This document shows, piece after piece, positions 1-64,000 of a stretch of DNA of 64,000 bases. Below the pieces are notes generated by a model, which saw only the letters and a list, made by a program, of their open reading frames with translations, was not told the DNA's origin and searched no databases. The first letter of the stretch is position 1; each line of letters begins with the position of its first letter. The DNA is from Deltaproteobacteria bacterium (GTDB lineage Bacteria > Myxococcota_A > UBA796 > GCA-2862545). Where the stretch lies: positions 1-64,000 of the forward strand of contig SBGP01000046.1 in the NCBI GenBank assembly GCA_006226595.1, in the 5' to 3' direction. Position numbers and translations under genes: made by a program.

Positions 1-663
1 GGTGCGGGCATCTCGATCAGCAACAACCAGATCTCTGTCGACCAGGCCACGGTCCAGGGCTGGGCCAACGCGGTGGACGACGACACGACCTACCTCGCGG
101 GCACGGGCCTCGACCTGTCGAACACCACGTTCTCGGTGAACAAGGCCACGGTCCAGGGCTGGGCCAACGAGGTCGACGACAACACGACCTACCTCGCGGG
201 CACCGGGCTCTCGCTGTCGAACACCACGTTCAACGTGGACCAGTCGACCATCGAGGGCTGGGCCCAGGGCGTGGCCTACAACAGCCCCGCCGAGGTGGTG
301 GGCGCGCTGAGTGGACAGTCGATCGACGTCGATCTCAACTGCCCGGCGAACTACACCGCTGTAGCGGGGGGACGCTTGTGTGTGAGCGCCCAGCGTTCAC
401 CGGCAAATGCTCACGCCGCGATTGCTGACTGCAGCGACGAAGAGGCTCGGGTATGCACTCATACGGACCTGCAACAGGCGTGCGGTGCGGGCCTGAATCC
501 CTACAGCGGAGCGACGAATGGATGGTATGGCGATCACGGGTTGGCTCCGGGCGGAAATACCGACGACGAGTACCTGACCTGGAACGTGGCCAACTGTGCT
601 TCCAACAACGACGGCCCACCTGCCAACTATGACGCCGTGTACGCCTACGTGTGCTGCCAGTAG
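1..663 (+). CDS. Tail-fibre-like repeat protein, 3' part (5' end outside window)
   Basis: The frame is open from base 1, so only the last 220 residues are seen. The first ~95 residues are copies of a 33-residue (99 bp) repeat marked by TTYLAGTGL, LSNTTFSV and VQGWAN; the last copy is diverged. Similar YxAGTGL repeats are common in phage tail fibres and in myxobacterial surface proteins, so a trimeric fibrous stalk is a reasonable guess. From about residue 110 a compact C-terminal domain follows with eight cysteines, ending in CCQ, which suggests a disulfide-bonded tip and an extracytoplasmic location. No enzyme motif is recognised. Whether it belongs to a phage remnant or is a host adhesin cannot be decided here, because the only nearby gene on the right is a small lipoprotein. 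Confidence 0.7.
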   Translation, partial: GAGISISNNQISVDQATVQGWANAVDDDTTYLAGTGLDLSNTTFSVNKATVQGWANEVDDNTTYLAGTGLSLSNTTFNVDQSTIEGWAQGVAYNSPAEVVGALSGQSIDVDLNCPANYTAVAGGRLCVSAQRSPANAHAAIADCSDEEARVCTHTDLQQACGAGLNPYSGATNGWYGDHGLAPGGNTDDEYLTWNVANCASNNDGPPANYDAVYAYVCCQ

Positions 664-736
664 TCGTCCGGGGCCTCGAGGGGTTGCTGGCCTCGACACG
701 AACGCATAGAGTCGGGCCTCTTCCTTGGAGGCGGGA

Positions 737-928
737 TTGCGTGTTTCGCCGGTCCTTCTGCTCGCCTTGTCCGGTTGCTTGACCAACTACGACCAGGGAT
801 ACGAGCAGGCAGTTTCTGACAACCAAAGTGAGATGGCCGCAATGCGGGCCACCATTGACGACCTCACGACTCGCCTTGAGGCGCTCGAAGGGGCCGCGAA
901 CGGCTATACCAGACGCTCAAGGGCCTGA
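737..928 (+). CDS. Small lipoprotein with short coiled coil, possibly frameshifted
   Basis: A 63-residue protein starting at TTG 737, chosen because GGAGG at 727-731 sits five bases upstream. A lipoprotein signal ends in LSGC (Cys near residue 14), followed by a stretch rich in Ala, Glu and Leu (TIDDLTTRLEALEGAA) that should form a short coiled coil. The last residues (GYTRRSRA) look unlike the rest. The next frame over, from about base 880 to a stop at 1003-1005, reads as a natural continuation (QTLKGLNNG, then a hydrophobic segment ending FVLPAKR). An indel near 895-910, real or from assembly, would therefore restore a roughly 90-residue protein. Function unknown. Confidence 0.55.
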   Translation: MRVSPVLLLALSGCLTNYDQGYEQAVSDNQSEMAAMRATIDDLTTRLEALEGAANGYTRRSRA

Positions 929-1005
929 ACAATGGTGCTGTTGCGCTGACCGCCCTGTCCACCGGCATACTCACCGTTGGATTCGTGCTTCCCGCAAAGC
1001 GCTGA
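880..1005 (+). other. Possible displaced 3' end of the 737 gene in another frame
   Basis: This stretch is open in the frame shifted relative to the 737 gene and encodes QTLKGLNNG followed by a roughly 17-residue hydrophobic segment and a basic end (PAKR). It has no start codon or Shine-Dalgarno of its own. Stops at 856 and 877 in this frame rule out an independent longer gene. It is listed as the likely lost C terminus of the preceding lipoprotein. Confidence 0.35.
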
Positions 1006-1140
1006 TCTCCGTTCCCGCCCTAGAGCTACGATGGCCACTGCCCAGCGCCTGCTGACGTGATGTGACGGTGGGCGGCTGGCGTCCGACGCTGGCCGCGATA
1101 CGGTGCTGAACCTCTGTACAGCATCCGTCCCGGAAAACGC

Positions 1141-4100
1141 GTGTCCAGGCCGACCCACATCTCCGTCAAGCGGGCCCGCGCCCACAACCTCAAGGACGTG
1201 GACCTCGAGGTTCCGCGCGACGCGCTGGTCGTGTTCACCGGCGTCTCGGGCAGCGGCAAGTCGAGCCTCGCGTTCGACACGATCTACAAAGAGGGTCAGC
1301 GGCGGTTCATGGAGTCGCTGTCCTCCTATGCCCGGCAGTTCCTCGGGCAGATGGAGCGGCCCGAGGTCGACGAGGTCACCGGGGTCTCGCCCACGCTGTC
1401 GGTCGACCAGAAGACGGTGAACCGCAACCCTCGCTCCACCGTGGGCACGGTCACCGAGATCTACGACCACCTGCGGCTGCTCATGGCGCGCCTCGGCACG
1501 CCGCACTGTCCGGAGTGCCACACCGAGATCCGCAGCCTGGCGCTCGATCACGTGATCGACGACGCCCTCGAGCGCTTCGACGGGCAGAAGATCCAGGTCC
1601 TCGCGCCGATGGTCCGCGAGCGCAAGGGGCAGTACCGTCAGGAGCTCGAGCAGCTCGCGACCGAAGGCTGGGTGCGGGTGCGCGTCGACGGCGAGATCCG
1701 GCGGCTCGACGAGGAGTTCGACCTCGCGCGCTACGAGAAGCACACCATCGAGGTCGTCGTCGACCGGATGAAGCTCCACGACGGGCTGCGCATCCGGTTG
1801 GCCGAGGCACTCGAGACGGCACTCGCCAAGGGTGAGGCGGACGTGGCCACCCTCCTCGGCGAGTCGGGCGAGCACACGTACTCCACGTCGCGGGCGTGCC
1901 CGAACCACCCGGGCATCAACATCCCCGAGCTCGAGCCGCGCCTGTTCTCGTTCAACGCGCCGCAGGGCGCGTGCCCCACCTGCAACGGGCTCGGCAAGCT
2001 CGAGGACTTCGACGTCGACCGCCTGGTGCACCTCGACAAGAAGGTCGCCGACGCGTTCCAGGCGTTCAACGACGACGGGAAGCTGCCGTTCGCGCACTTC
2101 AACCGCGCGCAGCTCAAGAAGGTCGCGAAGGCACTGGGTGGCCCGGCGAACAAGCCGCTCGAGGCGTGGGACCCGGACCGGCTCGACCGCCTGCTGTTCG
2201 GCGACGCCCACCTCATCGTCCAGGTCGAGGTCGAGCGCCCGGGTGGCCGCACCGAGATCCGCGAGCGGCCGTGGCAGGGTCTGGTTCCGATGACCGCCAA
2301 CGTGTGGCGGTGGACGAAGTTCCCCACGCTCGAGCGCTTCCGCACCGAGACGCCGTGCCCCGACTGCGGCGGAGACCGCCTCTCCGCCGTGTCCCGAGCG
2401 GTCGAGTTCCGAGGTCAGGCGCTGCCGGCGTTCACGAAGATGAGCGTGCGCGAGGCCCGGCGCTTCTTCGAGGGGCTGGAGCTCGACGGCTCCGAGCGCG
2501 AGGTCGGCGAGGCCATCGTCGACGAGATCCGCCACCGCCTGCTGTTCCTCGACGAGGTCGGGCTCGGCTACCTCTCGCTGGAGCGCTCGGCGGCGACCCT
2601 CTCCGGCGGCGAGGCTCAGCGCATTCGGCTCGCGGCCCAGGTCGGCTCCGCGCTGCAGGGCGTGACCTACGTGCTCGACGAGCCGTCGATCGGCCTGCAT
2701 CCACGGGACAACAAGCGGCTGCTCACCGCGCTGCACCGCCTCCGCGATCGAGGGAACTCCGTGCTCGTCGTCGAGCACGACGCCGAGACCATGCTCGCGG
2801 CGGATCACGTCGTCGACGTCGGACCGGGCGCCGGCAGGCTCGGCGGTCACGTGGTCGCGAGCACCACGCCCGGGCGCTTCGCGCGCTCGAAGGGCCTGAC
2901 CGCGGCCTATCTCCGGGGTGAGGAGCAGATCCCCGTCCCCGAGAAGCGACGCAAGCCCAAGGGCTGGCTCGACATCCGCGGTGCGCGGGCCAACAACCTG
3001 CGTGGCATCGACGTGAAGGTGCCGCTCGGCGTGTTGTGCGCGGTGACCGGCGTCTCCGGCTCGGGCAAGTCCTCGCTGATGTTCTCGGTGCTCGAGAGCT
3101 CGCTCACCAACCACCTCGGCGGCGACAAGCACGTCGAGGCCTGCGACCAGATCAAGGGCCTCGCCAAGGTGGACAAGCTCATCCGCATCTCGCAGCAGCC
3201 GATCGGACGGACGCCGCGGAGCAACCCGGCCACCTACGTGGGCGCCTTCGACCACATTCGCAAGCTGTACGCGAAGACCGCCGAGGCGCGCGCACGCGGC
3301 TACAAGGCCGGTCGCTTCTCGTTCAACGTGAAGGGCGGTCGCTGCGAGGCCTGCGAGGGCGCCGGCGTGAAGACGGTCGAGATGCAGTTCCTCCCGAGCG
3401 TCGAGGTGCTCTGTGATGTGTGCGAGGGCACGCGGTTCAACGCCGAGACCCTCGAGATCACGTGGAAGGCCCGTACCATCGCGGATGTGCTCGCGATGAC
3501 CATCGAGGAGGCATGGGAGCTGTTCAAGCCCGTGCCGGCGCTGGACCGCATCCTCGGGACCATGGTCGAGGTCGGCCTCGGGTACGTGCCACTCGGCCAG
3601 CCGTCGACGACCATCTCCGGCGGCGAGGCTCAGCGGGTGAAGCTCGCGACCGAGCTGCACAAGCGGTCCACCGGCAACACGCTCTACCTTCTCGACGAGC
3701 CGACCACCGGGCTGCACTTCGATGACGTGCGCAAGCTCGTCCATGCGCTCCAGGGGCTGGTCGACGCGGGCAATTCCGTGCTCGTCATCGAGCACGACAC
3801 CGACGTGGTCAAGTGCGCCGACTGGGTGCTCGACATGGGGCCGGAGGGCGGCGATGCGGGCGGTGAGCTGGTCGGCAGCGGCACACCCGAGGACCTGGCC
3901 AAGCTCGACACGCCCACCGGTCACTCGTTGGCGCAGGTGCCCGAGCTCGGTGGCGTCGCCGTCGTCCACGAGCCTCCGCCGCGCCGGCGCAACCACCTCA
4001 CCGGGCCGACCGAGCTCGTCATCGAGGGGGCCCGCAAGCACAACCTGCGCGGCGTGGACGTGCGCATCCCCCACGGCAAGATGACCGTGGTCACCGGCGT

Positions 4101-6795
4101 CTCGGGCTCGGGCAAGAGCTCGTTGGCCTTCGACACCATCTTCAGCGAGGGGCAGCGGCGCTACGTCGAGTGCCTCTCCACCTATGCCCGGCGGTTCCTG
4201 GGACGCCTGGATCGGGCGCCGGTGGAGCGCATGGAGGGCCTGGCGCCGGCCATCGCCATCGACCAGGTCAACGCCTCGCGCAACCCGCGGTCGACCGTGG
4301 CCACCGTCACCGAGATCCACGACGTGCTGCGGGTGCTCTGGGCGCGAGTGGGCGAGCCGCACTGCCCGAAGTGCGCGCGACCTATCGTCGGCTATGCCCC
4401 ATCCCAGGCGGCTCAGCGGTTGAGCGAGCTCGATCCGGGGGCGGGGTGGCTCACCACCAACCTGCGCCCGGCGGAGGACCCGGCCTCCCGCATCTCAGGG
4501 CTTGTGGAGGACGGCTGGACTCGGCTCCTCGCCGGCGGCGACGAGGTTCGCCTCGACGAGGAGGGCGATGCCGAGCGGGCGAGGGGACTCGTCGCCGGTG
4601 GCGCCGTGCTCGTGCTCGACCGACTGAACCCGGCGCGTAGCCCCGCGACGCGCGTGTCCGAGGCGGTCGCCAACGGGTACGCGGTGGGCGATGGCTCGGT
4701 GACCTTCGTGCCTCGGCGGGATGGCGAGCCGATCGTGCTCACCGCCCGGCCGACCTGCCCGGACCACGGCAGTCACCTGCCGGTCGAGCTCACTCCGCGG
4801 CACTTCTCGTTCAACTCGCGAGTGGGCGCGTGTCCGCGCTGCGAAGGACTCGGCAGCACACGGCAGATCGTGCCCGAACTCCTGTTCCCGGCCCAGGACC
4901 TGCGGTTCTGGGAGGCGATGGACGGCCGGGTCGCCGGAGTGCTCGCGCGCTCCCCGCGCAACCGCAACCTCGTGGCGGCGGTGCTCGACCGCTGTGGAGC
5001 GACCGAACAGGCGGTGCAGGACTGGAGCGAGTCCACGTGGGATGCGGTGATGGACGGCCTTCCCGGAACCATCGCGCTCTCGTGGTCGCGGAAGTGGGGC
5101 AAGACCGTGCAACGCGTCGAGGAGGAGCGCGAGTGGCCCGGGCTGATCGCGATCCTCGACGGGTGGAGCAGCCGGCTGTCCTGGCTCTCCGCCGAGAGTG
5201 TGTGTCGCACCTGCAAGGGCGGCCGCCTCGCGCCGTCGCTGCTCGCGGTGACCATCGCCGGACAGGGCATCCACGCGTTCACCGGCATGACGGTCGAGTC
5301 CGCCCGCGACCAGGTGCTCGCCTGGGCCTTCGAGGGGGAGCGCGCGGCCATCGCCGACCGCCCGATGCACGAGCTCCGCAAGCGCCTGTCCTTCCTGTGC
5401 GACGTGGGCCTGGGCTACCTCGGGCTCGACCGCTCGGCGGACACCCTGTCTGGCGGTGAGGCCCAGCGCATCCGACTCGCGTCGCAGCTGGGCTCCGGAC
5501 TCACCGGGGTCGTGTACGTACTCGACGAGCCGACCATCGGCCTGCACCCCCGGGACACCGAGCGCCTGCTCGGCACCCTCGAGGAGCTCCGCGACCTCGG
5601 CAACACGCTGGTCGTCGTCGAGCACGACCCCGAGACCATCCGACGTGCGGACCACGTGCTCGACCTCGGGCCCGGGGCCGGCGTGCACGGGGGTGAGCTC
5701 GTTGCCAGCGGTACACCGGACGAGCTCCGCGCCGATCCGAACAGCCTCACTGGCGCCTGGCTCTCGGGTGCGCAGGCGATGCCTCCGCGCGAGACGCGGC
5801 GCACGCCGCGGGCGTGGCTGTCGGTGACCGGGGCGCGCAGCAACAACCTCCAGGGTGTGGACGCTCGCGTGCCCACTGGCGTGTGGACCGCGGTGACCGG
5901 CGTGTCTGGCAGCGGCAAGTCCTCGCTGGTGCTCGACACCCTCGTCCCGATGATCAAGCACGAGCTCGGGCAGCAGGCTCCCCCCGTCGATGCCGATGGG
6001 CTCGAGTTCGGCGAGAAGGTCGACCGGCTCGTGGTCGTGGACCAGTCGCCGATCGGGCGCTCCCCGCGCAGCACCGCGGCGACCTACACCGGCATCATGG
6101 ACGAGCTGCGCAAGGTGTACGCGAAGACCCCAGCTGCGAAGGCGCGCGGGTTCACTCCGGGACGCTTCTCGTTCAACTCGCCCGGCGGGCGCTGCGAAGC
6201 CTGTGAAGGGCGTGGCGCCATCCTCGTCGAGATGCACTTCCTCCCGGACGTGTGGGTGACGTGCGAGACCTGCCGGGGGCGGCGCTTCAACCGCGAGACC
6301 GGCGAGATCCGGTACAAGGGCAAGTCCATCGCCGAGGTGCTCGCCCTGCGCGCCGACGAGGTGCTCGAGCTGTTCAAGAACCATCGCAAGCTCGCCCGCC
6401 AGCTGCAGGCCCTCGTCGATGTCGGACTCGGCTACCTCACCCTCGGCCAGCCGGGCACCACGCTCTCCGGTGGCGAGGCCCAGCGCGTGAAGCTCGCCAG
6501 CGAGCTGACCTCCCGCAAGGGACACTGCGTGTACGTGCTCGACGAGCCCACCACCGGCCTGCACCTCGCGGATGTCGCCAAGCTCGTCGAGGTGCTCCAC
6601 GCGCTGGTCGACAAGGGGCACACCGTGCTCACCATCGAGCATCACACCGATGTGTGGACGCAGGCGGACTACGTGCTCGACCTGGGCCCCGAGGGCGGCG
6701 TCGGCGGTGGAGAGCTGGTCGGGGAGGGGATTCCCGAGTGGGTCGCGATGCACGACACGCCCACGGGCAGAGCCATGGCCAGCGCGCTGTCCTAG
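1141..6795 (+). CDS. uvrA: Tandem-fused UvrA excinuclease ABC subunit A (two full UvrA copies in one chain)
   Basis: UvrA is the DNA-damage recognition ATPase of nucleotide excision repair, normally about 940 residues and working as a dimer. This 1,884-residue protein holds two complete UvrA units joined near residue 950, after VVHEPPPRRR. Four ABC domains are visible: Walker A GVSGSGKSS four times (first at residues 34-42), signatures LSGGEAQRI, ISGGEAQRV, LSGGEAQRI and LSGGEAQRV, and Walker B LDEPs/tIGLHP-type motifs. Each unit keeps the second zinc module (RCEACEG...C..C). The first zinc module is C-x2-H...C-x2-C in both halves (CPNH, CPDH). The N-terminal unit has a well-preserved UvrB-binding region (RERKGQYRQEL, HTIEVVVDR); in the C-terminal unit that region is strongly diverged. 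The start is GTG 1141, with only a weak Shine-Dalgarno. An 8-bp palindrome CTGTACAG lies at 1114-1121, but no convincing LexA box was found. Confidence 0.95.
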   Translation: MSRPTHISVKRARAHNLKDVDLEVPRDALVVFTGVSGSGKSSLAFDTIYKEGQRRFMESLSSYARQFLGQMERPEVDEVTGVSPTLSVDQKTVNRNPRSTVGTVTEIYDHLRLLMARLGTPHCPECHTEIRSLALDHVIDDALERFDGQKIQVLAPMVRERKGQYRQELEQLATEGWVRVRVDGEIRRLDEEFDLARYEKHTIEVVVDRMKLHDGLRIRLAEALETALAKGEADVATLLGESGEHTYSTSRACPNHPGINIPELEPRLFSFNAPQGACPTCNGLGKLEDFDVDRLVHLDKKVADAFQAFNDDGKLPFAHFNRAQLKKVAKALGGPANKPLEAWDPDRLDRLLFGDAHLIVQVEVERPGGRTEIRERPWQGLVPMTANVWRWTKFPTLERFRTETPCPDCGGDRLSAVSRAVEFRGQALPAFTKMSVREARRFFEGLELDGSEREVGEAIVDEIRHRLLFLDEVGLGYLSLERSAATLSGGEAQRIRLAAQVGSALQGVTYVLDEPSIGLHPRDNKRLLTALHRLRDRGNSVLVVEHDAETMLAADHVVDVGPGAGRLGGHVVASTTPGRFARSKGLTAAYLRGEEQIPVPEKRRKPKGWLDIRGARANNLRGIDVKVPLGVLCAVTGVSGSGKSSLMFSVLESSLTNHLGGDKHVEACDQIKGLAKVDKLIRISQQPIGRTPRSNPATYVGAFDHIRKLYAKTAEARARGYKAGRFSFNVKGGRCEACEGAGVKTVEMQFLPSVEVLCDVCEGTRFNAETLEITWKARTIADVLAMTIEEAWELFKPVPALDRILGTMVEVGLGYVPLGQPSTTISGGEAQRVKLATELHKRSTGNTLYLLDEPTTGLHFDDVRKLVHALQGLVDAGNSVLVIEHDTDVVKCADWVLDMGPEGGDAGGELVGSGTPEDLAKLDTPTGHSLAQVPELGGVAVVHEPPPRRRNHLTGPTELVIEGARKHNLRGVDVRIPHGKMTVVTGVSGSGKSSLAFDTIFSEGQRRYVECLSTYARRFLGRLDRAPVERMEGLAPAIAIDQVNASRNPRSTVATVTEIHDVLRVLWARVGEPHCPKCARPIVGYAPSQAAQRLSELDPGAGWLTTNLRPAEDPASRISGLVEDGWTRLLAGGDEVRLDEEGDAERARGLVAGGAVLVLDRLNPARSPATRVSEAVANGYAVGDGSVTFVPRRDGEPIVLTARPTCPDHGSHLPVELTPRHFSFNSRVGACPRCEGLGSTRQIVPELLFPAQDLRFWEAMDGRVAGVLARSPRNRNLVAAVLDRCGATEQAVQDWSESTWDAVMDGLPGTIALSWSRKWGKTVQRVEEEREWPGLIAILDGWSSRLSWLSAESVCRTCKGGRLAPSLLAVTIAGQGIHAFTGMTVESARDQVLAWAFEGERAAIADRPMHELRKRLSFLCDVGLGYLGLDRSADTLSGGEAQRIRLASQLGSGLTGVVYVLDEPTIGLHPRDTERLLGTLEELRDLGNTLVVVEHDPETIRRADHVLDLGPGAGVHGGELVASGTPDELRADPNSLTGAWLSGAQAMPPRETRRTPRAWLSVTGARSNNLQGVDARVPTGVWTAVTGVSGSGKSSLVLDTLVPMIKHELGQQAPPVDADGLEFGEKVDRLVVVDQSPIGRSPRSTAATYTGIMDELRKVYAKTPAAKARGFTPGRFSFNSPGGRCEACEGRGAILVEMHFLPDVWVTCETCRGRRFNRETGEIRYKGKSIAEVLALRADEVLELFKNHRKLARQLQALVDVGLGYLTLGQPGTTLSGGEAQRVKLASELTSRKGHCVYVLDEPTTGLHLADVAKLVEVLHALVDKGHTVLTIEHHTDVWTQADYVLDLGPEGGVGGGELVGEGIPEWVAMHDTPTGRAMASALS

Positions 6796-6869
6796 GCATA
6801 GGCCCGCGTCTGTCGGGTTCGAGACGCCCGCTTCCCGACGTCGATTGACAACGCGTGTTCGCGAAGTCC

Positions 6870-6898
6870 TTGACCGTTGCCTTACAGACGGGTACGCC
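6870..6898 (+). promoter_or_regulatory. Candidate promoter for the 6958 lipoprotein
   Basis: TTGACC (6870-6875), a 17-bp spacer and TACGCC (6893-6898) fit a sigma70-type promoter about 60 bp before the ATG at 6958. The -35 matches consensus well and the -10 poorly, so this is tentative. Confidence 0.35.
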
Positions 6899-6957
6899 TT
6901 CGGAGTCCGAGAGACGGGACGCAATGACGCGCGCACGCGCTGGATTCTGGAGGAGAC

Positions 6958-7695
6958 ATGCGCAAGTTCCTGGCCGCCACCCTGCTGGCCGCGATGACTG
7001 CTGGCTGTGGCGGATCGGAAGAGATCTGGGTGTTCTACGTGGACCCGCCGGCCGATCCGGTGAGCACGACCACCATCGACCACAACTTCATCGGCGCGCA
7101 GCCCTACGCCGGCACCACCACCGGCGGTGATTGGACCAACACCACCACCGTGACCGCGAGCCCGGGCATCATGTTCGGCCAGATCGTGAAGGTCTCCGGC
7201 GACGACGACGTGTTCCTGATCATCGGCGACATTGCGATTCCCGGTCAGAAGGCGGGCGGCCAGTACCAGTTCTCCTGGCCCGACACCTACACCGAGACCG
7301 ACCGTGAGCAGCACGTCTCCGGCTACACCTACGAGGACACCACCAGCAGCACCTCGACCACCACGGTCACCATGGCGCTCTCCGGTGGCACCGCGACCGG
7401 CACGTGGATGAACACGGGCACGAGCACCCGTACGTGGACCGAGACCGATACGTGGGACATCAACACCGTCGGTACCAGCTCCCAGATGAACCCCTCGAAC
7501 TACATCGAGGGCACCGACGGGAGCTACATCTCGAACGACTACACCACGGCCGACTGCAGCGGAAACCCCTGCCGTCTCGCGGTGACCAACACCTCCTCGC
7601 AGACCTCGAACTTCCGCGCCGAGCGCACGAAGTACGCGGACGAGGATGCCTTCGCCGGCGTGCAGGACGCGTCCGACCCGGGCGGGAACTTCTAG
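6958..7695 (+). CDS. Thr-rich secreted lipoprotein of unknown function
   Basis: A 245-residue protein with a clear lipoprotein signal (MRKFLAATLLAAM, then TAGC; lipidated Cys at residue 17). It is preceded by a strong Shine-Dalgarno (GGAGGAGA) just before ATG 6958. The mature part is rich in Thr, Ser, Asp and Gly with alternating polar strands (STSTTTVTMAL, GTSTRTWTETDTW) and looks like an extracellular beta-structure anchored in a membrane. No enzymatic motif or family was recognised. It ends four bases before the nitrilase-family gene and is probably transcribed with it. Confidence 0.8.
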   Translation: MRKFLAATLLAAMTAGCGGSEEIWVFYVDPPADPVSTTTIDHNFIGAQPYAGTTTGGDWTNTTTVTASPGIMFGQIVKVSGDDDVFLIIGDIAIPGQKAGGQYQFSWPDTYTETDREQHVSGYTYEDTTSSTSTTTVTMALSGGTATGTWMNTGTSTRTWTETDTWDINTVGTSSQMNPSNYIEGTDGSYISNDYTTADCSGNPCRLAVTNTSSQTSNFRAERTKYADEDAFAGVQDASDPGGNF

Positions 7696-7699
7696 TTCG

Positions 7700-8407
7700 G
7701 TGCGGGTAGCCGCAGTCCAGTTCAAGGCGGAGAGTGGGCGTCGCGAGGCGTGTCTCTCCGCCTTGCTCGATCTGATGGTGCCGGTGGCGCGGGAGTCCGA
7801 CCTCCTCGTGGCGCCGGAGATGGCGTTGACCGGCTACTGCTTCGACACTCGCGAGGAGGTCGAGCAGGTGGCCGAGCCCGCGGACGGACCGACGTTTCGC
7901 GCGCTTGCGCTCGTCGCGAAGGCGCATCGCACGTGGATCGTGTGCGGTTTTCCCGAGTGCACGCCAGACGGCCGTCTGTACAACAGCGCCATGGTCATCG
8001 ACCGGGATGGACGCCTCGCGTTCACCTATCGAAAGACGCTGCTGTTCGAGGCGGACTGGCCGTGGGCCATGCCTGGCGACAGCGGCTACCGCAGCTTCGA
8101 GACCGGTGCGGGCAGCTTTGGCGTCGGCATCTGCATGGATCTCAACGACGACCGGTTCATCGCGTGGCTTCGCGTCGCTCGGCCCGAGGTGCTCGCGTTC
8201 CCGACCAACTGGGTGGACGAGGGTGAGCCGGTGTGGCCGTACTGGCGCGCCCGCATGACCGGCGTGCCGAGCGCCCTGGTCGCGGCGAACAGCTACGGAC
8301 CCGACGGGGAGTACGCGTTCTCGGGCCGCTCCGCGATCATGCGCAACGGCCTGGTGGTTGCGGCGGCGGCTCCGCTCGGCGACGAGGTCGTCACCGCCCG
8401 CGTGTGA
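7700..8407 (+). CDS. Carbon-nitrogen hydrolase (nitrilase superfamily amidase)
   Basis: The nitrilase superfamily cleaves or transfers C-N bonds in amides, nitriles and carbamoyl compounds with a Glu-Lys-Cys triad. All three residues can be placed in this 235-residue protein: E40 in VAPEMALTGY, K112 in YRKTLLFEAD and C145 in GVGICMDLND. The length is slightly short for the family (usually 260-300) but the fold appears complete. The start is GTG 7700, four bases after the stop of the lipoprotein gene, giving MRVAAVQFKAE as expected for the first strand of the fold. The substrate cannot be deduced. The stop codon abuts the stop of the convergent M1 peptidase gene with no spacer. Confidence 0.88.
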   Translation: MRVAAVQFKAESGRREACLSALLDLMVPVARESDLLVAPEMALTGYCFDTREEVEQVAEPADGPTFRALALVAKAHRTWIVCGFPECTPDGRLYNSAMVIDRDGRLAFTYRKTLLFEADWPWAMPGDSGYRSFETGAGSFGVGICMDLNDDRFIAWLRVARPEVLAFPTNWVDEGEPVWPYWRARMTGVPSALVAANSYGPDGEYAFSGRSAIMRNGLVVAAAAPLGDEVVTARV

Positions 8408-10879
8408 TCAGCGCCGCTCCTCGAGCTTGCGCAGCCTCTCCTCCAGCTCGTCGAGTCGCTGCTCGAGCACCTCCGGGTCCTCGGCCTCGCTCGGTGCCTC
8501 GGGCTTGTCGCCCGGGCGCTGATGGATGCGGGTGGCGGCGTCACGGGCCACGTCGCGCAGGCGAGGCACGGCGGTCTCGGCGGCGAGGGCAAGCAGGGCG
8601 CTGTGAGCGCGCTCGTCGCCGATGTTCCCGAGGCTGCTCGCGGCGATGCGGCGGGTCTGGAAGTCGCTGTCGTAGAGCAGGGCTTCGAGGGCGCGCGACG
8701 CCTTGTCCCGCGCCTTGTCCTCCGCCTTGCCTTCGAGATCGCCGAGCAGCTTGGCCGTCGCGCTCGTCGCCTGCCGAAGCACGAAGCTGGGCGACTTTCC
8801 GGAGAGGTGTCGCTGGAGCCGTGGCAGGTCGCTGGCGTCGCCGTGGTCGCGGAGCACACCAATCGCTGCGGTATGTAGCCACTTGCGCCCGCTTCCGTCC
8901 TGCCCGAGCACCGCGCGGCGCGCGACACCGAGCGCGGAGGTCGCGTCGAGCTTCGCGTAGGCGGTGAGCGCCGCGCCCTGGACGAGCCCGTGCTCGTCGG
9001 CCAGGGCCCGCTCGAGGCCCTTCCGGGCCACGCTGGTCGCGGAGGCCTCGCCCAGTGCCGACGCGGCGGCCGCGCGCATGCGCTCGTCCTCGTCGTCGAG
9101 CGCGGTGATCACGATCTCCGCGGCCTCTTCGGTGGCGAGCTTGCCGAGCGCTTCGACGGCGCGGCTCCGGAACTTCGGGTGGGCGTCACCGCGCATCGCG
9201 GTCCGCAGTGCGTCGAGGGCTTCGGGTGTCGCCCGGGTCTCGGCAATCTTCGCGAACGCCACGAGTTGCGCGTACGGGGAAGGGGACAGCTTCGCCTGCG
9301 CGACCCAGGCCTCGGGCGACTGCTCGTGCTGCCACTTCGCGAGTACGCCGCCGCGGGGATCGACGGCGACGTAGGCGGGGCGGTCGGGGAGGTCGAGGAC
9401 GAGCCGAGTGTGCTGCTCGTCCGCCCACACGGTGCGGGTGAGCGTGTCCTCGGCGGTGCCGATCTCGATCTCGACGGGCGCGGGCCAGACCTTCTCGCCC
9501 TGGTCGATCTCGACGACGAGCTGGCCCTCCTTGTACTTCCAGCGGGTCGAGAGCTCGGGCACGCCCGCATCGTGGACCCAGCGGTCGAACAGCCAGCCGA
9601 GGTGCTCGCCGCTCACGTCCTCCAGGGCCCTGCGGAGGTCGCCGCTCTCGACGAACTGGTGGGCGTGGCGCTCGAGGTACAGGCGAATGCCCGCATCGTA
9701 GATCTCGTCGCCGAGGTGGGTCCTCAGCATGTGCAGGACCATCATCCCGCGGTCGTACACCCCGGTGGAGTCCGGGCCCTCCGGCGACCAGGAGCGCCGG
9801 GCCATGGGCGTTCCGTACGCGGAGGCGCTGGCCATGCGCTCCACCACCTGAGCGTCGTAGAAGGCCCGGCCGTGGGCGTGCTCGGTCCAGCGAGAGGCGT
9901 ACATCGTGGCGAAGCCCTCGTTGAGCCAGCGATCGCGCCAGCCGTAGCAGGTGACGAGATCTCCGAACCACTGATGGGCGAGCTCGTGGGCGACCAGGCC
10001 CTCGGCGCGTTCCTTGTCCTTCTCGGTGAGGCCGATGACCCCGTCCATGTTGATGGTCAGGCTCGTGTTCTCCATGCCGCCGTACATGAAGCGCTGGACG
10101 AAGGCCTGTCGGTACACCGGCCACGCGTAGCGGGTGCCGAGAAGCTCGTTGAAGTACGCCATCTGCGGTGCGGCGAAGCCGCCGGCCGTGCGGGCCTCGT
10201 CCTCGGGAACGGTCGATGCGACGAGGTACTCGAGGTCCACGCCATCGGAGACCTCGGTGTACACGGCATAGTCGCCGACGACGAGCGCGATCAGGTAGGT
10301 CGGGAGCTCCTGCTCGAGGGCGAAGCGCTCGGTCTTGAACCCGGCGCGCTCGGCGGGGGCGCTGTCGAGTCGGGCGCCGTTGGTGGCGACGACCAGCTGC
10401 TCGGGCACCGTGAATGCCGCGCTGTACGTGAAGCGGTCGTTCGGGTAGTCCCAGGACGGGATCCAGTACTGGTTGTCGTTGTCCTGGCCCTGCGACCACA
10501 CCTCGACGACGGTGTCGGACGAGTCGCGTCCCGGCGCGCGAAAGTGCAGACCCAGCTCCGGCTGTGCGGCGTAGTCGAGGGCGACCTCGTGGGCCTTTCC
10601 GTCGGCGGGCATGCGCACGCGCACCACGCCGGTTCCGAGGTCGAAGCTCGCGGGCTCTCCGTCGACGCGGACCTCGCGGATGTCGAGGGCCTGCTGCTGC
10701 AGCACGAGCTCGGTGGAGGGCTTGCCGAGTGGCGCCACCCGGTGCGTCGCGGTGCCTTCGACCGTGCCGGCGGCGGGATCGACGGTGAGCGCGAGATCGA
10801 GGTGAAGCAGGTCGAAGTCCCGATCGGGCATGTAGCCGTCGGGCCCGGCGAAGGCGGCGAGTGCGAGCAGCGTCAGCAT
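8408..10879 (-). CDS. M1 family aminopeptidase with C-terminal HEAT repeats, secreted
   Basis: A zinc metallo-aminopeptidase of the gluzincin M1 family, 823 residues. The exopeptidase signature GGMEN and the zinc site HELAHQW (H298, E299, H302) with the third ligand E321 in WLNEGF are intact, so it should be active on peptide N termini. The N terminus is a signal peptide (MLTLLALAAFA). After the catalytic and beta domains, residues from about 560 form HEAT-like repeats (RSRAVEALGKLATEEAAE and relatives). The end is a charged coiled coil (LEQRLDELEERLRKLEE). ATG 10879 overlaps the stop of the upstream gene as TGATG; a GTG one codon earlier is also possible. It is translationally coupled to the DUF2505-like gene. 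Confidence 0.93.
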   Translation of the reverse strand: MLTLLALAAFAGPDGYMPDRDFDLLHLDLALTVDPAAGTVEGTATHRVAPLGKPSTELVLQQQALDIREVRVDGEPASFDLGTGVVRVRMPADGKAHEVALDYAAQPELGLHFRAPGRDSSDTVVEVWSQGQDNDNQYWIPSWDYPNDRFTYSAAFTVPEQLVVATNGARLDSAPAERAGFKTERFALEQELPTYLIALVVGDYAVYTEVSDGVDLEYLVASTVPEDEARTAGGFAAPQMAYFNELLGTRYAWPVYRQAFVQRFMYGGMENTSLTINMDGVIGLTEKDKERAEGLVAHELAHQWFGDLVTCYGWRDRWLNEGFATMYASRWTEHAHGRAFYDAQVVERMASASAYGTPMARRSWSPEGPDSTGVYDRGMMVLHMLRTHLGDEIYDAGIRLYLERHAHQFVESGDLRRALEDVSGEHLGWLFDRWVHDAGVPELSTRWKYKEGQLVVEIDQGEKVWPAPVEIEIGTAEDTLTRTVWADEQHTRLVLDLPDRPAYVAVDPRGGVLAKWQHEQSPEAWVAQAKLSPSPYAQLVAFAKIAETRATPEALDALRTAMRGDAHPKFRSRAVEALGKLATEEAAEIVITALDDEDERMRAAAASALGEASATSVARKGLERALADEHGLVQGAALTAYAKLDATSALGVARRAVLGQDGSGRKWLHTAAIGVLRDHGDASDLPRLQRHLSGKSPSFVLRQATSATAKLLGDLEGKAEDKARDKASRALEALLYDSDFQTRRIAASSLGNIGDERAHSALLALAAETAVPRLRDVARDAATRIHQRPGDKPEAPSEAEDPEVLEQRLDELEERLRKLEERR

Positions 10880-11370
10880 CACGCCCCCTTGCCGAGCAGC
10901 TCGCGCATGGTCTCGGCTGCGTTGTTGTACGAGCGCTCGACCATCTTCTGCAGGAGGGTCTCGAGCTGACCGCCGACGAAGCGCACCCGCACCTCGATGT
11001 CTCCGTGCACCTCGCGCACGGTCTTGCCGCCTTCTTCGAAGACGCGGGTGCTGCCGCCGGCGGTGACGCGATCAGCGATCACCCGGGGCACCACGGTCCA
11101 CTTGAGCTCGCCGGTGGAGCGGTCGAGCTCGCCGCGCTGCTCGTACACGAGCTGGCGTGTTCCGAGCACCTTCTGCGCGAACCCTGGCAGCTCGTGGAGC
11201 GAGGTGCACTCGAGGGTGCTCTTCAGGACCGGGCCCTGTTCCTCGCGGAAGATCTCGATGCGGCGGACGTGAGAGCGCTCCTCGAGGAGCCGGTCGAACT
11301 CGGGATTGTCGAGGACGGCCCACAGCTCGTCGGGGGTGCAGTCGAAGGTGTGGCGGAAGTGGATCTTCAC
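10879..11370 (-). CDS. DUF2505-like / SRPBCC-fold protein
   Basis: A 163-residue cytoplasmic protein with no signal sequence. Its opening (MKIHFRHTFDCTPDELWAVL) is typical of START/SRPBCC-type lipid- or ligand-binding folds, and the overall length and spacing resemble DUF2505, known mainly from Actinobacteria and Myxococcota. No catalytic residues are known for the family. It is the first gene of a two-gene minus-strand operon with the M1 peptidase, overlapping as TGATG. Family assignment is from recalled pattern only; the fold call is firmer than the DUF number. Confidence 0.7.
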   Translation of the reverse strand: MKIHFRHTFDCTPDELWAVLDNPEFDRLLEERSHVRRIEIFREEQGPVLKSTLECTSLHELPGFAQKVLGTRQLVYEQRGELDRSTGELKWTVVPRVIADRVTAGGSTRVFEEGGKTVREVHGDIEVRVRFVGGQLETLLQKMVERSYNNAAETMRELLGKGA

Positions 11371-11476
11371 GATTCGCTCCTGAACCGATGGCCGATATCC
11401 TCCGGGGTGCGCGGACGCGCGTGCGCGTCTCGTCAGCTTCCGGGATAAGCTGGCCTTCTACCAAGAAAGGACTGCG

Positions 11477-14400
11477 ATGCTCCTCCTCGCCCTTCTTCTT
11501 CCGGCCTCGGCCGAGCTTCCCATGCCCACGTTCCCCGAGTGCGACCCGGACGTGGCCAACACCTGCCCGAATGATCTCGGGGGTTGGGACTTGCTTTCTG
11601 GCTACCCCTCTGGGTCGGAGGAAGCGCTTCGTGAGGCGGAGAAGCTCGCGGGTGTGGGACTCGGCCTCGACCGGGCCGTGCGCCTCACCGCGGGGCGCTG
11701 GGACGTGCCGATCGCGATCATGGATAGCGGCATCCAGTGGACCGACTCGCGGCTGACCTCGAAGATCCTGCTCAACCGGGACGAGCTGCCGCTTCCGCAG
11801 GACGCGAACGGTGCCGAGATCGAAGACCTCGACGGCAACGGCATCCTCAACGTTCTCGACTACGCCGAGGACCCGCGCGTCGACATCGCCGCCGGCCTCG
11901 ACCGCACCGACGACCGGCTCGACCCTTCGGACCTGATCGCGGCGTTCTCCGATGGCGTGGACGACGACGGCAACGGCTACGTCGACGACATCGCCGGCTG
12001 GGACTTCTACCAGGGCGACAACGACGCCTGGGCCCACCTGTTGTCCTCGAGCTACGCGCACCACGGCACCGGCGTCGCGAAGACCGCGGCGCAGGAGGGC
12101 AACGACGGGGGCGGCATCGGCGTGTGCCCGAACTGCCCGATTCTTCCGGTGCGCGTGGGCGACACCTTCGTCACCGACGGCGACCGCGCGGCACTGGCCA
12201 TCGCCTACGCGACCGACCGCGGCGTGAAGGCCATCAGCATGGCCATCGGCGCGCTGACGCATCCCGAGAGCGCGCGCGAGGCGATCGACTACGCGGCGGA
12301 GCACGACGTGGTCATGGTCGGCGCGGCCGGCGACGAGAACGCCTACCACCACAACGTGCCCGCGGCCGAGGACCCGATCCTATTCGTGCACTCGGTGCGT
12401 GCGAACAGCGGCAACGAGGGCGGAGACGCGGTGACGTACACCGCCTACGTCAACTGCAACAACTGGGGACCCCGCCTCGACATCGTCGCGCCGTCCTCGG
12501 ACTGTGCGACCGGCGCCGTGGCTCGGCTCGTCGGGGCGGCTGGCCTGATCCACAGCGCGGGCATCGACGCGGGCACCCCGCTGTCCGGCGACGAGGTCCG
12601 TGCGCTTCTCCGCACGACAGCCTTCGACGTGAACCTGAGCGAGGCCGAGCGCGAAGAGGCGAACACCTACCCGTCGAAGCCGGGCTGGGACGCGTTCTAT
12701 GGCTACGGTCGGGCAGACCTCGGCGCGGCTGTGGAGGCCGTGTTTGCCGGGGACATCCCGCCGACCGCCGAGATCACCAGCCCGGAGTGGTTCCACTGGG
12801 TCGAGGGCAGCGTGTCGGTGGACGCGCGCATCACCGCCCGGGACGGCATCGACAGCTGGGTGCTCGAGCTGGGCCAGGGGGCCGAGCCCGAGTCGTGGTC
12901 CGAGGTCGCTTCCGGCAGCGGTGCCGTCGACGGTCACCTCGCGGACGTCTCCCTCGCGGGCCTGAACGAGCCGGAGCTCGAGGACCTCGATGACGACCAC
13001 ACCATCGTCGAGCGCTTCGAGCGTGCGCACCGCGGACTCGCGACCCTGCGGCTCACCGTGACCGACGGCGAGGGGCGGACGGCCGAGGCTCGCCGTGCCG
13101 TGTGGCCGCGTACCGATCCGGACCGTCTCGAGGGCTTCCCGCTGTGGGTCGGGTCGAGCATCGAAGCGCCCACCGTGCTCGCCGACTTCGATGGCGACGC
13201 GGTGCTCGAGCTGGTGGTGGCCGCCAGCAACGGGCAGATCCACGTGTTCGACGGGTCCGGTCGCGAGCTCGACGGCTTCCCAGTGAGCACCGACGAGCAC
13301 CCCGGCATCGCGGGAGGCTGGGGCGACGCGCGTCCGTACAGCGAGGGCGTGGTCCGGCCGCTCGAGGGCATCGCCTCGAGCCCGGCGGTGGGTGACGTCG
13401 ACGGCGACGGCAGCCCGGATCTGGTGGTCGCGGGCCTGTCGGGCCGCGTGTACGCCTGGTCGGCGTCCGGCGAGCGCCTGCCAGGCTTCCCGGTGGCCAT
13501 CGAGGGCCGCGAGCTCGACGAGTTCCACGAGGACACGTCGTGGGACAACGGCATCACCTCGGCCCCTTCCCTCGGAGATGTCGATGGTGACGGCGTTCTC
13601 GACATCGTGTTCGCGGCCATGGACCAGCGCCTGTACGTGTTTGGCGGTGACGGACAGCTCCACGACGGCTACCCGCTCGAGCTGTGCATCCCCGAGCTGT
13701 GCGGTCTCGCGGGCTTCCGCATCCTCGCTTCCCCGGCGCTCGGCGACGTCGACGGGGACGGCGACCTCGATGCGGTGGTCGGCACCAACGAGGTGCCGCC
13801 GGGTAGCGCGGGCGTGAACTACGCCATCGACCTGGCGTCGGCGACCTTCCTCCCGGGCTTCCCGCAGATGCGCGAGGGACTCATCAACCAGACGGTCCTC
13901 CCGGTGCTCGGCGAGGGCCATCCGAGCTCTTCCGCGCTCGCGGACCTCGATGGCGACGGGCAGTTCGAGATCTCGAGCAACGCGATGCTCGGCGCCGCCG
14001 ACCTGTGGGGACTCGACGGCCAGCCTGCGCTCGAGCTGTCGTGGACCGCCAGCGACTTCGGACCCGACACCAACTACGACGACGGCTCGCTGATGAGCAT
14101 GGCGACGAACCCCGCGTTCGGCGACCTCACCGGAGACGGCGTGCCCGACTACGTCGTGGGTGGCTCGGGCCCGCTGTACCTGGTGTCGCTCGCGATGTCG
14201 TCGGTGCTGGAGTACCAGCACGGCGTCGCTGCCTGGGACGGGGCGACCGGCGAGATGCTCTCTGGCTGGCCCCGGCAGATCGAGGACGTCAGCTTCCTCG
14301 TCGCGCCCGCCATCGCCGAGATCACCGGCGATGACCGACCCGAGGTCATCTATGGCTCGGGCGGCTTCCTCGTGTACGCGTGGAACGCGGAGGGTGAGAT

Positions 14401-14719
14401 TGCGCCCGGCTTCCCGAAGAACACCGGCGGATGGGTGCTCGGTGGGGCGGCCGTCGGCGACATCGACGGCGACGGCTACCATGATGTCGTGTCGACGACG
14501 CGGCTCGGCTGGGTCCACGCCTGGGGCACGGCGGGACCCGCGGACGTACCGCCTGCGTGGGCGTCGACCTTCCACGACGCGCAGAACACCGGAAACGCCT
14601 CGATTGCGCTGCCCGAGCAGCTCGGGCCCGAGCTCGCGGACGGCTGCTGTCGAAAAGGCAGTGGAGAGGCCGCGTGGCTGCTCCTCTTCCTCCCGTTGGT
14701 CGTGCGTCGGCGGCGCTGA
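11477..14719 (+). CDS. Subtilase-like (S8) surface protein with FG-GAP repeats; catalytic Ser replaced
   Basis: A 1,080-residue secreted protein. A short signal peptide (MLLLALLLPASA) leads to a subtilisin fold: D83 in AIMDSGIQW and H196 in HHGTGVAK are present. The usual oxyanion Asn is D286 (VGAAGDEN), and the nucleophile motif GTSMAxP is CATGAVA, which puts Thr345 where Ser should be. Peptidase activity is therefore doubtful. From about residue 550 there are FG-GAP/VCBS-type repeats (ADFDGDAVLELVV, GDVDGDGSPDLVV, GDVDGDGVLDIVF and others) that should form a calcium-binding beta-propeller. The C terminus is two Cys, a Leu-rich segment and RRRR, like a MYXO-CTERM sorting tail. ATG 11477 follows an AAAGGA Shine-Dalgarno; TAAGCT at 11446-11451 may be a -10 element. 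Confidence 0.88.
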   Translation: MLLLALLLPASAELPMPTFPECDPDVANTCPNDLGGWDLLSGYPSGSEEALREAEKLAGVGLGLDRAVRLTAGRWDVPIAIMDSGIQWTDSRLTSKILLNRDELPLPQDANGAEIEDLDGNGILNVLDYAEDPRVDIAAGLDRTDDRLDPSDLIAAFSDGVDDDGNGYVDDIAGWDFYQGDNDAWAHLLSSSYAHHGTGVAKTAAQEGNDGGGIGVCPNCPILPVRVGDTFVTDGDRAALAIAYATDRGVKAISMAIGALTHPESAREAIDYAAEHDVVMVGAAGDENAYHHNVPAAEDPILFVHSVRANSGNEGGDAVTYTAYVNCNNWGPRLDIVAPSSDCATGAVARLVGAAGLIHSAGIDAGTPLSGDEVRALLRTTAFDVNLSEAEREEANTYPSKPGWDAFYGYGRADLGAAVEAVFAGDIPPTAEITSPEWFHWVEGSVSVDARITARDGIDSWVLELGQGAEPESWSEVASGSGAVDGHLADVSLAGLNEPELEDLDDDHTIVERFERAHRGLATLRLTVTDGEGRTAEARRAVWPRTDPDRLEGFPLWVGSSIEAPTVLADFDGDAVLELVVAASNGQIHVFDGSGRELDGFPVSTDEHPGIAGGWGDARPYSEGVVRPLEGIASSPAVGDVDGDGSPDLVVAGLSGRVYAWSASGERLPGFPVAIEGRELDEFHEDTSWDNGITSAPSLGDVDGDGVLDIVFAAMDQRLYVFGGDGQLHDGYPLELCIPELCGLAGFRILASPALGDVDGDGDLDAVVGTNEVPPGSAGVNYAIDLASATFLPGFPQMREGLINQTVLPVLGEGHPSSSALADLDGDGQFEISSNAMLGAADLWGLDGQPALELSWTASDFGPDTNYDDGSLMSMATNPAFGDLTGDGVPDYVVGGSGPLYLVSLAMSSVLEYQHGVAAWDGATGEMLSGWPRQIEDVSFLVAPAIAEITGDDRPEVIYGSGGFLVYAWNAEGEIAPGFPKNTGGWVLGGAAVGDIDGDGYHDVVSTTRLGWVHAWGTAGPADVPPAWASTFHDAQNTGNASIALPEQLGPELADGCCRKGSGEAAWLLLFLPLVVRRRR

Positions 14720-14741
14720 ATCCCGTCACATCGCGGGATTC
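14718..14741 (+). terminator. Hairpin over the stop codon of the subtilase-like gene
   Basis: GAATCCCG and CGGGATTC form a perfect 8-bp stem with an 8-base loop, starting inside the TGA stop. Only a short AATTT follows, so termination strength is uncertain. Confidence 0.5.
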
Positions 14742-14973
14742 GCGAATTTGCGACGCTCGTCTGATAACCCCGATGATCGCGTGCTGATCGGGTTTCGTGA
14801 CAGACGGTCGAAGAATTTCTGGCGGTTGAGTGCGAGGCATGTATATTGCCGCCCTCTTTCGACCCCTCTGGGTCCTGCTTTCTCTGCGGGTTCTGGCGCA
14901 CGCCACTAGGCATGCGAGCGGTCGAATACTGCGCCCACAGAGCGAGCGGGACTCCTCTCCGAGGAAGACCTGT

Positions 14974-17900
14974 ATGACGGTTCGTTCGCTCACCTTCCTG
15001 GCGCTCGCCATTCCCAGCTCGTCGCTGGCGATGACTGGCAGCAACGGTGTCTGCAACCCCGAGTTCACGGCGAGCTGCGGGGCCTACGGCTACCTCGAGT
15101 CGCCGATCCCGCCGGACAGCGGCCTTCCCGCCGCCACCGAGGTCAGCGACTACGACTTCTACCTGGGCTGCTCGACCAACGGCTGGAACGGCGGTGACGA
15201 CACCTGGTTCCTCGACCCCGCCAACTTCGCGGCCGGTACCGACGTCGTGTTTGCGGCGATCGACCCCTACACCGGCGGCCTGCTCGACATGTCCGTGACT
15301 GTGCAGTCCGGAGGCTGCGGCGAGTTCGCGGGCACCTGTGAGGGCTTCTCGGACAGCGGCGGCATCGGCGACACCGAGGCGGTGGCGTTCACCCACGACG
15401 GCACCACCAACTACTACGCGAGCATCGATGAGACCGGCCTGAGCGACTACGGCTACATCGTCTCCGTCGGCTGCCCGACCGCCTGCGACATCAACCTCGA
15501 CGTCGCGGACAACATCACCTGTTCCTCGGACATCACCGGCGCGACCACCGTCGGCGGCACCACGGCCCTCGACTACTACACCTGTGGCTCCCCGTACTCG
15601 CACCTGCCGCAGCCGAACCCCGAGGAGATCTACGCGTTCACGCCGCAGTCCACGGGTAGCGTCACGTTCACGCTGTCGAACATGACCACGGACCACGACC
15701 TGTACGTGCTCCGCGGAACCTGTGACCCGATGGCCGCGGGCGCCTGTGTCGGCTCCTCCACGGTTGCCCAGACCGGCACCGACAGCGTGACCTTCACCGC
15801 CAACGCGGGCGAGACCTACTACATCGTCATCGAGTCCTTCGGCGGCGCGGCCGGCACCTACGACCTCGGCTTCGAGGACGGCACCGGTGGCTGTAACGAG
15901 GACTGCGACGACGGCATCGACAACGACTTCGACACCTTCGTCGACTGCGACGACTCGGATTGCTTCGGCGAGCCCGAGTGCCTCGAGGTCTGCAACGGCG
16001 TCGACGACGACGGCGACGGCCGGATCGACGAGGGCACGCCGGATACCGACAACGACGGCATCCCGGACTGTTCTGATACCGAGACCTGCGACGGGCTCGA
16101 CAACAACGGCAACGGTCAGATCGACGAGGGCTTCCCCAACGACGACGGCGACAGCCTCGCGAACTGCATCGACACCGAGACCTGCGACGGCGTGAACAAC
16201 GACCTCGACGGCCTCGTCGACGAGGGCTTCACCGACACCGACGGCGACGGCATCGCCAACTGCGTCGACGTCGAGACCTGCGACGGCGTGAACAACGACT
16301 CCGATGGCCGCGTCGACGAGGGCTTCACCGACACCGACGGTGACGGCATCAAGGACTGCGTCGACACCGAGGACTGCGACGGCGTCGACAACAACGGCAA
16401 CGGCGAGATCGACGAGGGCTTCACCGACACCGACGGTGACGGCACCGCCGACTGCGTGGATGCCGAGGTCTGCAACGGCGACGACGACAACGGCAACGGC
16501 CAGGTCGACGAGGGCTTCACCGACACCGATGGTGACGGCGTGGCGGACTGCGTCGACGCCGAGGTCTGCAACGGCGACGACGACAACGGCAACGGCCAGG
16601 TCGACGAGGGCTTCGCGGACACCGATGGCGACGGCATCGCCAACTGCGTCGACACCGAGGAGTGCGACGGCCTCGACAACGACGGTGACGGCACCGTCGA
16701 CGAGGACCAGCCCGACACCGACGGTGACGGCCGCGCGGACTGCGTCGACCCGGAGATCTGCAACGGCGACGACGACGACGGCAACGGCATCGTCGACGAC
16801 GGCTTCCCCGACACCAACAGCAACGGCATCGCCGACTGCCTCGAGGGCGACTTCTGCAACGGTCTCGATGACGACAACGACGGCACGGTGGACGAGGGCT
16901 TCACCGACACCGACGGTGACGGCGTGGCGGACTGCGTCGATGCGGAGACCTGCAACGGCGACGACGATGACGGCGACGGCGTGGTCGACAACGGCTACGC
17001 GGACACCGACGGCGACGGCACCGCGGACTGCGTCGACACCGAGGAGTGCGACGGGCTCGACAACGACGGCGACGGCAAGGTCGACGAGTTCATGCCCGAC
17101 AGTGACGCCGACGGCCTGCCCGACTGCCGCGACACCGAGGAGTGCGACGGCCTCGACAACGACGGCAACGGCGCGATCGACGAGGGCTTCGACGTCGATG
17201 GCGACGGCACCGCCGACTGCTTCGACACCGAGGAGTGCGACGGCGTGGACAACGATGGCGACGGTCTCGTCGACGACGACGACCCGGACCTCGACACCTC
17301 CACCGGCACCGTGTTCTACGCGGACACCGATGGCGACGGCTACGGCGACCCGAACAACACGGTCTCCGCGTGCAACCAGCCCAGCGGCTACGTCACCGAC
17401 GCCACGGACTGCGACGACATCCACGGCAACCGCAACCCCGGCGAGACCGAGGTCTGTGACGGCGTGGACAACGACTGCGACGTGACCGTCGACGAGAACA
17501 CGCCCTGCTACGACGACGATGGCGACGGCTTCACCGAGAACGGCGGCGACTGCAACGACGCCGAGCCGACCGTGGCCCCCAACAAGACCGAGACCTGCGA
17601 CGGCGTCGACAACGACTGCGACAGCGCGACCGACGAGGGCACGGACTGCACCGACGACGACAACGACGGCTACTGCGAGGGCTTCGACCTCAACGGCGAC
17701 GGCACCCCCGAGTGCGTCGACGGCTCGACGGTCGGTGACTGCGCGGATGGCGATGCGGCGGTGAACCCCGGCATGACTGAGGACAACACCAACGCCATCG
17801 ACGACGACTGCGACGGCCAGGTCGACCTCGAGATCTTCGACGGCGACGGCGACGGCTACACCGCGACGGGTGGCGACTGTGGACTGACCGATCCGAACAC

Positions 17901-18561
17901 CTACCCGGGTGCTCCCGAGACGGCGGACCAGATCGACAACGACTGCGACGGCACGGTCGACGAGGGCACCGCGGCCACCGACGACGATGGCGACGGCAGC
18001 TGCGAGGGTGTCGACTTCGACCGCGACGGCACCCCCGAGTGCTCGGACAGCACCACTCCCGGCGACTGCAACGATGCCGACAGCGCGCAGAGCCCGACCG
18101 ACACCGAGACCGACAACGGCCTCGACGACGACTGCGACGGTCGCGTGGACGAGGGTGGCCTCGGCTCTGACGACGACGGCGACGGCTTCTCCGAGACCGG
18201 CGGCGACTGCGACGACACGAACCCGGACATCTACCCGGGTGCCGAGGAGCAGGCGAACGGCGTCGACGACGACTGCGACGGCATGGACGACGAGGGGCTC
18301 TACGACCTCGACGGCGATGGCTACACCGTGGCGGACGGCGACTGCGACGACGGTCAGGGCTGGGCCAACCCCGGTCAGAACGAGATCTGCGCGGACGGCC
18401 TGGACAACGACTGCGATGGCGAGATCGATGAGGACTGCGGTCCCGAGGTGATCGAGCCCACGGACACGGGCTGTAACTGCAGTACCTCCAGTGCCCCGAT
18501 GTCGCCTTTCTTCCTCCTTCTTGGCCTTGCTGCGGCCGTCCGCCGTCGGCGGATTGCGTAG
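14974..18561 (+). CDS. Large secreted Asp-rich (MopE-type) metal-binding repeat protein with MYXO-CTERM-like tail
   Basis: A 1,195-residue exported protein. ATG 14974 is chosen because GAGGAAG at 14961-14967 precedes it and the product starts with a signal peptide (MTVRSLTFLALAIPSSSLA). Residues ~30-300 form beta-domains; the second resembles the bacterial pre-peptidase C-terminal (PPC) fold. From ~305 to ~1150 there are many copies of a ~26-residue unit built on C-(D/N)-G-x-D-N-D-G-D-G-x-V-D-E-G-F and DTDGDGxADCVD. This is the MopE-like, thrombospondin-type-3-like arrangement expected to bind many Ca ions. The tail (CNCSTSSAP, hydrophobic segment, RRRR) fits cell-surface sorting. It probably works as a structural or metal-loaded surface protein; no enzyme motif is seen. 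Confidence 0.9.
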   Translation: MTVRSLTFLALAIPSSSLAMTGSNGVCNPEFTASCGAYGYLESPIPPDSGLPAATEVSDYDFYLGCSTNGWNGGDDTWFLDPANFAAGTDVVFAAIDPYTGGLLDMSVTVQSGGCGEFAGTCEGFSDSGGIGDTEAVAFTHDGTTNYYASIDETGLSDYGYIVSVGCPTACDINLDVADNITCSSDITGATTVGGTTALDYYTCGSPYSHLPQPNPEEIYAFTPQSTGSVTFTLSNMTTDHDLYVLRGTCDPMAAGACVGSSTVAQTGTDSVTFTANAGETYYIVIESFGGAAGTYDLGFEDGTGGCNEDCDDGIDNDFDTFVDCDDSDCFGEPECLEVCNGVDDDGDGRIDEGTPDTDNDGIPDCSDTETCDGLDNNGNGQIDEGFPNDDGDSLANCIDTETCDGVNNDLDGLVDEGFTDTDGDGIANCVDVETCDGVNNDSDGRVDEGFTDTDGDGIKDCVDTEDCDGVDNNGNGEIDEGFTDTDGDGTADCVDAEVCNGDDDNGNGQVDEGFTDTDGDGVADCVDAEVCNGDDDNGNGQVDEGFADTDGDGIANCVDTEECDGLDNDGDGTVDEDQPDTDGDGRADCVDPEICNGDDDDGNGIVDDGFPDTNSNGIADCLEGDFCNGLDDDNDGTVDEGFTDTDGDGVADCVDAETCNGDDDDGDGVVDNGYADTDGDGTADCVDTEECDGLDNDGDGKVDEFMPDSDADGLPDCRDTEECDGLDNDGNGAIDEGFDVDGDGTADCFDTEECDGVDNDGDGLVDDDDPDLDTSTGTVFYADTDGDGYGDPNNTVSACNQPSGYVTDATDCDDIHGNRNPGETEVCDGVDNDCDVTVDENTPCYDDDGDGFTENGGDCNDAEPTVAPNKTETCDGVDNDCDSATDEGTDCTDDDNDGYCEGFDLNGDGTPECVDGSTVGDCADGDAAVNPGMTEDNTNAIDDDCDGQVDLEIFDGDGDGYTATGGDCGLTDPNTYPGAPETADQIDNDCDGTVDEGTAATDDDGDGSCEGVDFDRDGTPECSDSTTPGDCNDADSAQSPTDTETDNGLDDDCDGRVDEGGLGSDDDGDGFSETGGDCDDTNPDIYPGAEEQANGVDDDCDGMDDEGLYDLDGDGYTVADGDCDDGQGWANPGQNEICADGLDNDCDGEIDEDCGPEVIEPTDTGCNCSTSSAPMSPFFLLLGLAAAVRRRRIA
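15890..18440 (+). repeat. Coding tandem repeats: Asp-rich ~26-codon units
   Basis: Roughly 20 or more in-frame units with the core DNDGDG...VDEGF...DTDGDG...DCVD. Early copies (16080-17230) are nearly regular; later copies (17400-18440) are longer and carry the ND/NPG variants. DNA identity between neighbours is high enough for slippage or recombination to change copy number. Confidence 0.85.
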
Positions 18562-18627
18562 GCGAGCCAACAGATGCTTTACAGGACCCCTTCGAGTGTG
18601 CAGAATGCGCCAGACGGAGAGACCCGA

Positions 18628-20178
18628 ATGATCCGGAATACCTTCAACACCAGCGTCTCGCTCCTCGCGCTCGCCGCCATTTCGGCGGGCTGCAACCCCG
18701 ACGTTGGCCTCAACGAGCGCCTCGGCACGCTTCAGCTGCCCGCACTCACCGACGTGGGTGACGTGACGGTGGGCGAGACCCACGAGTTCACGATCAACTT
18801 CGCGAACGGCAACAACGGCCTCGAGTTCGACATCCAGGACATCACGGTGAACAACGTCGAGGGGGACTACTTCAGCTTCCCCGGCGTGAACCCCGGTCCG
18901 ACGCCGTTCACGATCCTCCCGGATCAGACCCTTCCGGTCGGCTTCGAGTACACCCCGATGGAGGAGGGCTACCACCTGGCCCTGCTCAACATCCTCAACG
19001 ACGGTCGCGACTCCGAGGTCCAGGCCACCGTTCGTGGTCACGGCGCCCTCGCGGCGGCCAGCGTGTGGCCCCTGGTGCTCGACTTCGGCCCCGTGCCGGC
19101 TGGTTTCTCGGCGACGATGGACGTGACCCTGTCCAACGACGGCGACGCGCCGCTGACCGTCAACGGCATCACCTCCAGCGATGCGCAGTTCACGGTGGTC
19201 AACGCGCCGAACGGCCTCGAGGTCCTCGAGGGCGATCTCGCCACGTTCACCATCGAGTTCAGCCCCACCGGTGCGGATCCGCAGCCCCCGGCCAACGGCA
19301 CGCTCACCTTCGACCTGGGCGACTTCGTGTCCGTCCCGACGGTCGCGATGCGCGCCAACGACTGTGAGAACGGCGACCCGGCCGAGTACGACCGCGACGG
19401 CGACGGCTTCACCAGCTGCGGCGGCGACTGTGACGACAACGACGACCTCAGCTTCCCGGGCTCCCCGGAAGACTGTGACGGCGCCGACAACGACTGCGAC
19501 AACACCGTCGACGAGAACTCGACCTGTTGGGACGACGACGGCGACGGTTACTGCGAGGGCGGCGACTCCGACGGCGACGGTCAGTTCGACTGCCTCAACG
19601 GCGACACGAACATCGACCACACCCAGGCGGCGAACCTCGACTGCAACGACGGCAACCCGGCCGGTGCTGGCGTGAACCCCGGCGCGACCGAGGAGCTCGG
19701 CAACGGCATCGACGACGACTGTGACGGTCAGGTCGACCAGGGCAGCACCGACGCCGATGGCGATGGCTACTCCCCGGGCGGCGGCGACTGTGATGACGCC
19801 GATGGCACCAGCTACCCCGGCGGCCCCGAGCGTCCGGACAACCGTGACAACGACTGTGACGGCACCACGGACGAGGGCACGATCCGCTACGACGACGACG
19901 GTGACTGCTTCTGCGAGGCCAGCAGTGGCCAGTGCAACGGCACCTCGAACGGCAGCTGCACCTCGGTCGGCATCAACGACTGCAACGACACCGAGCCTGC
20001 GACCTACCCGTCCGCGACCGAGATCGCCGACTACCAGAACAACGACTGCGACCTGAAGGTCGACGAGGGAACCATCTACGTCGATGACGACGGCGATGGC
20101 TTCAACGACGACCCGGCGGGCGGCAACGACTGCGACGACAACGACGCCAGCGTGTGGCCCGGCAACGGCTGCCCCTAG
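18628..20178 (+). CDS. Lipoprotein with ASH-type (choice-of-anchor D) domains and Asp-rich repeats
   Basis: A 516-residue protein. ATG 18628 follows GGAGAGA, and the lipoprotein signal ends in ISAGC. Residues ~25-250 contain two immunoglobulin-like ASH/HYDIN-style beta-domains (GDVTVGETHEFTINF, LDFGPVPAGFSATMDVTL). The rest is MopE-type repeats (DRDGDGFTSCGGDCDD, CDGADNDCDNTVDEN) like those of the preceding protein. It lies 66 bp downstream of the large repeat protein and may share its transcript. The two together look like a surface-layer or metal-binding pair, one lipid-anchored and one sorted by a C-terminal tail. Function beyond metal binding is not evident. Confidence 0.88.
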   Translation: MIRNTFNTSVSLLALAAISAGCNPDVGLNERLGTLQLPALTDVGDVTVGETHEFTINFANGNNGLEFDIQDITVNNVEGDYFSFPGVNPGPTPFTILPDQTLPVGFEYTPMEEGYHLALLNILNDGRDSEVQATVRGHGALAAASVWPLVLDFGPVPAGFSATMDVTLSNDGDAPLTVNGITSSDAQFTVVNAPNGLEVLEGDLATFTIEFSPTGADPQPPANGTLTFDLGDFVSVPTVAMRANDCENGDPAEYDRDGDGFTSCGGDCDDNDDLSFPGSPEDCDGADNDCDNTVDENSTCWDDDGDGYCEGGDSDGDGQFDCLNGDTNIDHTQAANLDCNDGNPAGAGVNPGATEELGNGIDDDCDGQVDQGSTDADGDGYSPGGGDCDDADGTSYPGGPERPDNRDNDCDGTTDEGTIRYDDDGDCFCEASSGQCNGTSNGSCTSVGINDCNDTEPATYPSATEIADYQNNDCDLKVDEGTIYVDDDGDGFNDDPAGGNDCDDNDASVWPGNGCP

Positions 20179-20192
20179 GCTGAACGGTCTGC

Positions 20193-20228
20193 AACGGCCC
20201 GGTCCCGCTTCGGCGCGGCCGGGCCGTT
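20193..20228 (+). terminator. Strong intrinsic-type hairpin after the ASH lipoprotein gene
   Basis: AACGGCCCGG (20193-20202) pairs perfectly with CCGGGCCGTT (20219-20228). The loop itself contains a CGC-TTCG-GCG mini-hairpin. It is followed by CTGCGTT rather than a full T-tract. Confidence 0.65.
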
Positions 20229-20264
20229 CTGCGTTCGGCACCCCGACGGAGTATGGTGCCCGGC

Positions 20265-20651
20265 ATGAAACCGCGTGACGTGTTCATCGTCGTCTGGATC
20301 GTCGTCCAGATGGCCCTGCCGTTCTCGTACTACCTGCGCAGCGAGCGAGCCGAGCGCTACGATGAGCGCTGGTCGTGGCGCATGTTCTCGGACGTCCGCA
20401 TGGTGCGCTGCACGGCGGAGTTCTCCGTCGATGGGCGGGACGTCAACCTGTCCCAGGAGTTCCACATGGCGTGGGACAGCCTGCTCAAGCGGGCGCGGCC
20501 GCAGGTGGTCGATGCGGTGACCGAGCGGCTGTGCACCGCCAACCCCGGCAAGCCCGTGACCATGCGACTGCACTGCCGTGAGCCGGATGGGTCGCGCAAC
20601 GTCCTCGACGCGGGTCAGGACGACCGCTGTGGAGGGCTCGATGGCCCGTAA
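20265..20651 (+). CDS. Membrane-anchored protein matching the C-terminal region of HTTM/gamma-carboxylase-like proteins
   Basis: A 128-residue protein with one N-terminal membrane segment (VFIVVWIVVQMALP) followed by YDERWSWRMFSD. In single-chain HTTM proteins the HTTM domain is followed by just this pattern: a helix ending in Q-x-x-x-P, then an aromatic segment with SWRM. So this gene appears to encode that piece separately. It overlaps the start of the HTTM gene by 11 bp, a firm sign of co-translation and partnership. ATG 20265 is preferred over 20253 because GGAG ends 13 bases upstream of the first and only one base from the second. Substrate unknown. Confidence 0.65.
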   Translation: MKPRDVFIVVWIVVQMALPFSYYLRSERAERYDERWSWRMFSDVRMVRCTAEFSVDGRDVNLSQEFHMAWDSLLKRARPQVVDAVTERLCTANPGKPVTMRLHCREPDGSRNVLDAGQDDRCGGLDGP

Positions 20652-22188
20652 GCGCGGCAAGAACAAGGCGAAGCGCCCGGAGTCGGCGACCGAAGCACCT
20701 GTCACCGAGGCGGCCGTCGAGGCCGCGCCGGTCGCGCCGGGTCCACCGAAGCCGCCGACGGAGGAGCTGGGCCTGTGGGAGCGTTTCTGGACGCGACCGC
20801 TGCATCCGCTCCGGTTCAGCCTGTTCCGCTTCTTCTTCTTCGCGTGTGTGGCCTTCGAGTCCTTCTTCGACCTCGAGCACGCGCCTCGGTACGGGGCCGG
20901 TGGCTTCAACGTGCCCCACTTCGACGTGCTCACCGCGCTACCGGTGCCGTCGCGCCACGCGATGGTGGTGCTTCTGCTCGTCCAGTTCGCGCTCGCGCTG
21001 CGCGTGGCGTTCGGTCTCGGCCAGCGGGTGACGGTGTGGGCGCTGACCGCGGTGTACGGGTACACCTATTTCATCAGCCAGCTCGACAGCTATCAGCACC
21101 ACTACATGGTGTTCCTGTTCCTCGTGCTCATGTCGCTCGTGGACTGGGAGTCCGAGCGGCCCCGCACCTGGCCCGTCCACCTGGTCATCGTCCAGACGTG
21201 CATCGTGTACTTCTGGGCCGGGGTGACCAAGGTCCATCCGCTGTGGACGGACGGCACGCTGCTCGGCATGCAGGTTGGCCGCGACTTCGCCGAGCAGGTG
21301 CCCATCATCAGCTCGTTCGGAGCCGAGCGCGGCATGATGCTCATGGCCAACTACGCCATGTGCATGGAGTTTGGCGTGCCCCTGCTCATCCTCTGGGCGG
21401 GCCTTGCCCCCGATGGACGCCTGCGTGAGACCATTGGCTGGCTCGCGGTGCTCATCGGGCTTCCGCTGCACGCGGGCATCGAGTTCGCCGGTCTCAAGAT
21501 CGGCCTCTTCTCGTACATGATGATGGCCTTCTACCTCCTGGTCGTCCCGGACCGATTCTATCGCTGGCTCGATACCGTCGCGGGAGGCCTTGGTGCGGTC
21601 GCCACCAGGCTGCTCGCGCAGATGGAGGTGCCCCCGCTGCGCGACGTGTACTTCGTCGTCGGTCTCGCGTTCACGGGGCTCGCGGTGTGGCACCTGCCGC
21701 TCGAGTTCACGGGTGCGGCGGCGCTCGCGGTGAGTGCGGTCGCGCTCGCGTCGGAGTGGCCGGTGAGGCCGGGCCGCGCCCAGCGGGCGATCACCCACGT
21801 GCTCGTCGGCCTGACCGTGCTCTACGCTGCAGCGTCCAGCGAGACCATGCGCAAGTACTGGTACTACCTCGGGGGCGACGCCCGTCGGCGCGGTGACGTG
21901 ACCCTGGCGATCTACGGCTACAGCAACACGGCGGCCGTGGACCCCGAGTACGAGAGCGCCTACCTGCGGTGGGCGATGATGCTCGACCGTGCGAACCGCC
22001 ACGAGGAAGCCCGCGACGCCCTGGAGCAGGGAGTCGCCCACGTGCCGGACCCGAGCTTCGACCTGTACGAGGCGCTGGCGCTGTCCTGTGACCGACTCGG
22101 CGACAGGGAGTGCGCGCGGCAGGCTGCGGCGCACGCGATCACGAAGAAGCAGGATCCGCGAATGCAGGGCATCTTCGACAAGCGCTGA
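20641..22188 (+). CDS. HTTM-domain (vitamin K-dependent gamma-carboxylase-like) membrane protein
   Basis: A 515-residue protein. After a ~40-residue basic/Ala-Pro leader, residues ~50-330 form a multi-pass HTTM domain with typical landmarks: HPLRFSLFRFFFF at the entry, SYQHHYMVFLFLVL in the core and YFWAGVTKVHPLW. A further membrane region follows (~345-420). The end is a TPR-like soluble segment (AMMLDRANRHEEARDALEQG). HTTM relates to vitamin K-dependent gamma-glutamyl carboxylase, but most bacterial members have no known substrate. ATG 20641 follows GGAGGG and lies inside the end of the small partner gene. The C-terminal carboxylase-like piece normally found after HTTM is absent here and encoded upstream. 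Confidence 0.85.
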   Translation: MARKRGKNKAKRPESATEAPVTEAAVEAAPVAPGPPKPPTEELGLWERFWTRPLHPLRFSLFRFFFFACVAFESFFDLEHAPRYGAGGFNVPHFDVLTALPVPSRHAMVVLLLVQFALALRVAFGLGQRVTVWALTAVYGYTYFISQLDSYQHHYMVFLFLVLMSLVDWESERPRTWPVHLVIVQTCIVYFWAGVTKVHPLWTDGTLLGMQVGRDFAEQVPIISSFGAERGMMLMANYAMCMEFGVPLLILWAGLAPDGRLRETIGWLAVLIGLPLHAGIEFAGLKIGLFSYMMMAFYLLVVPDRFYRWLDTVAGGLGAVATRLLAQMEVPPLRDVYFVVGLAFTGLAVWHLPLEFTGAAALAVSAVALASEWPVRPGRAQRAITHVLVGLTVLYAAASSETMRKYWYYLGGDARRRGDVTLAIYGYSNTAAVDPEYESAYLRWAMMLDRANRHEEARDALEQGVAHVPDPSFDLYEALALSCDRLGDRECARQAAAHAITKKQDPRMQGIFDKR

Positions 22189-22243
22189 GCTGCGAAAGGC
22201 CCGACGTAAGCTGTACCCGCCGCGCGGAGGCTACAGTCTCGAC

Positions 22244-22744
22244 ATGCGCTCCCTCGTGCTTCTCGTTGTCCTCCTTCCCGGCTGTGTCGGCAACTACCGA
22301 TGCGGAGAGTTCCACTTCGCCGCCGCCTCCGGCACGTTCGAGCTCGGGGAGTGGTGTGGCTCGCTCTTCGGCACCTACGCGCTCGAGAACGCCGATGGCG
22401 TGCAGCTGATCATCGATCCAGCCGGCAGGGACGAGGATGCCGTCTCGGCGGCGGTGTTCCACAACATCGTGATCAACGTGGACATCGCTCCCGGTGTGCT
22501 CGCCGCCGACACCACGCTGACCGAGGAAGATGCCGTGTTCTCCTGCGTGCACTCGCAGCAGGGCGCGGGGACCGGCGACATCCGCTTCGATCCGCCGAGT
22601 CGCGCGAGCCTCGAGGTGGGTCCGGTGCTCGACGAGACGGACGAGGAGACCGTGTACCGCATGACCTGGGAGGTCGACTGTGCGCCGGTGATGACCGCCG
22701 TCGGGCGCGACAAGGTCGCCGTCTCCCAGGGCCTGGACTTCTAG
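22244..22744 (+). CDS. Small lipoprotein, unknown function
   Basis: A 166-residue protein starting at ATG 22244, 14 bases after a GGAGG run. The signal MRSLVLLVVLLPGC gives a lipidated Cys at residue 14. The mature protein has paired cysteines (CGEFHF, EWCGSLF, FSCVHS, VDCAPV) and a beta-rich pattern, so it is likely a disulfide-bonded periplasmic or outer-membrane lipoprotein. No family recognised. TAAGCT at 22207-22212 may be its -10 element. It is convergent with the next gene, two bases apart. Confidence 0.75.
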   Translation: MRSLVLLVVLLPGCVGNYRCGEFHFAAASGTFELGEWCGSLFGTYALENADGVQLIIDPAGRDEDAVSAAVFHNIVINVDIAPGVLAADTTLTEEDAVFSCVHSQQGAGTGDIRFDPPSRASLEVGPVLDETDEETVYRMTWEVDCAPVMTAVGRDKVAVSQGLDF

Positions 22745-22746
22745 CG

Positions 22747-25134
22747 TCAGTCCTTCTTCGGGAGCCGCGGCGGGGTGCGGTCGACCCCATCGACGGGAGC
22801 CTCGGTGACCACCGGACGGCGCGGTCCCTTTCGCTCTTCCTTCGGTCGGCGCACGCGTCCCTCCGCCATGCCGCCGAACAGGTCGTCCATGCCGCCGGAA
22901 CCGCCGCCACCAGGACGTGGCGGGGTGCGGTCCACGCGAGGCGGGGACCGATCGACGGGCGGGGATGCGGCGTCTGGCGCCGGTAAGGAGGGCTCGGCGG
23001 GCTTGGGCGGCGTGCGGTCGAGACGCGGTGGTGTGCGGTCGACTTCCCCCGTGGGGGCCTCGGTGACCACGGGGCGACGCGGCCCGCTGCGCTCGGTCTT
23101 GGTCCGCTTGACGCGACCCTCGGCCATGCCGCCGAGCAGGTCGTCGAGGCCGCTGCTGGCGCCGCCTCCCGGACGTGGGGGCGTGCGGTCGACCTTCGGA
23201 GGCGTTCGGTCGACGACGGGCTCGCTGGGAGCGCTCTCCGCCGGTGCGGCAGGCATGGGGGGCGTGCGGTCGAGCCGAGGTGGCGTGCGGTCCACACCCC
23301 CGGCGGGCGCCTCGGTGACGACGGGGCGCCGTGGCCCGCTGCGCTCGGTCTTGGGCCGCTTGACGCGTCCTTCGGCCATGCCGCCGAACAGGTCGTCGAG
23401 TCCGCCGCTGGCGCCGCCTCCCGGACGGGGTGGCGTGCGGTCGACCTTCGGGGGACTGCGATCGACGGCGGGCTCGGTCGCTGACTCCGGCTCGCTGGGG
23501 GGCGCGGCGGGTCGGTCGAGACGAGGAGGGGTCCGGTCGACGTCGCCCGTGGGCGCTTCGGTGACCACGGGGCGCCTCGGGCCCGTGCGCTCGGTCGTGG
23601 GCCGCTTGACGCGTCCCTCGGCCATGCCGCCGAACAGGTCATCGAGTCCGCCGCTGGCGCCACCACCAGGACGGGGTGGGGTGCGGTCGACCTTCGGGGG
23701 ACTGCGATCGACGGCGGGCTCAGGTGCGGACTCGGGCTCGCCGGCGGGCGCGGGGGGCCGATCGAGGCGGGGAGGGGTCCGGTCGACGTCGCCCGTCGGC
23801 GCTTCGGTGACCACAGGGCGCCTGGGGCCCGTACGCTCCTGCTTGGGCCGCTTCACGCGACCCTCGTTCATGCCGCCGAACAGGTCGTCCATGCCGCCCG
23901 CGCTGGCGCCACCGGCGGAGGGTGGGGTGCGATCGATCGGCGGCGGCGCGCGCTCGACCTCGGGTGTCTCGTCGAGCTGTGCGGCCAGCCCGACCCGCGG
24001 GGGCCGGCGGTCGATCTCCGGCTTCGCGGGTGCCTTCGGCGTCGGGTTCGCCGCCGGTGCCGCCTTGGGCGGGCTGCGGTCCAGCCTCGGAGGGCTGCGG
24101 TCGACGCCGCCTTCCGGTGGCGCGGTCACGGTGGGCCGTCGGCTGCCGCTCGCGTCGCTGGGCGCGCGGCGCACCCGTCCTTCCCCCATGCCGCCGAACA
24201 GGTCATCCATGCCTCCTCCGGACTTCGCGGCGGGGGCGGCCTGCTCGTGCGGGCCCTTGTTCGCGGCCAGCCCGACCCGAGGTGGGCGGCGGTCCACGTC
24301 GCCGGACGCGCCCTGTTGACGGGATCGGCGCCGCTCGGTCGCTTGTGGCGCCGCCCGTCCGACACGAGGGGGGCGGCGGTCCACGGGCTTGCCCTCGGGG
24401 CCCATGACCTGCATCGGCCTGCGTTCGCGACTCGTCTCCTCGTCCCCGGCGACGGGCGCTTCGCCAGGGCCCGGGACGCGCGGAGGACGGCGGTCCACGG
24501 CGCCGTCCGTTGGCCCGGCCACGCGGGGTGGGGTGCGGTCGACGCCGCCTGCCATGCGCACGCGACCCGTGCTGCTCCGTCCGCCTTCGCCTCCGCGGGA
24601 CACGCGCGGTGGGCGCCGGTCGACCCCGTCTTCGGCGGGCCCACCTGTCCGCGTTGGGCGCGCCTTGCCCGGGGCATCCGCGCTCGGCGTCGCGGAGGGC
24701 AGCCCGAGCATGCGCTGAGCGCCTTCCTCGCCGTAGCGAGCCACTGCGCGCTTCATCTTCTCCTTCTTGCGCGCCGCTTCCTCCGCCGCCGCGAGCGCGG
24801 CCTTCCGCTGCTCGGACATCTGCGGCTTTCGGGCCGCACCCGGAAGGTTCTGCTGCTGCGCCTTCTTCTTCTTCTTCGCGTGCTTGTCGATCTGCTTGAA
24901 GCGTGCCGCCGCCGCGGGAGCGCGCGCTTCGGCCACCGGTTCGTCCGACTTTGGCGCGACCTCGGCGAAGGGGTCCTCGACCCCGACCTTCGCCCATAGC
25001 CGCGCCGAGCTGCCCGCCGGGCGCCGCGAGCGCCGGGCGTACACCCGCTCGACCAGCTCCCAGCCGCAGACGCGGACCTCCGAGAGCTCTCCCTGCCTCA
25101 ACAGGTCCTTGGCGGTGGTGTCGTCGCTTGCCAC
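22747..25134 (-). CDS. Low-complexity protein built of VDRxPPR motifs and DDLFGGM repeats
   Basis: A 795-residue cytoplasmic protein with no signal or membrane segment. The first ~55 residues may be folded (LLRQGELSEVRVCGWELVERVY). A Lys/Ala-rich coiled-coil region follows (KHAKKKKKAQQQN, EEAARKKEKMKRAVARYGEE). The remaining ~600 residues are disordered-looking and dominated by about 20 copies of (V/I)DRxPP(R/K). They contain six larger repeats, each with (M/L)DDLFGGMxEGRVKR...GPRRPVVTEAP. The many basic RPP and RR motifs suggest binding to nucleic acid or an acidic partner; SPP/TPP sites could be phosphorylated. GTG 25134 with AAGGAG just upstream avoids overlap with tyrS. Divergent from tyrS. 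No known family recognised. Confidence 0.8.
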   Translation of the reverse strand: MASDDTTAKDLLRQGELSEVRVCGWELVERVYARRSRRPAGSSARLWAKVGVEDPFAEVAPKSDEPVAEARAPAAAARFKQIDKHAKKKKKAQQQNLPGAARKPQMSEQRKAALAAAEEAARKKEKMKRAVARYGEEGAQRMLGLPSATPSADAPGKARPTRTGGPAEDGVDRRPPRVSRGGEGGRSSTGRVRMAGGVDRTPPRVAGPTDGAVDRRPPRVPGPGEAPVAGDEETSRERRPMQVMGPEGKPVDRRPPRVGRAAPQATERRRSRQQGASGDVDRRPPRVGLAANKGPHEQAAPAAKSGGGMDDLFGGMGEGRVRRAPSDASGSRRPTVTAPPEGGVDRSPPRLDRSPPKAAPAANPTPKAPAKPEIDRRPPRVGLAAQLDETPEVERAPPPIDRTPPSAGGASAGGMDDLFGGMNEGRVKRPKQERTGPRRPVVTEAPTGDVDRTPPRLDRPPAPAGEPESAPEPAVDRSPPKVDRTPPRPGGGASGGLDDLFGGMAEGRVKRPTTERTGPRRPVVTEAPTGDVDRTPPRLDRPAAPPSEPESATEPAVDRSPPKVDRTPPRPGGGASGGLDDLFGGMAEGRVKRPKTERSGPRRPVVTEAPAGGVDRTPPRLDRTPPMPAAPAESAPSEPVVDRTPPKVDRTPPRPGGGASSGLDDLLGGMAEGRVKRTKTERSGPRRPVVTEAPTGEVDRTPPRLDRTPPKPAEPSLPAPDAASPPVDRSPPRVDRTPPRPGGGGSGGMDDLFGGMAEGRVRRPKEERKGPRRPVVTEAPVDGVDRTPPRLPKKD
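22868..24210 (-). repeat. Six coding repeats of ~82-106 codons in the VDRxPPR protein
   Basis: The DDLFGGM-coding word recurs at about 22871, 23129, 23381, 23627, 23873 and 24191. Spacings are 258, 252, 246, 246 and 318 bp, all multiples of three. The two 246-bp neighbours are nearly identical, pointing to recent duplication. Confidence 0.85.
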
Positions 25135-25188
25135 GGGCTCCTTGCCAGGGGGGGCGCATCGGCGTAGGGAAGCAGCCGAGGAGGCGCA

Positions 25189-26409
25189 ATGAACCCGCTC
25201 GACGTGCTGAAGGCGCGGGGCTTCGTGCAACAGTGTACCGGGGAGGAGGCCGTCCGCGAGGCTCTGTCCTCGTCGACCGTGACGTACTACGTCGGCTTCG
25301 ATCCCACGGCCGACTCACTTCACGTCGGTCACCTGCTGCCGATCATGGCCATGGCCCACCTCCAGCGTGGCGGCCATCGGCCGATCGCCGTCGTCGGTGG
25401 AGGCACCGCCAGCGTCGGTGACCCGTCCGGCAAGACCGAGATGCGCAAGATGCTGTCGCGCGCCGACATCGACGCGAACGCGCTGGCGATGAAGGCCCAG
25501 ATCGAGCGCTTCCTGGTGCTCGACGGCGACAAGGGCCTCATGGTGAACAACGCCGACTGGCTGCTCGAGCTGAACTACATCGGCTTCCTGCGCGAGATCG
25601 GACGCCACTTCAGCGTCAACCGCATGCTCGCCGCCGAGGCCTACAAGCAGCGACTCGAGCGTGGCCTGTCGTTCATCGAGTTCAACTACCAGTTGCTCCA
25701 GGCCTACGACTTCCTCGAGCTGTTCCGCCGGAACGGGTGCACCCTGCAGATGGGCGGCGACGACCAGTGGGGCAACATCCTCGCCGGCACCGACCTCACC
25801 CGTCGTATGGAGCAGGCCGAGGTGCATGGCCTGACCTTCCCGCTGATCACGACGGCGGACGGCAAGAAGATGGGCAAGACCGAGGGCGGCGCCGTGTGGC
25901 TCGACCCCTCGAAGACCTCGCCCTTCGACTACTTCCAGTACTGGCTCAACGTGGACGACCGCGATGTCGGGCGCCTGCTGAAGCTGTACACCTTCCTGCC
26001 CCTCGATCGCATCGCCGAGCTCGAGAAGCTCGCGGGTCCCGACATTCGCGAGGCCAAGCGAGTGCTTGCCCGCGAGCAGACCACGCTGGTGCACGGCGCC
26101 GAGGCTTGTGCCAGCGCCGAAGCCGCCGGTCACGCGATGGTCGAAGCCCGCGCCTCCGAAGATCTGGCCACCCACGCCGTGTCTGCGGAAGATCTCGCGG
26201 CCGGCTACGGCGTCATCGCGGCCCTCGCCGACTCTGGACTGTGCAAGTCCCGTGGCGAGGCCCGTCGCGCCATTCAGGGCGGCGGTGTGCGGCTCGACAA
26301 CGAGAAGGTCAGCGACATCGAGGCGTTGATCCCGGCCGATGCCGCGGCGGGCGACGGCGTGGTGCTGCGCTTCGGCAAGAAGCGCGTGGTGCGGATCATC
26401 GCAGGCTGA
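25189..26409 (+). CDS. tyrS: Tyrosyl-tRNA synthetase
   Basis: Charges tRNA-Tyr with tyrosine in the cytoplasm. The 406-residue length is right for bacterial TyrRS. Class I signatures are clear: HVGHL at residues 45-49 (HIGH) and KMGKT at 227-231 (KMSKS). The tyrosine-pocket segments YVGFDPTADSLH, QLLQAYDF and MGGDDQWGN are also present. The last ~70 residues form an S4 RNA-binding domain (GLCKSRGEARRAIQGGGVRLDNEKV). ATG 25189 is preceded by GAGGCGCA. It is followed closely by the protein kinase gene and may be co-transcribed with it. Confidence 0.97.
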   Translation: MNPLDVLKARGFVQQCTGEEAVREALSSSTVTYYVGFDPTADSLHVGHLLPIMAMAHLQRGGHRPIAVVGGGTASVGDPSGKTEMRKMLSRADIDANALAMKAQIERFLVLDGDKGLMVNNADWLLELNYIGFLREIGRHFSVNRMLAAEAYKQRLERGLSFIEFNYQLLQAYDFLELFRRNGCTLQMGGDDQWGNILAGTDLTRRMEQAEVHGLTFPLITTADGKKMGKTEGGAVWLDPSKTSPFDYFQYWLNVDDRDVGRLLKLYTFLPLDRIAELEKLAGPDIREAKRVLAREQTTLVHGAEACASAEAAGHAMVEARASEDLATHAVSAEDLAAGYGVIAALADSGLCKSRGEARRAIQGGGVRLDNEKVSDIEALIPADAAAGDGVVLRFGKKRVVRIIAG

Positions 26410-26446
26410 GCCTCCTCGCGTCGTATGCTGCGCGCGAGGAGGGTCG

Positions 26447-27553
26447 CTGATCCAACCCGGAGGCCAGGTCGGCGACTACGTCGTCGAGAAGCAGCTCGGC
26501 TCCGGGTCGATGGGCTTCGTGTTCCTCGTCCATCACCTGCGTAGCCGCGAGCGCTTCGCGATGAAGTACCTGCCGCTGCCCAGCGCGGTGCAGCGGGAGC
26601 GCATGCTGCGCGAGGCGCAGGCCCAGGCGCGGGTACGGCATCGCCACGTCGTGCGCGTCATCGAACAGCTCGACGTGGGTGGGGACCCGGCGACCATCCT
26701 CGAGCTGGTGGATGGATCGGATCTCTCCGAGGTTCTCGATGGGCCTCCGCTGGCCATGGACGCTGCGGTCGACATCTTCCATCAGCTGGTGATGGCGGTG
26801 GGCGCGATGCACGCGGCAGGGGTCATCCACCGCGATCTGAAGCCCTCCAACGTGCTCATGTTCAAGCGCGACGGGCGGTGGATCGCCAAGGTCTCGGACT
26901 TCGGCATCGCCAAGCTCGTCTCGGGCGACGAGGAGGACTCGATCACCACCGAGGGCGTCGCCCTCGGCAGCCCGGCGTACATGTCCCCCGAGCAGGCGCG
27001 GTCCGCGCGAGATGTCGGTCCGCGCACCGATCTCTTCGCGCTCGGCTGCATCCTGTACGAGCTGGTGTGTGGACGCGCAGCCTTCGGCGGGACCGGGGCG
27101 ATGGGTGCGATGAAAGCCGCGCGGGAAGGGCGTTTCGAGGACTCCAGGCGCTATGCTCCTCACGCACCCGAGTGGGTGCACACCGCGATCACCCGTTGCC
27201 TGGATCCCTCCGAGGAAGGGAGGATCCGGTCGTGCAAGGAGATACTCGACCTCATGGGCAAGGAAGACACCCAGGCTGACGCCGAGGACACCGACGTCCG
27301 CGAGGGCCCCGGCGAGACCGTTCTGTATGGAGAGCGTGCGGGGTCCCACGCCCCGACCGTGCTCTACGGACAGAGCGCGGGCAGCGCGGTGCCGCCCGAG
27401 CCGACGTCGCTGCTGGGCTCGAAGCTGGTCCTCGGTGTACTCGCGCTGGTGGTGATCGCCCTGCTCGTCGCCGTGGCCGTCGTCCTGGGACAAGGCGGTG
27501 GTGGCGCCGAGAAGGACTACGTCCCCCTCGAGGACGTACTCGGCGGAGAATAG
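26447..27553 (+). CDS. Ser/Thr protein kinase (Hanks type) with C-terminal membrane anchor; CTG start likely
   Basis: A eukaryotic-like kinase of about 368 residues. The glycine loop GSGSMGFV (18-25), ATP lysine K40 (FAMKYL), catalytic HRDLKPSN (128-135), DFG (D151) and SPAYMSPEQ are all present, so it should be active. Residues ~270-330 form a Thr/Tyr-containing linker with repeated TVLYG. A single membrane segment (LVLGVLALVVIALLVAVAVVL) and a short acidic tail follow, so no sizeable external sensor domain exists. The only ATG near the expected start is inside the glycine loop. GAGGAGGG at 26436-26443 points to CTG 26447 (or ATC 26450), giving MIQPGGQVGDYVV, a typical kinase opening. TATGCT at 26424 may be the -10. 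Confidence 0.9.
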   Translation: MIQPGGQVGDYVVEKQLGSGSMGFVFLVHHLRSRERFAMKYLPLPSAVQRERMLREAQAQARVRHRHVVRVIEQLDVGGDPATILELVDGSDLSEVLDGPPLAMDAAVDIFHQLVMAVGAMHAAGVIHRDLKPSNVLMFKRDGRWIAKVSDFGIAKLVSGDEEDSITTEGVALGSPAYMSPEQARSARDVGPRTDLFALGCILYELVCGRAAFGGTGAMGAMKAAREGRFEDSRRYAPHAPEWVHTAITRCLDPSEEGRIRSCKEILDLMGKEDTQADAEDTDVREGPGETVLYGERAGSHAPTVLYGQSAGSAVPPEPTSLLGSKLVLGVLALVVIALLVAVAVVLGQGGGGAEKDYVPLEDVLGGE

Positions 27554-27669
27554 AGGCCGGCGGCCTGCATTCCTGACAAGTGTCAAAGAATGCACCGAAC
27601 TTGCGGTCGGGGTCAGCTTCCTGCATAACGTCGCCGTTCCCGCCACACAGGCCGTGGCTCGGAGGCAAC

Positions 27670-28449
27670 ATGCGATACCTGGCACTCTCCGCCGTGCTCA
27701 CCCTTGCCGCGTGCGGAAGCGCGAACGGCGACAACGATGGTGACGGACTCACCAACGCCCAGGAAGAGGAGTACGGGACCAACCCCGACCTCGCGGACAG
27801 CGACGGTGACGGCCTCAACGACCTCGGCGAGATCGGCATGGGCACCGACCCGCTCCTCGCCGACAGCGACGGCGACGGCATCGACGATGGCGAGGAGTTC
27901 GAGCTCTCCGACCCGCTCGACATGTACTCCTGGCCTCCGGGCCTGTGGCCCGACTTCTCCCCGAACCTCACGCCGGGAACCGAGGGCGTAAGGATCGGGG
28001 ACCAGATCCCGAACCTGACGGTGTTCGATCAGTTCGGAAACCAGGTCCAGCTGCACCAGTTCGCGGGCATGGTCATCCTTCTCGACTACAGCGCCGGCTG
28101 GTGTGGCCCCTGTCGTCAGCTCGCCGGCACGGCGCAGGAGGAGTACCTCGCCCGTCGCGATCAGGGCTTCATGACCATCCACCTGATGACCGACACGACC
28201 ACCCGTGGCCAGGAGCCGGATCAGGCGTTCCTCCAGGCGTGGGCGGGTGAGTTCGGCCTGACCTTCCCCGTGATCCGCGAGCCCGGCAACGAGTCGCTGT
28301 ACGACATGTACTACGCGGGTACCTGGGGAGGCGGCGTGCCGTACCAGGTCGTGCTCGACCGCAACATGATCATCCGCGATGCAGCCGAGGGCACCATCGG
28401 TGGCCGCAGCCCGGTGATGGGCACGATCGACCAGCTGCTCGCGCAGTAG
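27670..28449 (+). CDS. Thioredoxin-fold lipoprotein with N-terminal TSP3 calcium repeats
   Basis: A 259-residue protein. ATG 27670 follows GGAGGC, and the lipoprotein signal ends in LAAC (Cys 15). Residues ~20-80 hold three thrombospondin-type-3 repeats (DNDGDGLTNAQEEEYGTNP and two relatives) that bind calcium. Residues ~100-259 are a TlpA/AhpC-like thioredoxin domain with the redox site WCGPC and a cis-Pro segment GVPYQVVLD. It is probably a lipid-anchored periplasmic or surface thiol oxidoreductase. The substrate is unknown; a cytochrome or secreted-protein maturation role is typical for TlpA relatives. A terminator follows at 28485. Confidence 0.9.
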   Translation: MRYLALSAVLTLAACGSANGDNDGDGLTNAQEEEYGTNPDLADSDGDGLNDLGEIGMGTDPLLADSDGDGIDDGEEFELSDPLDMYSWPPGLWPDFSPNLTPGTEGVRIGDQIPNLTVFDQFGNQVQLHQFAGMVILLDYSAGWCGPCRQLAGTAQEEYLARRDQGFMTIHLMTDTTTRGQEPDQAFLQAWAGEFGLTFPVIREPGNESLYDMYYAGTWGGGVPYQVVLDRNMIIRDAAEGTIGGRSPVMGTIDQLLAQ

Positions 28450-28484
28450 CTGTCGCGTCGCGCCTCGCGCGAGCGAACCCAGAG

Positions 28485-28518
28485 AAGGCCGCTCTCCCAC
28501 TCGGGGGGCGGCCTTTTT
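28485..28518 (+). terminator. Intrinsic terminator after the thioredoxin-fold lipoprotein gene
   Basis: AAGGCCGC (28485-28492) pairs with GCGGCCTT (28508-28515), with additional CCC/GGG pairing in the loop, and runs into TTTTT at 28514-28518. This is the most canonical terminator in the window. Confidence 0.85.
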
Positions 28519-28550
28519 CGTGCGCGTGAAGCAGGACCGGCCAAACGACA

Positions 28551-28581
28551 AGGGCCGCCTCCCCGGTGGGAAAGCGGCCCT
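28551..28581 (-). terminator. Terminator hairpin for the convergent TPR gene
   Basis: AGGGCCGC (28551-28558) and GCGGCCCT (28574-28581) form a perfect 8-bp stem. On the minus strand it lies about 20 bases after the stop of the TPR gene and is followed by TTGTCGTTT. Confidence 0.65.
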
Positions 28582-28599
28582 GTGTACCCGTGAGGTCGA

Positions 28600-31161
28600 C
28601 TAGGCGTTGATCTGGTCGAGCTTCTTCTTCAGGTTCTTGCGCAGGTCCTTGAGGTTGGCCTGACCGGCGACCTCGATGGCCTGCTGCAGGTGCTGGCGGG
28701 CGGTCGCCGCATCGCCAGTGGTCACCGCCACGCCCGCCAACGCGTCGTAGATCGACGCGACCTTCGGCAGGTCCTTGCTGTCGCGGGCGGGGCCGAGGGC
28801 GCGCTCGAGCGAGCTCTTGGCGTTGCCGTAGTCCTGCGTCTTCAGCTCGGACAGACCCTTGAAGTAGTACAGCTCGCGAACCACCGGGTGGTTGCCCGGA
28901 AGCGCGCCGATACGCTGCTCGGCGTGCTTGAAGTAGGTGAGCGCCTCGGTCGGCTTGTCCTTCAGGAACGTGAAGAAGCCGACGTTGTACAGGTCGATGG
29001 GCAGGTTCTGCTCGAACTTGAGCTGCTGCGTCAGGTTGAGCGTGTGCTGCGCAAGCTGCAGGGCCGCATCGTGGTTGCGGAGCGCGCCCTCGGCCTGGGT
29101 GAGCAGCTCGGCGGCGCCACGCTCGGCGACGGGGTTGCGGAGCTGCTGTGCGATGCCGAGCACCTGGCGGAGCACGTTGCGGGCATCCTCGACCTTGCGG
29201 CTGGCAAGCAGGGCCTCACCGAAGGCGAGACCGCTGTCGAGCGCGAGGCCGGCGAGGCCGGACTGGCCGCTGATCTCGTTGGCCTGGCGGAACAGCTCGG
29301 TGGCCTGCTCGAGGTTGCCGCCGCGACGGGCGAGCACACCGCGGAGGTGCGAGGCACGGGCGGCGATGCGCGGCACCACGCCCTCCTGCTCCTCGTTGAT
29401 CTTCACCTTGCCCTTCTGCACGGCGAGGTCGATCTGCTCGCTGGCGGTGGCCGGGTTGCCGTCCTGGATCTCCATGGTCGCCAGGTGGCAGTGCACGTCG
29501 GCGGCGCGAACCGGCAGCTCGAGCGCGTCGAACAGCTTGACCGCGTCGTTGGCGCGGTCGCGGGCGCGGAACAGGTCCTGGCGACGGAAGTCGATCTGCG
29601 AGCCGGCGAACAGGGCCCACGCGGTGAGCTCGCGATCCTCGTTGTCGGTGGCCCACTGGGTGATCTCACCGTGCAGGCGCTCGGCGGTCTGCAGGTTGCC
29701 CGAGGAGATCAGGCGGTCGAGCAGCTGCTGCATCGCGGTGCGACGGGCGGCCACGGGCCACTGGACCTCGTCGAAGTAGCGCATCAGGTCGTAGCAGAGA
29801 CCCCACACGTCCGGGTTGTCGTTGTTCAGCGCGCCGTTGCGAAGGGCGGCGGCGCGGGCCGGCGCGCCGTGCTCGGCGTACACGCGAGCGGTCTTCACGA
29901 GGAAGGCCGGGCCACGCGGAATGAGGAAGCGCTCCATGAACACGCCGACGCGGCGGGCCAGGTCCTGGTCCTCGTCGCTGGAGCGCTGCTCGAGCACGCC
30001 CTCGCGGTAGGTGCCGTGCTTGAACTTGTAGATCCAGGTGCCGAGGTCCTCGGCGCGCTGCACCTCTTCGAACAGGTCGCCGGCGGCGTCGAGCAGGTCG
30101 TCCACGCTGTCGCGGTCGTAGCCGCCGATGTCGGCGACGAGGCCGCTCGGGAAAGCCTGGCCGAGCAGTGCGGCGAAGAAGGCCACCTGGGACAGGTCGT
30201 CGGCAGTCGCGTGCTTGCGCTGGCCCTCGGCGGCGGGCTCCTCGGGAACGTCGAGCTCGTCCTCGTCGATGTCCGTGGGCACGAGGCTCGCGAAGCTCAC
30301 GTCGGAGAGGTCGCCACCGAGCATGTCGCGGTCGGTGAGCAGGTCGATGAGGTCGGAGACGAAGCCCGGACGGCCGCCGGCGATCTCGGCGAGGCGTGCA
30401 GCGTCGGACTCGACGCCCTTGCTCGCGAGGAACTTCGCGACCTCGGCCTCGCCCCACTGCTGGAGGGTGAGGACGTGGATGTCGTCGGCACGACGCTGGT
30501 AGTAGTCGAGCAGGGGCGCGGGGAACAGCGCCTGGGTGAGCTCGGCCTCGGGCTCGTCGTAGAGGACCACGAACACCTTGGCGCCGCGCTCGGTGGCCTC
30601 GGCCTGGAGCGCCTCGACGAACTGCGCCACCGCCATCGAGTACACGACGTAGGGCTGCTGCAGCTCGAACACGACCGGGCTCTTCTCGGCGATCGCGCAC
30701 ACGATCTCGACGAGGCCGATGAGCGGGTTGTCCTGGGGCAGGCGGAGCTGCACCGTGCCCTTGGCGGCGTCGGTCTTGCTGTCCTTGAGGGCGGCGATGA
30801 ACTGCTGGTACCAGCCCTGCACGCGCTTGGGCTGCGAGGCGAGCTTCGAGTTGAGCAGCATCTCGACCCGGCCGCGGCGCAGGATGTCCTGGTTCAGACC
30901 GGCCATGAGCGCGCCGTACATGCGGAGCAGCCACTGGACGCCGTTGTCCTGATCCAGGCACTGCACGCGGCACAGGATCGCATCGGGCTCCTCGGCCGCG
31001 ATCCGGCGAAGAGTCTCACCGCCGAGGGCGCGACGGCCGCCGCCGAAGGGGGCCTGGAGGCGCACGACCCGGGGGGTACCGGCGCGCGCCGCCTCCCAGT
31101 GGGTCCAGAGGGAGGCGAGGTCATCCTCGCGAGCGACGAACAGAGCGTTGGCGTCGGCCAA
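28600..31161 (-). CDS. NTPase-like / TPR repeat protein with degenerate P-loop
   Basis: An 853-residue cytoplasmic protein. The N-terminal ~400 residues look like an AAA/STAND-type ATPase, as in many tandem-TPR signalling proteins. Where a Walker A lysine is expected the sequence reads APFGGGRRAL (37-46), without K-S/T, although a Walker B-like FVVLYDE is kept. Nucleotide hydrolysis is therefore unlikely. The C-terminal ~450 residues are TPR-like helical pairs (AATGDAATARQHLQQAIE-type, TEALTYFKHAEQRI, ATELFRQANEISG). It is probably a scaffold. TTG 31161 is chosen because AAAGGAG lies six bases upstream. It is monocistronic, with its own terminator and a candidate promoter at 31221-31249. Confidence 0.82.
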   Translation of the reverse strand: MADANALFVAREDDLASLWTHWEAARAGTPRVVRLQAPFGGGRRALGGETLRRIAAEEPDAILCRVQCLDQDNGVQWLLRMYGALMAGLNQDILRRGRVEMLLNSKLASQPKRVQGWYQQFIAALKDSKTDAAKGTVQLRLPQDNPLIGLVEIVCAIAEKSPVVFELQQPYVVYSMAVAQFVEALQAEATERGAKVFVVLYDEPEAELTQALFPAPLLDYYQRRADDIHVLTLQQWGEAEVAKFLASKGVESDAARLAEIAGGRPGFVSDLIDLLTDRDMLGGDLSDVSFASLVPTDIDEDELDVPEEPAAEGQRKHATADDLSQVAFFAALLGQAFPSGLVADIGGYDRDSVDDLLDAAGDLFEEVQRAEDLGTWIYKFKHGTYREGVLEQRSSDEDQDLARRVGVFMERFLIPRGPAFLVKTARVYAEHGAPARAAALRNGALNNDNPDVWGLCYDLMRYFDEVQWPVAARRTAMQQLLDRLISSGNLQTAERLHGEITQWATDNEDRELTAWALFAGSQIDFRRQDLFRARDRANDAVKLFDALELPVRAADVHCHLATMEIQDGNPATASEQIDLAVQKGKVKINEEQEGVVPRIAARASHLRGVLARRGGNLEQATELFRQANEISGQSGLAGLALDSGLAFGEALLASRKVEDARNVLRQVLGIAQQLRNPVAERGAAELLTQAEGALRNHDAALQLAQHTLNLTQQLKFEQNLPIDLYNVGFFTFLKDKPTEALTYFKHAEQRIGALPGNHPVVRELYYFKGLSELKTQDYGNAKSSLERALGPARDSKDLPKVASIYDALAGVAVTTGDAATARQHLQQAIEVAGQANLKDLRKNLKKKLDQINA

Positions 31162-31220
31162 GGGGGGCTCCTTTGACGGAGGGCTAGAGGTGCACCGGCA
31201 GGTGGGCGCAAAGAGGGCGG

Positions 31221-31249
31221 TATATAAGAACGGAACTGGCCCTCGGCAA
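31221..31249 (-). promoter_or_regulatory. Candidate sigma70 promoter for the TPR/NTPase gene
   Basis: On the minus strand TTGCCG (31249-31244), a 17-bp spacer and TATATA (31226-31221) make a good promoter about 50 bases before the TTG start. The TATATAA is unusual in this GC-rich DNA. It lies between divergent genes and could also serve the plus-strand lipoprotein, though no -35 is seen on that side. Confidence 0.45.
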
Positions 31250-31267
31250 TGGGCCCAAGGAGCCTAT

Positions 31268-31750
31268 GTGCGCCTCGCATTTCACCTGCTCGTGATCAGC
31301 CTTCTCGCCGGATGCGGAGAGCCGCTGTCCGGGTACGCCTGGGAAGTCACGGTGAACGGCGGTGAGCCGGGGTTCGACAGCTGCAACATCGGCGCCGAGA
31401 CCCCCTACACCGAGACCTTCGACTACGTGCTCGACTTCAGTGGGGCGGATGTCTCCCTGGGCCTTTTGCAGGGTGGCGAGGTGTTCGGCTTCGCGAGTGG
31501 AACCCTCTCCGGCTGCGACGTGTCCTACGAGACCGTCATCTGGCAGGAACAGCGGGAGGGGGGCGAGGTGCGTTGGCAACTCGTGGGAGAGGCGTCGGTC
31601 CGGCAGGGCGGCAATGACTGCAACATCGCGGATGGGCTCGACTGGGAGGGCTTCGAGGAGATCACGGTGATCGACTCGGCGGACCCGGACGTGCCGCCGG
31701 GCTGTACGTACCGGATGGACGCGACGGGAACGTACTCGGGGGAGCTGTGA
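31268..31750 (+). CDS. Small lipoprotein heading the MoxR operon
   Basis: A 160-residue protein starting at GTG 31268, with AAGGAG about six bases upstream. Its lipoprotein signal is MRLAFHLLVISLLAGC. The mature part has cysteines at SCNIG, SGCDVSY, NDCNIAD and PPGCTYR and is beta-rich, resembling in style the 22244 lipoprotein (both periplasmic, about 160 residues with paired Cys). Its stop overlaps the MoxR start as GTGA, so it belongs to the MoxR-DUF58-transglutaminase transcript. It may be an envelope substrate or partner of that system; this is inference from position only. Confidence 0.78.
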   Translation: MRLAFHLLVISLLAGCGEPLSGYAWEVTVNGGEPGFDSCNIGAETPYTETFDYVLDFSGADVSLGLLQGGEVFGFASGTLSGCDVSYETVIWQEQREGGEVRWQLVGEASVRQGGNDCNIADGLDWEGFEEITVIDSADPDVPPGCTYRMDATGTYSGEL

Positions 31751-32685
31751 GCGCACTCCCCGATGCCCAGGCACTGGACGCGATTGCACGCCTGAAGGCG
31801 GCGATCTGCGCGGTGGTGCACGGCAAGGACGACGTGGTCGAGCTCGCGCTGACCGGCATCCTCGCGGGGGGGCACCTGCTGCTCGAGGACGTACCGGGCG
31901 TCGGCAAGACCACGCTCGCGGCGAGCCTGGCGAGCGCCCTCGGCGGCTCGTTCTCGCGCATCCAGTTCACCGCGGACCTGCTCCCCGGCGACATCACGGG
32001 CATGTCGATCTACGAGAACGGCGAGTTCGCCTTCCGAAGCGGCCCACTGTTCGCAAACGTCGTGCTCGCCGACGAGATCAACCGGACCTCGCCGAAGACG
32101 CAGTCGGCACTGTTCGAGGCGATGGAGGAGCGGCGCGTCACCGTCGACGGGCGCACTCGACCGCTGCCGTCGCCCTTCGTCGTCGTCGCCACCCAGAACC
32201 CGTACGACGTGCATGGCACCTTCCCGCTGCCCGATTCCCAGCTGGATCGGTTCCTGATGCGCATCGCCATGGGCTATCCGGACCGCGAGGCCGAGCGCGC
32301 CGTGCTTCGGCGCGGGGGCCTCAAGCGCGAAGCGGCGGCCACCGTCGCGACGCCGGAAGAGGTCAACGGCCTGGTCGAAGCCGCGGGCGAAGTGCGGGTT
32401 CCCGATGCTGTCGAGGACTACCTGCTCGACCTCGTGCGGGTGACGCGCGAGGACCAGCGCCTGCTCCGGGGCGTGTCGACGCGTGGGGCTCAGGCCCTGT
32501 ACCGGGCCGTTCGGGCTCGCGCGCTCGTTCAGGGCCGGACCTTCGCGATCCCCGAGGACATCCGGGCACTCGCGGTGCCGGTGCTCGCCCACCGTGTGCT
32601 CGCGCGCATCGACGGCGGGCCGTCGGGACTCGGCGGTGCGCGCGCGATTCGCGAGATCCTGGGCTCGCTGCCGCCTCCGGCATGA
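31747..32685 (+). CDS. MoxR-family AAA+ ATPase
   Basis: A 312-residue AAA+ chaperone-like ATPase. Walker A GVGKTT, Walker B VVLADEINR, the sensor region VVATQNPYDVHGTFPLPDSQLDRF and the MoxR lid helix are all present. MoxR ATPases are usually encoded next to DUF58 and often transglutaminase or VWA genes, and are thought to remodel or activate protein complexes at the envelope. Here it overlaps the lipoprotein by GTGA and the DUF58 gene by ATGA. The start is GTG 31747. Confidence 0.93.
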   Translation: MSALPDAQALDAIARLKAAICAVVHGKDDVVELALTGILAGGHLLLEDVPGVGKTTLAASLASALGGSFSRIQFTADLLPGDITGMSIYENGEFAFRSGPLFANVVLADEINRTSPKTQSALFEAMEERRVTVDGRTRPLPSPFVVVATQNPYDVHGTFPLPDSQLDRFLMRIAMGYPDREAERAVLRRGGLKREAAATVATPEEVNGLVEAAGEVRVPDAVEDYLLDLVRVTREDQRLLRGVSTRGAQALYRAVRARALVQGRTFAIPEDIRALAVPVLAHRVLARIDGGPSGLGGARAIREILGSLPPPA

Positions 32686-33575
32686 CCAGGGGCGTCCAGC
32701 TGCGCCTCACCGAGGATGGGCGCATGGTGGTGCTCGGCTGCGGCGTGCTCGCCGTCGTCGTGTTCCTCACCGGCAACAACCTGCTCGCGATGCTGCTCTC
32801 CGTCGGCATCGCCCTGGTCGGCATCGGTGCGCCGCTCACGACCTTCAACCTGCGTGGACTCGAGGCCCATCGCCGACTGCCCGCGGAGTGCTTTCGCGGG
32901 GTGCCGAGCCACGGACGGTGGGTGCTCACCAACCGGCGCCGATTCATGGCGGCGCGCGGCGTGCGCATTCGCGAGGGACACCGCGACGCCGAGGCGCTGT
33001 TCACGGACGTTCCTCCCAAGAACCGGGGCACCGCGGCCGCGACCTGGCGCTTCGCGGAGCGAGGCATCGTGCAGCTCGATCGCTTCGTGCTCACCAGCGC
33101 GTTCCCGTTCGGGCTGTGGGAAGCGGAGCTCGCGGTGGAGCAGCCGGTCGAGGTGCTCGTTTACCCGCGCCCGCTCCGAGGCCAGGGGGAGTCGCTGCCC
33201 GCCGCGGAGGGCGAGGTCGAGGGCGAGCGCGCCGCGCGAGGTGGCGTCGGCGATGTCGTCGGGCTGCGCGAGTACCAGCTCGGGGACCGTCCCAGTGCGA
33301 TTCACTGGCGCTCCACCGCCCGTCGCGGCACCCCCATGGTCATCGAGCGCAGCGGGGAGGTCGGACGCGCCGTGCGCATCACCGTGCCCGATGAAGAGGA
33401 TGCGACGCAGTGGGAGCGCGCGCTGTCCCAGGCCTGCGGCGCGGTGATCCGCGCGTTCTCGGAGGGGCTCGCGGTGGGCCTGCGCATTGGTGACGAGGTG
33501 TACCCGCCCGAGCAGGGAGGCGCGTGGCGTCGCCGACTGCTCGGTGCGCTCGGCACCGCTCCGAGGCGGGATTGA
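32682..33575 (+). CDS. DUF58 domain protein
   Basis: A 297-residue protein with two adjacent N-terminal membrane segments (MVVLGCGVLAVVVFLTGNN, MLLSVGIALVGIGAP). A soluble part ends in the DUF58 signature REYQLGD...IHWRS (about residues 198-212). DUF58 proteins are the standard partner of MoxR ATPases; their biochemical role is not established. ATG 32682 overlaps the MoxR stop, and the stop overlaps the next start as TGATG, so the order MoxR-DUF58-transglutaminase is tightly coupled. Confidence 0.9.
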   Translation: MTRGVQLRLTEDGRMVVLGCGVLAVVVFLTGNNLLAMLLSVGIALVGIGAPLTTFNLRGLEAHRRLPAECFRGVPSHGRWVLTNRRRFMAARGVRIREGHRDAEALFTDVPPKNRGTAAATWRFAERGIVQLDRFVLTSAFPFGLWEAELAVEQPVEVLVYPRPLRGQGESLPAAEGEVEGERAARGGVGDVVGLREYQLGDRPSAIHWRSTARRGTPMVIERSGEVGRAVRITVPDEEDATQWERALSQACGAVIRAFSEGLAVGLRIGDEVYPPEQGGAWRRRLLGALGTAPRRD

Positions 33576-35455
33576 TGCGTCTCGCGGGCCGTGAGTGGGC
33601 ACTGAGCGCGGCGGCTGTGGCGTCTCTGTTCGCGCTGGCGCTCGTCGCGCCGGTGCCTGGGGTGTTGGGCGTGGCCGGGCTGGCCGTGGGTGGGGTCCTG
33701 GCCCGTCGCATGCCCGCCAGAGCTGTGGCGCCGCTCACCGCCCTGGCCCTCGGAGGCCTCGCGTCCATGGGCGTGTCTGGCCTGCTGGCGCCGCTGGAGG
33801 CGCTCGCGTGGGGCCTGGTGTACCTGCTGCTGCTCTTCACCTCGAGCCGAGAGCGCGCGAGGCAGCGGCTCGGACTGCTCGTCAGCGCGCTGGTCATCGC
33901 GGTGGCGGCCATCGGCACCCGCGACCTGATGTTCCTCGTCGCGTTCGCGGCGTGGGCGGTGTGCCTGCCGGCGGCCCTTGCGGCGACCTCTCGGGGTGCG
34001 GCGTCGGTGGGCTGGGTGCTCAGGGTGACGCCCGCGGTGCTGCTCGTTGCCACCTCGCTCTTCTGGCTCCTTCCTCGGCCTGGCGGAAGTGAGCTCGCGC
34101 TGCGGTCCGCCGCGGTGACCGGCGTCGGGGACGCCGTGACCCTGGGTGAGCTGGGGGAGATGCTGGTCGACACCACACCGGTCCTGCGGATGCGCCTCGA
34201 GCCGCTCGGTGGACAGATCCTGCCGCAGACCCTGTACGTGCGCGCGGCGGTGCTCGACCACTTCGACGGACGCGAGTGGAAGGCCACGCCGCCGCTGTCG
34301 CCGATGACGCAGGCGTCGCTCGCGCGTGGCATCCGCGCGGAGATGCTCCAGTCCGAGCGACCCGGGGGTGCGCTGTTCAGCTTCGGCCAGCCCGCCGCGG
34401 TGATGGGCGTGGAGGCGCAGCGAGATGCGTCCGGCAACCTCCGGTCGAACGGAACCGGGGCGGTTGCATGGACCCTGGTGGCGGCGCCGCCCTTCGGCCC
34501 AGGGGAGGCGAGCCCCGCGGACCTGGACGACGTCGACCTGGCGCGTGCGCTTCAGCTGCCCGTGCTCGATCAGCGCCTTCATGCCGCGGCCGGTGCGCTC
34601 GACGGCGACGACCCTGCATCGCTGGCGCTCGCCGCGAAGACCTGGCTGCTCGACACCGCCACGTACTCACGCGACCCGCGGGATGCGGCGGTGGAGGACC
34701 CGCTGGCGGCGTTTCTGTTCGAGCGCCGCAACGGGCACTGCGAGTATTTCGCGAGTGCCGCCGCCGTGCTCCTCCGAGCGAGGGGCGTGCCCACACGACT
34801 GGTGCACGGCTTCGTGAGCGACGAGCGGAACGATGCGGGCGGCTACCGGGTGTTTCGCGCTTCCCATGCACACGCCTGGGTCGAGTTCCACGACGGCCGG
34901 GGCTGGGTCCTTCTCGATCCGACCCCGGGGCCTGGACTTCCCCCGGAGCCCGCCGAATCCGAGGTCGTCGACGCGTTGCGGGTGTGGTGGGCCGAGCAGG
35001 TCGTCGGGTTCGATGGCGGTGAGCAACGCGCGGCGGTGCAGGCCATCGGTCAGTCGGTCGGCGGGGTCATGGGCGCTTCCGGAACGCAGGCCACCGAGCT
35101 CGGGTGGGTGCTGCTCACCCTGGGCGCGGGCTTCGTGCTCGTGGTGCTGCGCGTCGCGGTGGGCGTGCTGCTCGCCTCGCTTGCCGGGGAGCGTCGTCGG
35201 CGACGACCCGGGGTGGTCGAGCAGGCCTGGCTCCTCGCGCGGGACAGTGCGATCCGCCGCAGTGGCACGCCGCCGTCGGCGCTGCCCCCGCTGTCGGCCG
35301 CCGAGTGGCTCGCCGAGGTCGATCCTGCCGGGGAGGACCTCAAGGCCCTCGCGTGGCTGCACTACCGGGTACTGTACGGCGGCGAGGCCGATGCGACCCT
35401 GGCTCCCGAAGCTGTCGAGCTGTCCCGCCGTGCGAGGGCCGCGCGCGCTGGATAG
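33575..35455 (+). CDS. TgpA-like membrane transglutaminase (DUF3488/transglutaminase core)
   Basis: A 626-residue protein of TgpA architecture: about five to six N-terminal membrane helices (residues 10-180), a periplasmic region with the transglutaminase-like triad C389 (GHCEYF), H433 (HAHAWVEF) and D448 (LLDPTPG), then one C-terminal membrane helix (~515-545) and a cytoplasmic DUF4129-like tail. Papain-like transglutaminases of this class may crosslink or cleave periplasmic proteins or peptidoglycan-associated partners. ATG 33575 overlaps the DUF58 stop. It is the last member of the MoxR operon, ending 10 bp before the SCO-like gene. Confidence 0.93.
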   Translation: MRLAGREWALSAAAVASLFALALVAPVPGVLGVAGLAVGGVLARRMPARAVAPLTALALGGLASMGVSGLLAPLEALAWGLVYLLLLFTSSRERARQRLGLLVSALVIAVAAIGTRDLMFLVAFAAWAVCLPAALAATSRGAASVGWVLRVTPAVLLVATSLFWLLPRPGGSELALRSAAVTGVGDAVTLGELGEMLVDTTPVLRMRLEPLGGQILPQTLYVRAAVLDHFDGREWKATPPLSPMTQASLARGIRAEMLQSERPGGALFSFGQPAAVMGVEAQRDASGNLRSNGTGAVAWTLVAAPPFGPGEASPADLDDVDLARALQLPVLDQRLHAAAGALDGDDPASLALAAKTWLLDTATYSRDPRDAAVEDPLAAFLFERRNGHCEYFASAAAVLLRARGVPTRLVHGFVSDERNDAGGYRVFRASHAHAWVEFHDGRGWVLLDPTPGPGLPPEPAESEVVDALRVWWAEQVVGFDGGEQRAAVQAIGQSVGGVMGASGTQATELGWVLLTLGAGFVLVVLRVAVGVLLASLAGERRRRRPGVVEQAWLLARDSAIRRSGTPPSALPPLSAAEWLAEVDPAGEDLKALAWLHYRVLYGGEADATLAPEAVELSRRARAARAG

Positions 35456-35465
35456 TTCGCTCCGC

Positions 35466-36287
35466 ATGCTTCACTACGCACCGCTGCTGCTCGCACTCCT
35501 CGGCTGTTGGGGAGACTCCGCGTACATCGTGGAAGGGACGGTCGTCGCCGTCGACGGGGACACCGTGACCGTCGACCACGAAGAAATCGCCGGCTTCATG
35601 CAGGCGATGACCATGCCCTTCGAGGTTCGTGACGAGGTCGAGCTCGTGCCCGGCGACCGGATCGTCGCCCGGCTGATGGTCGAAGACCAGGGGAGCTATC
35701 TGGCGCGGGTTCGGGTCACGGGCAAGGGCGCCGTGCCAGAGCGGCTCAAGGGCCCGGCGCCGGTGCGACCGACCGAAGTGCTCCCGCCGGTCGACGTGAC
35801 CACCCCGCAGGGGACCCTCAAGCTCGGCCTCGGCCAGAAGGCACCGACCGCACTGACCTTCGCGTACACGACCTGCCCGATGCCGGAGTTCTGTCCGGCG
35901 GTGGTGGCTCGACTGCAGGCCCTGCAGCCCGCGCTTCCCGAAGGCTCCCGCATTGTCGTCGTCACCCTCGACCCCGAGGGCGACAGCCTCGACGTACTCG
36001 ACGCCTACGGCAAGCAGGTCGGCGCGGACCCGACGCGCTGGCAGTGGGGACGGGTCGACGCCGACACGCTCCAGACGCTGGCGATGCATGCGGGACTGTC
36101 CGTCCGCAAGGCGGATGGCGAGATCCTGCACTCGCTGCGCATGCTCGTCCTCGATGGCGAGGGGCGCCTGATCGAGCGCTACGACGACACCTACTGGTCG
36201 CTCGACCGGGTGGTGGAGCAGCTCGCCACGGGTGGGCCGCCGGCGCCGCCGAACACGTCCGGGACGATCAGCGCTCCCCCAAAGTGA
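35466..36287 (+). CDS. SCO1/SenC-family lipoprotein fused to a CusF-like copper-binding domain
   Basis: A 273-residue lipoprotein (LLALLGC, Cys 14). Residues ~20-90 match the CusF/CopC-associated small copper-binding fold (VEGTVVAVDGDTVTVDHEEI, then FMQAMTMPFEV; the Met-x-Met segment is a typical Cu(I) ligand set). Residues ~100-255 form a SCO thioredoxin-like domain with C137 and C143 in CPMPEFC, a spaced variant of CxxxC, and H222 in LHSLRMLVLD. SCO proteins deliver copper to the CuA site of cytochrome c oxidase. No oxidase genes lie in the window. ATG 35466 is 10 bp after the transglutaminase stop. Confidence 0.9.
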   Translation: MLHYAPLLLALLGCWGDSAYIVEGTVVAVDGDTVTVDHEEIAGFMQAMTMPFEVRDEVELVPGDRIVARLMVEDQGSYLARVRVTGKGAVPERLKGPAPVRPTEVLPPVDVTTPQGTLKLGLGQKAPTALTFAYTTCPMPEFCPAVVARLQALQPALPEGSRIVVVTLDPEGDSLDVLDAYGKQVGADPTRWQWGRVDADTLQTLAMHAGLSVRKADGEILHSLRMLVLDGEGRLIERYDDTYWSLDRVVEQLATGGPPAPPNTSGTISAPPK

Positions 36288-36290
36288 GAA

Positions 36291-36324
36291 GGGACGACGC
36301 AGAGCCCATTCTCTGCGCCGCCCC
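36291..36324 (+). terminator. Hairpin after the SCO-like gene
   Basis: GGGACGACGCAGAG (36291-36304) pairs with CTCTGCGCCGCCCC (36311-36324) with two mismatches and a CCCATT loop, three bases after the stop. No T-tract follows, so it may be a weak or Rho-assisted terminator. Confidence 0.5.
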
Positions 36325-36596
36325 CTTGGCATCCAGTGAGAGACAAAGGGGCACGGACACTCCCTCACCGGACGCTGGTAGACAATGCAGTCGGCGTGCC
36401 AGGCTCATGGATGCCCATGAACAGCGGGTCTTGGTGACCGGAACCGATGCGGTCACGCCTGGGTGGACGCCAGATCGCGACAACCGTGTCAGCCCTGCGG
36501 GAGGATGGCGGTCCAGAACGGCGATCACGTCGATGCGGACGGCATTCTCGTCTGTGCGAGAGCGGTGACAACCAAGTCGTGCGTCGACCTGGTGCA
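36325..36596 (+). other. Intergenic stretch without recognisable gene
   Basis: About 270 bp between the SCO hairpin and the convergent Ig-like gene. It is somewhat less GC-biased than its surroundings. Open frames exist on both strands (for example 36268-36597 minus) but lack a Shine-Dalgarno, a protein-like composition and the codon bias of the region. No RNA gene or repeat is recognised. Confidence 0.6.
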
Positions 36597-37667
36597 CTAC
36601 TGCGTGACGACGATCTCGGTGGCTTCGGAGAGGGCGCCGTAGCGAGCGGTGACGGTGACGCGGCCGCGGGACACGCCCGTCACCAGCCCGCCCGGGGCGG
36701 CGAGCAGGACCTGGTCGTCACTGGAGATCCACTCGACGGCGTGGGTCAGGTCGACCCATCGACCGCTGATCTGTCCCTCGACCGTGACCGTGAGCACGTC
36801 GCCCGAGCCGACCGTCCGCTTGCCCTCGCCCACGCGCAGACGCTTGACGTTGCCGGAGATCACCTGGACATCGAGCGGAGCGACCTCGAGGTCGTCCCAC
36901 TTCGCCTGGATCGTGGCCGAACCGCCGCGAATCGCGGTCAGGCGCCCGGCACCGTCCACGTGCAGCACGTCGGGGGCCGTGGACTCCCACTTCACCCGCT
37001 TGGACACGTCCAGGGAGTGACCCGTCGCGAACACCGCGCGGGCCGCGAGGTTCACCCGACTTCCGACGATCATCACGGGCACCTGCGGGTCGAGTGTGAC
37101 GCCGACCGCCTTCGGAATGCGCACGTTGACGTGCGAAGAGGGGGCGCGCGTGCCGCGGAAGGTCGCCGTCACCGAGGTCTCGCCCTCGACCTTGCCGGTC
37201 ACGATGCCGTCCTGCACGGTCGCGACGTCGCTGTAGCGGGTCTGCCACAGCGCCTGGCGGGTGGCGCTGGCCTGGCGGCCGTCTTCGAGCGTCGCGATGA
37301 GCTCGAGCTCGGCGGTCGCACCCGGAAGCACCTCGAGCACCGTGGGCTCGATGTGGACCCGCCAAGGCGGCAGGTCGACGACCTCGACCTTGAGGGGCTG
37401 CGTGGTGAGGCCCTTCCAGCTGGCAGTGACCTCGGCTTCGCCGACCTGCAGGCCCGCGGCCACGCCATCTCGGCTGACGTCGACGATATCGGCGCGCGAC
37501 GACACCCACTCCACCTCGTGCTCGACGCGCTCGGTGGTGCCATCGTCGAGGATGGCGGTGACGGTGAGCTGCTCGCGGCCATCGACCAACAGCAGGTCAC
37601 GCTGAATGTCGAGCGTGAGTCCGAGCGGTTCGGCGGCGAGTGCGGTGAAGGCGAGGAAGGTGAGCAA
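36597..37667 (-). CDS. Secreted protein of bacterial Ig-like (BIG2-type) domains
   Basis: A 356-residue exported protein. A very short signal peptide (MLTFLAFTALA) is followed by about four BIG2-like beta-domains of 80-85 residues. Each domain ends with the familiar V-x-W-x-S-S-x...V-x-V...G-x-V-x-G...G-x-A-x-V-x-A pattern (e.g. VEWVSSRADIVDVSRDGVAAG; WESTAPDVLHVDGAGRLTA). Such domains mediate adhesion or serve as spacers on the cell surface. The start is TTG 37667, without a strong Shine-Dalgarno. It is the last gene of a minus-strand series starting at 41107, with 42 bp between it and the preceding gene. Confidence 0.82.
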   Translation of the reverse strand: MLTFLAFTALAAEPLGLTLDIQRDLLLVDGREQLTVTAILDDGTTERVEHEVEWVSSRADIVDVSRDGVAAGLQVGEAEVTASWKGLTTQPLKVEVVDLPPWRVHIEPTVLEVLPGATAELELIATLEDGRQASATRQALWQTRYSDVATVQDGIVTGKVEGETSVTATFRGTRAPSSHVNVRIPKAVGVTLDPQVPVMIVGSRVNLAARAVFATGHSLDVSKRVKWESTAPDVLHVDGAGRLTAIRGGSATIQAKWDDLEVAPLDVQVISGNVKRLRVGEGKRTVGSGDVLTVTVEGQISGRWVDLTHAVEWISSDDQVLLAAPGGLVTGVSRGRVTVTARYGALSEATEIVVTQ

Positions 37668-37709
37668 GGGGCGTCTCTGGGCTGGTTGCTGAACGCGCGA
37701 ACCCGGCGC

Positions 37710-39713
37710 TTACTTCCGGACCACGAACCACTGGCGCTCGGTCGCGCCGGCACCGGGGGACCACGTGCCCCGACCGGTGCTGTCGTCGAGCGTACCCGAG
37801 AGGGTGACGGAGCCGCCTACTTCGATGAGCGCGAGTCGCTTCGAAGCCTCGTCCCACGTGCCGCTCATGTCGAAGGTGCGCTTGGCGCCGGAGACCGTCA
37901 TCGTTGCCACGCCCTCGATCTTGCCGCGCTTCGGCGCCGCGAGACGGAGCGCAAACTCGCCGCTGCCGTTGGTGCCGGCCCAGCTTCCGTCGGGTCCCGC
38001 GACCACCGGTTCCGGAGCGGGCTTCACGGGTGCGGGCTTCACCGGGACCGGCTGGGCGGGCTGGGGCACGGGTGCCGTGGCCACCGGCTGCGGCTTGGGC
38101 GGAACGGGCGTGGGCTTTACCGGCTGCGGCGCGGGCTTTACGGCGACGGGCTCGACCGGTGCGGGCTGCACCGGCTGGGGGGGCGCCGGCTGGACGGCTT
38201 CGACCGGCTCGGGGGGCGCCGGCTCGGGGGGCGCCGGCTCGACGCCTTCGACCGGCTCGGGGACCTCGACGGGCTCGCCAGGCTCGATCTCGGTCGGCGT
38301 CGGCGGCACGATCTCGGCGGGCTCCACGGGAGCGGTCGGCCGCACGAGCACCTGGGCGGCGGCGCCCGAGCCGCCCGAGTCCACATCGCGGGTGTACATC
38401 CACCGCGAGATCAGGGGCTGGACGGTGACGAAGAGGTACGCCATCGCGAGGCCGAAGAACGCCGAGGCCGCGAGCAGGTAGGGGTCGTACCGCGGCGTCT
38501 TCTTCTTCGCCTTCACGAAGCGGGTCGAGGCGGTGGTCTCCCGGGTGAACTCGTCCGGCTCGTCTACCGGGATCGGCGGTCCGAGGGGGGCGTGGGAGTG
38601 TGGCGTCGCCGTCGACTCCACGGGTTCGGGCGGCAGGTCCGAGGCGAACATGGTGATGTTCGAGCGAACCTGCTGGGCCGCGGGTGACGCTGGCGCGATC
38701 GGCGGCGGCACGGGCGGCGGCGGCTCGGGCTTCGGCGAGAAGGGTGGAGCCGACGGCTTCGGCGGGGCCATTGGCGCGGCACGCTGGGGCACCGGCTTTG
38801 GCGTGCTGTGCGACGGAGGAGCCGTGCTCGTGTCGAAGGAGGCGTGGGTGTCGTGGTCGTCGAGCACGTCCTCGAACAGGCCGCCGCGCGGGCCGTCGGT
38901 CATGAACGGCCGATCGTGCAGGGACGGCATGTTGGCCCCGAGTCGGTCCCAGTCGCCCTCGACCGCCTCCGTGGCGGGGTCGTTGAGGATGGAGGGACCC
39001 AGCGGGTTGTCCATGCGCAAGGTCTGCGCGTCCGCGTCGAACTCGCTCGGCGGGTCGAGCACCGCGTCGATGGGCAGCATCGAACGGCGGGCGACCTTGG
39101 TCGGCTCGTTGTCCGCGTCGAACTCGGGGCTGAACATCGTGCCCTCGTCCAGCGAGGGCGGCAGGCCGTCGACGTCGAAGTCGTCGGGAGGCGGCAGGAG
39201 GCTGTCGGCCGGGTCGAGCATCGGCGGGCTGAAGACGATCTCACCCGGGTTCACCTCGGTGACGGGCGTCGACTCACCCAGGGGGTTGAGCAGGTCGACG
39301 TCGTCGAGGCTGTCCATGGGACTCGGCTCGGGCGCGGGCTGCACATTTCCGTCAGGCGGCGTGAGAAGCGCCGGAGCGGCGACCGGTGGAGGTGGCGCGT
39401 CGAAGTCGTCGACGTCGAGCGGCGGGGCCACCGGAGGAATGGACGGTGCGGGGCGACGCGACACCGGAGTGCCGGTGATCTGGCGGTGCAGCCAGGCCTG
39501 CTCCCCCTCGCGGAGGATGGTGCGCAGCTCGTTCTCGTGGGACACCAGAAAGCGCGCAGACCGGCTGTAGCGCGGGTCCGCGAGGCGAGAGCGAGCCCAG
39601 TCCAGCCGCTCGTCGAGCCCCGCCTGGGGGTCGTCGAACTCTTGGGTCAAGTAGGACTCGAGACTCCGCGCCCCTACTTTGTCCAGAAACTCGAGAAGGT
39701 CGTCCTTCGTCAT
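37710..39713 (-). CDS. Single-pass membrane protein with long acidic/Pro-rich regions
   Basis: A 667-residue protein. Residues 1-75 form a helical N-terminal domain (MTKDDLLEFLDKVGARSLE). Residues ~80-420 are acidic, Pro-rich and probably disordered, with scattered LNPLGES- and MDNPLGP-type motifs. One membrane helix lies at ~430-455 (LLAASAFFGLAMAYLFVTV). After it come ~120 residues of PEPVEG/PVKPAP repeats, like TonB-type periplasmic spacers. A ~75-residue C-terminal beta-domain completes the protein (GSWAGTNGSGEFALRLAAP). The layout suggests a protein that spans the periplasm and signals or transmits force from a cytoplasmic partner. ATG 39713 overlaps the M28 stop (ATGA). No family recognised. 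Confidence 0.8.
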   Translation of the reverse strand: MTKDDLLEFLDKVGARSLESYLTQEFDDPQAGLDERLDWARSRLADPRYSRSARFLVSHENELRTILREGEQAWLHRQITGTPVSRRPAPSIPPVAPPLDVDDFDAPPPPVAAPALLTPPDGNVQPAPEPSPMDSLDDVDLLNPLGESTPVTEVNPGEIVFSPPMLDPADSLLPPPDDFDVDGLPPSLDEGTMFSPEFDADNEPTKVARRSMLPIDAVLDPPSEFDADAQTLRMDNPLGPSILNDPATEAVEGDWDRLGANMPSLHDRPFMTDGPRGGLFEDVLDDHDTHASFDTSTAPPSHSTPKPVPQRAAPMAPPKPSAPPFSPKPEPPPPVPPPIAPASPAAQQVRSNITMFASDLPPEPVESTATPHSHAPLGPPIPVDEPDEFTRETTASTRFVKAKKKTPRYDPYLLAASAFFGLAMAYLFVTVQPLISRWMYTRDVDSGGSGAAAQVLVRPTAPVEPAEIVPPTPTEIEPGEPVEVPEPVEGVEPAPPEPAPPEPVEAVQPAPPQPVQPAPVEPVAVKPAPQPVKPTPVPPKPQPVATAPVPQPAQPVPVKPAPVKPAPEPVVAGPDGSWAGTNGSGEFALRLAAPKRGKIEGVATMTVSGAKRTFDMSGTWDEASKRLALIEVGGSVTLSGTLDDSTGRGTWSPGAGATERQWFVVRK

Positions 39714-41107
39714 TCCTCTTGGCGTCCACGCAGCGTGGAAGAGCCTATCACCGCCGCTTCCCGCTCGGCCAGCGTCCATGCCCAGACAGTCATCGTGGCG
39801 ACGCCCCAACGCAGCGCGGTGGGGTCGATTTTGTCGATGGTGTCGGCGTGGGTGTGGTGAATCCGGAAATACTCGGTGGTGTCGTGGTCGATACCGAATG
39901 CGGGTACGCCAATCTCGGCGAGTGGGCCGATGTCGGCGCCACCGTAGCCCTCGCGAAGCCCGCCGGCGTGAATGGCCTGAAGTGGCTGGGCATAGGGTCT
40001 CAGAGCCTCGAAGACGCTTTCACGCTCGCTTTCGGGCCGGATGTCGGCGCGCAGGCCGGCGGGGGCGCCGGTGCCGCTGTCGGATTCGATGGCTGCGATG
40101 TGCGGCTCGGAGCCGTGGGCCTCGGCGTACGCCTTCGCTCCTGCCAGTCCGTTTTCCTCGTTCGTGTAGAACACCACCCGAACGGTGCGTCGCGGTGCCT
40201 GGCGGTGTGTGCCGATCAGGCGGGCGGCGTGGAGCGCCATCATGCAGCCGCCACCGTCGTCCTGAGCCCCCTGGCCGACATCCCAGGAGTCGAGGTGGCA
40301 CCCGAGCACCACGATCTCTTCGGGCTTCTCGCGGCCTGGGATCTCGCCGATCACATTGGCCGAGCTCACCGTGCCCTCGGACTTCGCGCCCAGATCGAGG
40401 CGCACCCGGGGCTGCTTTCCGCGTTCGGCCAGCCGTGCGAGTAGCTCCGCGCCTTCGATGGTGATCGCCGCGGCGGGAATCGGCGTCACGCCGTCCGCGA
40501 AGCGGGTGGCCCCGGTGTGCGGCGTGTCCATGCTGTCGGGCCCCACCGAACGAACGAGTGCGCCCACGGCGCCCTTCTCGGCCGCCCTGGACGGGCCCTT
40601 GCTTCGGTAGGCCACCGTCTCGCCGTAGGTGACGAACGGCGCGTCGTAGAGCACGATCTTGCCGGTGACATCGGCAGCCTCGAGCTCCTCGAAGGTCCGC
40701 ACGACGACGACCTCGGCCTCGACGGGCTCGGGCGTGCCCACGCTGCGACCGAGCGTGAGGATGTGCAGTGGTCGGTCGGGGTCGCCGAGCAGGGTCGCGC
40801 GCTCGTGGCCGCGGACCCAGCGTGGGACGTCGACAGGCTCCGCGCGCACGTTCTTAAGGCCATGCTCACGCATCTTGTCCTGGGCCCACGCGATGGCTCG
40901 GTCGAGCTCGGGGCTCCCGGACAGGCGGTGTCCGATGTCGTCACACAGCTCCACGAGATCCTCGAGAGCGCGATCGTCGGCGAGTGCCCGACCCATGAGC
41001 TCCGCCGCGCTCTGCTCCAGCGTGGGCGGAGGGGGAGGGGCTTGCTTGGGCTTCCGGCCCGCTTGGGCTGGGGTCGTCAGGGCGAGCAACAGGACAGCGG
41101 CGTGCAG
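39710..41107 (-). CDS. M28 family metallopeptidase (Zn aminopeptidase/carboxypeptidase Q-like), secreted
   Basis: About 465 residues. The two-zinc M28 site is complete: H and D in GCHLDSWDVG, bridging D in GAQDDGGG, E-E in TNEENGL, D in ESDSG and H near the end in HHTHADTID. A protease-associated-type insert (residues ~110-230) precedes it, as in carboxypeptidase Q-like enzymes. The N terminus reads as a short signal peptide (HAAVLLLALTTPAQA). No ATG or GTG fits. GAGGAGG at 41119-41113 sits five bases before CTG 41107, preferred over the internal TTG 41089, which has no Shine-Dalgarno. It is the first gene of a minus-strand operon with the single-pass protein. Confidence 0.9.
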   Translation of the reverse strand: MHAAVLLLALTTPAQAGRKPKQAPPPPPTLEQSAAELMGRALADDRALEDLVELCDDIGHRLSGSPELDRAIAWAQDKMREHGLKNVRAEPVDVPRWVRGHERATLLGDPDRPLHILTLGRSVGTPEPVEAEVVVVRTFEELEAADVTGKIVLYDAPFVTYGETVAYRSKGPSRAAEKGAVGALVRSVGPDSMDTPHTGATRFADGVTPIPAAAITIEGAELLARLAERGKQPRVRLDLGAKSEGTVSSANVIGEIPGREKPEEIVVLGCHLDSWDVGQGAQDDGGGCMMALHAARLIGTHRQAPRRTVRVVFYTNEENGLAGAKAYAEAHGSEPHIAAIESDSGTGAPAGLRADIRPESERESVFEALRPYAQPLQAIHAGGLREGYGGADIGPLAEIGVPAFGIDHDTTEYFRIHHTHADTIDKIDPTALRWGVATMTVWAWTLAEREAAVIGSSTLRGRQEE

Positions 41108-41190
41108 GGGGACCTCCTCGTGGCACGTCTACCTCGCGTGTGGGGGAACTGCCGGGACTCCGAGCGGTCCGCTGGGTTAGGGGCGGCGGC

Positions 41191-42858
41191 ATGTACGAGT
41201 GGACACGCATCCAACGGTGGCGGTTCGCGGCAATTCGCTGCGCGGGCCTTGGCGCGATCGCCGGCGGCGTCGAGGCCGTGAGTCAGGCCCTGTCCCTGCG
41301 TCTTCCGCTGTCGAGCGGCGAGTTCGCCGGCCTCGCGGTCGTGACCGTGCTCGTGATGGCCGCGTTCGGGGTCGTGGTGGGGTTGGTCACGGGAGTCTCC
41401 CAGCTCCTCCTCGGTGGACGCGCCGCCCCGCAGGCCGTGAGCATCCACCTGGGGCTTGCCGCGACCGCGCTGTGCCTGGTCTACCTCGGGCCGGCGGCAG
41501 CGGGGCTGCTCGCCGAGGATCGGCAGTTTGCGGCGCTGCTCATGGTCACCACGCCGCTCTCGCTGTTCTTTGTCGTGTACTTCAACGCGCACTACTTCTT
41601 GCGGCGCTACGACCTCGGCGTGGAGTACCGGATCGGGTTTCTTCCCGCGGCGTTCGCGTTCGCCGGCCTGCTCGCCATTGGCGCCGTCGGCACGTCCACT
41701 TTCCGCTACACCGGCGGTGCTGGCGCGCTGGCCGGGGACCCGAACGTGGTGATCGTCTCGGTCCCCGGCCTACGCCGGGATCACGTGCGCACGACCTGGG
41801 GTGGCTCTCCTGCGGCGACGGACGCGGTCGATGCGGTGGCCAACGGCGGCGGCGTCACCTTCGCTGATGCCGTGACCCCGACGCCCGTGACCCGCGGCTC
41901 CCACGCGACGGTGCTCACCGGACTGCACCCCCTGCGGCACCGGGTGATCGCCGAGGAACAGCCGCTCCAGCGGGGCTTCCGCACGCTGGCGGAGGTCCTC
42001 GATCGCGAGGGCTACGCGACGGGTGGCTTTGTCGCGACCGCGGCGGCGAGTGGCGATTCCGGGCTCTCCCAGGGATTCCGTACCTACGACGAGGGTGGCC
42101 TGTGGCGGCACGTCTTCGTCCTCGGCAGGCTCCTCCCCGCTGCGCCCGTCCGCGATGCGGATGTGGTGGTCGACGGCTTCGAGGCCTGGTTGTCGGCGCA
42201 TGCGGCGCTTCCGCTGTTCGCCTGGATCGAGCTCGGGGACGTCGCGCGCTGGGAGCACGAGGATGGCGTGAGTCGCACCGGCTACGCCGCCGAGGTCGAG
42301 GCCGTCGATGCGGCCTACGGTCGCATTCGCGAGCTGCTCGCCGAGCATGGCGTCGCGGATCGGACTCTGGTGCTGTTCCACGGCGCCCATGGGCAGATGC
42401 TCGGAGAGCACGACGTGCTCGCGAAGCGCGAGGGGCTGTGGGAAGAGCTCGTGCGCGTGCCACTGGTCATCGAGGCTCCCGGGCAGTCGCTCACCACCGA
42501 CCGCGTCGAGGCGCAGGTACGACTGATGGACATCGCGCCCACGGCGCTCGGCTACCTCGGCATCGATGGCTTCGAGCAGACCGAGGGCGTGAACCTGCTG
42601 GAGTACGCGACCGGACGTCGCTCGAAGGCGATGTGGTGCGCGCTGGTCGGCGAGGACGACGGCGAGTCGATCCTCGGCATGCGCGCCAACGGTGTGAAGT
42701 ACGTGCGTCGCCCGTCGGACGACGCTCGCCAGTTGTATGAGCTGGGCTCCGATCCCGAGGAACTGCACGACCTCTCCGAGTCCAACGACACCACGGTTGC
42801 CGATGCCGAGCGCCTGCTCGCGGCGGACTTCGCGGCACTCCGCAAGCTGGCTCGCTGA
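41191..42858 (+). CDS. Sulfatase-like membrane protein with degenerate metal site
   Basis: A 555-residue protein. Four N-terminal membrane helices (residues ~10-175) precede an alkaline-phosphatase/sulfatase-superfamily domain. Landmarks are kept (LRRDHV at 194-199, SHATVLTGLHP, HGQMLGEHD, VPLVIEAPG, LMDIAPT), but key residues are not. The first metal Asp (I-D-x-L-R) is P192, the D of SDHG is A399, and the nucleophile position is T234 rather than Cys/Ser, so no formylglycine can form. Thr nucleophiles occur in phosphoglycerol and phosphoethanolamine transferases, but the missing Asp residues argue against activity. ATG 41191; its stop overlaps the xseA start (ATGA). Confidence 0.82.
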   Translation: MYEWTRIQRWRFAAIRCAGLGAIAGGVEAVSQALSLRLPLSSGEFAGLAVVTVLVMAAFGVVVGLVTGVSQLLLGGRAAPQAVSIHLGLAATALCLVYLGPAAAGLLAEDRQFAALLMVTTPLSLFFVVYFNAHYFLRRYDLGVEYRIGFLPAAFAFAGLLAIGAVGTSTFRYTGGAGALAGDPNVVIVSVPGLRRDHVRTTWGGSPAATDAVDAVANGGGVTFADAVTPTPVTRGSHATVLTGLHPLRHRVIAEEQPLQRGFRTLAEVLDREGYATGGFVATAAASGDSGLSQGFRTYDEGGLWRHVFVLGRLLPAAPVRDADVVVDGFEAWLSAHAALPLFAWIELGDVARWEHEDGVSRTGYAAEVEAVDAAYGRIRELLAEHGVADRTLVLFHGAHGQMLGEHDVLAKREGLWEELVRVPLVIEAPGQSLTTDRVEAQVRLMDIAPTALGYLGIDGFEQTEGVNLLEYATGRRSKAMWCALVGEDDGESILGMRANGVKYVRRPSDDARQLYELGSDPEELHDLSESNDTTVADAERLLAADFAALRKLAR

Positions 42859-44165
42859 TGCAGCGCCCGTACTCCGTCGGCGGCCTGTGCGCCGAGCTTC
42901 AGCGACTCGTCGAGGCGCGCTACCCGGTGGTACTCGTCGAGGGGGAGGTCGTGCAGGCCAACTACTCCAGCGTCGGGCACTGCTACGTGACCCTCGGCGA
43001 CCGGGACGCGCGGCTCGCCGGCATCGTGTTTCGCGGCACGTTGCCCAGGCTGCGCGTTCGCCCCGAGGCGGGCATGCGCGTGCTCGTGCAGGGGCGGCTC
43101 TCGTTCTATCCGCGTGGCGGCCAGGTCCAGCTCGTGATCAACGAGCTCGCGCCGGCAGGCGAGGGGGCGCTCGCCAAGCAGATTGCCGAGCGTCGCAAGC
43201 GCCTCATGCGCGATGGATTGCTCGATCCCCGGCGCAAGCGCGATCTACCTCGCAATCCGCGGACGGTCGGCGTCGTCACCTCGCTCACCGGCGCGGCACT
43301 CCAGGACTTCCTCAAGGTCAGTGGCCTGCGCTTCCCCGCGGCTCGCATCCTCGTGGCGGCGTCGCGCGTGCAGGGGCCCGAGGCACCCGCGGAGCTGATT
43401 CGCGCGATGGATCTGCTCCAGGAAGACGGGCGCTCCGAGCTCGTCGTGATCACCCGCGGTGGCGGCGCGAAGAGCGACCTTCTCGCGTTCCAGGACGAGT
43501 ACCTGGCGCGGGCAGTCGCTGCTTGCGCGGTGCCCGTGCTCTCCGCGGTGGGCCACGAGATCGACACCACGCTGTGTGACGAAGTGGCCGACGCCGTGGC
43601 ATCGACGCCGTCCGCCGCTGCGGTGCTGGCGCTGCCCGATGGCGTGGCCATGGCTCGGCAGGCCGATGAAGCCTTCTTCGCGCTCCAACGGGCCATGCAC
43701 AGCCGTCTGCGCCACCGACGGAATCGCCTCCAGGACCTGGCTGGGCGCTTGCGTCATCCGGGGGAGCAGCTCGCGGCGCGCCGGAAGCGACTGATCGAGC
43801 TCGACGAACGGCTGAGGCAGGCGATGGACCGCATGCTGCTCGCCCGGCGGGTCGCGCTCGCGACCGAGGAGGAGCGCCTGCATCGTCCGCTCCCCGGACG
43901 CCTGCGCGTGCAGCGACAGCGACTCGATGCGCTGCTGCAGCGGCTCGGGCCGAGCGTTCAGCGTCGCCTGGAGCGCAGTCGCTCTCGCCTGGACCGTGCC
44001 GAGCAGGGCCTCGGCGCGCTGTCTCCGCGAGCGGTGCTCGCCCGCGGCTATGCGATTGCCAGGGACGCGGAGGGTCGCGTGATTCGCCGTCCCTCCGACG
44101 TGAAGTACGGCGACCGGCTGCAGGTTCACCTGGCCGAAGGCGACATCGACACCATCGTGTCGTGA
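42858..44165 (+). CDS. xseA: Exodeoxyribonuclease VII large subunit
   Basis: A 435-residue protein of usual length. It has an N-terminal OB-fold (residues ~5-100, with VVLVEGEVVQANYSSVGHCYVTL-type strands). The conserved catalytic core follows, with the diagnostic stretches VVTSLTGAALQDFLKV, ITRGGGAKSDLLAF, PVLSAVGHEIDTTLCDEVAD and ASTPSAAA. A long basic coiled coil (HRRNRLQDLAGRL and on) and a C-terminal clamp (LSPRAVLARGYAI) complete it. ExoVII degrades single-stranded DNA from both ends together with XseB, whose gene is not in the window. ATG 42858 overlaps the preceding stop. Confidence 0.96.
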   Translation: MQRPYSVGGLCAELQRLVEARYPVVLVEGEVVQANYSSVGHCYVTLGDRDARLAGIVFRGTLPRLRVRPEAGMRVLVQGRLSFYPRGGQVQLVINELAPAGEGALAKQIAERRKRLMRDGLLDPRRKRDLPRNPRTVGVVTSLTGAALQDFLKVSGLRFPAARILVAASRVQGPEAPAELIRAMDLLQEDGRSELVVITRGGGAKSDLLAFQDEYLARAVAACAVPVLSAVGHEIDTTLCDEVADAVASTPSAAAVLALPDGVAMARQADEAFFALQRAMHSRLRHRRNRLQDLAGRLRHPGEQLAARRKRLIELDERLRQAMDRMLLARRVALATEEERLHRPLPGRLRVQRQRLDALLQRLGPSVQRRLERSRSRLDRAEQGLGALSPRAVLARGYAIARDAEGRVIRRPSDVKYGDRLQVHLAEGDIDTIVS

Positions 44166-44169
44166 GCGG

Positions 44170-44538
44170 CTACAGCGAGCCGAGCAGGGTGCGCGCCGCG
44201 AGGATGGCCGCGCCCCAAAGCCCGTCGTACACGCCGATGGACAGCAGGACGAGCTGCGCGACGATCGCGATGAGCAGCCACACGACTGCGACCTGGGCGA
44301 GCATGCGCAGCTGCTGCACCTTCGGTCGGTCCGCTTCCGCGAGGTAGCCGGAGTCGACCCGGTCGAGCTCTCGGTCCGCGTAGTGGAAGCCGAAGAGGAT
44401 CAGCGCGCCCCCAGGGAGCACCGAGCACGCGAGGCCGAGCACGGAGAGCGTCACGCCGCTGGCGAGCAGGGCCGTAACGAGCGCCGTATTCGGCTTGGCC
44501 CCGTCATCCGCACCAAACAGCTCGTCGACGTCGCTCAT
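44170..44538 (-). CDS. Small membrane protein, unknown function
   Basis: A 122-residue protein with a short acidic N terminus (MSDVDELFGADDGAKP) and three hydrophobic segments: residues ~18-50 (long, with LPGGALILFGF) and ~75-115 (AVVWLLIAIVAQLVLLSIGV and GAAILAARTLLG). It overlaps the plsB stop by ATGA, so it belongs to the plsB operon and may act in membrane lipid metabolism. No family recognised. Convergent with xseA, with a four-base gap. Confidence 0.75.
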   Translation of the reverse strand: MSDVDELFGADDGAKPNTALVTALLASGVTLSVLGLACSVLPGGALILFGFHYADRELDRVDSGYLAEADRPKVQQLRMLAQVAVVWLLIAIVAQLVLLSIGVYDGLWGAAILAARTLLGSL

Positions 44539-47162
44539 GCGCGCACCATGGGCTCGAGGATTTCGAGGGTGTGAGCCAGCTGATCGTCGACCACGTGCAG
44601 TCCGCCGTCTTCGTCGACGGTGAGTGCCCCGGACTCGCGGAAGCTCGACACCGCGTTCTTGAGCGTGTCCAGCGACAGCGCTTCGGGACGGGTCACGGTG
44701 CCCGCGTCGAGCAGGGCATCCCGCTCGTCCATCAGCGCTCGGGTGAGCGCGCGCGCGTCCACGCTGCCCCGCGACAGGTGCGTGGGGGAGCGCGCCGCCA
44801 CGGCGGTGTAGCCCTCGAGCAGCGCGCGGAAGAGCCCGTACACCTCACCGAGGAGGGGCACGGAGACGATCGTCCAGGTGTCGCCGTCTCGGGTGAGGGC
44901 ACCGTGGGCGACCAGGTCGTCGAGGGCCTCGGTCAGCAGCTCGGTCGCGCTGCGGTCGGGGTCGAGGACGAACTCCCGGCGGAGGAGCCAGATCAGCGCC
45001 ACGAAGTTGGGGCGGAGCGCGTCGACCCCAAAGGGGGCCTCGCGGTCTGCGAGCGCGCGAATCGCGGCGGCGGCGTAGCCCATCGGCGCGAAGGTGTGGA
45101 CCAGCATGTTGGCGTAGAACGCCAGCGTGATGCGCTGGTCCACGTCGATGCCCCATACGGTGACGCCGTCCAGATCGTGCCCGGTGATCAGGCCCTGGTC
45201 CGCGAAGCGCACCTCGGCCTGGACGAGCGCCTGGCTCATGTGGGTCATCGACCCGGCCTCGGGGGAGCCCTTGCGCTGGAGCACGTCGTAGAATCGCGCC
45301 ACGCGCGCGTGGAGCTCTTCCTGCTTGATGCCTCGTCGGGGGTGCGCCATCAGGGCCAGCGCGAGGAGCGAGGTCGGCAGCACCACGGTGCTCTGGCCGA
45401 TGCGGTACACGACGCGCTCGCCGAGCCGCTGAAGCTGCTCGCGCTGCACTTCCTTCGGACGCTCGTCCCAGGCGGGACGGGAGTCGGTGGCGTCGACCAC
45501 GCTGCTCGCGCGGATCGGCTCGCCGACCCGGCAGTAGACCTTGCCGAAGCGTCGCCGGAACACGCTGCGCGCCTTCACTACCTGCTGGAGCGATTCGGGG
45601 CGCTTGTCCTCGCCGCCGAGCTCGCGGGCGTAGGCCTTCTCCTCGGCGACCTGCTCGTACGCCAGGGACATCGGGAGAAGCGTGATGTCCTTGCCCGCTC
45701 GCCGCAGGGTGGCAGCCTCGAGAACCATGCCGAGTACACCGACCTTCGGAGGGAGCAGCTTGCCGGTCCGCGTGCGGCCGCCCTCGATGAAGAACTCGAC
45801 CGGGTAGCCCTGGTGCAGCAGCTCCCGGAGGTAGCGGTTGAACACCGCGGGATGGATGCGTTCGCCGGCGAACTTGCGCTTGATGAAGAACCCTCCTGCC
45901 CCTCGCAGGAAGAACGACACCGGCCAGATGGCGAGGTTCTCGCCTGCCACGACATGGGGGGGAATCAGCTTGTGCTCGTAGAACACCCAGGAGAGCAGCA
46001 GGTAGTCGAAGTGCGACTTGTGCGCCGGGATGATCACGGCGGCGCCGTTGCGCGACGCATCGCGGATGCGCTCGAGGTCTTCGTCTCGGATGTCGACGCC
46101 GGAGAACACGCGCGTCCACAGGGGGTAGAGCACGATGTACAGGAGTCGGATCACCCACCACCGGAAGTGGGCGGCGATGTGCCGGTACTCCTTGACCATG
46201 GTCGCGCGGACCTGCTCGACGCTGTGCCCGCCGGCGCGGGCCTCGGCGGCAGCGAGCTCGCGCATGGGCGGGTTGTCGAGCACCAGCGACTGCATCTCGG
46301 ACGCCGGGAGCAGGCGTGGGCCGCGGATGACGCGGGTCTCGCGACGCAGGTAGCGTCGGAGTACGGCGCGGAGCGCGCCTTCCTGTCGCTCGACCGGTAC
46401 GCGTTCCGTGAACGCCGCCAGGTCGAGGGGTTCACCGACCTGAATGTGCGCGTCGTGGCCTGCGAACAGCAGCCGTCGCAGGCGTGAGATGGGCCCCGGT
46501 CGCTCGCGACCCGCTTGGATGAAGCTGCGCACGACGCCACCGGACACGTCCGGCGCGCGGTCCCAGCTCACCACCACGGGTAAGAGCTGGATCGGACGCT
46601 CGCTGTGCTTCTGTGCGGCGAGCAGCGATGGCAGCGGGTCGGGCTCGGCCTTGCGTCCGAGCCACTGCCCCATGGTCTGGCGACCGAAGATGAACACGGT
46701 CACCGGATGACCGGCCTGAACGGTGCGCTGTACCCATCCGGACTCGACGGGATCAGGGGGTCCCATGCGGAAGAGCGCCTGGATGCGCCGGCCCACGTCC
46801 GCCCAGGCCTGGGCCACGGGCTGCCAGGTGAAGCTGCGCACGCCATTCGCCCACAGCGACAGGGGCAGGCGTCGGCGATTGAGCGCGGTGTTGAGCGCGA
46901 GGTGGTCGAGGGTGGAGGCGGAGAGCAGCACGTAGACGATGGGGCCGCGACGCTCGGCCTCGCGGATGCGCTCTGCCGACGGCTCGTCCATCGGCATGCG
47001 CGACAGCAGCCGTCCGATGCCTGTCAGGTAGTAGAACCAGCCGAAGCGCCGGAGCATGGTCGAGCCGTAGCGCACGGCCTCGCTATGTGGAGCGTGGTCG
47101 CGCAGCCGGCTCGGCTCGCGGTTCTCGGCGGGGTTCGCCTGTGGATCCACGGGGGTGCTCAC
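44535..47162 (-). CDS. plsB: PlsB-type glycerol-3-phosphate 1-O-acyltransferase
   Basis: Acylates sn-glycerol-3-phosphate at position 1, the first step of phospholipid synthesis, at the inner membrane. The 875-residue length fits PlsB (about 800). The acyltransferase motifs are present: HKSHFD (H381-x4-D386), GENLAIWPVSFFLRGAGGFF, FFIEGGRTRTGKL and the LPMSLAYE block. The N-terminal ~300 residues keep the PlsB-like helical region (STLDHLALNTALNRR, FGRQTMGQWLG). GTG 47162 overlaps the preceding lipoprotein stop (GTGA). A PlsC partner is not in the window. Confidence 0.93.
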   Translation of the reverse strand: MSTPVDPQANPAENREPSRLRDHAPHSEAVRYGSTMLRRFGWFYYLTGIGRLLSRMPMDEPSAERIREAERRGPIVYVLLSASTLDHLALNTALNRRRLPLSLWANGVRSFTWQPVAQAWADVGRRIQALFRMGPPDPVESGWVQRTVQAGHPVTVFIFGRQTMGQWLGRKAEPDPLPSLLAAQKHSERPIQLLPVVVSWDRAPDVSGGVVRSFIQAGRERPGPISRLRRLLFAGHDAHIQVGEPLDLAAFTERVPVERQEGALRAVLRRYLRRETRVIRGPRLLPASEMQSLVLDNPPMRELAAAEARAGGHSVEQVRATMVKEYRHIAAHFRWWVIRLLYIVLYPLWTRVFSGVDIRDEDLERIRDASRNGAAVIIPAHKSHFDYLLLSWVFYEHKLIPPHVVAGENLAIWPVSFFLRGAGGFFIKRKFAGERIHPAVFNRYLRELLHQGYPVEFFIEGGRTRTGKLLPPKVGVLGMVLEAATLRRAGKDITLLPMSLAYEQVAEEKAYARELGGEDKRPESLQQVVKARSVFRRRFGKVYCRVGEPIRASSVVDATDSRPAWDERPKEVQREQLQRLGERVVYRIGQSTVVLPTSLLALALMAHPRRGIKQEELHARVARFYDVLQRKGSPEAGSMTHMSQALVQAEVRFADQGLITGHDLDGVTVWGIDVDQRITLAFYANMLVHTFAPMGYAAAAIRALADREAPFGVDALRPNFVALIWLLRREFVLDPDRSATELLTEALDDLVAHGALTRDGDTWTIVSVPLLGEVYGLFRALLEGYTAVAARSPTHLSRGSVDARALTRALMDERDALLDAGTVTRPEALSLDTLKNAVSSFRESGALTVDEDGGLHVVDDQLAHTLEILEPMVRA

Positions 47163-47425
47163 CGGACTCCGCGAAGGGCCAGGCGCCAGCCCTGCTTCAC
47201 GCGACGACGACGCGCACCGGTGTAGGCAGTATCGACGTTGTCCACCCATCCGGCAGGGGCCTCGCAGCCCACGTACATGGCCGTCGGCTCGCCGATGCCG
47301 TCGCCGTCTTCGTCCGGGTACCAGGTCGAGCGGTCGGCGCAGTTGCGCTCGGGACCGAGCTCGATGTTGCACCCGGCGACGAGCGGGAGCAGCAGCACAA
47401 GGGAGGGTAGGTAGCGCATGCGCAC
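47159..47425 (-). CDS. Small lipoprotein with one Asp-rich metal-binding motif
   Basis: An 88-residue protein with lipoprotein signal MRMRYLPSLVLLLPLVAGC. It carries one WYPDEDGDGIGEPT motif with flanking cysteines (RNCADRS, YVGCEAP), the same MopE-type unit as in the big proteins at 14974-20178 but in a single copy. The end is very basic (GARRRRVKQGWRLALRGVR). GTG 47425 is preferred to ATG 47419 because AGGG lies six bases upstream. It overlaps plsB and starts 24 bp after the HtrA stop, so the three genes likely share a transcript. Confidence 0.7.
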   Translation of the reverse strand: MRMRYLPSLVLLLPLVAGCNIELGPERNCADRSTWYPDEDGDGIGEPTAMYVGCEAPAGWVDNVDTAYTGARRRRVKQGWRLALRGVR

Positions 47426-47449
47426 GGGTAACCCTGTGAACGCAGCTCG

Positions 47450-48532
47450 TCAGTCGAGCTCGCCGAGCTTGACGCGGACCTCGGTCTGCTTGCCTTCGCG
47501 CAGCACGCGGACCACGGCGGTGTCGCCGATCTCGTGGGCCTCGAGCGCAGCGAAGAGCGAGTCGCTGTCGGTGACGTCGTGCTCGCCGATGCCGATGATG
47601 ACGTCCCCGATCACCGTGTTTCCGCGAGGGTCCTGTCCGAGGCCGAGGAGACCGGCGCGTCCGGCCGGGCCGTCAGGGTCCACCGCGCCGAGAATCACGC
47701 CGTTCACCCCGTTGCGGCGGGCGATGTGGTCGCCGACGACGCGGACGCCGAGGGCCGGCCGCCGCACCTTGCCGTGCTCGATCAGCTCGGGCACCACGCG
47801 ACTCACCGTGTCGGCTGGAATCGCGAAGCCGATGCCCGCGCTCGCCCCGCTGGGGCTGAAGATGGCGGTGTTCACGCCGATGAGCCGTCCCTGGGAGTCC
47901 AGCAGCGGACCCCCGGAGTTGCCGGGGTTGATGGCCGCGTCGGTCTGGACCACGCCCTGGATGGTGCGACCGTTGACCGCCTCGATCTCGCGACCGAGCG
48001 CCGAGATCACCCCGGAAGTCAGCGTGTGATCGAGTCCGAACGGGTTGCCGATGGCGATGACCTTCTGACCGACCTGAAGCTCCTCGCTCAGCCCACGCGG
48101 AAGTGGAGAGAGCGTGCGCTTCGGGGCATCGATGGCGAGCACCGCGAGGTCCTTGCTCGGGTCCACGCCCACCACCTTGGCAGGCCAGGACGTGCCGTCC
48201 TGAAGCTTGACGTTGAGCGCACTCGCGCCCTGCACCACGTGGAAGTTCGTCACCACGTGGCCTTCGTCGTCCCACACGAAGCCGGAGCCGGAGCCCTGCG
48301 GCACATCGAAGATGTTGGCCGTCCACGGGTCGCGCCGACGCGCGGTGGACTCGACGAACACGACGGAAGGGGAGGCCGCGGCGAACACGCTGATCGTGTT
48401 CTGCTCGTCGGTCTGAAGGTCACTGACGGCGGCTGTGGCTTCCGGCAGCGCGCTGCTGCCGAGCACCATGCCCGCGGAGAACGCGAAGCCGAGGGCGGCT
48501 GCGGTCGCGAGGGAACGGGTCATGCTCTGCAT
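47450..48532 (-). CDS. HtrA/DegP-family periplasmic serine protease with one PDZ domain
   Basis: An S1C serine protease of 360 residues for periplasmic protein quality control. A signal or membrane anchor (residues 5-30, LATAAALGFAFSAGMVLGSSA) precedes the trypsin-like domain with the full triad H98 (TNFHVVQG), D128 (SKDLAVL) and S206 (NPGNSGGPL). One PDZ domain covers residues ~265-355 (GPAGRAGLLGLGQ...VIGDVIIGIGEHDV). The single PDZ and N-terminal anchor make it DegS-like rather than DegP-like. ATG 48532 has AGGAG eight bases upstream. It is the first gene of a minus-strand operon reaching to the small membrane protein at 44170. Confidence 0.94.
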   Translation of the reverse strand: MQSMTRSLATAAALGFAFSAGMVLGSSALPEATAAVSDLQTDEQNTISVFAAASPSVVFVESTARRRDPWTANIFDVPQGSGSGFVWDDEGHVVTNFHVVQGASALNVKLQDGTSWPAKVVGVDPSKDLAVLAIDAPKRTLSPLPRGLSEELQVGQKVIAIGNPFGLDHTLTSGVISALGREIEAVNGRTIQGVVQTDAAINPGNSGGPLLDSQGRLIGVNTAIFSPSGASAGIGFAIPADTVSRVVPELIEHGKVRRPALGVRVVGDHIARRNGVNGVILGAVDPDGPAGRAGLLGLGQDPRGNTVIGDVIIGIGEHDVTDSDSLFAALEAHEIGDTAVVRVLREGKQTEVRVKLGELD

Positions 48533-48727
48533 GGGCGGGTCTCCTGGTCTTTGGGCCGTCTGGTTGGGGAGACGGCGACGACACCTGAAAACGGTAGTGC
48601 GCGATGCGCGAGCGTCAACGGGTGGTGACCCCCGATGACGATGGCGGACGGTCCGTGGCACGCCCGCGCTAGGCTGTGGGTGTGTCGAGGAGCCGCATCC
48701 TTCGCGGATCCTGGGAGGGAGGCTGAC

Positions 48728-49201
48728 ATGTGGCTGTGGTGGCTCACCGCGTGCGTCACGCCGCTCCCGGCGCCCCCTCCCGGGGGACCGGGCATGTTTC
48801 CGCAGGGCTTCGAGGTTCGCACGCAGTGGCAGCTGAGTCCGAGCCCGGGAGAGACCGAGGTCGCCGAGCTGATCGTGTTTGCGCCCGAGACGATGACGGT
48901 CACGGGTGAGCTGCGGCTCTCGGCAATCTCCGGCTTCGGTCCGGGTGGCGACTCTGGAGACTCCGGTGGCGGCGGGGACACGGCCCTCGCCGAGACCTCT
49001 CAAGGGTTCGAGGTCGAGGTGGACGGCGCATGGGTGACGGTCCCGCTGCAGCTGCGTGTGCCACTGGCCGAGCCTTCGCATCACGTGGTCCGGGTGCGGC
49101 GGATCGGCGCGGACGACACGGCATTCCTGGCGATGGCGGTGATCGCCGCGGAGGGCCTGGCACCCGTGGAGTCGGAGCTGGTGGCGTACTGGATTCAGTA
49201 G
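48728..49201 (+). CDS. Small putative lipoprotein, unknown function
   Basis: A 157-residue protein with an unusually short Trp-rich signal (MWLWWLTAC, Cys 9), which may or may not be lipidated. A Shine-Dalgarno of GGGAGGGAGGC precedes ATG 48728. The mature part is a beta-rich domain (EVRTQWQLSPSPGETEVAEL, VPLQLRVPLAEPSHHVVRV) with a Gly/Ser/Asp loop (DSGDSGGGGD). No family recognised. TAGGCT at 48670-48675 may be a -10 element. Convergent with the sigma54 activator, three bases apart. Confidence 0.72.
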   Translation: MWLWWLTACVTPLPAPPPGGPGMFPQGFEVRTQWQLSPSPGETEVAELIVFAPETMTVTGELRLSAISGFGPGGDSGDSGGGGDTALAETSQGFEVEVDGAWVTVPLQLRVPLAEPSHHVVRVRRIGADDTAFLAMAVIAAEGLAPVESELVAYWIQ

Positions 49202-49204
49202 GCC

Positions 49205-50809
49205 TCAGGCGAGGCCGAGCTTCTTCAGCTTGTACACCAGCGTCGTGCGCGGAATGCCGAGGTAGCGAGCCGCCTTGGCCTTGTTGCCCGACGAGAGCTC
49301 GAGGGCTTCGCGGATCTGCCGCCGCTCCGCCATCGAGAAGTCCACGGCGGTGCTCGAGGACGACACCATCGCCCCCTCGGAGAACTCGATGTCGTCGACG
49401 TCGATGTGCGGGCCCGTCGCGCCGACCAGCGCGCGGACGAGGACGTTTCGCAGCTCGCGCACGTTGCCGGGCCACTCGTAGGACTCGAGCTTCTCGATGG
49501 CTGCTGGGGTCAGCGTGCGCGGGCAGTCCTCGCGACGGAGGATGGTCTCGGCGAGGAAGCCGATGTCCGAACGCCGGGCTCGCAGCGGTGGAAGTCGCAC
49601 GGGAAGCTGACACAGGCGGAAGTACAGATCCGCTCGGAAGGTGCCGTCGCGAACCATCTGCTGGAGGTTGCGGTTCGTCGCGGCGATGATGCGCACGTCC
49701 GGGTAGTCGACCTCGGAGCCGCCGACGCGGCGCACTTCGCCACTCTCCAGGGTGCGCAGCAGCTTGGCCTGCATCGGGAGTGCGAGCTCGCCGATCTCGT
49801 CGAGGAACAGGGTTCCGCCGTCGGCCTCGCGGAAGCGACCGTCCTTTCGGGACACGGCGGAGGTGAACGCGCCCTTCTCGTGCCCGAACAGCTCGGACTC
49901 GAACAGGTTCTCGGTGATCGCCGCGATGTTCACCGCCACGAACGGGCCCTCGGCGCGCGGTCCGATCTGGTGAATGGCGGCGGCCGCGAGCTCCTTGCCG
50001 GTCCCGCTCTCGCCGGAGAGCAACACGGGATGGTCGTGGGCAGCTGCCTTCTCGAGAGTGCCGAACAGGCGTCGCATGACGGGATGGGAGCCGACCATGT
50101 TGCCGATGCGGTCCAGCTCGCGACCGCGACGGTGGAAGATCGACTCGACGAGCAGCTCGTGGTCGCCGATTCGCAGGACCTCGCCGGGGTAGACCGGAAG
50201 CGTCTCGCGCACGCGCTGGCCCGCGACGTAGGCGGCGATGGTTCCAGCTTCGACCATCGGACGGCCGCGGACCACCAGCACGCGGCACGCTCGTGCCGGA
50301 AGCTCAGGATCGATGACGAGGTCCGCGCCGGGGCCCCCGATCCACGTGCGCTGCGAGCGCAGCACGTGAACCTGCTCGCCGTCGCGGAGGCCGACGCGCT
50401 GCGTCATCAGCCCGTCGGGTTCGATTGCCACGGGCTCTTCGTGGATGGCGGCCTGGATGCGCCGGATGTCCGTCGGACGCTGGTCCGAGGGCGTGCACTC
50501 GAAGCGGGCGACGACGTCGCCGATCTCGATGGTGTCGCCCTCACCGAGAATCGCCCGACGAACGACGGGAACGCCGTTCACGGCCGTGCCGTTGCTGGAG
50601 CGATCGACGACCCACCAGCTTCCGTCGCGGTTCTCGATGAAGCAATGGACGCGACTCACCCGCTCGCCTGGCAAGGCCACGTCGCAGGTATCCGCGCGAC
50701 CGAGCACGACGCGCCCTCCGCGCAGAGGGAACGAGAACCGGGTCAGGCCGCCGATTTCGAACGACAGGGTGGGCATGGACACAGGCCGCGGGAGAGGGGC
50801 TAGGGACAT
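49205..50809 (-). CDS. FHA-domain sigma54-dependent activator (Fis family)
   Basis: A 534-residue transcription activator. Residues ~14-105 are an FHA phosphothreonine-binding domain (GRAD, SRVH and SSNGT motifs with R38, S52 and N73). A second FHA-like beta-domain lies at ~128-215, without the key Arg/Ser pattern. The AAA+ core covers ~235-465: Walker A GESGTGKE (266-273), sigma54-contact loop GAFTSA (313-318, normally GAFTGA), Walker [10 protein letters not shown] and arginine finger region FRADLYFRL. The C-terminal Fis-type helix-turn-helix ends [22 protein letters not shown] activators respond to Ser/Thr kinase phosphorylation. AGGAGG precedes ATG 50809, and its own -24/-12 promoter lies upstream. 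Confidence 0.95.
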
Positions 50810-50832
50810 CGAACCTCCTGGTGGCGGTTCAA

Positions 50833-50848
50833 TGCAAGCCCGGGGCCA
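50833..50848 (-). promoter_or_regulatory. Sigma54 (-24/-12) promoter for the FHA activator gene
   Basis: On the minus strand the sequence TGGCCC-N5-TTGCA (50848 down to 50833) matches the sigma54 consensus TGGCAC-N5-TTGCW at ten of eleven fixed positions with exact spacing. The start codon follows 24 bases downstream, leaving room for a short leader and the AGGAGG Shine-Dalgarno. Confidence 0.65.
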
Positions 50849-50887
50849 GGTCTACGATCCGCGTGAACCGGGGATCCGGCGTGCTGG

Positions 50888-50956
50888 CGTCGAAAAACGA
50901 CGAACAAAACGTCGAAAAACGTCGAAGATCGACGGAGGGTTCGTCACTTTTCGACG
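50888..50956. promoter_or_regulatory. Cluster of CGTCG-N5-CGACG dyads, putative activator binding sites
   Basis: Perfect dyads CGTCG-N5-CGACG lie at 50888-50902 and 50920-50934. One-mismatch copies are at 50910-50924 (CGTCG-AAAAA-CGTCG) and 50942-50956 (CGTCA-N5-CGACG). Copies 1 to 2 and 3 to 4 are 22 bp apart, two helical turns. They lie about 40-120 bp upstream of the sigma54 box, the usual enhancer position. The last copy enters the 3' end of the nitroreductase gene. Confidence 0.55.
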
Positions 50957-51630
50957 GTGCCCTCGAACCACACGCTCACCTGGTCGAGTGGTTTGCGGGA
51001 GAGGTCGGGCACGACACACTCGGGGGTCGGGTAGCCGACGGGGAACAGGATGTACGGTCGCTCGTTTGCTGGGCGTCCGAGGATGTCGGAGAGGAAGCCC
51101 ATCGGGCTCGGCGTGTGCGTCAGCGTAGCCAGGCCCATCTCGTGCAGCGACGCGATGAACATTCCGGCGGCGATGCCGACGCTCTCCTTCACGTAGTAGT
51201 GCTTCTTCTTGCTGCCATCGGGGTGGTGTCCGAAGGTCTGCGCGAAGAGGACGACGATCCACGGCACCGTCTCGAGGTAGGGCTTCTGCCAGTCGGTGCC
51301 CAGCGGGGCGAGGGCTTCTCGCCACTCCTCGGACATGCGCCCCTCGTAGGAGACGCGCTCCTCCTCCTCGGCGGCCTCTCGGATCTGGCGCTTGATCGAG
51401 GCGTCGGAGATGGCGGCGAAGGTCCACGGCTGCATGTGTGCGCCAGACGGTGCGGTACTCGCAGTGCGAATCGCGATCTCGATCATCTCGCGCGGAACGG
51501 GATCTTCGCTGAAGTAGCGAACAGACCGACGTCGATCCAGGCGATCGTAGAGTGCTCGTCCCGCGGTCAGGCCGTCCACGTGGGAGATGCGTGGGGGCGA
51601 GTAGGGAATGAAGCCGGAACTCTCGGACAC
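50944..51630 (-). CDS. Nitroreductase-fold flavoprotein resembling iodotyrosine deiodinase
   Basis: A 228-residue FMN-dependent nitroreductase-superfamily protein with no membrane anchor. FMN contacts include RRRSVRYF and the helix start TAPSGAHMQPW. The pattern follows animal and bacterial iodotyrosine deiodinase (IYD) closely: EEEERVSYEGRM, TDWQKPYLETVP, KKKHYYVKESVGIA, LPVGYPTPE and PDLSRKPLDQ. The three residues that bind the halotyrosine zwitterion in IYD appear conserved as E91, Y95 and K116. It is therefore predicted to reductively dehalogenate halotyrosines or similar phenols. GTG 51630 follows GAGAGG. Possibly transcribed alone. Confidence 0.88.
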   Translation of the reverse strand: MSESSGFIPYSPPRISHVDGLTAGRALYDRLDRRRSVRYFSEDPVPREMIEIAIRTASTAPSGAHMQPWTFAAISDASIKRQIREAAEEEERVSYEGRMSEEWREALAPLGTDWQKPYLETVPWIVVLFAQTFGHHPDGSKKKHYYVKESVGIAAGMFIASLHEMGLATLTHTPSPMGFLSDILGRPANERPYILFPVGYPTPECVVPDLSRKPLDQVSVWFEGTVEK

Positions 51631-51683
51631 GGGCACCTCTCGGGGCCGGCACTGTAGCAGTGCGGCCGGTGTCGTTACGCACA

Positions 51684-51810
51684 TGCATGACTTTATGCAG
51701 GATTCATGCAGGTCCTGTTCGGGCGATCGCTTCTATGATGCCGATGGAAGGCTTGTCGTTGAATTATTCATCGCTTTGTATTTGCCTGAATTTTATACGC
51801 ATAGTATGCA
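51684..51810 (+). promoter_or_regulatory. AT-rich ArgR-type operator/promoter region
   Basis: This 130-bp stretch is strikingly AT-rich in otherwise GC-rich DNA. It holds several dyads similar to ARG boxes: TGCATGACTTTATGCA (51684-51699), TGAATTATTCA (51760-51770), TGAATTTTATACGCA (51787-51801) and GCATAGTATGC (51799-51809). It immediately precedes argR and the arg operon, so arginine-dependent repression, including autorepression, is likely. No single -35/-10 pair stands out. Confidence 0.6.
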
Positions 51811-52213
51811 TGGCGTCATGTGGCGAGCTCTCCTTCCAGACCTGATCCTCTCGGGGTCCTACCGGACCCAGGGCGAACTCGTGCGTGCGCTCGGGGATCA
51901 GGGCCATGACGTGACGCAGGCCACCGTCTCTCGCGAGCTCAAGGCGCTCGGCGTGCAGAAGGTGGACGGCGTGTACGTGATGGCTCCCAACGAGGACCTG
52001 GGTGTTCCGCTGCTCTCTGCGCAGATGGCTCCCCATGCCACGCTCTGCGTGCTCAAGACCGTGCCCGCTCACGCCTCCGTCCTCGCCCAGCACGTGGACG
52101 GACTCGGTGTTTCCGGCGTGCTCGGCACCATCGCGGGTGACGACACCGTGTTCGTCGCGCTCTCCAACGCTGCCGCTGGTGAGCGGCTGATGCGAGCGCT
52201 CCGACGACGCTGA
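51806..52213 (+). CDS. argR: Arginine repressor ArgR
   Basis: A 135-residue (slightly short) arginine-responsive regulator. The N-terminal winged helix has the family signature GSYRTQGELVRAL...VTQATVSRELKALG. The C-terminal oligomerisation and arginine-binding domain ends with VLGTIAGDDTVFVAL. ATG 51806 or ATG 51818 could be used; neither has a Shine-Dalgarno, so a leaderless or short-leader transcript is possible. It is first in line of the arg genes on the same strand, 64 bp before the P-loop gene. Confidence 0.92.
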   Translation: MHGVMWRALLPDLILSGSYRTQGELVRALGDQGHDVTQATVSRELKALGVQKVDGVYVMAPNEDLGVPLLSAQMAPHATLCVLKTVPAHASVLAQHVDGLGVSGVLGTIAGDDTVFVALSNAAAGERLMRALRRR

Positions 52214-52277
52214 ACGCGTCCTTCCCCACCGGACTCTTCCCCCCACGGCGGCCCTCGTGCCGCCTGGAGTTGCCGCC

Positions 52278-53351
52278 ATGAGGCTTCGTCTCGACAAGAT
52301 CGCTTCTTCTACTGCCAATGCCCGCGTCAAGGCCGACGTGGTGCTCGGCGGTGAGATCCCGGCTGTCCCCGGCACCGTGGTCGCCGTCCGCGTGCTCGAC
52401 GAGAAGCGCGTCTACAACAAGCTCGAGGACGTTCACGGGCGGATGATGACCGTGCACAAGGGTGACGTGATCGCCGGCGTGCTCGGCAATCGCCAGGCGC
52501 TGCACGGCTACTCCGGTCACGTGCCCGAGACGGTGAAGCCCGGCGACGTACTCCACCTGCTCAACCTGGGCGGGGTCATCGGCCTCGCGACCTCGGCGAA
52601 CCCGCAGGTCGGTCCGCCGGCGCGGGTCGAGGTTCTCGGCGCGGTCCAGACCTTCCCCGAGCTGGGTCGTCGTGTGGGGCGCCCCGCGTCGATCAATCCG
52701 GGCATCGTTCAGCCCGCGGACGTGCTCGGCGAGCTGCCGCCGTCGATCTGGCTGGTCGGGACCTCGATGAACTCGGGCAAGACCCGGGCGGCGTGCTCGG
52801 CGGTCCGCGAGGCGGTGCGCGCAGGGTTCACGGTCGGCGTGGCCAAGCTCACCGGCGTGGCGCTGAAGTCCGACGTCCTCGGCATGATCGACCACGGCGC
52901 GACCCACGCCGTGACGTTCGCCGATGCGGGGCTTCCGTCCACGTGCGGCGCCGAGGTCCTCGCCGTCGCCCGCGGCTGCCTCAACCATCTCGCCGCCCAG
53001 GGTGCGAACCTGCTGGTCGTGGAGCTCGGCGACGGACTGCTCGGCAACTACGGCGTGCGCGACCTGCTCGCCGCGCCCGACCTCAAGGCCTCCATCGGCG
53101 CGTTGGCGCTGTGCGCGAACGACCCGGTCGGCGCGTTCGGTGGCAAGGTGATCCTCGAAGGCATGGGGCTGAAGGCCGACGTGCTCACGGGCCCCGCGAC
53201 CGACAACAGCGCGGGCACCGAGTCCGTCGGCGGCCTCGGCATGACCGCGGTCAACGCCGTGCAGGAGTCCGAGGCCTTCGGCGCGGCGCTGCTCGGGGCC
53301 CTGGGCCTTCGGCCGGTGCCGACCCTCAAGCTCGCCCGGACCTCCGCATGA
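52278..53351 (+). CDS. P-loop protein of unknown function at the head of the arg operon
   Basis: A 357-residue cytoplasmic protein in two parts. Residues 1-140 are beta-rich with no known motif (SSTANARVKADVVLGG, VLDEKRVYNKLEDVHGRMMT). Residues ~150-357 form a P-loop domain with GTSMNSGKT near residue 160, then KLTGVALKSDVLGM, TFADAGLPST and LLVVELGDGLLGNYG. This is the layout of the BioD/MobB-like group and resembles DUF1611-type proteins. One DUF1611 member has been reported as a D-glutamate N-acetyltransferase, which is suggestive here. ATG 52278 has GGAG nine bases upstream. Its stop overlaps argC (ATGA), so it belongs to arginine synthesis by context. Exact function unknown. Confidence 0.8.
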   Translation: MRLRLDKIASSTANARVKADVVLGGEIPAVPGTVVAVRVLDEKRVYNKLEDVHGRMMTVHKGDVIAGVLGNRQALHGYSGHVPETVKPGDVLHLLNLGGVIGLATSANPQVGPPARVEVLGAVQTFPELGRRVGRPASINPGIVQPADVLGELPPSIWLVGTSMNSGKTRAACSAVREAVRAGFTVGVAKLTGVALKSDVLGMIDHGATHAVTFADAGLPSTCGAEVLAVARGCLNHLAAQGANLLVVELGDGLLGNYGVRDLLAAPDLKASIGALALCANDPVGAFGGKVILEGMGLKADVLTGPATDNSAGTESVGGLGMTAVNAVQESEAFGAALLGALGLRPVPTLKLARTSA

Positions 53352-54289
53352 ACATCGGTGTCGTCGGCGCCACCGGCTTTGTCGGTGCCGAGGTCGTGCG
53401 ACGGGTGCTCGCGCATCGGCAGCTGACGCTGACCGCGGTGACCTCGCAGTCCACCGCGGGCAAGCGCCTCGCCGACGTGCATCCCGCGCTCGAGGGCCTC
53501 ACGGACCTCGTGCTCGAGCCCTTCGACGGCGCCAAGCTCTCGAAGCTCGACGCCGTGGTGCTCGCGACCCCGCATGGCGCGGCGGCCCCCCTCGTCGCCG
53601 AGCTCGCTGGTTCTCCGCTGATCGTCGACTGCTCGCGGGATCACCGCCACGCCGAGGGCTGGACCTACGGCATGGTCGAGTACGCCTCCGAGGCCCTGGC
53701 GACCTCGTCGCGGATTGCGGTCCCCGGCTGCTTTGCGACGGCCATGGCGCTCGCGGGCGCCCCGCTCGTTGCCGCCGGCGTCATCGAGGGTCCCGCGCGC
53801 GTCGTCGCCGCGACCGGCTCGACCGGCTCCGGCGTGAAGCCCTCGGCTGGCACCCACCATCCAACTCGCTTCGCGAACCTCAAGGCGTACAAGGTGCTCT
53901 CGCACCAGCACGTCCCCGAGGTGGTCGCGTTCTGGAACACCCTCGGCGATGCGCCCAAGCTCGACTTCGTGCCGATCTCCGCGCCCATCGACCGGGGCAT
54001 TCTCGCCACGCTGCTCGTCACCGTGAAGCCCGGCACCCACGCCGAGTCGATCGTCGCCGACTTCGCGGCCAAGCACCCGCACATTCGCCTGCGCACGGGC
54101 TCTCCGGAGCTTCGCTTCGTGCGCGGCACGAGCTTCTGCGACCTCTCCGTCTCTCAGGACGAAGACACGGTCGCGGTGCTCTCCGCCATCGACAACCTGG
54201 GCAAGGGGGCGGCCGGTCAGGCCCTCCAGTGCCTCGATCTGGCACTCGGGCTAGCCCCGTCCACGCTCACGCCCCCCGCGCTTCCGTAG
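53348..54289 (+). CDS. argC: N-acyl-gamma-glutamyl-phosphate reductase
   Basis: A 313-residue NADPH-dependent reductase that converts N-acylglutamyl-5-phosphate to the semialdehyde, the third step of arginine synthesis. The Rossmann start MNIGVVGATGFVGAE, catalytic C128 in VPGCFATA and the conserved GSTGSGVKPSAGTHHP and HQHVPEV segments fit ArgC. GCFATA replaces the more common GCYPTA. ATG 53348 overlaps the preceding stop. The acyl group may be succinyl rather than acetyl, judging from the carbamoyltransferase two genes downstream. Confidence 0.93.
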   Translation: MNIGVVGATGFVGAEVVRRVLAHRQLTLTAVTSQSTAGKRLADVHPALEGLTDLVLEPFDGAKLSKLDAVVLATPHGAAAPLVAELAGSPLIVDCSRDHRHAEGWTYGMVEYASEALATSSRIAVPGCFATAMALAGAPLVAAGVIEGPARVVAATGSTGSGVKPSAGTHHPTRFANLKAYKVLSHQHVPEVVAFWNTLGDAPKLDFVPISAPIDRGILATLLVTVKPGTHAESIVADFAAKHPHIRLRTGSPELRFVRGTSFCDLSVSQDEDTVAVLSAIDNLGKGAAGQALQCLDLALGLAPSTLTPPALP

Positions 54290-54293
54290 GTAC

Positions 54294-55454
54294 ATGACCA
54301 TGTCCGTTGCACCGGCTCTGCCGCTTCCGCCGCCGCTCCTCGACAACCTGGGCGCCGCCCAGCTGCCCGTCACCCTCGTGCGTGGCCAGGGTGCGCGAGT
54401 GTTCGACGACGCGGGCCGCGCGTACTGGGACTTCTACGGCGGCCACGCCGTGACCATGCTCGGTCAGGGGCACCCGCGGTGGGTGGCGGCGATCGCTGCA
54501 CAGGCCGCGAAGCTGTCGTTCTGCACCACCATGACCCCCACGCCGGTCCGAGACCGCGCGGCGACCGCGCTGTGCGCGTTCACCGGCATGGACGTGGCTT
54601 TCTTCGTGAACTCTGGCGCCGAGGCCAACGAGGCCGCGCTGAAGATCGCGCGCAAGGCCACGGGCCGTCCGGTGGTGGTGTCGATGGTCAAGGGCTTCCA
54701 CGGCCGGACGATGGGCGCGCTCGGCGTGACCTACAAGTACCGGGATCAGCACGAGCCGGCGCATGGTGACGTGCGCTTCGTGCCCTTCGGCGACATCCAG
54801 GCGCTGCGCGACGCGATGGGCCCCGATGTGGCGGCGGTCATGCTCGAGCCCGTGCAGGGCATCGCCGGCATCGTCGAGCCGCCCCCGGGCTACCTCGCGG
54901 CGGTCGAGGCCGCGTGCCGCCAGGAAGGCGCGCTGCTCATCTGCGACGAGGTCCAGTCGGGCATCGGACGCGCAGGCTGGCCGCTGCTGTCGATGAAGGA
55001 GGGCGTGCGCCCGGACATCGCGACTGTCGGCAAGGGCCTGGGCGGCGGCTTCCCGGTGGCGGCCACGCTGATGACCGAGGCGGTGGCGGCCACGGTGCAG
55101 CCGGGCGAGCACGGCACGACCTTCGGCGGTGGGCCGCTGGCCTGTGCGGCGGTCGAGGCGACCCTCAACATCCTCCGGGACGAGGGCCTGGTCGGTCGCG
55201 CGGCGCGGCTCGGCGAGCTGCTCAAGCTCGAGCTCTCCAAGATCGAGGGCGTGAACGAGGTGCGCGGCGGCGGCGTCTGGCTCGGCCTCGTGCTCGATCG
55301 TCCCGCCAAGCCGATCCAGATGGCACTGCTCGAGCGGGGCTTCATGTGTGGCACCTCGGGCGATCCGAATGTGCTGCGCCTGTGCCCGCCGGCGGTGCTG
55401 CCCGAGTCCGCGATCGGCGCCCTCGCAGCGTCGCTGCAGGCGGTGCTCGCGTGA
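54294..55454 (+). CDS. argD: N-acylornithine aminotransferase (class III PLP)
   Basis: A 386-residue class III aminotransferase that forms N-acylornithine from the semialdehyde, using glutamate as amino donor. The PLP lysine is K247 in TVGKGLGGGFPV. Other family marks are VNSGAEANEAALKIAR, KGFHGRTMGAL, LLICDEVQSGIGR and GTTFGGGPLACAA. ATG 54294 (a second ATG is at 54300) lies four bases after the argC stop. The stop overlaps the carbamoyltransferase start (GTGA), so argC, argD and the next gene are translated together. Confidence 0.93.
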   Translation: MTMSVAPALPLPPPLLDNLGAAQLPVTLVRGQGARVFDDAGRAYWDFYGGHAVTMLGQGHPRWVAAIAAQAAKLSFCTTMTPTPVRDRAATALCAFTGMDVAFFVNSGAEANEAALKIARKATGRPVVVSMVKGFHGRTMGALGVTYKYRDQHEPAHGDVRFVPFGDIQALRDAMGPDVAAVMLEPVQGIAGIVEPPPGYLAAVEAACRQEGALLICDEVQSGIGRAGWPLLSMKEGVRPDIATVGKGLGGGFPVAATLMTEAVAATVQPGEHGTTFGGGPLACAAVEATLNILRDEGLVGRAARLGELLKLELSKIEGVNEVRGGGVWLGLVLDRPAKPIQMALLERGFMCGTSGDPNVLRLCPPAVLPESAIGALAASLQAVLA

Positions 55455-56434
55455 ACTTCCTCGACGGGACCGAGGCCGGCGCCGACGGCATCCTCACCCT
55501 CGCGAAGCGCGCGCTCGAGCTGCGTGCCGGGGCCACGCCGACCCAGCACCCTGGAAAGCGCGTGGCAGCGGTGTTCCTGAACCCGAGCCTGCGGACCCGC
55601 ACCTCCATGGAGGCGGCCTGTGGCGCCCTCGGTGCGCAGCCGCTGGTGATCACACCCGGCAAGGACGCGTGGGCTCTGGAGCTCGAAGACGTCGTCATGG
55701 ACGGGGACAAGGCGGAGCACGTGCGCGAGGCGGCCGGCGTGCTGTCTCAGTTCGCAGATGTGCTGGCCGTGCGCGCGTTCGCTGGCCTCGTCGATGCCGA
55801 GGAGGACCGCCGGGATCCGATGATCTCCGCGTTCGCGGCGCACGCTTCGGTGCCGGTCGTGAACATGGAGAGCGCACTCTGGCATCCGCTCCAGGGGCTC
55901 GCCGACACCGCGACCTGGGTGAATCACCTCGGTGACGACCTGCGCGGCAAGAAGATCGTGCTCACCTGGGCGCCACATCCGCGAGCGCTTCCCGCTGCCG
56001 TGCCGAACCAGGTGCTGCTCTCGGCGGCGCTGCAGGGCATGGACGTCACCGTCGCCCATCCCGAGGGCTTCGAGCTCGACCCGCAGATCGTGGCCCGCGC
56101 TACCTCGCTCGCCGCGGCGGGCGGGGGTGGCGTCTCGGTGCGCCACGACCAGGACTTCGGCGAGGCCGAGGTGGTGGTCGCGAAGTCATGGAGTGGCTTC
56201 TCGGGCTACGGCCGACGCGAGGCGGAAGCGGCCCATCGCGCCGAGCTCGGCCACTGGACGGTGACTCCGGACAAGCTGCCCGCGAGCGCGGGCTTCATGC
56301 ACTGCCTGCCCGTGCGTCGCGGCGTCGTCGTCGCGCCCGAGGTACTCGATGGACCGCAGTCCTGGGTACTCGAGGAGGCAGGCAATCGCCTGTGGACGGC
56401 GATGTCCCTTCTCGAAGCGATGCTCGCCGAGTAG
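55451..56434 (+). CDS. argF': N-succinylornithine (or N-acetylornithine) carbamoyltransferase
   Basis: A 327-residue carbamoyltransferase. The carbamoyl-phosphate motif is NPSLRTRTS, where classical OTCases read STRTR. The rest follows the N-acylornithine branch: TPGKDAWALE, VVMDGDKAEHVREA, NMESALWHPLQGLAD, TWAPHPRALPAAVPN, HPEGFELDP and FMHCLPVRR. From memory, TWAPHPRxLPxAVPN, HPEGxELDP and MHCLPVRR are shared with Bacteroides N-succinylornithine carbamoyltransferase. The residue reported to set acetyl versus succinyl preference (Glu in the Xanthomonas enzyme, Pro in Bacteroides) is A88 here, which favours succinyl. GTG 55451 overlaps argD. A 55-bp gap with a hairpin separates it from argB. 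Confidence 0.9.
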   Translation: MNFLDGTEAGADGILTLAKRALELRAGATPTQHPGKRVAAVFLNPSLRTRTSMEAACGALGAQPLVITPGKDAWALELEDVVMDGDKAEHVREAAGVLSQFADVLAVRAFAGLVDAEEDRRDPMISAFAAHASVPVVNMESALWHPLQGLADTATWVNHLGDDLRGKKIVLTWAPHPRALPAAVPNQVLLSAALQGMDVTVAHPEGFELDPQIVARATSLAAAGGGGVSVRHDQDFGEAEVVVAKSWSGFSGYGRREAEAAHRAELGHWTVTPDKLPASAGFMHCLPVRRGVVVAPEVLDGPQSWVLEEAGNRLWTAMSLLEAMLAE

Positions 56435-56457
56435 GGTTCGCTCCCCCCAAACCCCCA

Positions 56458-56477
56458 GGCTTCGCCGCCACGAAGCC
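56458..56477 (+). other. Hairpin between the carbamoyltransferase gene and argB
   Basis: GGCTTCG and CGAAGCC form a perfect 7-bp stem with a CCGCCA loop. There is no T-tract. It may protect or attenuate the transcript rather than end it, since argB follows 12 bases later on the same strand. Confidence 0.4.
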
Positions 56478-56489
56478 CGAGAGAATCGA

Positions 56490-57404
56490 ATGACCGCCGA
56501 GCTCGGCCTCCTCGAAGCCATTCCCTACCTCCGCGCCTACGCTGGCCAGACCTTCGTGATCAAGGTCGGCGGTGAGCTGCTCGATGCCGAGCGCTCGCTG
56601 GGCGCCATCGCCACCGATGTGGCCGCGCTGCATCGCCTGGGCATCCGCGTTGTGCTCGTGCACGGCGGTGGACCTCAGCTCGATCAGGCGGCCAAGGACC
56701 TCGGGGTGAAGACCGAGCGCGTCGCGGGTCGTCGCGTGACCAGTCCAGAGCTGATCGACGCCGCGGTCATGGTGTGGCGCGGGCGGCTGAACACGCTGCT
56801 CGTCACGACCCTGCTCGCGCAGGGTGAGGCCGCGGTGGGCCTCTCCGGCGCCGACGGCCGCCTGGTCCAGGCGCAGCCCCGTCCGCCTGCCGTGGTCACC
56901 GAGGACGACGGCACCCGGGTGAAGGTGGACTACGGGCAGGTCGGCGACGTGAGCCAGGTCGACGTGACCGTCCTCGAGAGCCTGCTCGCGTCGAGTGCGA
57001 TCCCCGTGATCAGCCCGCTGGCTGTCGGGCCCGAAGCGCAGGTGCTCAACGTGAACGCCGACACGGTCGCGACGGAGCTCGCGGTCGCGCTGGGCGCTGC
57101 CAAGCTGATTCTCGTCACCCGCGCCCCCGGCATCCTCGCCAACCCCGAGGAGCCGGCCTCGGTGCTCCCGTTCACCGACCTGCAGGGCCTGGAACAGCTG
57201 GAGCGCGACGGCGTGCTGTCCGGCGGCATGCGTCCGAAGGTCGCGGCCATCCGTCGGGCACTCCGCGGCGGTGTGCCGAGAGTGCACGTGGTCGACGGGC
57301 GCCAACCCCACACGATCCTCCGTGAAGTGTTCACCACGGACGGCGCGGGCACGCTCGTCGTTGCCGATGGCGACGAGACCGCCGCCGAAGTGGTGGTGGG
57401 GTAG
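56490..57404 (+). CDS. argB: N-acylglutamate kinase
   Basis: A 304-residue amino-acid kinase (second step of the pathway) that phosphorylates N-acetyl- or N-succinylglutamate. Family marks: FVIKVGGELL at the nucleotide site, VVLVHGGGPQLD, AVGLSGADG, QVLNVNADTVATELA, LILVTRAPGIL and SGGMRPKVAA. VTRAPG replaces the usual LTDVPG. ATG 56490 has only a weak GAGA upstream. It is last in the arg cluster, followed 16 bp later by the histidine kinase gene. Confidence 0.93.
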   Translation: MTAELGLLEAIPYLRAYAGQTFVIKVGGELLDAERSLGAIATDVAALHRLGIRVVLVHGGGPQLDQAAKDLGVKTERVAGRRVTSPELIDAAVMVWRGRLNTLLVTTLLAQGEAAVGLSGADGRLVQAQPRPPAVVTEDDGTRVKVDYGQVGDVSQVDVTVLESLLASSAIPVISPLAVGPEAQVLNVNADTVATELAVALGAAKLILVTRAPGILANPEEPASVLPFTDLQGLEQLERDGVLSGGMRPKVAAIRRALRGGVPRVHVVDGRQPHTILREVFTTDGAGTLVVADGDETAAEVVVG

Positions 57405-57420
57405 TGGTAACCTTGGGGTC

Positions 57421-59109
57421 GTGGGCAAAGACTTCCAGCTGATCGAACCCCTGCACCGCCTGCTGCGTCGCCAAGCACTGCGCGCGGGCGTGGACCTCGA
57501 CGACCTGGACCCCGCGGTCGCAGCCCTCCTGCTCGATGTGAGCAGGTCCTATGAGCAATCCGAGGCGGACCGTGCGCTGGCCGATCGGGTCCATCACCTG
57601 GCACAGCAGGAGCTCGAGCTCGTCCACGAGCGCAGCAGTGAGCGGTTCACGCGGCTCGAGAGCGTGTTGTCCACGCTTGCCGAAGGCATCGCGCACATCG
57701 ATGCCAAGGGTCGCATCACGTTCGCGAACCGGGCCTTTCGGGAGTTTGCGTGTCGCGGTGACGTCGAGGGGCAGCGCCTGCTCGAGGTCCTCTCCTTTCT
57801 CGATGCCGACGGCCGCCGAGTCCACGAACTGCCCGACCAGCTGCATGGCTTCATCGAGCCGCCGATGGGCATGCCGGTCCGGGTCATGGTGAGTCGCACC
57901 GAGGTCGAGGGCGGCTCGGTTGTGGCGATTCTCGACGTGCAGGAGGAGTGGTCCGCGTGGCGCGCTGCGGAGCGCGCGGCCCTGGAGAGCGAGCGCGCGC
58001 AAGCCGCGGATGCCGCCAAGTCGAGCTTCCTCGCGAGCCTCAGCCACGAGTTCCGGACGCCGCTGAACGGTGTCGTGGTACTCGCCCAGCTCTTCGCGGA
58101 GGACACGACGCTCTCCGAGGAGCAGCGGGAGCGCGCCGAGGTGCTGCGGGCGAGTGGCGAGGCCCTGCTCGCGCTTGTCGGCGACGTGCTCGATCTCTCG
58201 CGCATCGAGAGTGGTCGGGTCGAGGTCGAGGCCGTCCCCACGCTGGTGGCGGACTTCGTGCGCGAGGTCTCCGTCGTGTTCGGGCTTCACGCGGATTCAA
58301 AGGAGCTCGCGTTCGTCGTCGAGGTGGATCCCTCCGTTCCGCCGGCGTTGATGCTCGATCGAGACCACGTGAGGCAGGTGATGATCAACCTGCTGGGCAA
58401 CGCGCTGAAGTTCACGAGTGAGGGAACGGTCTCGCTCCGGGCGCGGTGGGACGTCGGCTCGCTGGTGCTCGAGGTGCGAGACACGGGGCCCGGGATTCCC
58501 GAGGACCGACTCGAGGCCATCCTCGAGCCCTTCACCCAGGTCAGCCGAGCTGTGACCCGGCAGCACGGCGGCACGGGGCTAGGGCTCGCGATCAGCCTGG
58601 GGCTCGTGCAGGCGATGGGCGGCAACCTCAGCATCGCGTCCACGGTGGGGGAGGGGTCGACGTTCACCGTCGTGCTTCCCGCCGAGGCGTGTGACGCACC
58701 GGACATCAATGCGACCACGCTGGTCCCGGGGACCGGGATGCGCGTGCTGCTCGTCGACGACAACCCCGTGAACCGCCTCGTCGCCAAGGCCATGCTCAAG
58801 CCCGCGGGGCTCGAGATCGTCGAGGCCGAGGATGCGGAGGCGGCGCTCGCGCTCGCGCTCGACGACTTCGATCTGGTGCTTCTCGATGTGCACCTGCCCG
58901 GCATGTCCGGACTCGAAGCGGCGCAGATCATGAAGGAACGCGGGGTGACGGCGCACATCGTCGCGGTGACCGCGAACGCGACGACCGAGATGCGAGACCT
59001 CTGCGTGAGTGCGGGTATGGACGGCTTTCTCACCAAGCCGCTCCGGCGTGAGCAGGTGACCACCATCCTCGCCGAGGCCGCGGCGGCGCGCGAGCTCTTC
59101 GCACCGTGA
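57421..59109 (+). CDS. Hybrid sensor histidine kinase with PAS-like and receiver domains
   Basis: A 562-residue cytoplasmic hybrid kinase. An N-terminal helical region (1-75) is followed by a PAS-like domain (~78-190, LSTLAEGIAHIDAKGRITF). The phosphoacceptor H209 lies in SHEFRTPLN. The ATPase domain has N box NLLGNALKFT, G1 DTGPGIPED, F box and G2 GGTGLGLAIS. The C-terminal receiver has LVDDN and phospho-site D489 (LLDVHLPGMSG), with a conserved K in TKPL. No membrane segment is seen, so it senses an internal cue. GTG 57421 has a weak Shine-Dalgarno. It may be read through from argB, but a functional link is unproven. Confidence 0.92.
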   Translation: MGKDFQLIEPLHRLLRRQALRAGVDLDDLDPAVAALLLDVSRSYEQSEADRALADRVHHLAQQELELVHERSSERFTRLESVLSTLAEGIAHIDAKGRITFANRAFREFACRGDVEGQRLLEVLSFLDADGRRVHELPDQLHGFIEPPMGMPVRVMVSRTEVEGGSVVAILDVQEEWSAWRAAERAALESERAQAADAAKSSFLASLSHEFRTPLNGVVVLAQLFAEDTTLSEEQRERAEVLRASGEALLALVGDVLDLSRIESGRVEVEAVPTLVADFVREVSVVFGLHADSKELAFVVEVDPSVPPALMLDRDHVRQVMINLLGNALKFTSEGTVSLRARWDVGSLVLEVRDTGPGIPEDRLEAILEPFTQVSRAVTRQHGGTGLGLAISLGLVQAMGGNLSIASTVGEGSTFTVVLPAEACDAPDINATTLVPGTGMRVLLVDDNPVNRLVAKAMLKPAGLEIVEAEDAEAALALALDDFDLVLLDVHLPGMSGLEAAQIMKERGVTAHIVAVTANATTEMRDLCVSAGMDGFLTKPLRREQVTTILAEAAAARELFAP

Positions 59110-59136
59110 TACGCGTGCCTCCTGAATGGAGGACAC

Positions 59137-59487
59137 ATGCTCACGGTGTTTGGCATCCCGAACTGCGGCACGGTGAAGAAGGCGCGTTCCTGGCTCGACG
59201 CGCGCGGCGTGGACTACACCTTCGTGGACTTCCGCAAGACCCCGCCTCCGGCCGAGCAGGTCGCAGGCTGGGTCGACGCGCTGGGCTCGGCGAAGATGCG
59301 GAATACGAGCGGCGGCTCGTACCGAGCCCTCCCCGAGGACAAGAAGAGCTGGGACGACGCCCGCTGGAAGGCGGCGTTCGCGGGTGACCCGATGCTCATC
59401 AAGCGTCCGCTGATCGAGAAGGACGGCGTGGCCGTGCTGGCGGGCTTCCGCGGCAGCGACGACGATCTCGCGGCCACGCTGCTCTGA
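59137..59487 (+). CDS. ArsC/Spx-family (YffB-like) thiol protein
   Basis: A 116-residue thioredoxin-fold protein with the family opening FGIPNCGTVKKARSWL (Cys10), VDFRKTP and the end IKRPLIEKDGVAVLAGF. Members include arsenate reductases and Spx-type regulators; with a single Cys10 and the RNTSG loop this is nearest to the YffB group, whose substrate is unknown. ATG 59137 follows GGAGGAC. The stop abuts the stop of the convergent gene directly. Confidence 0.9.
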   Translation: MLTVFGIPNCGTVKKARSWLDARGVDYTFVDFRKTPPPAEQVAGWVDALGSAKMRNTSGGSYRALPEDKKSWDDARWKAAFAGDPMLIKRPLIEKDGVAVLAGFRGSDDDLAATLL

Positions 59488-60027
59488 TCAGCGCTTCACG
59501 GTGAGGCCTAGGCCCACCTGGCCGGCGAAGCTGGCGGGGATGCCCGGGGAGAGCACCGTGCCGGTGGCGCCGCGCAGTCCGAGGGCGACGTTCCCGAAGC
59601 GCGGGCCGACGAAGGTCTCGACGAGCAGGGGGACACGCGCGGTCCAGCCTCCGACGAAGGTCATCGCGAAGGGAATCGCGGGCCCGATGGTCCAGCCGAA
59701 GCGCTCTCCGCGGTAGCCGCCGTGAAGGGCGAGTACTGCGGTCACGTAGGGCAGTGGCCGGGCGAGTCCCATGCCGAAGCCAAAGGCCCCGTGGAGGTCC
59801 GCGCCCCAGCCATCCGGCTTGCCGAGCGGGCGGCGCTCCACCGCGGTGAGCTCGACGGCGCCGAGGTCCGTACGCAAGCTGGCGGCCACCCCGAAGTCGT
59901 CAAGGAACCACACGACGGCGCTCGTCTCCGGCGTGCCGACGTGAATGGCGAAGTCGCCCTGGAGGGGCTCGCGTGCGGCGATCGGGTCGGCCAGGGCCGT
60001 AGACAGGACGAGGGCGAGGAGGGTCAC
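59488..60027 (-). CDS. Secreted beta-barrel-like envelope protein
   Basis: A 179-residue protein with a signal peptide (MTLLALVLSTALA). Alternating Gly/aromatic strands follow (HGAFGFGMGLARPLPYV, LALHGGYRGERFGW, FAMTFVGGWTARVPLL), ending GQVGLGLTVKR. This is the look of a small outer-membrane barrel or a YadA/OmpX-like surface protein. GTG 60027 overlaps the stop of the hydrolase gene as GTGA, so the two form an operon. Function unknown. Confidence 0.75.
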   Translation of the reverse strand: MTLLALVLSTALADPIAAREPLQGDFAIHVGTPETSAVVWFLDDFGVAASLRTDLGAVELTAVERRPLGKPDGWGADLHGAFGFGMGLARPLPYVTAVLALHGGYRGERFGWTIGPAIPFAMTFVGGWTARVPLLVETFVGPRFGNVALGLRGATGTVLSPGIPASFAGQVGLGLTVKR

Positions 60028-60869
60028 GGGTTCCACTCCACGTTCGGGAAGGTGCCGTCGGCGAGAGCCTGGGCGGCGTCGGCATCGCCGCCGATCTCCG
60101 CGTCGAGCCAGGTGTCGAGCACGAACAGGGCGTCCACGCGGGTCTGCGCATCGGGCCGTGTGGCGACGCCGTCTCGTGACAGCTCGCCTTCGCTCGGGTC
60201 GTCCGTCCACGCGTAGTGGTTCATGCCGTCGATGCGAGCGAAGTTGGCCGGCACGTCGAAGCGGTCGACGGCGGCTCGCGCTTCGCTCTCGTCACCGCCG
60301 TCCTCGGAGCCCCACAGGGAGAGCAGGCTGCCCTCGGTGCGCTGCTCGACGGGCGTGAAGCCGGCGGGGAACGAGGCGAGGAGCGCCAGGCCGGCGTAGC
60401 GGTCGTCTCGGGCCCAGAGGCCGCTCGCAATCACCCCGCCCAGCGAGTGGCCCATGGTTGCCCACGGCGCGGCTTCGTCCACGCGGTCGCCCAGCTCGCG
60501 GCGGAGCAGGTCTTCGACGGCGAGGTCGCTGTTGCCGCTCTGGGTGATGGCGAGGTCACCGTCGTGCTCGGCGAGGACCACCGCGTAGCCTCGGGAGGCC
60601 ATGTGCGCGGCAATCCAGTGGTACCGGGCGTCGTCGACCAGGCCGCCGTGGACGAAGGTCACCAGCGGGTACGGGGCCTCGCCTCCGGTGGGGGTGACGA
60701 ACGCGTAGTGCAGTCGCTCGGTCACCCGGGCCTGGGTGTCGATCTCGTAGAGGTCGGCGCCAAGCGGGCCGCGTGCGCCGCTCGTGCCGTCCGCATCGGG
60801 GTCCTCTGGGAGGAGCTCCGATGGCGTGAGCGAGCAGGCCGTGAGGGCGAGCAGGGTCAGGAAGCGCAT
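60024..60869 (-). CDS. Alpha/beta hydrolase lipoprotein (chlorophyllase/PAF-acetylhydrolase-like)
   Basis: A 281-residue alpha/beta hydrolase anchored by a lipoprotein signal (MRFLTLLALTAC, Cys12). The nucleophile elbow is GHSLGG, preceded by the oxyanion strand VTFVHGGLVDDARYHW. The catalytic His is probably in GMNHYAW; the Asp is not identified with certainty. Relatives hydrolyse short acyl esters. ATG 60869 is chosen because it starts the signal. It is the first gene of a two-gene minus operon, divergent from the TMEM43-family gene. Confidence 0.85.
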   Translation of the reverse strand: MRFLTLLALTACSLTPSELLPEDPDADGTSGARGPLGADLYEIDTQARVTERLHYAFVTPTGGEAPYPLVTFVHGGLVDDARYHWIAAHMASRGYAVVLAEHDGDLAITQSGNSDLAVEDLLRRELGDRVDEAAPWATMGHSLGGVIASGLWARDDRYAGLALLASFPAGFTPVEQRTEGSLLSLWGSEDGGDESEARAAVDRFDVPANFARIDGMNHYAWTDDPSEGELSRDGVATRPDAQTRVDALFVLDTWLDAEIGGDADAAQALADGTFPNVEWNP

Positions 60870-60964
60870 GCCCGTCGGTATCTCGCCACCGGATTTGCGA
60901 GGTGCATCGCGCCGTTGCTCCCACCGCGCTACGCTTGCCCTGGATTCCGCCGCTGCACTGGCGA

Positions 60965-60982
60965 CCTCCGCCCACGCGGAGG
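60965..60982 (+). other. Leader hairpin before the TMEM43-family gene
   Basis: CCTCCGC (60965-60971), loop CCAC, GCGGAGG (60976-60982) form a perfect 7-bp stem followed by CCTTTCTT and then the GGAGG Shine-Dalgarno at 60991. Its place in the leader suggests attenuation or transcript protection. Confidence 0.45.
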
Positions 60983-61004
60983 CCTTTCTTGGAGGTTTCA
61001 CCCC

Positions 61005-62207
61005 ATGTCCGACTCGGTCACCGAAGTCACTACAGAGGGCTTCTTTTCCAAGCTCATGGAGAGCATCAAGGGCGTGCTCTTCGGGCTCTTGCTGTTCATC
61101 GTCGCGTTCCCCTGCCTGATCTGGAACGAGTGGAGCGCGGTCAACCGCTACCAGACGCTCGCCATGGGCCAGGCGGCCGCCATCGAGGTCTCCGCCGACA
61201 CGGTCGACGGGGGCAACGAGGGCAAGCTCGTGCACCTCTCGGGCAAGGCGACCACCGACGAGACGCTCACGGACGTGCAGTTCGGCGTCTCCGAGAACGC
61301 GATCAAGCTCGATCGCGAGGTCGAGATGTACCAGTGGGTGCAGCACGAGGAGAAGAAGTCGGAGAAGAAGGTCGGCGGCAAGACCGAGACCACCACGACC
61401 TACACCTGGTCGAAGGAGTGGAAGGGCTCGCTGGTCAGCTCGTCGAGCTTCAAGGCGAAGGTCGACCCGGTCACCAAGGAAGCCCTGGTGAACCCGTCGG
61501 CCATGCCGTACGAGGACGCGGACTTCGCGGCCAAGAAGGTGACGGTGGGCGCGTTCGACCTGTCGGTTGGCCTCGTGAACCGGCTCACGGCCTGGGAGGA
61601 CCGCACCGTCAGTGCGGATGACCTCGCGGTCGCCCCCGACGCGGTCAAGGGCAGCCTGCAGGTGCACGATGGCGGCTACTACCTCGGCGCCAACCCTTCG
61701 AGCCCGTCCATTGGTGACGTGCGCATCAAGTACCGCATGGTGAAGCCGGCGGTGGTCACCGTCGTCGCTGCCCAGAAGAACAAGACCCTGGACGCCTGGG
61801 AGTCTCCCGGTGGAACCGGCAGCATCGCCGAGCTTCGCGCGGGGACTCTCTCCAAGGACGAGATGTTCGAGGCGGCGGTCAGCGACCGTGCGCTGATGAG
61901 CTGGATCATTCGCTTCGGCGGCTTCCTGGCGATGTTCTTCGGCATCACCATGATCCTGCGGCCGTTCGTGGTCCTTGGCGACGTCATTCCGTTCGTCGGC
62001 AACTTCTTGGCGATGGGCTCGGCCATCCTCGGGTTCTTCCTCGCCGCGATCCTGTCGCTGGGCACGATCGCCATCGGCTGGATCATCGCTCGTCCGATCC
62101 TCGGCATGGTGCTGTGCTCGATCACCGTGCTCCTGTTCGGTGCGATGGTCGCCGGCGCCTTCACGCTGGGTCGCGCGCGCATGAAGGCCCGCGAGGCGGC
62201 CGCCTAG
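61005..62207 (+). CDS. TMEM43-family membrane protein
   Basis: A 400-residue protein of the TMEM43 (LUMA/DUF1625) family, found from bacteria to animals. One N-terminal membrane helix (~20-43, KGVLFGLLLFIVAFPCLIWNE) leads to a large soluble domain (~45-295). That domain has the family pattern NEWSAVNRYQTL, AVNPSAMPYED-like and YLG..P..P.IGDVRI. Four closely spaced C-terminal helices follow (~300-395). The soluble domain should lie in the periplasm. The bacterial role is unknown. GGAGG precedes ATG 61005; a leader hairpin and a downstream terminator make it a single-gene unit. Confidence 0.9.
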   Translation: MSDSVTEVTTEGFFSKLMESIKGVLFGLLLFIVAFPCLIWNEWSAVNRYQTLAMGQAAAIEVSADTVDGGNEGKLVHLSGKATTDETLTDVQFGVSENAIKLDREVEMYQWVQHEEKKSEKKVGGKTETTTTYTWSKEWKGSLVSSSSFKAKVDPVTKEALVNPSAMPYEDADFAAKKVTVGAFDLSVGLVNRLTAWEDRTVSADDLAVAPDAVKGSLQVHDGGYYLGANPSSPSIGDVRIKYRMVKPAVVTVVAAQKNKTLDAWESPGGTGSIAELRAGTLSKDEMFEAAVSDRALMSWIIRFGGFLAMFFGITMILRPFVVLGDVIPFVGNFLAMGSAILGFFLAAILSLGTIAIGWIIARPILGMVLCSITVLLFGAMVAGAFTLGRARMKAREAAA

Positions 62208-62226
62208 CGGCTCGCTTCGAGGTCTC

Positions 62227-62254
62227 GAGGGCTCGCGGTTCGCCGCGGGCCCTC
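62227..62254. terminator. Strong UUCG-loop hairpin between convergent genes
   Basis: GAGGGCTCGCGG (62227-62238) pairs with CCGCGGGCCCTC (62243-62254) with one wobble and a TTCG tetraloop. TGTGTTTG follows on the plus strand. It lies between the TMEM43 stop and the ABC ATPase stop and could serve both genes. Confidence 0.7.
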
Positions 62255-62267
62255 TGTGTTTGTGGGG

Positions 62268-63188
62268 TCAGCGCCCGGCGTCTTCGATGAAGGTGCGCTC
62301 GAGGCTCTGACCGCGACGCACCTCGCGAATCGCGATGCCGTGCTCGGCGAGCACCCGCGCGATGCGAAGCGACGATGCGTCGAGATCGCCCTCCGGACCC
62401 GCTGTCTCGTGGAGTTCTCGCCCCTCGATCGAGAAGCGGTGGGCGGGCACGGCCGAAGTGATCGCGTCCAGTGGCAGGTCGCCCGGGCCGAGTCGCCACA
62501 CCGCGCGGCTGCTGCGACCCGTGACCTCGGCGACGGTGCCCTGGCGGATGCAGCGGCCGTGGTCGACCATGACCACCCAGTCGCAGAGTCGCTCCAGCTC
62601 GTCGAGGTTGTGGGACGAGATGATCAGCGTGCGCTGTCCGCGTGCATCGGCGAGGACCTCGCGCAGGGACTGCGCCTGGACCGGGTCGAGCCCCGCCGTC
62701 GGTTCGTCGAGGAGCACGAGCTCGGGACGTCCCGCGAGCGCACTGGCGACGGCCACGCGGCGACGCATGCCGTGGGAGAGTGTGCCGATGCGCTTGTCTC
62801 GTCGATCGGTGAGGCGAACCATGTCGAGCGCGTCACTCGCTGCACGGCGAGCCTCGGCGCCGGAAAGGCCCCCGAGCTGCGCGAGGTGGGTGACGAGCTC
62901 TCTCGGTGTGTGCTGGTTGCCCAGGTCGGCGTCCTGCGGGAGGACCTGCAGGCGGCCCTTGAGCGCGAAGGGCTCGAAGCCCTCGTGCCCGAGGATGGCG
63001 AAGCGGCCGCTGTCGGGACGCAGGTAGCCGCTGACCACCGAGAAAGTGGTGGTCTTGCCCGCGCCATTCGGCCCGACGAAGCCGCAGATCGCCCCTTTGG
63101 GCACGCGGAAGGAGAGGTCGTCGAGAGCCTTCACGCCGCGGCGTCCGTAGCGCTTGGAGACCTGCTCGAACACGAGGGCGTCGCTCAC
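62268..63188 (-). CDS. ABC transporter ATP-binding protein
   Basis: A 306-residue ABC ATPase of the CcmA/NatA exporter type. Walker A GPNGAGKTT, Q-loop LPQDADLG, Walker B LVLLDEPTAGLDP and H-loop IISSHNLDE are intact. The signature reads LSHGMRRR in place of LSGGQ, an allowed variant in this subgroup. A C-terminal ~80-residue extension follows (AVWRLGPGDLPLD and on). GTG 63188 follows GGAGGGACC and overlaps the permease stop (GTGA). With the permease it forms an exporter or bacteriocin/antibiotic-type efflux system; the substrate is unknown. Confidence 0.93.
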   Translation of the reverse strand: MSDALVFEQVSKRYGRRGVKALDDLSFRVPKGAICGFVGPNGAGKTTTFSVVSGYLRPDSGRFAILGHEGFEPFALKGRLQVLPQDADLGNQHTPRELVTHLAQLGGLSGAEARRAASDALDMVRLTDRRDKRIGTLSHGMRRRVAVASALAGRPELVLLDEPTAGLDPVQAQSLREVLADARGQRTLIISSHNLDELERLCDWVVMVDHGRCIRQGTVAEVTGRSSRAVWRLGPGDLPLDAITSAVPAHRFSIEGRELHETAGPEGDLDASSLRIARVLAEHGIAIREVRRGQSLERTFIEDAGR

Positions 63189-64000
63189 AGGTCCCTCCGC
63201 GCAAAGCGCACGAAGCCGAGTCCGACCGCGCACAGGGAGAGGGCGATGTACACCAGCCCCGAGATCAGCCACTCGTTCGGCGTCCACAGTCCTTGAAGCC
63301 AGCCCTGGGGGAGGACCTGGAGCACCAGGTCGCACAGCCAGCCCCAGGAGGTGTCGCGGAACTCCCGGGCCAGCCCGAAGGCGATCCAGCTGCCGGCGGT
63401 GCTCCCGACTGCGAGCACGCGGGCCCAGTTCGGCGACGCCGTGAGCTGTGAGAACGCGACGCCGAGGCCGATGAACGGCAGTCCGAACAGCCAGGCCCGC
63501 AGGCCCAGAGCGGCGAGGCCCGTCGCGAGGAATACCGGGTCGTTGCCGACCATCTGGGTCATGCCCACGAGCCAGGCCCCGGACAGCCCGCAGATCGCGG
63601 CGATGCCGGTGAGCCCGACCTGGCCGAAGAAGCGTCCGAGTACGAGCTCGGCACGTCCGGTGCGCAGGGCCTCGAAGCGCAGCGCACGCGTGCTCATGTC
63701 GATGGAGATGCACTCGGCGGAGGCGCTGGTCGCGAGAAAAGGCAGCAGCAGGATGCCGATCCACAGCCCCCACACGGCCAGCAGGGGCCAGGTGAGCAGG
63801 TACTCCACCGCGTCAGGGGTGCCACTCATCTCGCGGATCATGCGCTGGAGCTCGCCGTTGTCCATGAGCTCGTCCATCATGGCGCCGGGCTTCTCGGTCA
63901 TCGGCACGCCGAGGGTCTCGGCGAGGCCAGCCTCGATGAACCACAGGATGCGCACGTAGATGTAGGTCGCGCCGGAGAGCGCGATCACGTAGAGCACCGC
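63185..64000 (-). CDS. ABC transporter permease (5' end outside window)
   Basis: 271 residues are visible and the frame is still open at the window edge, so the start is missing. About six membrane helices can be seen (LLTWPLLAVWGLWIGILLLPF, GQVGLTGIAAICGLSGAWLVG, GLAALGLRAWLFGLPFIGLGV, LISGLVYIALSLCAVGLGF and others) with the CSIDMSTRALRFEAL-like cytoplasmic loop (here CISIDMSTRALRFEALRTG) typical of ABC-2 exporters. It sits upstream of and overlaps the ATP-binding subunit gene. Confidence 0.85.
   Translation of the reverse strand, partial: AVLYVIALSGATYIYVRILWFIEAGLAETLGVPMTEKPGAMMDELMDNGELQRMIREMSGTPDAVEYLLTWPLLAVWGLWIGILLLPFLATSASAECISIDMSTRALRFEALRTGRAELVLGRFFGQVGLTGIAAICGLSGAWLVGMTQMVGNDPVFLATGLAALGLRAWLFGLPFIGLGVAFSQLTASPNWARVLAVGSTAGSWIAFGLAREFRDTSWGWLCDLVLQVLPQGWLQGLWTPNEWLISGLVYIALSLCAVGLGFVRFARRDL

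Follow-up and report, generated by a model that had tools for sequence, protein, structure and literature searches.

A P-loop protein as candidate first enzyme of a predicted succinyl-type arginine pathway outside the Bacteroidetes

A route to arginine that runs over succinylated intermediates is known from Bacteroidetes (PMC7311316), and the arginine cluster analysed here raises the question whether it uses the same tagged intermediates and, if so, which of its genes would provide the first of them. The cluster lies in a stretch of 64,000 nucleotides (the window), where its genes follow one another in the order argR - P-loop gene - argC - argD - argF' - argB:

51760-51773, + strand: possible ArgR-binding site upstream of argR, with three mismatches to an E. 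coli-type ARG box; it includes the near-palindrome TGAATTATTCA at 51760-51770
51806-52213, + strand: argR, arginine repressor (from family models)
52278-53351, + strand: gene of an unnamed P-loop protein of 357 aa, proposed N-acyl(succinyl)-L-glutamate synthase (from cluster position, exclusivity, AlphaFold2 model and fold matches)
53348-54289, + strand: argC, acylglutamyl-phosphate reductase, its start overlapping the stop of the P-loop gene by 4 bases
54294-55454, + strand: argD, acylornithine transaminase, its stop overlapping the transcarbamylase start by 4 bases
55451-56434, + strand: argF', a knotted transcarbamylase of the SOTCase type, predicted N-succinyl-L-ornithine carbamoyltransferase (from the open reading frame, family models, residue triplet and tree)
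56490-57404, + strand: argB, acylglutamate kinase of 304 aa without NAT domain (from family models)

Because of the two 4-base overlaps the genes look like one operon. The ARG-box-like site is weak, as such a site occurred in 13 of 100 shuffles of the window, and a promoter and terminator scan of the window gave nothing useful. Directly after argB and on the same strand, a hybrid histidine kinase (57418-59109; PAS, HisKA, HATPase and receiver domains) is encoded, which is possibly cotranscribed with the arginine genes.

The transcarbamylase gene is an open frame with a GTG start that encodes 327 aa, and the sequence-only reading had proposed an N-succinylornithine-type enzyme, based on motifs of the Bacteroides enzyme. 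All quoted motifs, including HPEGFELDP, MDGDKAEH and FMHCLPVRR, were found in the translation; their presence thus stands, but not their strict specificity for Bacteroides, as they are common across the knotted AOTCase/SOTCase family outside true AOTCases. It is a residue triplet, not these motifs, that tells AOTCase and SOTCase apart. When PDB entries were ranked by phmmer, Xanthomonas AOTCase and its mutants came first, followed by the SOTCase of B. fragilis and then by OTCases. An identity as OTCase was rejected from the OTCase models, all of them well short of their cut-offs (147/306 and 141/281 bits), and from the separate OTCase outgroup (support 100, starred) in the tree described below, and model scores and tree also ruled out a catabolic transcarbamylase. 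The knotted transcarbamylase gene is single in the genome searched (7.23 Mb, 97% complete, 117 contigs), with the second match at E 4e-4.

With 347.8 bits the protein passed the NCBIfam AOTCase equivalog (cut-off 288), and the name of this model, N-acetylornithine carbamoyltransferase, would fit an ordinary acetyl-type enzyme and pathway in which the residue at position 92 had drifted neutrally to Ala. We consider this highly improbable, since the model does not separate both specificities, and the residues and the tree point the other way. As the equivalog (NF003384) accepts a SOTCase-type protein, it probably mislabels succinyl enzymes. According to Shi et al. (2015, PMC4581275), E92/N185/K302 of AOTCase are replaced in SOTCase by A/S/P/V/Q, by P and by V/I/E, respectively. 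The corresponding codons in the window are:

55712-55714, + strand: A88, aligned with the Xanthomonas AOTCase specificity residue E92
55991-55993, + strand: P181, aligned with AOTCase N185, Pro in SOTCase (rule from PMC4581275)
56327-56329, + strand: V293, aligned with AOTCase K302, Val, Ile or Glu in SOTCase (rule from PMC4581275)

The window protein is therefore of the succinyl type at three of three positions (A/P/V) and lacks the E/N/K signature of AOTCase. The earlier claim that A88 is the counterpart of the Glu mutated in the Xanthomonas enzyme was borne out by the phmmer alignment, in which the best PDB match, 3l02, has Ala at this position. The further claim that Ala is among the residues giving succinyl preference agrees with Price et al. 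(2020, PMC7311316), where this preference follows from S, P, A or V in first place; a single change at E92 is reported to switch the substrate preference (PMC7311316, PMC4581275), which argues against drift. In B. fragilis SOTCase the succinyl group is held by H176, R178 and R278 (PMC4581275), with H176, R178 and R289 as counterparts in the window protein. The Trp of the 80's loop and the second-substrate Lys and Glu are likewise present (W74, K245 and E140), so that the substrate-anchoring residues W74, E140, H176, K245 and R289 are conserved. All 28 relatives of the same order have a residue other than Glu first, P second and V or I third.

In a tree of 86 rows, true AOTCases (Xanthomonas, one gammaproteobacterium and eight loci of the window's phylum that keep E/N/K) formed one clade with 99% SH-aLRT support (starred). 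The window protein fell outside this clade and outside the OTCases, together with members of its family and of one further family of the phylum, which answers the question whether it would fall among OTCases or acetyl-type enzymes. The branch joining all non-AOTCases has a support of 80% only and Bacteroidota are not the nearest neighbours; the residues therefore carry more weight than the tree in the call on specificity. Triplet and tree position together support the N-succinylornithine-type reading, and the enzyme is, as judged from its sequence, very probably specific for the succinyl substrate.

That such an enzyme occurs outside Bacteroidetes was correctly stated in the sequence-only reading, but it is not unique to this organism, as the same signature was found in Acidobacteriota, Planctomycetota, Rhodothermota, Chloroflexota, Pseudomonadota and much of the window's phylum, which is probably Myxococcota. 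In a scan of named genomes, Bacteroidota included, 76 of 80 loci showed the SOTCase pattern at the second and third positions (P, then V/I/E), with Thr at the first position in some Acidobacteriota and a few Chitinophaga. Among loci of the phylum with a knotted enzyme and no P-loop gene, 17 of 20 were E/N/K and hence true AOTCases. Some clusters with the P-loop gene have the variants AGV, APK or Thr in first place, and succinyl may therefore not be the acyl group in all of them. That the window enzyme itself handles an acyl group which is neither acetyl nor succinyl and fits a pocket without E92 would agree with this variation (A, V, S, P, T, Q or I at position 92 among related clusters, and sometimes K at the third position). 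We regard it as improbable, because the triplet of the window, APV, is the commonest among the named loci and the succinyl-holding residues of B. fragilis have the counterparts given above. Two short argG-transcarbamylase-argH clusters without argB, argC and argD (L222 in G148 and L233 in G308) have the unusual triplets PGV and QLV.

The first step has to be assigned as well, and it is in the P-loop gene, missed in the sequence-only reading, that more of the cluster's novelty lies. Its product belongs to no family in Pfam or NCBIfam, a search of PDB sequences with its family profile gave no significant match, and within the partial coverage of our literature search we found no publication already assigning its function. 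It carries the following motif:

52758-52784, + strand: Walker A-type P-loop GTSMNSGKT, residues 161-169 of the P-loop protein (from the alignment of relatives)

Conservation in the family is strong: in an alignment of 62 members the M-x-x-G-K-T of this loop is invariant (M164, G167, K168, T169), as are K190, G193, D199, F214, E249, G251, D252, Y258 and D282 and, in the N-terminal part, G70, R72, G80 and P83. Relatives were found in 33 of 58 related genomes, and argC adjoins the gene in almost all fetched loci. A first guess from the sequence, DUF1611 itself, was rejected, as PF07755 (gathering score 25 bits) did not match the window protein; a remote relation remains. Matches to PF07755 below the cut-off were obtained for 18 of 22 relatives (best E 1.1e-4; named members 14.7-19.5 bits), hhalign gave E 8e-4 for the link to DUF1611/DgcN at a weak probability of 25%, and distant homologues carry the annotation DUF1611, so that the sequence comparisons weakly favour a link to this family.

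A second, more distant subfamily (E 1e-29 to 1e-47) occurs mostly in genomes which are also ArgJ-positive, including G196, where the homologue (L295) adjoins genes for an M20 peptidase and a glutamate-cysteine-ligase-2; from these neighbours the subfamily probably has a different function. Another distant relative lies in a phosphonate-type biosynthetic cluster on a Priestia megaterium plasmid (NZ_CP085446.1, 5893-6954; L294), together with an OTCase homologue, two ATP-grasp proteins, an M20 peptidase within two genes and a PEP-mutase-family protein. The M20 peptidase near both distant homologues would fit a logic of acylation followed by deacylation.

The distribution of the P-loop gene was followed in 373 genomes of the phylum, each at least 90% complete, of which 47 had a strong match and 326 had none. 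A knotted transcarbamylase was present in 43 of the 47 versus 44 of the 326 (Fisher p 3e-27) and ArgJ in 3 versus 233 (p 3e-18), both p values ignoring shared ancestry. The same contrast was seen within the families f10, f33 and f56, where genomes with the P-loop cluster stand beside genomes with AOTCase or ArgJ. Altogether the P-loop gene stood beside arg genes in 40 arginine clusters from many phyla, between argG and argC in 26 of them, and the order of such clusters is argG-PLOOP-argC-argD-transcarbamylase-argB-argE-argH. In 16 clusters with argB, argC, argE, argG, argH and transcarbamylase and no known synthase (argD being recognised by our queries in 12), it would fill the sole step left unassigned. 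Bacteroidota show the order GNAT-argG-argC-argD-transcarbamylase-argB-argE-argH (44 loci with the GNAT, 41 with all steps). This GNAT and the P-loop gene never shared a locus (40 P-loop and 44 GNAT loci). AOTCase clusters have neither of the two; a C-terminal acetylglutamate-synthase NAT domain was fused to ArgB in all six of their ArgBs that were scanned and in the gammaproteobacterial one, and was absent from the ArgB of the window and of two scanned clusters with the P-loop gene. As each kind of cluster thus has one candidate for the first step, the candidate here is the P-loop protein. Three genomes (G037, G303 and G318) have the P-loop gene but neither SOTCase nor ArgJ, and its role is therefore probably upstream of carbamoylation. 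Near the arg cluster of G037 (L299), which has the P-loop gene and an ordinary OTCase, a gene of the succinylglutamate-desuccinylase/aspartoacylase type was observed.

Known synthases were searched for in the genome of the window. ArgJ was absent, with ten positive controls working, and a synthesis of the first intermediate by ArgJ was rejected. A search with PF04768 found no match, nor did any positive control match. The transcarbamylase may still be a SOTCase whose first intermediate is made by an ordinary GNAT encoded elsewhere, the P-loop protein having another role in the pathway such as regulation, assembly or the supply of glutamate or carbamoyl phosphate. Among the 37 GNAT matches of the genome there could be an unrecognised synthase, the succinyl clusters of Bacteroidota use a GNAT (PMC7311316), and SOTCase-type clusters with neither P-loop gene nor GNAT nearby exist (e.g. 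L092, L120 and G087). We nevertheless think this rather unlikely: the Flavobacterium-type GNAT was found neither in the genome nor in 56 of 58 relatives, the other two giving weak partial matches, and a CG3035 synthase model searched against 30 GNATs matched five (best E 2.9e-10), one with a score of 32 bits against a cut-off of 280, leaving no convincing synthase among the thirty. Moreover, for an accessory protein one would not expect that P-loop gene, GNAT, ArgJ and NAT-fused ArgB exclude one another. Overall, the P-loop protein as an N-acyl- (probably N-succinyl-) glutamate synthase is the assignment we favour with some confidence.

AlphaFold2, supplied with 18 sequences (window and named loci), gave a model of the P-loop protein with a mean pLDDT of 93.1. 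VIA-align placed the DUF1611 protein 2g0t on top (Z 17.0, rmsd 2.9, 178 aligned), followed by CTP synthases and dethiobiotin synthetases at Z about 16 and by another DUF1611 protein, 2obn (Z 15.9); DgcN (7xrj) was aligned with Z 14.8, rmsd 3.3 and 183 residues. These values are near ties, and the fold alone therefore does not choose an acyltransferase over a ligase. An ATP-using ligase is compatible with the modelled fold, and the P-loop protein might form the acylglutamate from glutamate, a carboxylate and ATP instead of by CoA-dependent transfer. The intact Walker A motif with its invariant G167, K168 and T169, the invariant K190, D199, E249, D252 and D282 and the tie of CTP synthase and dethiobiotin synthetase with DUF1611 speak for such a ligase, which we still regard as unlikely, as the DUF1611 proteins match too, and from earlier in the model (residues 56-99), and DgcN was deposited as an N-acetyltransferase (title of 7xrj). 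For the N-terminal domain, modelled alone (pLDDT 91), Foldseek gave no match below E 0.38 and VIA none above Z 3.2, which is no proof of a new fold.

Taken as a CoA-dependent transferase, the P-loop protein (52278-53351) would move a succinyl group, most likely from succinyl-CoA, onto L-glutamate. The N-succinylglutamate would then be phosphorylated by ArgB, reduced by ArgC and transaminated by ArgD to N-succinylornithine, which the SOTCase-type transcarbamylase (55451-56434) would carbamoylate to N-succinylcitrulline. Succinate would be removed by a deacylase of the M20 family, whose gene is a neighbour in many related clusters and here presumably lies outside the window, and ArgG and ArgH would complete the synthesis. 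Gene identities, the residue triplet, the position in the tree and the co-occurrence in clusters and genomes are observed; the acyl group, the activity of each enzyme and above all the first step are what we infer, and ArgB, ArgC and ArgD would act on succinyl substrates purely by pathway logic, as had been suggested before. We find it reasonably probable that the cluster makes arginine via N-succinylated intermediates with the P-loop protein doing the first step.

Compared with known systems, the window shares with B. fragilis SOTCase (1js1, 2fg6/2fg7) a knotted transcarbamylase in an arginine cluster with the same specificity positions and substrate anchors, whereas the overall score to this enzyme is lower than that to Xanthomonas AOTCase and the clade of the window is separate from Bacteroidota. 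Xanthomonas AOTCase (3kzc series) has the best overall PDB score and shares family and catalytic motifs, but has E/N/K in place of A/P/V, and the AOTCase clusters of the window's own phylum differ in gene order and in the NAT domain fused to ArgB. The BT3761-type GNAT of Bacteroides thetaiotaomicron, a probable N-succinylglutamate synthase (PMC7311316), occupies the one remaining step of succinyl pathway clusters, as proposed for the P-loop protein, yet it belongs to the unrelated GNAT family and was never found in the same cluster. ArgA, ArgJ and NAT-fused ArgB would share with the P-loop protein the reaction type, N-acylation of glutamate, but have no detectable homology to it. The DUF1611/DgcN proteins (7xrj; 2g0t, 2obn) resemble the modelled P-loop domain at Z 14.8-17, as closely as CTP synthase and dethiobiotin synthetase do, and the profile match is weak and below the Pfam cut-off. 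From the title of its PDB entry, we take DgcN (7xrj) to be a D-glutamate N-acetyltransferase, which thus acylates glutamate. A genuine DUF1611 (DgcN-like) gene (E 9e-60) is present in the genome of the window, separate from the arginine cluster (G000:C103, locus L300 (L256)); it adjoins a gene for a PLP-dependent enzyme, lies near one of the mandelate-racemase/dipeptide-epimerase type and is rare among relatives, in an apparently dgcN-dgcA-like locus.

The occurrence of the same signature in several phyla suggests an alternative pathway of broad distribution, which has largely been mis-annotated as acetyl-type, since both specificities fall under one standard family model. We lean slightly towards the view that the P-loop proteins are a new class of N-acylglutamate synthase of wide occurrence, which most likely makes N-succinyl-L-glutamate and has no relation to ArgA, ArgJ and GNAT enzymes. 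Such a synthase would combine a P-loop fold like that of dethiobiotin synthetase and DUF1611 with an N-terminal domain matching no solved structure, and would provide the entry to the succinyl arginine pathway in Myxococcota, Acidobacteriota, Planctomycetota, Rhodothermota and others. Of the genes considered, the P-loop gene is the strongest candidate for a hitherto unrecognised route to the first tagged intermediate, and if its product is an acylglutamate synthase, the gap at the first step would be filled in genomes without ArgA and ArgJ. If true, this would be another independent solution to glutamate acylation, and an example from primary metabolism of N-acyl transfer by a P-loop fold.
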